Assembly (NCBI GenBank): GCA_905181675.1
Contig: CAJIYZ010000087.1
Location: forward strand, 1-33,637
Length of the DNA: 33,637 nt
Source of the DNA: Bacteroidetes bacterium MED-G20
Lineage (GTDB): Bacteria > Bacteroidota > Bacteroidia > Flavobacteriales_D > Parvicellaceae
Reading direction: 5' to 3'
A model generated the notes under the pieces. It was not told the DNA's origin, searched no databases, and saw nothing but the letters and a program-made list of their open reading frames with translations. The position numbers were made by a program, and so were the translations under genes. Shown piece after piece: positions 1-33,637 of this stretch; position 1 is the stretch's first letter, and each line of letters starts with the position of its first letter.

Positions 1-353
1 AAATCATAACCACCACAAATATTTAAAAAATAACCAACCCATTTATTTACTTTAGGATTCTTAGAATAAGCATTGTGGTTTCCATCGTGCATTACAGACA
101 TACCAACACCTGCCATTCCAAAACCTATGACTGCCCACAAAGCTAAAACAATAGGGGTAGATAAATTTAAAGTGAGGATAAGAATATATGGAACAATGTA
201 AATAGCCAACATAAAAAAGGTTTTAAATATCATGTTGGAATTGTTATTTCTAGAAATGTTATTTTCTTTAAAATAAGCATTAACCCGTTTTCTTAAAACC
301 TTAACGAATTCCGGTTTTGTGGTATCAAACTTTATGTTTTTAATAGATGACAT
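1..353 (-). CDS. Fatty acid desaturase, partial (C-terminal part beyond window edge)
   Basis: Reverse-strand translation from ATG at 353 reads MSSIKNIKFDTTKPEFVKVLRKRVNAYFKENNIS...GMSVMHDGNHNAYSKNPKVNKWVGYFLNICGGYD. It contains histidine box HDxNH and is paralogous to the next gene. Confidence 0.85.
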   Translation of the reverse strand, partial: MSSIKNIKFDTTKPEFVKVLRKRVNAYFKENNISRNNNSNMIFKTFFMLAIYIVPYILILTLNLSTPIVLALWAVIGFGMAGVGMSVMHDGNHNAYSKNPKVNKWVGYFLNICGGYD

Positions 354-413
354 ATTTTCTAATTAGGTACAAATAAATATACTTTAAACATAACTTTTTT
401 TTTGTTCAATGTT

Positions 414-1499
414 TTATGCAGTCTTGTAAGTTCCTAAATGTTTCAAAAACTTATAGTGATTGTAAACGGCAGAGAACATATTCTTGTAGGACTTGTATGG
501 AACATTAAACTCTTGAGCTGTAGATTGAACTATTTTACTAATTTTCTTATAATGAATATGGCAAATATTAGGAAAAAGATGGTGCTCAATTTGAAAATTT
601 AAACCCCCAATAAACCAGGATAGTATTCTTGAATTCATTGCGAAATTACATGTAGTATCTAATTGATGTACAAACCAATTTTTATTTACTACTCTACTTT
701 CATTTGGAGTATTGAAATCATTTGGTTCCATTACATGTGCACATTGGAAGACAACGGACAATATTAATCCCGCTGTGTAATGCATTGAAAAATAACCAAT
801 AAGAACCAACCACCATTTGTCTAAAAAAACAAGAGGCAAAATTAATGCATAAGTGTAATATATGATTTTGTAAAAAACTAAAAGTAACATTTGGGTAGTG
901 AAGTTTCTTTTTTGAATTTTAAGAAGACCATTTTTGTGGTATCTAATTAACTGCAAGAAGTCTTTTTCAAATGCCCATTGAATTGTCATAAGTCCATAAA
1001 GAAACCATGCATACAAATGTTGGTATTTATGTCGTTTTTTTAGTTTCTGATCAGGTGAAAATCTAAACATAGCCCCTGAGTCTAAGTCCTCGTCCATAGA
1101 GGATATATTGGTATATGTATGGTGCAACACATTATGTTGTATTTTCCAGTTAATGTAACTCCCACCTAAGAACGTAATGAAAAATCCAAAGAAATTATTA
1201 ACTTTTTTATTCTTAGAATATGCACCATGGTTGGCATCGTGCATTACCGACATTCCAATACCTGCCATTCCAAATCCCATAGCAAACCATAAAATAATGG
1301 AAAAATAAGAGGCATTAAATACATAAAGCAGAGAATAAGAACCGAAATAAAGTAAGATTAAAAGTATGGTTTTCAAAAGCATATTAAAATTGGCATGCTT
1401 TGATATCTTATTTTCCTTAAAATAATTATCTACTCTTTTTTTTAGAGTCTTAACAAAGACACTTTTATTACGGTCAAAACTTACAGATTTAAAACTCAT
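414..1499 (-). CDS. Acyl-CoA/acyl-lipid fatty acid desaturase
   Basis: Three membrane-desaturase histidine boxes: HDANH, HNVLHH, QIEHH; multi-TM hydrophobic profile. Confidence 0.92.
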   Translation of the reverse strand: MSFKSVSFDRNKSVFVKTLKKRVDNYFKENKISKHANFNMLLKTILLILLYFGSYSLLYVFNASYFSIILWFAMGFGMAGIGMSVMHDANHGAYSKNKKVNNFFGFFITFLGGSYINWKIQHNVLHHTYTNISSMDEDLDSGAMFRFSPDQKLKKRHKYQHLYAWFLYGLMTIQWAFEKDFLQLIRYHKNGLLKIQKRNFTTQMLLLVFYKIIYYTYALILPLVFLDKWWLVLIGYFSMHYTAGLILSVVFQCAHVMEPNDFNTPNESRVVNKNWFVHQLDTTCNFAMNSRILSWFIGGLNFQIEHHLFPNICHIHYKKISKIVQSTAQEFNVPYKSYKNMFSAVYNHYKFLKHLGTYKTA

Positions 1500-1594
1500 A
1501 AATATAATTTTGGATAAATTTAGATTATTAAGTTAGTTATATCTATTAGTGTTTAATGGATAATTAACATTATTATGAACAACAGAATAAAATA

Positions 1595-2935
1595 TTAATG
1601 ATTTTCGTGCTCAACAAAATCAATCCCTAATTTCTTTAATTCTTTTAAAACTGGATTGTAAATTTGCTTCTCTAGAGGTAAAACAACACCTCTTGTTTTG
1701 ATGCTGCCATTGAGCAACATTTTGGTAGCAATACCTAGTGGTAACCCAACAGTATCGCTCATAGCGGTGACACTAGAATCTTTACCGATATAGGCCATGT
1801 AGGAAATCAATTCTTTTTCAATTTTGTTTAAAGAATAACTAACTCTGTGCCACATAATTATCATGTCTTTGTCTGTAGTACTTAAAGACCATTTTTCCTG
1901 GAGTATTTTTTGCAATATTTGTGCTGGAGATGCATCTTTAAGTCCTATTTTCTTGTCTTCAAAAACACCTAACCACACTAGTTTATCCCACATATAATCA
2001 TCTTGCTCAATTCTTAAATAATGGCGAAGTTTTAGTTCTACTGAATCGTTGGTGTTAAATTTTAAAAAAGAATTTATAAACTCTCTGTTGGTCATGTTTT
2101 CAGACCCCTCTACTTTATAAGAATCATCTGTAGCTCCAAGCTGAACAAAAATATTCCAAGCTCTGCAAAAACCTACTTTCCTTAAAGTCCCTCTGTACAT
2201 TGTAGAAATATTATCTAATTCATAGATAGATCTGTATTTAAGTGAATCTCTATTTGGATAACCTTCAAACTGACCATATCCTGGGACATCAATTATTTCA
2301 GTTCTTCGAAACAACTTGTTGTAAGGTATGTATTTGTATTTCCCTTCTTTAATAAATTTGGCAGCACCACCTTGACCAGCCAAAACAACATTTCTTGGAT
2401 TCCAAGTAAACTTGTAGTTCCATGGATTATCATCACTTTCAGGAGCAACCAATCCACCAGTGTAGGATTCAAACCCATTTAAAATTCCACCTTTAGCTTT
2501 AACATCGTCAATTAGTTTTTTTGCTGACATATGGTCAATTCCTGGGTCTAATCCCAATTCATTTAAAACCAAAACATTGTTTTTTAAAGCATCTTTATTG
2601 AGCGATTTTATTTCATCTGTGATATAACTTGGAGTAATAACATGTACACCACAATCTACCGCATCTTTTAAAACTTTGAAATGCATGTGTGCAGGAAGCA
2701 TAGATATTACTACATCAGCAGACTCTATAAATTCTTTTCTTTTGACATCGTTATTTGCATCTAGTTTAAATGAAAAACCATTTGGATGATTATTAATCTT
2801 ACTATTTGCCAACTCTAAATTAAAATCCACTACTGTTATCTTCCAATTTTCTGAAGTTGAATTATCTAATAAATATTTAATAAGTGAGGTAGACGACCTA
2901 CCAGAACCAATAACCAAAATTTTTTTCATATTCAT
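1595..2935 (-). CDS. Saccharopine dehydrogenase family protein (saccharopine reductase-like)
   Basis: N-terminal Rossmann motif KILVIGSGRSSTSLIKYL; GLDPGIDHMSAKK and GYPNRDSLKYRSIY motifs typical of the family. Confidence 0.9.
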   Translation of the reverse strand: MNMKKILVIGSGRSSTSLIKYLLDNSTSENWKITVVDFNLELANSKINNHPNGFSFKLDANNDVKRKEFIESADVVISMLPAHMHFKVLKDAVDCGVHVITPSYITDEIKSLNKDALKNNVLVLNELGLDPGIDHMSAKKLIDDVKAKGGILNGFESYTGGLVAPESDDNPWNYKFTWNPRNVVLAGQGGAAKFIKEGKYKYIPYNKLFRRTEIIDVPGYGQFEGYPNRDSLKYRSIYELDNISTMYRGTLRKVGFCRAWNIFVQLGATDDSYKVEGSENMTNREFINSFLKFNTNDSVELKLRHYLRIEQDDYMWDKLVWLGVFEDKKIGLKDASPAQILQKILQEKWSLSTTDKDMIIMWHRVSYSLNKIEKELISYMAYIGKDSSVTAMSDTVGLPLGIATKMLLNGSIKTRGVVLPLEKQIYNPVLKELKKLGIDFVEHENH

Positions 2936-2983
2936 TTTTAATAAATCCTAAAAATCATTTTTTTATTTTGAAGGAATAGAATT

Positions 2984-2991
2984 TATATTTG
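2984..2991 (+). promoter_or_regulatory. Putative Bacteroidota -7 box (TATATTTG) for the DUF423 gene
   Basis: Exact TAnnTTTG match 10 nt upstream of ATG 3002; no clear -33 element at canonical spacing. Confidence 0.45.
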
Positions 2992-3001
2992 CACACAATA
3001 T

Positions 3002-3400
3002 ATGAAAACAGATCGATTATTTTTATCATTATCAATACTTGGGATAGCTATTGGTATATTATTTGGAGCATTTGGTGCTCATGCATTTAAAGATTTATTT
3101 TCAAATTATGAAATGGATATATGGAATAAGGGAATATTCTATCAAATTTCTAATTCTTTGGGGATAATGCTTTTAGTAATCCTTAGAAAAAATGAGCTAA
3201 TTAAAAAAAATAATCTACCATTTTATCTTTTAATAATAGGAATGGTTTTTTTCTGCGTCTCTCTTTATATAATTTCTCTTACAAATGTTTTTTTAAATCC
3301 TCAACATTGGCTTAAGACAGCAATGATACCTATCACCCCTATTGGCGGTAGCATGATAATTTTAGGATGGATTTTAATTTTCTTCAACATCAAAAAATGA
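3002..3400 (+). CDS. DUF423 (YgdD/TMEM256-like) small membrane protein
   Basis: 132 aa, 4 TM; GIAIGILFGAFGAHAFKD...WNKGIFYQ motif typical of DUF423. Confidence 0.88.
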   Translation: MKTDRLFLSLSILGIAIGILFGAFGAHAFKDLFSNYEMDIWNKGIFYQISNSLGIMLLVILRKNELIKKNNLPFYLLIIGMVFFCVSLYIISLTNVFLNPQHWLKTAMIPITPIGGSMIILGWILIFFNIKK

Positions 3401-3444
3401 TATTTTTAGAAAGTTTAAAATAATTTTAAAAAAAATTAAAATCC

Positions 3445-3467
3445 TTATTTAGATTTATTCTAAATAA
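3445..3467. promoter_or_regulatory. Putative Fur/DtxR-type operator palindrome upstream of iron ABC operon
   Basis: TTATTTAGATT-T-ATTCTAAATAA: 11-1-11 inverted repeat with one mismatch, immediately upstream of the TATATTTG box. Confidence 0.65.
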
Positions 3468-3468
3468 A

Positions 3469-3476
3469 TATATTTG
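3469..3476 (+). promoter_or_regulatory. Putative Bacteroidota -7 box (TATATTTG) for the iron ABC operon
   Basis: Exact TAnnTTTG match 28 nt upstream of ATG 3505, abutting the palindrome. Confidence 0.55.
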
Positions 3477-3504
3477 CAAAAAAAACTTATTTTATTTTTA
3501 AATC

Positions 3505-4551
3505 ATGATTAGAATTTACTCCCTATTTTTCTCACTTTTCTTAGTCACTTCCTGTACAAATGAAAACAAAGAAAACAATCTAGAAAAGCAAAATGAAAGA
3601 GAATATTTGACTCTTTACACACATAGACATTACGACTCTGACAAGTTAATTTTTAAAAGATTTGAAGAAACAACTGGGATAATAATAAATGTTGTAAAAG
3701 CTAGTGCAGATGAATTAATACAAAAAATGGAAACCGAAGGAAATCAATCACCTGCAGATTTACTACTAACTGTAGATGCTGGTCGATTAGTAAGAGCTAA
3801 AAATAAAAACCTTCTCCAATCTGCTAATTCAGATATTTTAAACAGTACTATACCTATGCACCTTAAAGATTCTAGTAATTATTGGTTTGGATTAACCAAA
3901 AGAGCAAGAGTAATAGTATATAACAAAGAAACTGTAACATCATCAGATTTAGCAGACTACGAAGATTTGGTAAATGAAAAATGGAAGAATAAAATATTAA
4001 TTCGCTCCTCAAATAACATATACAATCAATCTTTAATGGCTTCTATTATTGCTAATAAGGGGATTGACTCAGCTAAAGTATGGGCTGAAGGCATTGTGAA
4101 TAATTTTGCAAGATCTCCAAAAGGAAACGATAGAGATCAAGTAAAAGCAATTTTAGCCAAAGAAGGAGATTTGGCAATTATAAACACTTACTATTTGGGT
4201 AAACTTATTAATTCTAAAGACTCTAACGAAGTAGCTGCAGGAAATGCTGTAGGTATATTTTTTCCAAATCAAGAAAATAGAGGGACTCATATAAATGTTA
4301 GTGGTATTGGTATTGCTAAAAATTCTAAAAACAAGTTAAATGCTATTAAATTCATAGAGTATTTAATAAGTGAAGAAGTTCAAGAGATTTTTGCTAATGC
4401 CAACTACGAATACCCAGTTAACAAGTATGCAAAATCTTCTAAATTGTTAGAGTCATGGGGGGAATTTAAAGAAGATAAGCTATCTTTAACTAAGCTAGGT
4501 GAACTCAACAAGAAAGCAGTAATTTTGTTTGATGAGGTTAAATGGCCTTAA
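3505..4551 (+). CDS. Fe(3+) ABC transporter substrate-binding lipoprotein (FbpA/FutA-like)
   Basis: Lipobox LVTSC; YTHRHYDSDKLIFKRFEETTGI start and DLLLTVDAGRLVRAKNKNLLQ typical of FutA/FbpA; followed by permease and ATPase genes. Confidence 0.93.
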   Translation: MIRIYSLFFSLFLVTSCTNENKENNLEKQNEREYLTLYTHRHYDSDKLIFKRFEETTGIIINVVKASADELIQKMETEGNQSPADLLLTVDAGRLVRAKNKNLLQSANSDILNSTIPMHLKDSSNYWFGLTKRARVIVYNKETVTSSDLADYEDLVNEKWKNKILIRSSNNIYNQSLMASIIANKGIDSAKVWAEGIVNNFARSPKGNDRDQVKAILAKEGDLAIINTYYLGKLINSKDSNEVAAGNAVGIFFPNQENRGTHINVSGIGIAKNSKNKLNAIKFIEYLISEEVQEIFANANYEYPVNKYAKSSKLLESWGEFKEDKLSLTKLGELNKKAVILFDEVKWP

Positions 4552-4572
4552 GCCAAACCTTCAAATAAAAAG

Positions 4573-6207
4573 ATGTTTTTAAACTTAAAACATTTTAAAA
4601 GAGACTTTAATAAATGGACGTTACTAATAGTAGCTATAAGTTTGTTTTTAGCCATTCCTGTATTTTCTATTTTAATAAGCCTTTTTAGAGGAAGTGGTGA
4701 GATGTGGGAACATATTACTTCCTACTTCCTTTTTGATTATATAAAAAATTCTACCGTCTTAATTATAGGTACGGGATTATTGACCTTTATAATTGGAACT
4801 TCAGCTGCATGGATTGTCTCTAGGTATTCATTTAGATTTAGGAAAATTATTGAATGGCTATTATTCATGCCTCTTGCTATTCCATCTTATATTGTTGCAT
4901 ACTCTTATGTTGGTTTGTTTGGAAATGGAGGAACATTTATAAATATTTTCAGCAATTTGGGTATTACTATAGATAGAATTGAAATGATGAATATTTATGG
5001 TCTAATTTGGGTTTTAAGTTTTTCTCTTTATCCGTATGTATATGCAGGAACTAGAACCATTTTTCAAAGTTTTCCTTCTCAACTAAAACATACAGCTTAT
5101 TTACTTGGAGTATCTAAAAGAAAATATTTCTTTTCCATTGCTCTACCCCTTGCCTCACCGGCTATAATTGGTGGTCTTTTTTTAGTGTTTATGGAAGTTT
5201 TAAATGACTATGGCGCTGCAAAATATTATGGCATAAGTACATTTACTACAGGGATATTTAGAACGTGGACAGCTCTTGAGGATTTACAATCTTCTATTTA
5301 CCTATCTGCTATTCTGGTAATTTTAGTTTTTCTTTTAGTTCTTATTGTAAAATGGTTAAAAGGAAGAAGATCTTATAGCTTAAAAAAAACTAATACCAAC
5401 CAAAAAAATAAAAATTACAGAAGTGAATTAAAAGGATTGAAAAAAATTACCTATTTAAGTATCGTATTTGTTCCTATTATTTTTGGCTTTATACTGCCAT
5501 TAATACAACTTTTAATTTGGGGGATTCAAACTTTTGATTCCATGTTTAATAGCGATTTGATAAGTTTAGCTTACCAAAGCCTGATGTTAGGTCTTTCTAC
5601 AGCAATGATTGTTGTCTTTCTTGCTTTGCTATTAATCTACCTTTCAAAATGGAATTATTTTAAACCATTAAATGTTTTTTCTAAAGTTGCCACATTGGGT
5701 TACGTAATTCCAGGCGCAATCATTGGTGTTGGAATTATAAGAACTAGTAAATCCTTGACCGATCTATTTAGTTTTCATTACGATATAGAAATTGGACATC
5801 TAATATACAACAGCCTTTTGGTACTTATTTATGCCTACGTATTTAGGTTTATAGCGGTAGCTTTTAACTCTATTGAAGGAAACACACTAAAACTTAATGA
5901 AAATTTATCAGAATCTTCTTACTTACTTGGCTATGGAAAAATTAAAACATTTTTTAAAATAGATTTTCCATTGTTAAAAAACGCCCTTCTTAGTTCATTT
6001 ATTCTGGTATTGATTGATGTAATGAAAGAATTGCCATTAACACTTATTTTAAAACCCTATGACATAAGTACACTTGCTGTTAGGGCATATGAATATGCCG
6101 AAGATGAAAGAGTTGGAGAAGCTGCTCTGCCAGCGTTATTTTTGATATTTTTAATTGGCAGCATGATTTCCATATTAAATTATAGGTTGAGAGTAAATAA
6201 AGATTAA
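4573..6207 (+). CDS. Iron(III) ABC transporter permease (FbpB-like, two fused permease domains)
   Basis: 544 aa, about 12 TM; EAA-like loops (AYLLGVSKRKYFFSIALPLASPAI; SYLLGYGKIKTFFKIDFPLLKNAL). Confidence 0.92.
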   Translation: MFLNLKHFKRDFNKWTLLIVAISLFLAIPVFSILISLFRGSGEMWEHITSYFLFDYIKNSTVLIIGTGLLTFIIGTSAAWIVSRYSFRFRKIIEWLLFMPLAIPSYIVAYSYVGLFGNGGTFINIFSNLGITIDRIEMMNIYGLIWVLSFSLYPYVYAGTRTIFQSFPSQLKHTAYLLGVSKRKYFFSIALPLASPAIIGGLFLVFMEVLNDYGAAKYYGISTFTTGIFRTWTALEDLQSSIYLSAILVILVFLLVLIVKWLKGRRSYSLKKTNTNQKNKNYRSELKGLKKITYLSIVFVPIIFGFILPLIQLLIWGIQTFDSMFNSDLISLAYQSLMLGLSTAMIVVFLALLLIYLSKWNYFKPLNVFSKVATLGYVIPGAIIGVGIIRTSKSLTDLFSFHYDIEIGHLIYNSLLVLIYAYVFRFIAVAFNSIEGNTLKLNENLSESSYLLGYGKIKTFFKIDFPLLKNALLSSFILVLIDVMKELPLTLILKPYDISTLAVRAYEYAEDERVGEAALPALFLIFLIGSMISILNYRLRVNKD

Positions 6208-6236
6208 CTAAGCTGTTTTTAAACAAAAAATTTATT

Positions 6237-6989
6237 ATGAAAATATTAGAAATTGAAAACCTATCTAAATCTTTTGATTCAAAATTTGAAGTAGTCTCTG
6301 GTTGTACTTTTAATATTGAATCTGGAAATATATGTGCCATTGTTGGTGAAAGCGGAAGTGGGAAAACTACATTATTTAGACTTATTGCTGGACTAGAAAG
6401 ACCAGATAGAGGAACCATTAAAATAAATGGCACATTGATGAGCAGCGATAAATTTATAAAAGACGTAAAGGATAGAAACGTTGGACTTGTATTTCAAGAC
6501 TTTTCACTATTTCCACATCTAACTGTAAAAGAAAACATTGAATTTGGTTTGAAAAAAAATAAGAATGAAAAAGTTGAAAAACTACTAGAAACTATTAAAA
6601 TGGAAAATTTCCCAAATAGATATCCACACGAACTAAGTGGAGGGCAACAGCAAAGAGTATCCTTGGCTAGATCACTAGCATTAGACCCTGAGCTTTTATT
6701 ATTGGATGAACCATTTAGTAGTTTAGATACTCAACTGAAATCAAAAATTAGACAAGAAATAAGAGATATCATAAAAAAAATAGGTATTTCATCTGTTTTT
6801 ATCACCCATGACATTCTAGATGCATTAGAAATTGCAGATGAAATTATTTTCATGGATAATGGAAAAATAATAAGACAGTGCTTAATTGAAGATGTTTTTA
6901 AGGAAATTAAAGACGAAAAAATTCAAAATAATATGGTTGAATTAAAAAGAAATGCTGAGCTAATTCTAAATGCGTTGAAAAACAAATAA
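6237..6989 (+). CDS. ABC transporter ATP-binding protein (FbpC-like)
   Basis: Walker A GESGSGKTT, signature LSGGQQQR, Walker B LLLLDEPF, H-loop THD. Confidence 0.94.
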   Translation: MKILEIENLSKSFDSKFEVVSGCTFNIESGNICAIVGESGSGKTTLFRLIAGLERPDRGTIKINGTLMSSDKFIKDVKDRNVGLVFQDFSLFPHLTVKENIEFGLKKNKNEKVEKLLETIKMENFPNRYPHELSGGQQQRVSLARSLALDPELLLLDEPFSSLDTQLKSKIRQEIRDIIKKIGISSVFITHDILDALEIADEIIFMDNGKIIRQCLIEDVFKEIKDEKIQNNMVELKRNAELILNALKNK

Positions 6990-6996
6990 ATATTTC

Positions 6997-7019
6997 TTAT
7001 TTAGAATCATTCTAAAATA
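6997..7019. promoter_or_regulatory. Second Fur/DtxR-type operator palindrome
   Basis: TTATTTAGAAT-C-ATTCTAAAATA; perfect core TTTAGAAT-C-ATTCTAAA (8-1-8); near-identical to 3445-3467. Confidence 0.7.
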
Positions 7020-7035
7020 CCATAAATAGGGTATT
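7016..7035. promoter_or_regulatory. Inverted repeat AATACC-N8-GGTATT next to putative -33 element
   Basis: AATACC ATAAATAG GGTATT; the same element is found at 15384-15403. Confidence 0.5.
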
Positions 7036-7064
7036 GCTCTATATACCGTCTTGAATTACTTTTG
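7034..7064 (+). promoter_or_regulatory. Putative promoter for DUF4856 operon (TTG-N20-TACTTTTG)
   Basis: TTG at 7034-7036 and TAnnTTTG match at 7057-7064, resembling the Bacteroidota TTTG-N19..21-TAnnTTTG consensus. Confidence 0.5.
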
Positions 7065-7107
7065 ACCTAAAATTAATTAGACGAAAATCACTTTTAAATA
7101 CACAATA

Positions 7108-8271
7108 ATGAATAAATTAAACTTTAGACTTTTATTTACATGCGCAGTACTTGCATTATTTGCTAGTTGTGCAAAAAAAGGTTGTACAGATCCTCTAGCA
7201 ACAAACTACGATGCTGATGCAACAAAAGATGACGATGGTTGCGAGTACGCACAAGCACTTGTTGTTCCAAGCAACTACGTATTTACAGATGCTGATGGTA
7301 ACAATACAGTTTCTTACAGCGGACAAACATCTAGAATGGACATGCTTTCTGAAATGGTTTCTTATCTAAAAACTGCTAATGGAAGTAACCCTACACCTGC
7401 AACATTAGACGCTGCTACTTTACTAGCTATGTATGACAATTCATATACAGGATGGTCAGATACCACTTTAATTGATAATGGAAAACAACTTAAGAGCAAA
7501 ACTGCTGGAGATGATGTTGGTATTCAAGCAATGTTTGAAGGTTGGATGACTGATGCTGCTGCAGGGAGTCCAGATGTCACTGGATCATATCTACAAGATT
7601 CTTCTGGTATTGAATGGACGCAAATGATTGAAAAAGGTTTGATGGGCGCTTGTTTTGCTAGTCAAATGACTTCTAATTACCTAGCTGGCATCAGTACTGA
7701 TAATAACATTGATCCTGTTGACGCTGCTGCTGGAAAATATTATACAGAAATGGAACACCACTGGGATGAAGCATACGGATACTTTACTGATGCTTTTGAC
7801 TATCCAACTAATGGAACAAATAGATTTTGGGGTAAATATGCTAATAAATCTTACCTAGAAGACAATATTGGGTCAGCTACAGATATTTCTTTGGCATTTA
7901 GAACTGGAAGAGCAGCTATAAGTGCAGGTGATTCAGATGCTGCATTGGTTCAAGTAGGAATTCTAGAAACTGAAGTTAAGCAAATGGTTGCTGGAATGGC
8001 TTTACATTACTTAAACGATGTGAAATCTCAAATTGCTGCAGGTAATGCACAATCTAGTATCAACCACAGTATGTCTGAAGCTCTTGCATTTATTTTCGGA
8101 ATTCAGTTTGTTACTGATAGTCCAGATATGTCAAGTGCTGATGTTATGGTCTTAGTAAACCAAATAGCTCCAGATGTGACAGGTTTTTCAATGAATATTA
8201 CAGAAATTAATGTTGTGATTGATCAAGTTGCTGCTGCAGCTGGTTTAACAGATAAAAAAGATGACTTTTAG
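7108..8271 (+). CDS. DUF4856 domain-containing lipoprotein
   Basis: Lipobox LFASC; CTDPLATNYDADATKDDDGC motif; VSYSGQTSRMDMLSEM and TEMEHHWDEAYGYF motifs typical of DUF4856. Confidence 0.88.
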   Translation: MNKLNFRLLFTCAVLALFASCAKKGCTDPLATNYDADATKDDDGCEYAQALVVPSNYVFTDADGNNTVSYSGQTSRMDMLSEMVSYLKTANGSNPTPATLDAATLLAMYDNSYTGWSDTTLIDNGKQLKSKTAGDDVGIQAMFEGWMTDAAAGSPDVTGSYLQDSSGIEWTQMIEKGLMGACFASQMTSNYLAGISTDNNIDPVDAAAGKYYTEMEHHWDEAYGYFTDAFDYPTNGTNRFWGKYANKSYLEDNIGSATDISLAFRTGRAAISAGDSDAALVQVGILETEVKQMVAGMALHYLNDVKSQIAAGNAQSSINHSMSEALAFIFGIQFVTDSPDMSSADVMVLVNQIAPDVTGFSMNITEINVVIDQVAAAAGLTDKKDDF

Positions 8272-8330
8272 AAAAGCAATATTTTTTTCTTATATGGTTG
8301 TTAAGTTAATTAAATTATTGCCAATCAAAA

Positions 8331-8365
8331 AACAAACACTCAACAAATGCTGTTGGGTGTTTGTT
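8331..8365 (+). terminator. Strong intergenic hairpin (intra-operon attenuator/terminator-like)
   Basis: AACAAACACTCAACA (8331-8345) / loop AATGC / TGTTGGGTGTTTGTT (8351-8365): 15-bp stem with one T-G wobble, outer CCAATC/GGTTGG arms, then TATTTTTA. Confidence 0.65.
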
Positions 8366-8388
8366 TGGTTGGTATTTTTACTAAAATT

Positions 8389-9576
8389 ATGAGTTTAAGA
8401 TTATTTAAAGTTTTATTTATTATTTCTTCTGTTTTGATTATTCAGAGCTGTAAAAAAAGTGGATGTACTGATCCTCAGGCATTAAACTATAATGTAGATG
8501 CTGAAAAAGAAGACAATAGCTGTCTTTATGAAGATTATGACAAATTATCTTTGCTTACTAACTTAGCTGACAATTATATTATTCCTTCGATGGATGCCTA
8601 CAAAAGTAAAGTTGCTAATTTAAACATTCATGTAGATTCATTTATAGAAAATCCAAGTATTTCCAACCTAACACTTCTAAGAACAAATTGGGAAGATGCA
8701 TTACTTAACTGGCAAGACATAGGTTTTTTAGACTTTGGTCCATCTGAATATATTTTATTAAGAAAACAAACCAATACATTCCCAATTGACACTACTGAAT
8801 TGAATAATTCTATTTCCATAGCCGATTGGAATTTAGAATATGCAAGTAGTTATGATTCCAAAGGTCTTCAAGCTTTAGACTACCTACTATTTAAACCTGG
8901 ACATACAGATAACCAATTAATTACTTATTTTCAGAACAATATAAATGCCAAAAACTATCTCAAGGCTTTGGCAGAAGATTTGAACCAAAATATTAACTAT
9001 GTTACCGATCAATGGGCAACCTACAGAGAAGATTTTATCAATGATTTTGAGGTTACTCAATCTAACTTTTCTACCAACTCACAAGGAAGTTCTATTAGTA
9101 ATATAATAAATGCATTGTGCTTACACTACGAATTTTACGTTAGAAGAGGAAAGGTAGGTCTTCCATTAGGCGTATTTAATGGTTTTTCACAATTAGAACT
9201 CCCTGGATTAGTAGAATGCTATTATTCTGGAAAATCTACACAAAATCTAGTGCGTTCTGTAACCTCTCTTAGAAAATATGTAAATGGTTCGAGTTACTTA
9301 AATAACGACAATGGAATTGGATTAGACGACTATATGGACTTTGTAACTGCTGAGCAAAATACCCAGCAGTTATCTAGAGTGATAGACAACCAATTTCTTG
9401 CTATATTTGAAGAATTAAATGGCATTAATGGGCCTCTAAGCGAAGAGATAATTAATAACAAGTCACAAGTATCCCAAACTTATCAAGAATTACAGCAATT
9501 AGTTCCATATATCAAAGTAGACATGACATCTGCATTGGGTGTTTTAATTACCTATCAAGACAATGACGGGGATTAA
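8389..9576 (+). CDS. Imelysin family lipoprotein (IrpA/ICMP-like)
   Basis: Start moved from 8347 to ATG 8389, giving MSLRLFKVLFIISSVLIIQSCKKSGC (lipobox). WEDALLNWQDIGFLDFGP and KGLQALDYLLF are imelysin-like. Confidence 0.85.
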   Translation: MSLRLFKVLFIISSVLIIQSCKKSGCTDPQALNYNVDAEKEDNSCLYEDYDKLSLLTNLADNYIIPSMDAYKSKVANLNIHVDSFIENPSISNLTLLRTNWEDALLNWQDIGFLDFGPSEYILLRKQTNTFPIDTTELNNSISIADWNLEYASSYDSKGLQALDYLLFKPGHTDNQLITYFQNNINAKNYLKALAEDLNQNINYVTDQWATYREDFINDFEVTQSNFSTNSQGSSISNIINALCLHYEFYVRRGKVGLPLGVFNGFSQLELPGLVECYYSGKSTQNLVRSVTSLRKYVNGSSYLNNDNGIGLDDYMDFVTAEQNTQQLSRVIDNQFLAIFEELNGINGPLSEEIINNKSQVSQTYQELQQLVPYIKVDMTSALGVLITYQDNDGD

Positions 9577-10954
9577 TAAATGGGTAAACCACTTAACTAA
9601 AAACCACGTTAGTATTTTTCCACTTTTAGTATTTCGAATCATTTTCGGAATAATGATGTTTTTCAGCACTTTAAGGTTTGCTTTAAAAGGGTGGATTTAT
9701 GACCTGTATGAAGTTCCTTCCTTTTTTTTTACTTACTATGGTTTTGATTGGATAAGTCCACTACCCTCTCCATATATGTATGTGGTATTTTCAATTCTAT
9801 TAATATCCTGCATATTTATAACTTTTGGTTTATTTTATAAATTTAATACCATAGTATTTTTTTCATTGTTTACCTACATAGAATTAATTGACAAAACCAA
9901 TTACTTAAATCATTATTATTTTATTTCACTAATTAGTTTGCTACTAATCTTCTTACCAGCCAATAGGAATTTTTCTTTGGACACTTATTTTGGGATTTGT
10001 AAAAGAAAAAACACAGTAAGTGCTTGGCAAATTAATATTGTTAAACTTCAAATAGGAATAGTATATTTTTTTGCTGGAATATCCAAACTTAATTACCACT
10101 GGTTAATTGAAGCACAACCCCTAATTAATTGGCTAAAACACCAGTCAGATTTTCCAATAATTGGGAAATTATTACTTTATGACTTTACAGCATACATATT
10201 TAGTTGGGTAGGTGCGATATTTGATATCTTAATATTTTTCCTGCTTATTTCTAGAAGATGGCGAGTAATTGGCTATTGTATAGCCTTTGTTTTTCATATT
10301 ATGACTGCAGTTATGTTTCCCATAGGCGTTTTTCCTTATGTTATGATTGCAAGTACATTAATATTCTTTAACGATAATTTTCACAAAAAAATAATTGATT
10401 TTATTTCTAAATATAGTTTACTTAAAAAAAGTCAATTCAATATAGAAGAACAAAATTATACATCTTCGAACAGTAATATATTAAAGGTTTTTTTAATAGG
10501 CTTTTTTACTGTTCAGTTCTTTTTACCTATGAGATTTATTCTATATCCAGGAAAATTATTTTGGACAGAACAAGGTTATAGATTTAGCTGGAGAGTAATG
10601 CTAATTGAAAAAGCTGGGTATTCTCAATTTTATATACACGAACCAAAAATGGATAGAAAAATGTTAATCCAAAATAGAGACTATTTAACACCACAACAAG
10701 AAAAAATGATGTCTACTCAACCAGATATGATTTTACAATATGCCCATTATCTATCCGATACCTTTAAGGATTCAACCATAATAGAATCTAATGGAGAAAT
10801 CATAAAAATGGGAGATAACCCAAAAATAACAGCCGATATTACAGTAAGTCTTTTTAACAAAGGCAGTAGAAAATTTATAGATCCAAAACAGAACTTATCT
10901 GAATCTAAAAGAGGTTTTACAAATAAAGAATGGATACTTGATTATGAAAATTAA
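9563..10954 (+). CDS. HTTM domain / vitamin-K-dependent gamma-carboxylase-like membrane protein
   Basis: Multi-TM; VKLQIGIVYFFAGISKLNYHWL and LYPGKLFWTEQGYRFSWRVMLIEKAGYSQF motifs of bacterial VKGC/HTTM proteins; overlaps the imelysin gene by 14 bp. Confidence 0.88.
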   Translation: MTGINKWVNHLTKNHVSIFPLLVFRIIFGIMMFFSTLRFALKGWIYDLYEVPSFFFTYYGFDWISPLPSPYMYVVFSILLISCIFITFGLFYKFNTIVFFSLFTYIELIDKTNYLNHYYFISLISLLLIFLPANRNFSLDTYFGICKRKNTVSAWQINIVKLQIGIVYFFAGISKLNYHWLIEAQPLINWLKHQSDFPIIGKLLLYDFTAYIFSWVGAIFDILIFFLLISRRWRVIGYCIAFVFHIMTAVMFPIGVFPYVMIASTLIFFNDNFHKKIIDFISKYSLLKKSQFNIEEQNYTSSNSNILKVFLIGFFTVQFFLPMRFILYPGKLFWTEQGYRFSWRVMLIEKAGYSQFYIHEPKMDRKMLIQNRDYLTPQQEKMMSTQPDMILQYAHYLSDTFKDSTIIESNGEIIKMGDNPKITADITVSLFNKGSRKFIDPKQNLSESKRGFTNKEWILDYEN

Positions 10955-13367
10955 ATTACTAGGTTTACTATTGTTTTTATCCATTCAAATTTTATCCCAA
11001 AAAGGTAAGATATCAGGATTTATCACCCAATCAAATAACAATCCATTAGCATACACTACAGTATATATAGAGAAAATAAATAAGGTTTTTTACACAAATA
11101 ATCTCGGGTTTTTTACGATTCCAAAAATCAACTACGGAGAGTATGTAATTAGTTATTATTTATCTGGTTTTACCAAAAAGAGCGATACCATAAATTTAAA
11201 CCAGTCCTACTTAAATTTACCGAAAATTATACTTGAAGAATTAAGCTATGATTTAAAAGAATATGAAATAAAACAAGACGAAGAATTCAATATTAGAAAG
11301 TTGCGAGCTATTGAAGGAGTTATGATTACTCAAGGTAAAAAAACAGAAGCTATTTCCGTGGAGTCTTTAGACGCTAATAAAGCTACCAACCAAAGTAGAC
11401 AGATTTACTCAAAAATACCGGGAATAAATATATGGGAAAGCGATGGTGCTGGAATTCAGTTGGGATTGGGAGGAAGAGGCTTAAACCCTAGTAGAAACTC
11501 CAATTACAACACAAGACAAAATGGATACGACATTAGTGCAGATGCTTTAGGTTATCCAGAAAGTTATTACAGTCCGCCATCTGAAGCAATTCAAGAAATT
11601 CAATTAATTAGAGGAGCTGCATCTTTACAATTTGGTCCGCAATTTGGTGGTTTGATAAATTTCAAATTAAAAGACGGTAATTCGAACAAAAAAATAGAAT
11701 CTGTTATTAGACATACAGTAGGTTCTTACAACTTAAATAATTCTTTTGTTAGTTTGGGTGGAACCAATAAAAAGTTCAAATACTATGGCTTTGCAAACTT
11801 TAAATTCGGAGATGATTGGCGGCCAAATTCTTCATTTAATTTAAAAAATGGATACTTGCATTTGACTTACTCCCCCAATGAGAAAACAAATTTAAATTTT
11901 GAGATTACTAAAATGAACTATCTAGCTCAACAACCTGGTGGTCTAACAGATCAAGCATTTACAATCAATCCTGACACATCATTTAGAAAACGAAATTGGT
12001 TTAAAGTAGATTGGAATTTGGCAGCATTTCAGTTAGATTATGAGTTTAATTCTAGTACTAGACTAAATTCTAGAACCTTTGGGTTAATTGCTTCTAGAGA
12101 ATCTTTGGGATATTTAGACCAAATAAACAGAATTGATCCAGGAGAGGATAGGAATTTAATTTCAGGTAAATTTAAAAATATTGGCAACGAAACTAGACTT
12201 ATTCATTTATACGAAAGAAATAAGTTGCCTTGGGCTTTTGTAGTTGGAACAAGAGTTTACAGAGGGAATAGTGAAAACACACAAGGAGAGTCCAATAATT
12301 TAAGTGGGCCAGATTTTTATTTCTCAAATAACACCTCTAGTATCTCATCTGACAATATAGAAAGTAATTATATTTTCCCAAGCTTTAACTTTTCTGTTTT
12401 TGCAGAACACATATTCAACATTACTGAAAAACTAAGCATTACACCTGGATTAAGGTATGAATATATTGCTACATCAGCTAATGGCGATTATAGAACAGCC
12501 TATAATGATCTTGCCGGTAATTTAATTTTTGATACTGTTACAAATATTAAAAGAGTAAACAATAGAGATTTACTTCTTACAGGAATTGGATTTAACTTTA
12601 AGTTAAATGAAGAAATTGAAATTTACGCCAACATTTCACAAAATTATAGAAGTGTGAATTTCACCGACATGCAAATAAGAAATCCTAATTTCAGAATTGA
12701 TCCTGTACTTAAAGATGAGCAAGGATACAATAGCGATTTAGGAATAAGAGGAAGATTAAAAGACGTCCTTTATTTTGATGCTTCTTTATTCTACTTGTTT
12801 TATAATAATAGAATTGGGAATACTATACAAATTGATTCCAATCTTTACAATACTTACCAGTACAGAACCAATATTTCTCAATCTAGAACCTATGGATTTG
12901 AATCTGTAGTAGAATGTGATTGGTGGAAAATATTTTCGGATAAAAAAGATTATAAATGGACAACATTTTTAAATATCGCTTACAACAATGCCATGTATAT
13001 CAGCTCTGATATTTCTGCATTTTATCGAAAAAAAGTGGAAATGGTTCCCCCGTTAATATTTAGATCCGGAATGACAGTAGGTGGTGATAAACTATCTATT
13101 TCCTACCAATATAGTTTTACAAAAGAACACTATTCAGACGCTACAAATTCAGATTCACAAATAAATGCCGTAGTAGGATTAATTCCTTCTTACTCAGTTA
13201 TGGACTTGTCTTTAAAATATACCTACAAAAAAATACAAATAGAGACTGGAATAAATAATATAAATAACGCATCGTACTTCACAAGAAGAGCTGTAGCTTA
13301 CCCTGGGCCAGGAATAATACCATCTATGCCTAGGAATTTTTACATTTGCCTACAAATAAAAATATAA
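10944..13367 (+). CDS. TonB-dependent receptor, FecA-like, with N-terminal carboxypeptidase-regulatory-like domain
   Basis: ATG 10944 gives MKIKLLGLLLFLSIQILSQKGKISGFI. Plug motif IQEIQLIRGAASLQFGPQFGGLINFKLK; beta-barrel pattern with C-terminal aromatic/hydrophobic strand. Confidence 0.93.
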   Translation: MKIKLLGLLLFLSIQILSQKGKISGFITQSNNNPLAYTTVYIEKINKVFYTNNLGFFTIPKINYGEYVISYYLSGFTKKSDTINLNQSYLNLPKIILEELSYDLKEYEIKQDEEFNIRKLRAIEGVMITQGKKTEAISVESLDANKATNQSRQIYSKIPGINIWESDGAGIQLGLGGRGLNPSRNSNYNTRQNGYDISADALGYPESYYSPPSEAIQEIQLIRGAASLQFGPQFGGLINFKLKDGNSNKKIESVIRHTVGSYNLNNSFVSLGGTNKKFKYYGFANFKFGDDWRPNSSFNLKNGYLHLTYSPNEKTNLNFEITKMNYLAQQPGGLTDQAFTINPDTSFRKRNWFKVDWNLAAFQLDYEFNSSTRLNSRTFGLIASRESLGYLDQINRIDPGEDRNLISGKFKNIGNETRLIHLYERNKLPWAFVVGTRVYRGNSENTQGESNNLSGPDFYFSNNTSSISSDNIESNYIFPSFNFSVFAEHIFNITEKLSITPGLRYEYIATSANGDYRTAYNDLAGNLIFDTVTNIKRVNNRDLLLTGIGFNFKLNEEIEIYANISQNYRSVNFTDMQIRNPNFRIDPVLKDEQGYNSDLGIRGRLKDVLYFDASLFYLFYNNRIGNTIQIDSNLYNTYQYRTNISQSRTYGFESVVECDWWKIFSDKKDYKWTTFLNIAYNNAMYISSDISAFYRKKVEMVPPLIFRSGMTVGGDKLSISYQYSFTKEHYSDATNSDSQINAVVGLIPSYSVMDLSLKYTYKKIQIETGINNINNASYFTRRAVAYPGPGIIPSMPRNFYICLQIKI

Positions 13368-13377
13368 ACTCTTAATT

Positions 13378-13812
13378 ATGGATATCTATGACATTTCATT
13401 TATTTTTTCAACTTTTTGGGTAGGACCATTTTGGATAGCAATGCTGATAAATCCTGAGAAAGAAAAAACAAAAAAACTACTTTCTGGACCTTGGTTTTTT
13501 CTAGGACCAATCGCTTTTTGGTTTCTAATCATGGGTTATAATCCTCAAGGTTTAATTGATCTCTTTTCAGGCTCTTCAGATTCAACAGGGTTTATTGAAG
13601 GATTGGCTGCTAGTGTTGGAACAAAAGCTGGAATTACTGCAACATGGGCACATATGGTTGCAGGCGATATTTTTGTAACTAGATGGATATGGAGAAAAAG
13701 TTTAGAAATAAAGTCTAACATATGGGTTACAAGATTATCAATATTTTTTGGGGTTATGCTTATGCCAATTGGACTTGGGATTTTTGCAGTAAGCAATTTC
13801 TCTAAAAAGTGA
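13378..13812 (+). CDS. ABA4-like family protein (DUF4281)
   Basis: 4-TM 144-aa protein; FWVGPFWIAMLINP, FLGPIAFW, TWAHMVAGDIFVTRWIW resemble the ABA4-like family. Confidence 0.75.
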   Translation: MDIYDISFIFSTFWVGPFWIAMLINPEKEKTKKLLSGPWFFLGPIAFWFLIMGYNPQGLIDLFSGSSDSTGFIEGLAASVGTKAGITATWAHMVAGDIFVTRWIWRKSLEIKSNIWVTRLSIFFGVMLMPIGLGIFAVSNFSKK

Positions 13813-14264
13813 TTTTAAGAACTTTATTATTTTTAATAATTAACTTTTTAAGTCTGTATTTAGGAATAATTCTTTCTGGGGATGGTGGAACTTCAGAATG
13901 GTATTCTAGTTTAACTAAAGCACCATGGGAACCTGATGGATGGGTTTTTGGTGCAGCTTGGACTATCATTATGATCTGCTTTGCTTTCTACATGAGTATT
14001 TCTTGCCAGTACAGATTCAGGAAAAAGTTAATAAAACTATATGTAGCTCAGTTAATTCTAAATATTTCTTGGAATCCTATCTTTTTTAATCTTCACTATG
14101 TATTGCTTGGGCTTATTACAATATTAAGTTTAACTTTTATAATCGGTTTTATACTTTTTTCATATTGGAGAGAATTAAAATTAAATTCTGTCTTAATACT
14201 ACCCTATCTAATTTGGCTTATAATTGCTTCATCATTAAATGGATATATTTTTTTTAATAACTAA
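13809..14264 (+). CDS. TspO/MBR family protein
   Basis: WYSSLTKAPWEPDGWVFGAAWTIIMICFAFYMS and LILNISWNPIFF motifs; 5 TM; GTG start overlapping upstream TGA (GTGA). Confidence 0.88.
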   Translation: MILRTLLFLIINFLSLYLGIILSGDGGTSEWYSSLTKAPWEPDGWVFGAAWTIIMICFAFYMSISCQYRFRKKLIKLYVAQLILNISWNPIFFNLHYVLLGLITILSLTFIIGFILFSYWRELKLNSVLILPYLIWLIIASSLNGYIFFNN

Positions 14265-14297
14265 TTAGGATATATTATTTTAAGATTCAAATCCTTT

Positions 14298-14314
14298 TTT
14301 AACTTTATGTTAAA
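14298..14314. promoter_or_regulatory. Inverted repeat TTTAAC-N5-GTTAAA upstream of lipoprotein gene
   Basis: Perfect 6-5-6 palindrome 14 nt upstream of ATG 14329. Confidence 0.3.
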
Positions 14315-14328
14315 CAATAATTAATAAA

Positions 14329-14730
14329 ATGGAAAGCTTTAAAATTTTATTCACTGTTATAATATTTAGTTCATTATTCTCTTGCGCAAAAAGTGAAGGA
14401 GTTGGAGGAAGAGCATCTATAGAAGGAAAAGTCATGGTAGATAACATAAATATTTTAGGAAATATTGTGGATAGTTATGAAGCGCAAGACTTAGAAGTTT
14501 TTATAATTTACGGACAAGAAAACAATACCCACAACGACGATGTTAACACAAGCTATGATGGTTCATTTGAATTTAAATATTTAAACACTGGCAACTACGA
14601 GATATTTCTATACAGTGATTGTATGAATTGTGCAAAAGGACAAGACAGTTTAATTTCTAGGAATATTACTATCGAGGATAGCAAAGAAATTATTAAAATT
14701 GACACTATACGTATTGCAAATTTTATTTAA
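14329..14730 (+). CDS. Small lipoprotein with beta-sandwich-like domain
   Basis: Lipobox LFSC; ASIEGKV...YDGSFEFKYLNTGNYEIFLYSDC resembles SdrD-B/CarboxypepD-reg-like folds. Confidence 0.65.
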   Translation: MESFKILFTVIIFSSLFSCAKSEGVGGRASIEGKVMVDNINILGNIVDSYEAQDLEVFIIYGQENNTHNDDVNTSYDGSFEFKYLNTGNYEIFLYSDCMNCAKGQDSLISRNITIEDSKEIIKIDTIRIANFI

Positions 14731-15377
14731 TGAAGTCTATTGTTTATTTGCTATTACTAATTTCTCCTGCTTTTGTATTTTCTCAAGAAATAGCACAAGA
14801 TTTCGGAACTTGGTCCAAATTAAAAACTAGCTTAAAAATCAATAAAAAAACCTTATTTTCTAATAAAACAGAAATTAGAACATTTGACAACTCCAGACAA
14901 ATGTCTCAGTTTTACACTCAATTTTCAATCAATAAAAAGTTAAATAAAAAAATAACTACCAGTTTTGCATGGCGATTTAAAGTTTTAAATGAAGAATTTT
15001 CTTACATAATTGCCAATAGATTCCATAATGATTTGAATTTCAAACATAAATTTTCAGATCTATCTTTTAATTTCAGACTCCGAACACAAATAAACTTTGA
15101 CCGTTATAGTAGCAATGATTTATATGAAAGAACTAGATTAAAGATGAATTACAAAATCAATAAAAAAATTGCATTTTATATTTACCAAGAGTTGTACTTT
15201 TTATTAAGCCCATCGGATAACTACTTCTTTAATAAGACAAGATTTGGATCTGGAATTAAGTACGAACTAAATAAAAAAACAGATTTGGAGATTAAATATT
15301 TAAAAATAAATGATATTAATGTAGAAAACCCAATTTCTTTAAACGTATTAGGACTAAAGATATCTCACCAATTTTAA
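14730..15377 (+). CDS. DUF2490 family outer-membrane protein
   Basis: Signal peptide MKSIVYLLLLISPAFVFSQ; DFGTWSKLKTSLKINKKTLFSNKTEIR and beta-strand pattern ending ...GLKISHQF; TAATG overlap with upstream gene. Confidence 0.72.
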   Translation: MKSIVYLLLLISPAFVFSQEIAQDFGTWSKLKTSLKINKKTLFSNKTEIRTFDNSRQMSQFYTQFSINKKLNKKITTSFAWRFKVLNEEFSYIIANRFHNDLNFKHKFSDLSFNFRLRTQINFDRYSSNDLYERTRLKMNYKINKKIAFYIYQELYFLLSPSDNYFFNKTRFGSGIKYELNKKTDLEIKYLKINDINVENPISLNVLGLKISHQF

Positions 15378-15383
15378 AAGTAT

Positions 15384-15403
15384 AATACCATTTTATAGGT
15401 ATT
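15384..15403. promoter_or_regulatory. Inverted repeat AATACC-N8-GGTATT upstream of hemerythrin gene
   Basis: AATACC ATTTTATA GGTATT; same element and same downstream spacing as 7016-7035. Confidence 0.5.
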
Positions 15404-15432
15404 GATAAAAAGTAAGGAAATCAATTAATTTG
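15402..15432 (+). promoter_or_regulatory. Putative promoter for hemerythrin operon (TTG-N20-TTAATTTG)
   Basis: TTG 15402-15404; TTAATTTG 15425-15432, imperfect TAnnTTTG; 16 nt upstream of ATG 15449. Confidence 0.4.
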
Positions 15433-15448
15433 CTTAAAAGTATTTTAA

Positions 15449-16168
15449 ATGATATCGACTTTATATTCACCAAAATTTATAACCAAATACAATAGAAATA
15501 TTAACCACCTATTTAATCGTTATGAAATTGCTCCAGAATCCACTGAAAATTTAAATGCAATTTGCACAAAAGAAGAAATCAATGTTGATTTATTAGCCGA
15601 TCTTATTAATTGTTATAATGATTTAGGTTTTTTAAAAAAAGCTAAATTTGGAAATTATAAAATTCCAGAGTTAGTAGATTATCTTGAAAGATCTCATAAA
15701 TATTATCTTGAAAAAAGAATTCCTGAGCTAGAACAAAGTCTTTTAAAACTAACCCAGCAAGAAAGTTTTTCATTTAATTATGTGCTAATTAATTTTTTCA
15801 AAGAGTACAAAAAAGATATTGTTTCACATTTTAAAACTGAAGATGAAATACTATTTCCATTTTGTAAGGTTTTGTATAATTATATGCAATTTAATACTCA
15901 AGAAGATTTAATATTCGTCCTTGAAAATCAGAAAAAAGCATTTGAACTTATGAAGCATCATAAAGACAATAAGGATGAAATTGATGACCTTCAAAGAGTT
16001 CTATTAAAATATTCTCCTAACGGAAAAAAACTATCTTACTTTGAAATATTTTTAAATCAAATGAGTATTTTCCAACAAGACTTAAAAATACATGCCGAGA
16101 TTGAAGAAAATGTTTTAATGAAAAAAACAATTGCCATTCTTAATAATCTTGAAATTAAAAATGTTTGA
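15449..16168 (+). CDS. Hemerythrin-like diiron domain protein
   Basis: Ordered His/acidic ligands: RSHKYYLE, SHFKTEDEILFP, KHHKDNKDE, IHAEIEENVL. Confidence 0.8.
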   Translation: MISTLYSPKFITKYNRNINHLFNRYEIAPESTENLNAICTKEEINVDLLADLINCYNDLGFLKKAKFGNYKIPELVDYLERSHKYYLEKRIPELEQSLLKLTQQESFSFNYVLINFFKEYKKDIVSHFKTEDEILFPFCKVLYNYMQFNTQEDLIFVLENQKKAFELMKHHKDNKDEIDDLQRVLLKYSPNGKKLSYFEIFLNQMSIFQQDLKIHAEIEENVLMKKTIAILNNLEIKNV

Positions 16169-16496
16169 CAATCATATAAAAAACGAAAAGCTTTTACACG
16201 AAAACAAAGTAGGAACTATAGTTCAGTGTAATTCATGTAAAAAGATTTCTATTATAGTTAACAATATTAACTATGTATGTGATGAGAAACAATACAATGA
16301 ACTTTTTCAAATTGTTGAAAATATAGACCAAAATTTAGAAGATTATATTTATAATATAATGGGAATTAACTATGTAATACTAAATACACCGTTAGACAAA
16401 GTAAATTTAATATTTAATTTAAATCAATTTGAAGACCTAACAGAACTGCTTAATCAAGCTAAATATATGTTAGAAGTACACAAACTGTTTTATTAA
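16161..16496 (+). CDS. Small DUF6686-like protein with CxxC motif
   Basis: ATG at 16161 overlaps hemerythrin stop by 8 nt; LLHENKVGTIVQCNSCKKISIIVNNINYVC. Confidence 0.55.
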   Translation: MFDNHIKNEKLLHENKVGTIVQCNSCKKISIIVNNINYVCDEKQYNELFQIVENIDQNLEDYIYNIMGINYVILNTPLDKVNLIFNLNQFEDLTELLNQAKYMLEVHKLFY

Positions 16497-18061
16497 TAAA
16501 TAATAATTTTCAAACATTTATTCTCTGGTTTAGAATAAGTTTTTAAAGTTTTGATATAATCTTTTTCGCTTCTTACATACATGGGAATAAAACTATCTTT
16601 TCTTTCTGCTAAAGTGCCATTATCATGTAATTGACTAGATATTTTACTTAGCTGAGTTTTTTTAAACTCTTCCTTTCTTTTTAGAGCCTGAAGAAATTTA
16701 TTTCTGACCTTGTCCAAATTACTTTTCATTCCTTTTAGTGAACCATTAACAGATGGAATTAATGTAGTTTCAATACTCTGTGCTTTAGCTAATAAAATTC
16801 GTGATAATTCAATAAGCAATTCATTTTCACTATTAAAATCTAGAATTTCATTATTTGACGAAAGAAGAGTATTTTTAATTAAGGTATCTGGGTCATTTGC
16901 TAAATCGTTATCCGAAAAACCCAAGCTTTTCCATTTTTTATAGCTTTTTTCAGTCATCCAATGAAAATGATCTCTCAAAATAAGTATTGGGAAATTTAGA
17001 TTTGCTAAGTCAAATGATTTTTTTAATTGAGTCCAGTAAACTAATTCCGACGGGCCTCCTATATAAGCTAAATTGGGAAGTAAATTTTCTTGGTAGAGAG
17101 GTCGCATTAATACATTAGGACTAAATTTTTCTGGTGAGCTGTTTAATAGGTTCAAGACCTCTTTTAAATTTAAGTTCCTCTCTCCTATTTTGAAAATATT
17201 GTTTTCAAAAATTATTCTGTGTCTTTTCTTATCGCCAAAGAAAAACAAATTAAGCATTCTTGGATTAATTTTAGGTTCATAACCCAATGCACTCAAGTTT
17301 TTATTGGTCTCTGATACAGAGTTATAAATAAATTGCTCTTCTAGCTCTTTTTTAATAGTAGGAATAAATAGTTTTTTCAATTTTGAATCGTCTGCATCTA
17401 GCACTACCAAGTTTTCTTTTTCAAAAATCTTAGAAATCCAATATCTAGTTGCATTGGCCCAATTTTTCTGTCTCAAAGAAGCTGAAAAAATAGATTCTAA
17501 ATTATTAAATCTAGCATCGTTCTTGAAAAGATCTTTTAAGGATTCTAATATTGGCATGAATATTTCAGGATTTAGATGACCAACACCTAACCCATCTTCT
17601 TTATCGATTGAAAGATTTTTACTAAATATATTTAAAGAGCTGATTTCTTGAAAATCGTGGTCCTCAGAAGCCATCCAAAATATTGGAATAAAGTCAAAAT
17701 CTTGAAACTTTGATTTTAAATTTTCCACCATTTTTAAAACAGAAACAATCTTATGAATAAAGTATTGCGGACCTCCAAATACACAAAGCTGATGGCCAGT
17801 AGTAACCGTGAAAACACCCTTATTTTTTAGAGCTTCTAGATTTTCAGGAGGGGTTAATTCGCAATCTAAATACTGTTGGCTAATGACATCAAAAAGAATT
17901 TCTCTGTTTTCTTTGCTCAAATCTCTTTTCGCAAAAAAATCATGATTCATATAACTTAAGTCTGTTCCATCATGAAAAGAACTCATATTTGAGTCTTTTT
18001 CAAAAAGATCTAATAAAATTGGATGCTTATAAAACGAATTGAAAAGAGGAATCTCTACCAT
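16493..18061 (-). CDS. bshC: Bacillithiol biosynthesis cysteine-adding enzyme BshC
   Basis: TVTTGHQLCVFGGPQYFIHKIVSVLKM, PIFWMASEDHDFQEI, NLAYIGGPSELVYW motifs. Confidence 0.95.
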   Translation of the reverse strand: MVEIPLFNSFYKHPILLDLFEKDSNMSSFHDGTDLSYMNHDFFAKRDLSKENREILFDVISQQYLDCELTPPENLEALKNKGVFTVTTGHQLCVFGGPQYFIHKIVSVLKMVENLKSKFQDFDFIPIFWMASEDHDFQEISSLNIFSKNLSIDKEDGLGVGHLNPEIFMPILESLKDLFKNDARFNNLESIFSASLRQKNWANATRYWISKIFEKENLVVLDADDSKLKKLFIPTIKKELEEQFIYNSVSETNKNLSALGYEPKINPRMLNLFFFGDKKRHRIIFENNIFKIGERNLNLKEVLNLLNSSPEKFSPNVLMRPLYQENLLPNLAYIGGPSELVYWTQLKKSFDLANLNFPILILRDHFHWMTEKSYKKWKSLGFSDNDLANDPDTLIKNTLLSSNNEILDFNSENELLIELSRILLAKAQSIETTLIPSVNGSLKGMKSNLDKVRNKFLQALKRKEEFKKTQLSKISSQLHDNGTLAERKDSFIPMYVRSEKDYIKTLKTYSKPENKCLKIIIY

Positions 18062-18170
18062 CTAACGAAATTTAGGAGAAAATAAAAAAACATGATTAAT
18101 TAAATTTTCTTTATACCGAAGCTAAAAAAAATATGAATGAAAATATTAAATTAGAAAATAATAAAAGAAT

Positions 18171-19433
18171 ATGAAACGTATTCAATCTTTGAAAAACACT
18201 TTAGGTCCCGGAATTTTATTCGCTAGTACCGCCATTGGAGTGTCTCATTTGGTTCAAAGCACCAAAGCTGGAGCATTGTTCGGATTTGGACTGTTGTGGG
18301 CTGTAGTAGCAGCTAATGTATTAAAATATCCATTTTTCGAGTTCGGTTCAAGATATGCAAATGCAACAGGAACGAGTATTATAGAAGGATACCAAAAACT
18401 AAGTAAATGGGCATTGTGGACCTATTTTATAATAACTGTTTCCTCCATGTTTTTTGTGTGTGCTGCTGTTGGAAAAGTAACATCAGGATTTATGGAAAAT
18501 TTATTTCAGCTTAATAAAATTGGATTAAGCGGTAGTCTATCTAGTATTTTAATTTTTATGATTTGTGGTGGGATTTTAATTATTGGAAAATTTAAAATAT
18601 TAGATAAATTGATTAAAATAATTGGATTGGTACTGCTAATATCTACTCTTACTGCTTTTAGCCTTTGTATTTTTCATGGACCTGTAAATAAAAATGTAGT
18701 TTTTATTAGTTATCAATCTATTAATAGTGATGCATGGTTTTTTCTTATTCCTTTAATGGGTTGGATGCCAACTGCTGTAGATTTAAGTTCCTGGAATAGC
18801 TTATGGACAGTTGAAAAAATAAAAAGTTCTAAATACCATCCTGCATTAAAAGAAACACTTTTTGAATTTAATTTTGGATATATAATTTCTGGGTTGCTTT
18901 CTATTTGTTTTATTACTCTTGGTGCATTTTTAATTTATGGTACTTCAGAAGTAATGGAAACCTCGAGTCACTTATTTGCTAATCAAGTAGTAAATCTTTA
19001 TACAAAGATATTTGGTAATTGGAGTTACATAATTATTGCATCCAGTACCTTTTCAATAATGTTTGGAACCTGTATAGCGGTATTTGATGGATATGGCAGG
19101 GTACTTAATAAAACAACCGAACTCTTGTTCCCAAATTTATCGATAATAAGAAATAAATATGCCATATGTGTTTTAATATTAATTACTGGTACTTTTTTAA
19201 TAACCAATGAATTTGAAAAATCAGGAGATTTCGGAATTTTAGTAAACTTCGCAACATCTATTTCTTTTATTATTGCACCTATTATTGCAGTTTTTAATTT
19301 TTTAGTAGTCAATAAGTATTTAGATAAGAAGTTTATTCCACCTAAGTGGTTAAATTATTTAGCCATATTAGGTGTTATTTACCTAACACTATTTTCAATA
19401 TTGTACCTTTTTAAAAATTATCTTTTGGCATGA
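18171..19433 (+). CDS. Nramp-family-related divalent metal transporter (divergent)
   Basis: 11-TM profile; LGPGILFASTAIGVSHLVQSTKAGALFGFGLLWAVVAANVLKYPFFEFGSRYANATG aligns with Nramp TM1-2. Confidence 0.85.
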   Translation: MKRIQSLKNTLGPGILFASTAIGVSHLVQSTKAGALFGFGLLWAVVAANVLKYPFFEFGSRYANATGTSIIEGYQKLSKWALWTYFIITVSSMFFVCAAVGKVTSGFMENLFQLNKIGLSGSLSSILIFMICGGILIIGKFKILDKLIKIIGLVLLISTLTAFSLCIFHGPVNKNVVFISYQSINSDAWFFLIPLMGWMPTAVDLSSWNSLWTVEKIKSSKYHPALKETLFEFNFGYIISGLLSICFITLGAFLIYGTSEVMETSSHLFANQVVNLYTKIFGNWSYIIIASSTFSIMFGTCIAVFDGYGRVLNKTTELLFPNLSIIRNKYAICVLILITGTFLITNEFEKSGDFGILVNFATSISFIIAPIIAVFNFLVVNKYLDKKFIPPKWLNYLAILGVIYLTLFSILYLFKNYLLA

Positions 19434-21292
19434 AATGTTTTTTTAGTTGTTTTTTAATTGTAATTCTTTCCTACAGTGGAATATTTTCTCAGAATTTGAA
19501 AACCTCTTCCACTAAAATAATGAGTACTATTAATCTTAGAGATCACCTTGATTCTTGGAAAGCAACAGTTCAATCAATGCAAATGACGAGCCCTGGCGGA
19601 AATTCATATAATGATTTTTTAATAGCTCAAAAACAGGAAATAGTATTAAAATATCCTAGAATAAAAGCGTTTAACCATTTGGGAAAGTCTCAAAATACAC
19701 CTTCCATTATTATTGAAAACGGATTCGAGGGTAATTTATATAACAATAAAGTTCCCAATGACAATACCTTGGCCATTTCCAACGATGGAATTCTTATTGC
19801 TGGAATAAACTCATCCTATATTATATATGATGTAGAAAATGACACTTTATTATTAAGTAGAACTTTAAATTCCTTAACCTCTACTTTTACCAATTTAAGA
19901 TTTGTAAAAAAATACGATCCAAAGTTTATTTACGACCACCAAGAAGACAGGTTTATTGTGGTATTCCTAGTTGGTAACAAACCTGCCAATAGTCATGTTT
20001 GTGTAGCATTTTCCTCAACTAAGAATCCTATGGACGACTGGAATGTTTATATGCTTACAGGGGATGCTTTAAATACTGGTCATTGGACGGATTATCCAGC
20101 TATTTCAATCACTGAAGATGATTTATTCATTACCGGAAATTTATTGTTAGATGGTGTTAGCTGGCAACTAGGATTTAACCAGTCTATAATCTGGCAAATC
20201 GATAAAGAAAACGGATACTCTGGTTTAGATTCACTTAATTTTAATTTGTGGTCAGACATTAAGGACGACTCTATAAATATTAGAAATATTCACCCAGTAA
20301 AAGGAGCAAGAGAATTACAAGATAAAGAACAGTATTTATTGAGCAATAGGAACTTTTCTTTAGAAAGCGATAGTTTGTACTTAATAAAAATTGAGAATAG
20401 TCAAAAATCCAACAACTCTGAATTGTCAATTCAAAGAATAAGTCTCGATGATCACTATTTTTTGAGTCCTAATGGGCAACAATATAGTGGCAAGGAATTA
20501 GCTACCAATGATTCTAGAGTCTTAGGGGCAATTATTGATGAGGATTGGATACAATTTGTCCAGCATTCAATGGATACTAATTATGGAACTGCTGGTATAT
20601 ACCATGGAATAATTTACAATTACGAGCAAAATCCATTTGTAGAATCAAAAATGATATCAGATTCAATTATAGATTTTGGATATCCAAACATTGCCTCTAC
20701 AGCAATAAATCCAAACGAAAAGGAATGTGTAATTGGATTTAATTATACTTCAATTTATGATACGAACGGTGTTTCGTGTATGTATATGAACAATGAAGAA
20801 AAGTACAGTAGTTATACCAAACTTCATAAAGGAGACAGAGCTATTGACAGGTTAAGTGGGAATATAGACCGTTGGGGAGATTATAGTGGCATTCAAAGAA
20901 AGTACGATGATCCTTGTAGAACGTGGATATCTGGAATGTTTGGGAAAATTGGTAGTAATGGTAGTTGGATTAGTAGCGTTTCTACATCTGACACCTGTAG
21001 AGAGCCTATTCCATATTTATTTTTAGAACCTAAATTTACAGATGGAGTTTTATTTCCAAACCCAAGTAAAAACTTTGTTAATTATGATTTTACCATTGAG
21101 GGTAATTTAGATTTGAAAATATCTATTTATAGTATTGAAGGTAAATTGGTTTCAGTACTTTACAACGACTTAGTTAACAGTGGACCAAACAGACTTAGTT
21201 TTAGTATATTAAATCTTAAAGCTGGAAGTTATTTGTTACTAATAGAAAATAATGAGAACAGATTATTCACCAAAAAACTAATTAAAAACTAA
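19430..21292 (+). CDS. Secreted protein with T9SS type A C-terminal sorting domain
   Basis: Signal peptide; C-terminus LFPNPSKNFVNYDF...SIYSIEGKLV...LSFSILNLKAGSYLLLIENNENRLFTKKLIKN. Confidence 0.85.
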   Translation: MKCFFSCFLIVILSYSGIFSQNLKTSSTKIMSTINLRDHLDSWKATVQSMQMTSPGGNSYNDFLIAQKQEIVLKYPRIKAFNHLGKSQNTPSIIIENGFEGNLYNNKVPNDNTLAISNDGILIAGINSSYIIYDVENDTLLLSRTLNSLTSTFTNLRFVKKYDPKFIYDHQEDRFIVVFLVGNKPANSHVCVAFSSTKNPMDDWNVYMLTGDALNTGHWTDYPAISITEDDLFITGNLLLDGVSWQLGFNQSIIWQIDKENGYSGLDSLNFNLWSDIKDDSINIRNIHPVKGARELQDKEQYLLSNRNFSLESDSLYLIKIENSQKSNNSELSIQRISLDDHYFLSPNGQQYSGKELATNDSRVLGAIIDEDWIQFVQHSMDTNYGTAGIYHGIIYNYEQNPFVESKMISDSIIDFGYPNIASTAINPNEKECVIGFNYTSIYDTNGVSCMYMNNEEKYSSYTKLHKGDRAIDRLSGNIDRWGDYSGIQRKYDDPCRTWISGMFGKIGSNGSWISSVSTSDTCREPIPYLFLEPKFTDGVLFPNPSKNFVNYDFTIEGNLDLKISIYSIEGKLVSVLYNDLVNSGPNRLSFSILNLKAGSYLLLIENNENRLFTKKLIKN

Positions 21293-21293
21293 A

Positions 21294-24200
21294 TTAATTA
21301 GTCTCTGTATCCCACATGTTTTGGGTGATAACTCCTCCATTTTTAAAGTAACTCACACCCCATTTAGACTTTACTTTTTTATATTCATCGCCCTTATTTC
21401 CTCGGACAACAATTCTAACAATAGTTAACTCAGAAACGTCTCCATTACTATCCTTGCGTTCATATACTTTTTCGGTAATTCCTTCAGGAAACTGTTGCGC
21501 TAACTTTTGAATGTTAATTTTAGAAGCTTTATTAATTGAAATTTCTTTAGCCTGCTCAAGATACTGAGCATTTAAATAATCTGCAGAAAGGTCGGATTTA
21601 TTAACTTGAACTTGAGAAGAGTGATAACTATCTGAATAAAGTTCCAAATTAAATGAGTTGGAAACTCTATTGTCTTCATGATTCTCATTATCCAAACTTC
21701 GCTCATCTTTATACATCTCGTTAATAAAATGAAGATTGTAAACCTTATCTATACCTACATCACTCCAAATAGAAGCCTTAGAAAGTTTTTTATCTAAATA
21801 ATGATCTAAATTAAATGAGTTGATATTTCTTGGATCGTCAGCAGATAAAGCAAATTCGTTAAGATTGGATATTAGAGTTTGAGAACTTTCGAAGTTATTA
21901 TAATTATTATTAATACTTTTAATTTTAATTGTGGAATTATTATCAAAATAATCATTTTGGTAGTAACCGAAAGATGGTATAATTTTAGTTTGTCTTGTAT
22001 CGTCTAAATTTGAAGTATTAGTATTAAAAAGACCCATCATATTTTCAGTAAAAATATGAGAGTTATAAGTAGAATTTTCAGAATGTCCTTCTTCGTCTTC
22101 ATTTAAAATCAAAAGATCTTCTTTGTAGCTATCTATTTTATCGATTAAAAGGTCTCTGTTACTTAATCTAGCAATATTTTCAATTTCAAAATCGGTCAAT
22201 ATTAATTCATTTTCTATAGAATTTGAATAAGTAGTTGAAATTCCCCGATTAACCCATTCCAAATCGTTGACAGATTTATTGTCAAAAAACTTTCCGGTCA
22301 ATAAATCGTTTTTAGCAATTATTTCTGATCTAAAAACTTCTTTATTTTCAAGTAATTGATTTTGTGTTTCAATTTTATTGAAGTTTCTTGTTGTGTTTTC
22401 TAATGAAAATAAATAAATCTCATTCAGATTAGACATATTCATTTCTTTGTAATCCACAACTTTAGGAATATTATTCCACCTTGAATCGTTGCTGTTTTCA
22501 AAGCTTTTCTGAATATTTTTATAAAAAACACTTATTTGATCGTTTTGAAGACTTGTTTTTAATTCTTGCTTAGATCTATTTTTAATGGCAAATTGTTCGG
22601 CAACATTCTTTTTAAAGTCAGCTTCAATTCCCATTTTTTCAAAATCGTCTGATTTTTCAGAACCCAACATTCTATCTATTTGGTCTTCGCTGTATTTTCC
22701 AGAAACTTCTTTACCATACATTAAGCTATAACTATTTAAAACAGATTGGTTGCTAGATAAACCATTTGATGCATCTTGATCCATAAGCTTATTAATTTCA
22801 ACTACTTTATCTTTATGCATTTCACCTTGAGGATTGATTTTTGCAGCATTTTGAAAAGATTCAATTGCCAAAGAATAACTTTTAGAAGAGAGATGTCTAT
22901 TACCTTGTTTAATTAATAAATCATACTGGTTTTTTTTCTCTAGATTGTTAAGAGCAATTAATTTGGCTTCAGACACTTGCTTTATTTTTTCTTTTAGAAT
23001 AGTTTCTTCTGGTAGAACAGACAATGCCTTTCTATAATAGATTATAGACTTATCAAAATTCTTATCGTTAAAAAACTTTTCTGCTTTTGCTACGAAATCA
23101 TCGTATTTTTCTCTGGACTTATTTCCAAACTGTTCAACAATTAACTTTTCTATTTCTAATATTTTTGTATTTGGATTAGGATCATTAGGCATAATTTTAC
23201 TAGCCTGAAGATAATATTGTTTTGCTTTACTTAATTGATTATTTGTTTTGGCATCCTCCGCTTTTAGAATTAAACCATCGTATTTCTCTTTGGAGGCAAG
23301 ATTTTGTTTTTCATCATTTTCTTTGGAGGCAAGATCAGATAACAATTGATTAATTTCGACTAACCTTTGGGTTGGATAATCATTTGTAAAATTAATTTCC
23401 TTCGCTTTTTTGTAGAAATTTCTAGCTTCATCGTATTTTTTACTGTTGAAATTCTCATCAGCAATTTTAATCACTTCATCGTACTCTATTTTTAAATTAT
23501 CTTGGTCTTGTTTATTTAAAGCTTGGTCAATAATTACTATTTGTTCATTGGGGTAAGGGTTTTGAGGAATAATAAATTTTGCTTTTTGATAAACTATTTT
23601 AGCTTCTTGGTATTTATTTTCATCTCTTAAAGCATCGGCTCTAGAAATCATATTATTATAGTTCTGTTCTACCTCATCTTGGGACTGAATATCTTCCAAT
23701 TTAATCTTAATTTCAGATAGTTTCTTTTTTGGATAGTATTCATTGCCAAATAATTTTAGTGCTTCTTGGTATTTGGTTTGAGACTCAAGTAGGTTATTTT
23801 CTTGGAAAAGTTGATCTGCATTTTTAATTATTTCATCGTATTGATTTCTTTTTGATGCTTTTTGATCTTTCAAGGACTTTAAATCGGCTAATTTTAAATT
23901 AATTTCCTCAATTCTTTTAATAGGATGGTCCTTGTCATAAATGTTTTTTGCAGAAACATAGTGGTTCAACGCCTTTTCCCAGCTCTCAGAATCAAATTCT
24001 TTATCTGCTTGATTAATTAAAGTTTGGTACTCGTTGTCTTTAGTCTCTTTTTCAATAATTAATCTCTTAATCTCTCTGATTTTTTCTATCGGATAAGATT
24101 CATTAGGTAATATTTCGTTTGCACCATCAAATTTTTTCATTGCCTCATCGTATGATAATTCTAAAAACAATTTATCTGCAGACTTGATTAGTTCTTCATA

Positions 24201-26351
24201 CTGGGTCTGGATATTTGAATTGGATAATTCTGAAATCTTAATATTAATTAAATCAATTTGTTGTTTTGGATAAGTATCTAAAGATTTTATTTTAATGGCC
24301 ATTCTGTACTTATCTTTAGCATCCTCCCATTTTTCATTATCTCTAAAAGAATCACCTTGGGCAATTAATAATTTAAAGGAACTATCAGTTTGATTAAATT
24401 TTAACTTTTCTTCAATTAGATAATTTAAATGCTTTAGCTTTTGATCTACAGTGGAATTATTTGGAAAAAGCTCTTTAGCCTCATTATATTTTGATTTGGA
24501 AACATCAAAGTCTTCAGTTTTTAAAGATTTGTCTCCTTGGGTTATTAAAGAGTTAAACTTTTCTAATTTCTCTTTTGATTCAGCCATTAAAGATTCTTCA
24601 TCAAGAATTTTTTGTTCAATAATTTCCAACTGTTTTTTTGGATATTCTTGACTTTCATCTATCGATAATGCATTGTTATAAAACTGTTTGGCCAACTTCC
24701 AATTTTGACTTTTAAAACTACCATCTGCATTTTTAATAAAATCTAAATATTTCTTTTGAGACTCTTTTTCTAGGTTTGCTATATGGGTTAATTTTATTTT
24801 TATTTCATTTATTTTTTGATCTGGGTAGCTCTCATCATTTTTAATTTTTTTAGCTGCTTGGTAGCTTAAAGAAGCATCCTCAAAATTATCTTCATTAAAT
24901 AAAGCATCTGCTTTAAGTATTTCTGCTTGATAAGCTTTTACAGCTTGTTCCATATCACTTTTAGCATCAGATATTTCTTTTAATTTATTATCAATAAAAG
25001 TTATTTTATCGGTAGGATATTTTTCACCACTTTTAATATCCAATGCTTGTTGGAAGGTAGATTTGGCTAATTGATACTCTAGGTTTTTCAATTGATTATC
25101 TGCCGTTTTTAAAATATTTTCGTACTTACGATCATTTTCAGAACTTGTAATCTGATCTTTAATTCCCTGTTCCGCAATTTTAATTTGGGCAGCTGGATGA
25201 GACTCATTGGGCTTAATTTTTAAGGCATTTTCATAGCTATCAATTGCCTCACTAAAAGACTTCTCTAATAATTGAGCATCAGCTTTCGAAATTAAATTTT
25301 TGTAATCCTCTTCGCTTTCTTTCTCATTTGCCAATATTTTGTTTATATCTGAAATTCTATCCTTTGGGCTTCTATTACTTGGGATAATTGAAGAAGCTTC
25401 GTTATACAAATCAATAGCTTGTTGGTAATTTTTACCATCAAAAGAAGCTTTTGCTTCATTCATTTTTAAGTTGAATTTTTCCGTTATTTCTTTTTGTTGA
25501 TCTAATAATTTCGCTTTTTCAACCTCTTTTATCTTTTCATAAGCAGTTTGAATTCCTGGATTTAACTCCTTTGCTTTATTGTAGTTTTCTAAAGCCAAAG
25601 TATTATTTCCTGTAGATAGAGCATTATCCCCTTTAACTATTAAGTCATTGTACTGTTTATTCAATTCTTTTTCTTGATTAATAAGCTCTAAGTTTTTCTT
25701 GGCTTTCTCAATCTTGCTTTCAACTAAATCGTCGTTATGAATGTTTAAAGCTTCTTCAAATTTCAAAATTGCTAAGGAATAATCCTCTTTATTTAATGCA
25801 TTATTTCCTTCAGATAAAAGTTTGTTGAATTGTGCTTCTTTTAAATTTGCTTGTTCTTCTACAGCTTTAAAATGTCTATCAATTTCGTTTTTTCTTTGTT
25901 TATTGTAAATATTATCTAAAGCTAGATTACCATCAATAATTCTAATTTTACCTACATGCTGATCTGAAACTACAGAATAATCAACATCAGGCTGTTTAGT
26001 TTGAAGAGTAATTGGAATGGCAAAAGGCTGGGTGCTTTGTTCCTCAATAAAATAACCACTTTTAGAATCTATTAAAATGGATTTAGTGGCAAAATTATTT
26101 TTAGAAAAACTAATTATATAAATATGCCCATAGGGAATTTCTATAGGATCATACTTGCCTTTTGAATTGGTGATAACAGATTTAAAAACTTGATTGTCTT
26201 GTTTTATTTCAACTTTTACACCACTTAGTTTTTCATAATTTTCATTATTAACACTACCTGCAATAACTATTAAGGGTTCATCTTGGGAATAGACAACAGA
26301 AAAGCTGAGACTAACATAAAATACAATAATAAATAGTATAAAACGCTTCAA
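21294..26351 (-). CDS. Giant TPR-like repeat protein with N-terminal carboxypeptidase-regulatory-like domain
   Basis: Signal peptide, then IAGSVNNENYEKLSGVKVEI..., then 17 repeats of about 60 aa (YxxLIxxADxxFxxxxYxxAxxxYxxAxxIxPxExYPxxKIxEI), then conserved-looking C-terminus PEGITEKVYERKDSNGDVSELTIVRIVVRGNKGDEYKKVKSKWGVSYFKNGGVIT. Confidence 0.88.
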   Translation of the reverse strand: MKRFILFIIVFYVSLSFSVVYSQDEPLIVIAGSVNNENYEKLSGVKVEIKQDNQVFKSVITNSKGKYDPIEIPYGHIYIISFSKNNFATKSILIDSKSGYFIEEQSTQPFAIPITLQTKQPDVDYSVVSDQHVGKIRIIDGNLALDNIYNKQRKNEIDRHFKAVEEQANLKEAQFNKLLSEGNNALNKEDYSLAILKFEEALNIHNDDLVESKIEKAKKNLELINQEKELNKQYNDLIVKGDNALSTGNNTLALENYNKAKELNPGIQTAYEKIKEVEKAKLLDQQKEITEKFNLKMNEAKASFDGKNYQQAIDLYNEASSIIPSNRSPKDRISDINKILANEKESEEDYKNLISKADAQLLEKSFSEAIDSYENALKIKPNESHPAAQIKIAEQGIKDQITSSENDRKYENILKTADNQLKNLEYQLAKSTFQQALDIKSGEKYPTDKITFIDNKLKEISDAKSDMEQAVKAYQAEILKADALFNEDNFEDASLSYQAAKKIKNDESYPDQKINEIKIKLTHIANLEKESQKKYLDFIKNADGSFKSQNWKLAKQFYNNALSIDESQEYPKKQLEIIEQKILDEESLMAESKEKLEKFNSLITQGDKSLKTEDFDVSKSKYNEAKELFPNNSTVDQKLKHLNYLIEEKLKFNQTDSSFKLLIAQGDSFRDNEKWEDAKDKYRMAIKIKSLDTYPKQQIDLINIKISELSNSNIQTQYEELIKSADKLFLELSYDEAMKKFDGANEILPNESYPIEKIREIKRLIIEKETKDNEYQTLINQADKEFDSESWEKALNHYVSAKNIYDKDHPIKRIEEINLKLADLKSLKDQKASKRNQYDEIIKNADQLFQENNLLESQTKYQEALKLFGNEYYPKKKLSEIKIKLEDIQSQDEVEQNYNNMISRADALRDENKYQEAKIVYQKAKFIIPQNPYPNEQIVIIDQALNKQDQDNLKIEYDEVIKIADENFNSKKYDEARNFYKKAKEINFTNDYPTQRLVEINQLLSDLASKENDEKQNLASKEKYDGLILKAEDAKTNNQLSKAKQYYLQASKIMPNDPNPNTKILEIEKLIVEQFGNKSREKYDDFVAKAEKFFNDKNFDKSIIYYRKALSVLPEETILKEKIKQVSEAKLIALNNLEKKNQYDLLIKQGNRHLSSKSYSLAIESFQNAAKINPQGEMHKDKVVEINKLMDQDASNGLSSNQSVLNSYSLMYGKEVSGKYSEDQIDRMLGSEKSDDFEKMGIEADFKKNVAEQFAIKNRSKQELKTSLQNDQISVFYKNIQKSFENSNDSRWNNIPKVVDYKEMNMSNLNEIYLFSLENTTRNFNKIETQNQLLENKEVFRSEIIAKNDLLTGKFFDNKSVNDLEWVNRGISTTYSNSIENELILTDFEIENIARLSNRDLLIDKIDSYKEDLLILNEDEEGHSENSTYNSHIFTENMMGLFNTNTSNLDDTRQTKIIPSFGYYQNDYFDNNSTIKIKSINNNYNNFESSQTLISNLNEFALSADDPRNINSFNLDHYLDKKLSKASIWSDVGIDKVYNLHFINEMYKDERSLDNENHEDNRVSNSFNLELYSDSYHSSQVQVNKSDLSADYLNAQYLEQAKEISINKASKINIQKLAQQFPEGITEKVYERKDSNGDVSELTIVRIVVRGNKGDEYKKVKSKWGVSYFKNGGVITQNMWDTETN
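22770..25832 (-). repeat. 17 tandem protein-level repeats (about 60 aa, about 180 bp) within the giant protein
   Basis: Aligned by eye from QFNKLLSEGNNAL... to QYDLLIKQGNRHLSSKSYSLAIESFQNAAKINP...; diverged at nucleotide level. Confidence 0.8.
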
Positions 26352-26449
26352 ATCAATGTGTTTTTACAAATATGAACAATAAATGTTTATCAATCAACAA
26401 TAATAGATTCAAATAACTAACGAATAAATATTAAAAAGGTTTTATAAAA

Positions 26450-27298
26450 TTATTGAAAAATTGATTTTGCAATGGACAAAGATTTTTGGAGAGAATCTTT
26501 ATTGATTTTTAATTTTACAGCTTTGTCGTCCAAAAATTCTATGATTTTTTCGGTAGCCATATTACCTACTAAATCGTCTTTAGCCATAGGACATCCACCA
26601 ATACCAAGAATAGAACCGTCAAACCTTTTGCAACCAGCATTATAAGCAGACTGAAACTTGTCAAAATAATTATCTGGATTAGAATGAAGATGAGCACCAA
26701 ACTCAACATCGGGAAACTCTTTAATAAGCTTTGAAAATAGCCAAGTTATTACTTTTGGACTACTAGAACCAACAGTGTCACTCAAGGACAAAATATCAAT
26801 TCCAAAGTCTTTTAATAATTTTTCTACCCAGTGAGCTACTATATGAATACTCCACTCATCACCATATGGATTACCAAAAGCCATGGAAAAATAAGTCACT
26901 AATTTTTTATTGTTTTTTATGCATAAATTCTGAATCTTTTCTAATCTCAATAAGGATTCTTTGATGCTAGAATTTATGTTTCTTTTTTGAAAAGTTTCAG
27001 ATATTGAAAAGGGAAAGCCTAAATAACTTATTTCATCGTAAGCAACAGCTTCTTTAGCACCTCTTTCGTTTCCAATAATCACCAATAATTTGGTAGGAGA
27101 ACTATCTATTTTAAGATTTTTAATTACTTCCGAAGTATCTGCTAATTGAGGAATTTTCTTCTTTGAAACAAAACTTCCAACATCTAGTGTGTCAAAACCA
27201 ACTTTTAAAAGTTCATTGAAATATTCAATCTTTATTTCAGTAGGTATAAACCTTGAAAAACCCTGCATAGCGTCTCTAGGACACTCTATTAGTTTCAT
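26450..27298 (-). CDS. Hydroxymethylglutaryl-CoA lyase
   Basis: ECPRDAMQGFSRFIPTEIKIEYFNELLKVGFDTLDVGSFVS; catalytic-site motif GIGGCPMAKDDLVGNMATE. Confidence 0.92.
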   Translation of the reverse strand: MKLIECPRDAMQGFSRFIPTEIKIEYFNELLKVGFDTLDVGSFVSKKKIPQLADTSEVIKNLKIDSSPTKLLVIIGNERGAKEAVAYDEISYLGFPFSISETFQKRNINSSIKESLLRLEKIQNLCIKNNKKLVTYFSMAFGNPYGDEWSIHIVAHWVEKLLKDFGIDILSLSDTVGSSSPKVITWLFSKLIKEFPDVEFGAHLHSNPDNYFDKFQSAYNAGCKRFDGSILGIGGCPMAKDDLVGNMATEKIIEFLDDKAVKLKINKDSLQKSLSIAKSIFQ

Positions 27299-27313
27299 AG
27301 GGTGTAAGAAGAT

Positions 27314-29608
27314 TTAAGGAACCAAAAGCTGCTTGACAGTTTTGCTATTGTTAATATTGGTTGATAAAGAATATATACCAGAGCTTAAATCAATTTCACT
27401 TAAATCAAGTATAAGTTGGGTATAATTTGGCCCATAAAACCCAGCGTTTAGCAGCATTGATTTACTATATACCAATTGACCTAATGGATTGAAAATTTCA
27501 AAATTAGTTTCTTGATCTTCAAGCAATTCAAAAATTAAACTTACTTGACGGTCAGAATTAATTGGGTTAGGACCAAAAATAAGATCTTCTGAATTGCCAA
27601 GTGGATCAACAGGTGGATTTGTTGTCCTTAACTCTCCAAAATATGGTGTTTTGTTGTAGGCATTTATTACGATACTCAAAGTATCAATTGAGTTGATTGA
27701 GTCAAAATTAAAATCTACTTGGCCGTTTAAAATATTACTTTTCCCAATTAGAGAATCACCATTCCATAATGTAACAGCAGCATTTTCTACGTCACAAATA
27801 ATAGTAGTTGATGTCAAACCAACTTCTTCTGTCTCACTGTGTTCAACTACAATTTCACTAGGAATATCAGATCTAAATAAAGTGGTTGGATCACCGAACA
27901 AAACCCATGTTTCTACTACTTCTTTACCAGGGTTTGGATAATCGTCCAGCATTTTCATTTGCCCACTGTAAAAAAGAGCACCAATTGAATGCATTTTATT
28001 ATCCGAATAGGATTCTACTAAAATATCCACAATTTCGTCTTGACTTGCCATTGGAGGAGCCCATGACATTAAAATAGATGAACCAGCAGCAGCTATTGAA
28101 CCAGATGGAGAACCTAAATTGGTAGCTCTTTGCCAAGCTTCAGAAATACAAGTTCCAGAAGTGAAAGTTCCATTGTTACAAGCAACTGAGACAACAAAAG
28201 GATATTTACCATTATTTGAAGCAGAGTTTATATGAGAGCTGCTAAAATTACCAGTTGCACATGAATTTATATCGCCATGGCCAGTATAATTAAAAAGAGC
28301 AACTCCGCTATTTACAGCATTGGAAATTTGGCTTGAATTAGGGTTTCCATTAGCATCTTCTCCACTATGAGTTCCATCGTAAAATTCGTATACATTTTGA
28401 TAACCATAGTTTAGTAAATCTGTTCTAATATTTCTTAAATGTTGCCAATCTGCTTCTCCATCGTCGCCATATCCAGCTCCTTCATTAGAGCCAAGTCCAA
28501 TAGCATTTAAATAATAATCTGAAGTATCTGGATTTGTTTCATATTCTAAGTTTCTTTGAATGATAGTAGTTAAATCTGTTGAATTTGAAGGGCTAAATCT
28601 ACCAACATAAACATCTGGATACCAATCGTTAGAATTGGAAACTAAACCATATTTTGCATCAGACCATTTAATTTCTGAGTTCCATCCACCAGTTGAACCA
28701 GCATTATAACAAGCAACTTTGTTGTGGTCTCCAACTAGCAATAAATATAAAAAATCAGCGTTTTGTTGGTAATAAGTTCTCACATAATTGTAAATACTAG
28801 TTTCTGAATTTCCGATGTCTGCAATATCTACAAGAACCACTTCTCTACCCGATTGTTTTTTCCACTCAATAAAAGGAGCCAAATCGTTAAAATATTCTGC
28901 AGGTGAAATAATTAACATACTTCCTTCTTGACCAATTGAATTGTACCTAGTTGGAGAGTAATTTAGGTAACGTCTTTGGTAAGAAATTTTTAACTCGTTT
29001 AAAATGTTTTCCTCCGTATTTCTAGTCAATTCATTGTTTCCTTTAACAGATACATTAAAATCTATTTTAACAATTATTTTACTGTATACTTTAAGTGTTT
29101 TTTGCACTGGATTGTATTGAAATGGCACAAAATTCAAAGTCTGTCCCCTTAAGTCTCTCTGTATATATGGCTGACCAAGAGAAAAAATATTAGATGGATA
29201 GTCTAGATCCAATTCGTACAAAGGACCTTTTTTATAAGGAATCAAACTAGGGTCGATATTTCGGTATAAATTACCCTTAGAAGGTATTATATTAACACTT
29301 TCTATCAGAGTGTATTTAGAATCTAAAATTGTGTAGTTGCTAACGCCTGTTTCTGGGAGTTGAATATTAGATGTGAATTTCATTAAATCAGGTTCTCCGG
29401 AATTCAAAATTGGTCTTCCACCATCGACAACAAGTTTCTTAAACTGTATTGAGTTAATTATTTTGGAATCTATTAGAGAATACTTAGTAAGCTGGTACTC
29501 GACAACAATTGAGTTCTGAGAAGAGCTAATTAGCTTAATATCGTAGGAATTATTTGCAATAAAATTTAAACTTAGAAATAAAAAAAAGTAGGTAAGTATA
29601 TTTTTCAT
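27314..29608 (-). CDS. Gingipain-like C25 family cysteine peptidase with T9SS C-terminal sorting domain
   Basis: Start moved to ATG at 29608 (MKNILTYFFLFLSLNFIANN signal peptide). NYTGHGD and VVSVACNNGTF catalytic regions; C-term FGPNPINSDRQVSLIF...SSGIYSLSTNINNSKTVKQLLVP. Confidence 0.9.
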   Translation of the reverse strand: MKNILTYFFLFLSLNFIANNSYDIKLISSSQNSIVVEYQLTKYSLIDSKIINSIQFKKLVVDGGRPILNSGEPDLMKFTSNIQLPETGVSNYTILDSKYTLIESVNIIPSKGNLYRNIDPSLIPYKKGPLYELDLDYPSNIFSLGQPYIQRDLRGQTLNFVPFQYNPVQKTLKVYSKIIVKIDFNVSVKGNNELTRNTEENILNELKISYQRRYLNYSPTRYNSIGQEGSMLIISPAEYFNDLAPFIEWKKQSGREVVLVDIADIGNSETSIYNYVRTYYQQNADFLYLLLVGDHNKVACYNAGSTGGWNSEIKWSDAKYGLVSNSNDWYPDVYVGRFSPSNSTDLTTIIQRNLEYETNPDTSDYYLNAIGLGSNEGAGYGDDGEADWQHLRNIRTDLLNYGYQNVYEFYDGTHSGEDANGNPNSSQISNAVNSGVALFNYTGHGDINSCATGNFSSSHINSASNNGKYPFVVSVACNNGTFTSGTCISEAWQRATNLGSPSGSIAAAGSSILMSWAPPMASQDEIVDILVESYSDNKMHSIGALFYSGQMKMLDDYPNPGKEVVETWVLFGDPTTLFRSDIPSEIVVEHSETEEVGLTSTTIICDVENAAVTLWNGDSLIGKSNILNGQVDFNFDSINSIDTLSIVINAYNKTPYFGELRTTNPPVDPLGNSEDLIFGPNPINSDRQVSLIFELLEDQETNFEIFNPLGQLVYSKSMLLNAGFYGPNYTQLILDLSEIDLSSGIYSLSTNINNSKTVKQLLVP

Positions 29609-29716
29609 GACTCTAATGTACCAATAATATGAGTTTTTTAAAATTTGTGTCAATTTTTATTTGAACAGTTCAATGTTTTTTTCGCAATGAAATCTTAAGT
29701 ACTATATTCGCGGAGA

Positions 29717-31309
29717 ATGAATTACGAAAAAGAAATAAATAAAAGAAGAACTTTTGGAATTATATCACATCCAGATGCTGGAAAGACTACTTTAACTGAA
29801 AAGCTTCTTCTTTTTGGTGGAGCGATTCAAAGTGCAGGGGCAGTTAAAAACAATAAAATCAAAAAATCTGCTACATCAGATTTTATGGAAATTGAAAAGC
29901 AAAGGGGAATAAGTGTTGCAACATCTGTAATGGCTTTTAATTATAGCGATAAACAGATAAATATTTTAGACACTCCTGGACACAAAGATTTTGCCGAAGA
30001 TACCTACAGGACACTTACTGCTGTAGATAGTGTTATTATGGTAATAGATTGTGCCAACGGTGTAGAGGCTCAAACTGAGAAACTAATGGAAGTTTGCAGA
30101 ATGAGAGATACTCCCGTAATTGTTTTTATTAATAAAATGGATCGAGAAGGAAAAGATGCATTTGATTTATTAGATGAGATTGAATCTAAATTGAGTATAA
30201 AAGTTAAACCAATGAGTTGGCCAATTGGTATTGGAGCAACTTTTAAAGGAGTTTACAATATGCATAAAAAAGAACTTAATCTATTTAGCGGAAATAAAAC
30301 AAGCATTGAAAAGGAAGTTTACAATTTAAATGGCATCCAGGATCCTACACTTTCGGATTTCATAGGAGAAGAAGCAACGGAAGTTTTAAAAGAAGAAGTA
30401 GAACTTATAGATGGAGTTTACGGCGATTTTAATCAAGAAAAATATTTGGAAGGAAAGGTTGCTCCCGTTTTTTTCGGATCTGCTTTAAATAATTTTGGAG
30501 TTCAAGAACTTTTGGATTCCTTTATTGAGATATCTCCTACTCCTCTTGGAAGAGATACTGAGTCTAGGTCGGTAGAACCAAGTGAAGAAAAATTTAGTGG
30601 TTTTGTCTTTAAAATTCACGCAAATATTGACCCAAAACACAGGGACAGAATTGCTTTTCTAAGAATAGTATCTGGAAGATTTGAAAGAAATAAATTCTAC
30701 TTACACACTAGACACCAAAAGAAAATAAAATTCCCCAATCCAACTAGTTTTATGGCATCTTCAAAATCAGTTGTTGACGATGCATATCCTGGAGATGTTA
30801 TTGGTTTATACGATTCTGGCACTTTTAAAATTGGAGATTCCCTATCAGAAGGGGAAATATTAAATTTCAAGGGGATTCCAAGTTTCTCACCTGAAATTTT
30901 TAAAGAAATTCAGAACGATGACCCAATGAAAAGTAAACAGCTAGATAAAGGTCTTAGTCAACTAACTGATGAAGGAGTAGCTCAATTATTTGTAATGCAG
31001 CCTGGAAACAGAAAAATTATAGGAACTGTAGGTGAACTTCAATTCGAAGTAATTCAATACAGACTAAAACAAGAATATGGAGCTAGCTGTAGTTTTGTAT
31101 CTAGAAACTTTTTTAAAGCATGTTGGATGACAAGTACAAATAACGAAACAATTCAAGATTTTATAAAAAGAAAATCTACCAATGTTGCTTATGACAAGGA
31201 TAAAAATCCAGTATTTCTAGCCCCAAGCCCATTTTTATTGACTCAAGCCGAAGGAGATTACCCAGAAATAATATTTCACAAAACATCCGAGTTTAAACTA
31301 GATGAATAA
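29717..31309 (+). CDS. prfC: Peptide chain release factor 3
   Basis: GTPase motifs [58 protein letters not shown]. Confidence 0.96.
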
Positions 31310-31739
31310 AGAAATTAAATCTTTTAATATAAGAGTTTATGCGTTAATTATTAAACAGGATTCAATACTTGTTAGTAGAGAATTCATCTTTGGAAAATAT
31401 GTTTATAAATTTCCTGGTGGTGGTCTTGAATACGGTGAAGGAATTATTGAATGTTTACAGAGAGAAAGTATGGAAGAAATGAACCAAAATTTAAAAGATT
31501 TAGACCATTTTTACACTACTGACTTCTTTCAACAGAGTGAATTTAATTCTAAAGATCAATTAATTGCAGTTTACTTTAAAGCAAAACTAAGTTCAAAAAT
31601 CATTAACAAATTAGATATTCCCATAAAAGATTTTCCAGTATTTGAATGGAGAAAAATTAAAGACTTCTTAGAGGAAGACTTGTATTTCCCAACGGATAAG
31701 TATGTATTTAATCTTTTTAAAAAAAAATCACAAAATTGA
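31302..31739 (+). CDS. NUDIX hydrolase
   Basis: Nudix box-like [22 protein letters not shown]. Confidence 0.9.
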
Positions 31740-32396
31740 CTGACCATTCAAATCTGTTGTAAGAACATCACTAAAATAATCGTGAAATGGCAAAAGCAAT
31801 TTGAAATGATCTCTAACAATTTCACTAAAACTGTCTTTTAAAACAATATTATCTTGAAAATTTTTAACAAAAATAAATTGCTTGTATCTCAACAAATCAA
31901 TGAAAGGATGGTTTTTATCAAATCCTTTTGGACAAACTTTTAGTGAGTTACCATTTATAGAATCCCACTTTTTTACAATATTCTTATTCTCAATAACACC
32001 TTTAAAGTAATCTCCATCAGATTCAATTTCTTTTCTAATTCTAAACAAATCATCTTTATTTGGGTTCCAAAAGCCACTTGCTATAAAAGTATTTCCTGGC
32101 TGAATATGAATATAAAAACCACCTCTATATTTAGGTTTAGATCTATGAAAAGATATTGCAAAATGAGTTTTATAAGGCGTTTTATCTTTGGAAAAACGAA
32201 CATCTTTATAAATTCTGAAGACTTTAAAGGATTCCCAATTAAAGTAGTCTTTATTAATATCAAAAAAAGCGCTAAAATATTGTTTGACATTAGAATTATG
32301 TAGGTCAAAAGTTGTCTTATTATCTTTAAACCATGGTCTATTGTTATTGTTCTTTAGCTTTTTTAGAAATTCAAATATTTCGGGTTCTAAATTCAT
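31728..32396 (-). CDS. DUF2461 (TIGR02453) family protein
   Basis: FLKKLKNNNNRPWFKDNK, RIYKDVRFSKDKTPYKTHFAISF, GGFYIHIQPGNTFIASGFW. Confidence 0.92.
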   Translation of the reverse strand: MNLEPEIFEFLKKLKNNNNRPWFKDNKTTFDLHNSNVKQYFSAFFDINKDYFNWESFKVFRIYKDVRFSKDKTPYKTHFAISFHRSKPKYRGGFYIHIQPGNTFIASGFWNPNKDDLFRIRKEIESDGDYFKGVIENKNIVKKWDSINGNSLKVCPKGFDKNHPFIDLLRYKQFIFVKNFQDNIVLKDSFSEIVRDHFKLLLPFHDYFSDVLTTDLNGQSIL

Positions 32397-32400
32397 GCTG

Positions 32401-32829
32401 TTATTTTTTAAATAAATTATTTAGATTTTTAAATGCTTTAAACTCTAGTGCATTTCCAGACGGATCTAAGAAAAACATAGTAGCTTGTTCTCCAGGGAGA
32501 TTTAAAAACCTAATATAGGGTTCTATTACAAATTTTATATTTTCAGACTTTAATCTTTCTTTAAATTTTACCCATTGTTTCATGGATAAAACTACTCCAA
32601 AGTGTGGTACAGGAACTCCCTGACCATCCACATAATTATTACTTGAAATTGACTTTTTATTCGTTTGATGAATAACTAATTGGTGACCAAAAAAATTAAA
32701 ATCCACCCACTTTTCATCCGATCTACCCTCATTAAAACCCAAAATTGAAGAATAAAATTCTTTTGCTATTTGCAAATCATGAACTGGTATGGCCAAATGA
32801 AAAGGGTTTTGTTCAACAGAATTATTCAT
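32401..32829 (-). CDS. VOC (glyoxalase/dioxygenase) family protein
   Basis: [24 protein letters not shown]...PHFGVVLSM...[15 protein letters not shown]. Confidence 0.92.
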
Positions 32830-32880
32830 AGTTTTTAAAAAAATTTAACAATATTTTACAACAATAACTTTTGTCTTAAG

Positions 32881-32888
32881 TATATTTG
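32881..32888 (+). promoter_or_regulatory. Putative Bacteroidota -7 box (TATATTTG) for peroxiredoxin
   Basis: Exact TAnnTTTG match 28 nt upstream of ATG 32917. Confidence 0.45.
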
Positions 32889-32916
32889 TAAAAGTATTAA
32901 AATTTAAAAAAAAAAT

Positions 32917-33558
32917 ATGTCAAATTTTGTAGGAAAAAAATTTCCGAGTATTGAAGTGGATGCCATGAATGAAATGGGAGACACATTTAAAGTTAACGTT
33001 TTAGAAGAAGCTGTTAAAAATAAAAAGAAAGTGGTTCTGTTTTGGTACCCAAAAGACTTCACCTATGTATGTCCTACAGAATTACATGCTTTCCAAGAAG
33101 CGATGCCAGAATTTGACAAGAGAAATACTATTCTAATTGGTGCATCTTGTGATACTCCTGAAGTACACTTTGCATGGTTAAGCACTCCTAAAGACAATGG
33201 TGGAATTGAAGGGGTTACATATCCAATATTGGCAGATGCTAACAGAAACTTGGCCAACATATTAAAAGTATTGGATACTACTAACGAAAGATACGACGAG
33301 GAATTAGATGCTGTTCAAACCGACGGTAATAGCACACCTTACAGAGCGACTTTTATTTTAGATGAGGATGGAATGGTTTTTCATCAGGCTATGAACTTTT
33401 TTCCTGTTGGAAGAAATGTTAATGAATTTTTAAGACTTATTGATGCATATTCCCATAATCAAAAATTTGGTGAAGTTTGTCCTGCAAACTGGGAAGAAGG
33501 AAAAGATGCAATGAAAGAAAACAGAGACGGTGTAGCCGATTATTTATCAAAACACTAA
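32917..33558 (+). CDS. Peroxiredoxin (AhpC/TSA family, 2-Cys type)
   Basis: FWYPKDFTYVCPTELHAFQ and EVCPANWEEGKDAM. Confidence 0.95.
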   Translation: MSNFVGKKFPSIEVDAMNEMGDTFKVNVLEEAVKNKKKVVLFWYPKDFTYVCPTELHAFQEAMPEFDKRNTILIGASCDTPEVHFAWLSTPKDNGGIEGVTYPILADANRNLANILKVLDTTNERYDEELDAVQTDGNSTPYRATFILDEDGMVFHQAMNFFPVGRNVNEFLRLIDAYSHNQKFGEVCPANWEEGKDAMKENRDGVADYLSKH

Positions 33559-33637
33559 TGGTAACTGAACTAGCTACAGATACTCTAAAAGAGGAGCTTA
33601 AAACAAACAAAAAAGTTCTTGTTCAATATTCTGCTGG
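33558..33637 (+). CDS. Thioredoxin family protein, partial (3' end beyond window)
   Basis: MVTELATDTLKEELKTNKKVLVQYSAG...; start overlaps peroxiredoxin stop (TAATG). Confidence 0.75.
   Translation, partial: MVTELATDTLKEELKTNKKVLVQYSA

Follow-up and report, generated by a model that had tools for sequence, protein, structure and literature searches.

Among described systems, CdhR (PG1237/PGN_1373) of Porphyromonas gingivalis comes closest to the control circuit considered here. It is a LuxR-type regulator that is encoded beside a hemerythrin-domain gene and is tied to iron and heme uptake. Hemerythrin and CdhR share an operon in P. gingivalis (PG1236-1237) and B. thetaiotaomicron (BT_0519-0520), where they are iron-regulated, and in Prevotella intermedia the two are fused (PMC10434189). 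CdhR regulates hmuYR by a mechanism stated as unclear (PMC10434189), and activation of the hmu genes has been ascribed to it (PMC10101095). No CdhR binding motif was found in the literature that we searched. A second point of comparison is the NarL/FixJ family, including NarL, VraR, and DevR, whose sites overlap the -35 region. The NarL site, which we take to be the 7-2-7 repeat TACYYMT, resembles the TACC...GGTA inverted repeat analyzed below. A palindrome of 20-22 bp with TACC/GGTA ends, centered near -43.5, suits activators of the NarL/LuxR type.

The DNA studied here, referred to as the window, is the whole 33,637-nucleotide stretch of a contig from Bacteroidetes bacterium MED-G20 (family Parvicellaceae, class Bacteroidia). 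It holds two copies of the palindrome AATACC-N8-GGTATT, which on comparative sequence evidence is a real, conserved control site that keeps its position relative to the promoter throughout Bacteroidia. We estimate a probability of just under 0.8 that this element is the operator of a NarL/LuxR-type, CdhR-like regulator (X) at promoters for iron acquisition and iron sparing in Bacteroidia, with X likely acting as an activator.

Operator sites and promoter register

The original prediction placed an inverted repeat at 7016, in front of the DUF4856 operon, and the same arrangement at 15384, including the 20-nt spacing to the -7 box. Both are present (Table 1). With the next base included, they read AATACCATAAATAGGGTATTG (7016-7036) and AATACCATTTTATAGGTATTG (15384-15404), and the genes that start just downstream are DUF4856 (7108) and the hemerythrin-domain gene (15449). 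These are the only two exact matches in the window, which has 30% G+C. The expected number of 6-8-6 matches per window was 0.004 from base composition and 0.0075 from a Markov simulation, and none of 400 simulated windows contained two. At roughly 0.004-0.008 expected per window, the two matches are as unlikely by chance as had been claimed, and the worry that the motif was chosen after being seen is settled by independent genomes. The whole 1.73-Mb assembly has three exact sites vs. approximately 0.2 expected; the third (C27) is intragenic, as are nearly all one-mismatch sites in this genome.

Table 1. Features of the two promoters and the genes they precede (window coordinates).
Feature	Position	Strand	Remarks
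Fur-type box ATTTAGAATCATTCTAAAA	6999-7017	none	7-1-7 core TTAGAATCATTCTAA at 7001-7015; adjoins operator 1
Operator 1, AATACC-N8-GGTATT (AATACCATAAATAGGGTATT)	7016-7035	none	DUF4856 operon promoter; conserved upstream of DUF4856 in several family genera
TTG, -33 element overlapping right arm of operator 1	7034-7036	+	G at this place in 48/53 oriented sites; mirror position A
-7 element TACTTTTG	7057-7064	+	N20 after TTG; TAnnTTTG consensus
DUF4856 lipoprotein-like gene	7108-8271	+	PF16148
Imelysin (Peptidase_M75) gene	8347-9576	+	PF09375
HTTM / VKGC-lumenal domain protein gene	9563-10954	+	PF05090, PF22777
TonB-dependent receptor gene, start codon uncertain	10938-13367	+	Named from translation
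Operator 2, AATACC-N8-GGTATT (AATACCATTTTATAGGTATT)	15384-15403	none	Hemerythrin promoter; conserved upstream of this gene (cluster c4) in several genera
TTG, -33 element, hemerythrin promoter	15402-15404	+	Overlaps right arm of operator 2
-7 element TTAATTTG	15425-15432	+	N20 after TTG; one mismatch to TAnnTTTG
Hemerythrin-domain gene, RIC/YtfE-like	15449-16168	+	PF01814; TIGR03652 57 bits, below cut-off
DUF6686 gene, likely co-transcribed with hemerythrin	16161-16496	+	PF20391

Of the 39 family genomes, 34 have the exact pattern, and the reversed control gave 0-1 matches per genome. When the sites were retrieved and the surrounding genes called, nearly all lay between genes. Sites within long reading frames were excluded, as were two in L065 that neighbor a transposase-like gene, and 65 family sites remained. 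Many random copies outside promoters and absence from orthologous upstream regions had been named beforehand as counter-evidence, and neither was seen; copies are nearly all intergenic and precede orthologous genes. Among 393 class genomes, 67 contain the 49-bp layout AATACC-N8-GGTATTG-N20-TAnnTTTG (reversed control, 0), and the register is nearly invariant across about 25 families. In exact-pattern counts for the phylum, matches outside the class looked mostly intragenic or GC-rich and were set aside. Family f25 appeared enriched at first, but its listed sites are not at iron genes. Separately, palindromes resembling AATACCCAGTACTGGGTATT are abundant in three genomes of family f9 (G233, G313, and G114), with as many as 21 exact matches in G313, and seem to form an unrelated intergenic repeat. 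An earlier published AATACC motif was not found in the largely open-access literature that was searched.

The palindrome keeps a fixed distance to TAnnTTTG, the published sigma-A -7 consensus of Bacteroidota, in Flavobacterium (PMC9723704). Taking both orientations of the 65 family sites (130 site-orientations), at least five of the six -7 positions were matched at offset 21 in 53, compared with 1.6% at other offsets. Of 90 promoter-directed orientations, 23 had the full TAnnTTTG at offset 21 from GGTATT and three had it at offset 20, while all remaining offsets up to 60 accounted for three in total. With the first T of the -7 box set as -12, the palindrome spans -53 to -34, with its center at about -43.5, and TTG spans -35 to -33. 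The register GGTATTG-N20-TAnnTTTG is thus nearly rigid, its 20-nt spacing holding in both the family and the class, which supports the predicted fusion of a putative regulator-binding element, common to the two promoters, to the -33 region. The right arm had been given as GGTATTG; this arm does run into the -33 TTG, but its final G belongs to the promoter. In the oriented logo, the -33 base is G in 48/53 sites, and since its mirror base at -54 is mostly A (34/53) and rarely C (4/53), the G is a promoter element outside the palindrome. The operator proper is AAATACC-HYWWWWRD-GGTATTT.

A different position is seen at the sufA promoter of genus g7. There, the -7 box is part of the right arm (GGTATTTTTG), with TTTG or GTTG 23 nt upstream, which places the AATACC box between -33 and -7, centered at about -18.5. 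In three loci of this genus (L084, L087, and L090), a Fur-type box follows downstream of the AATACC box, an arrangement suggestive of repression at those promoters.

Iron regulon and neighboring Fur-type boxes

The families of the genes downstream of the operators were confirmed by profile. Family operators precede genes for DUF4856, hemerythrin, feoAB (FeoB), an FTR1-type iron permease, flavodoxin, HesB/SufA, and ZIP proteins, and together these genes make up an iron regulon. Orthologs of both window genes, DUF4856 and hemerythrin, are preceded by the operator in several genera of the family. In the window, an HTTM / vitamin K-dependent gamma-carboxylase-like gene (9563-10954) is found between the imelysin and TonB receptor genes, within an iron operon. 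Elsewhere in the window, a one-mismatch Fur-type box (TTAGATTTATTCTAA, 3449-3463) lies approximately 40 bp upstream of an Fbp-like ABC transporter operon (3505-6989).

A Fur-like palindrome had been predicted to overlap the element, so that the DUF4856 promoter might integrate two signals. The 19-mer at 6999-7017 is a 7-1-7 palindrome with an AATNATT core near iron genes, and it has only 2 nt in common with the AATACC palindrome. Its core TTAGAATCATTCTAA adjoins the operator in seven genomes of the same genus (G000, G017, G019, G020, G021, G023, and G024), in either genome orientation. Across the family, the 19-mer ATTTAGAATNATTCTAAAT, with up to three mismatches, occurs within 80 bp of 35 of the 65 operators, compared with 0.6% for shuffled flanks. 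Its position varies, from just upstream of the operator to around the start site, and in four genomes (G581, G722, G725, and G736) a Fur-type box (TTTAGAATNATTCTAAA) fills the spacer from -33 to -7. The likeness to a Fur box rests on the core of the neighboring box TTAGAATNATTCTAA; we take the AATNATT core of the ATTTAGAATNATTCTAAAT box to be typical of Fur-family sites, and on that ground the box may be assigned to Fur. With this putative Fur site conserved beside the operator, the proposal of two signals is supported.

A CdhR-like candidate regulator and the sign of its action

Across the class, the gene directly upstream of a site repeatedly encodes X, a receiver-like protein of the LuxR type with about 225 aa. 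In 11 of the 67 layout genomes, the X gene precedes the layout on the same strand, at no more than 250 bp in nine of them. The distances are 3 bp (G449), 13 bp (G500), 26 bp (G725), 31 bp (G747), 33 bp (G736), 55 bp (G581), 69 bp (G640), 117 bp (G621), and 246 bp (G529), with about 1 kb in G663 and G463. By our estimate, about 0.02 such cases would be expected for some 80 sites. Within the family, X followed by ZIP comes with an exact site in L340 and L341, and X followed by FeoA with a one-mismatch site in L345, L350, L351, and L355. Genus g9 has a one-mismatch site downstream of X (L342 and L343), and in two g9 genomes X is present and the exact site absent, with only near matches downstream of X.

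Presence of X follows the site as well. In an alignment query, X was detected in 34 of 39 family genomes, with one strong match each (most at E<1e-68, the next best near 1e-39), and in genomes of the same genus it was the only match at E<=1e-10. At class level, X is encoded in 55 of the 67 layout genomes and in 146 of the 326 others (Fisher P=1e-8). These classes were counted by hand from the layout and X tables, and the survey, in which seven candidates were scored per genome, used a threshold of 1e-40 that may include paralogs. The co-occurrence is not tight, as an X-like protein is also found in 45% of the class genomes that lack the strict layout. Twelve layout genomes have no X; six of them fall in families f12, f13, and f112, which have shorter LuxR cousins (L322 and L324), and another is the window's own incomplete assembly. 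X was not found in that assembly (G000, 84% complete), though sites are present, nor in G012 (95%), G018 (92%), G009, or G022, all with sites. Incomplete assembly explains the number of X-less family genomes, though not each case.

The domain structure of X resembles that of the NarL/FixJ family in its GerE helix-turn-helix (PF00196, E about 1e-19), and its relatives include NarL and VraR, of which VraR is the best solved one. The receiver domain (PF00072) scores 29.3 bits in L353 and 32.6 bits in L310, against a cut-off of 30.2. In contrast to NarL, VraR, and DevR, part of the phosphorylation pocket is gone: a D55-type residue is kept, the acidic pair DD is ADS (AGS in L329), and the Lys is replaced in L329. 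As the pocket is incomplete, we call X a receiver-like LuxR-type protein and not a canonical response regulator. No partner kinase gene was seen next to X. Two cysteines in the receiver-like domain, in KK(D/E)C and FFC, are invariant in all 31 aligned longer-form X proteins, whereas the shorter cousins of L322 and L324 lack them. Together with the incomplete pocket, they would suit metal or redox sensing.

The same two loci provide the link to CdhR. In L324, a hemerythrin gene and then a LuxR-type gene come after the layout, and the window hemerythrin is homologous to this hemerythrin (BLASTP E=8e-23); in L322, a hemerythrin and LuxR pair precedes the layout. From these gene pairs, which here stand next to the AATACC layout, L322 and L324 are probably Bacteroidales. 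Outside that order, X differs from CdhR in being longer, with its receiver-like domain and two invariant cysteines, and in not being adjacent to hemerythrin. In the family studied here, the gene after hemerythrin is DUF6686 and the gene after X is ZIP or FeoA, and there is no operon of hemerythrin and X. X is here called CdhR-like, and not CdhR, a likeness drawn from published description and gene context.

We propose that a dimer of X would bind AAATACC-HYWWWWRD-GGTATTT between -53 and -34. There it would sit beside sigma region 4, itself on the -33 TTG, contact RNA polymerase, and most likely activate transcription. When iron is replete, Fur would repress from a separate 7-1-7 box, located next to or within the same promoter. 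The operon of DUF4856, imelysin, HTTM, and TonB receptor genes would receive both inputs, while only the X site is clear at the hemerythrin gene, whose product may feed back on X as a sensor of iron, oxygen, or NO.

A serious, though less probable, alternative is that X reads the same operator as a repressor, occluding the -33 element or the spacer between -33 and -7, so that these promoters would carry sites for two repressors, X and Fur. All genes of the regulon would then be regulated by X with the same sign as by Fur. An intact core promoter (-33 TTG in 48/53, with -7 boxes) is what would be expected of a repressed promoter and not of an activator-dependent one, and the box in the g7 suf promoters, between TTTG at -33 and the -7 box, is at a repressor position. 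However, sites of repressors tend to vary in position, as is the case here for the Fur-type box, and the register at -43.5 is nearly invariant in about 25 families; CdhR, the closest named relative of X, is described as an hmu activator (PMC10101095). Because of this near-invariant register and the CdhR precedent, we lean modestly toward activation over repression.

Other candidate readers and biological meaning

It is improbable that the AATACC operator is instead an unusual site read by Fur itself or by another Fur paralog. Fur is found in 37 of 39 family genomes, the regulon is iron-related, and Fur-type boxes stand in the same promoters as the operator. However, these promoters already hold a textbook 7-1-7 box with an AATNATT core, and the AATACC palindrome is built differently: it has an even 6-8-6 center (W4) without the odd AATNATT core, GG/CC arms, and a fixed register. 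A Zur-like Fur paralog was considered as the reader and rejected, as it heads its own regulon with the palindrome TGCAACANTGTTGCA. In L298-L305, TGCAACANTGTTGCA precedes an operon of a TonB receptor, a small Cys-rich protein, and this paralog, and it is likely a Zur operator.

A reader of the DtxR/MntR type is less probable still. DtxR is present in 34 of 39 family genomes and its family often controls metal genes, but the dtxR promoter region has a different conserved palindrome, TTTTTAG-N6-CTAAAAA, which the AATACC operator does not match. In addition, G388, in which PF02742 has no match, still has a single exact AATACC site, at the feoAB promoter. In L159-L188 (e.g., L163, 1247-1314), TTTTTAG-N6-CTAAAAA is located between the DtxR/MntR-like gene and a divergent TonB-receptor-like gene, and it is likely the DtxR operator of the family. 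An AATACC box autoregulating Fur or DtxR was looked for, and none was found. An Rrf2-family regulator (IscR, RirA, or NsrR type) would fit a regulon that includes suf, flavodoxin, and a RIC-like hemerythrin but can practically be set aside, with an Rrf2 match in 0 of 11 genomes of the same genus, several of them >90% complete.

Beyond the assignment of the operator to X, we tentatively consider a broader reading, itself rather unlikely as it stands. X would be the ancestral iron or redox sensor of Bacteroidia, sensing directly through its two invariant cysteines and/or through a hemerythrin partner, in a class-wide two-input circuit with Fur in which the activator site is fused to the -33 element. 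According to a 2023 survey covering three species, little is known of the mechanisms of iron control in Bacteroidota (PMC10434189). The present analysis adds a specific operator with its exact register, a candidate for the regulator, and a list of targets across about 25 families of the class. With these now defined, control of iron genes of the CdhR type becomes directly testable with one probe and one knockout in a harmless strain. If the LuxR-type reader is the true one, Bacteroidia would have a second iron switch alongside Fur.
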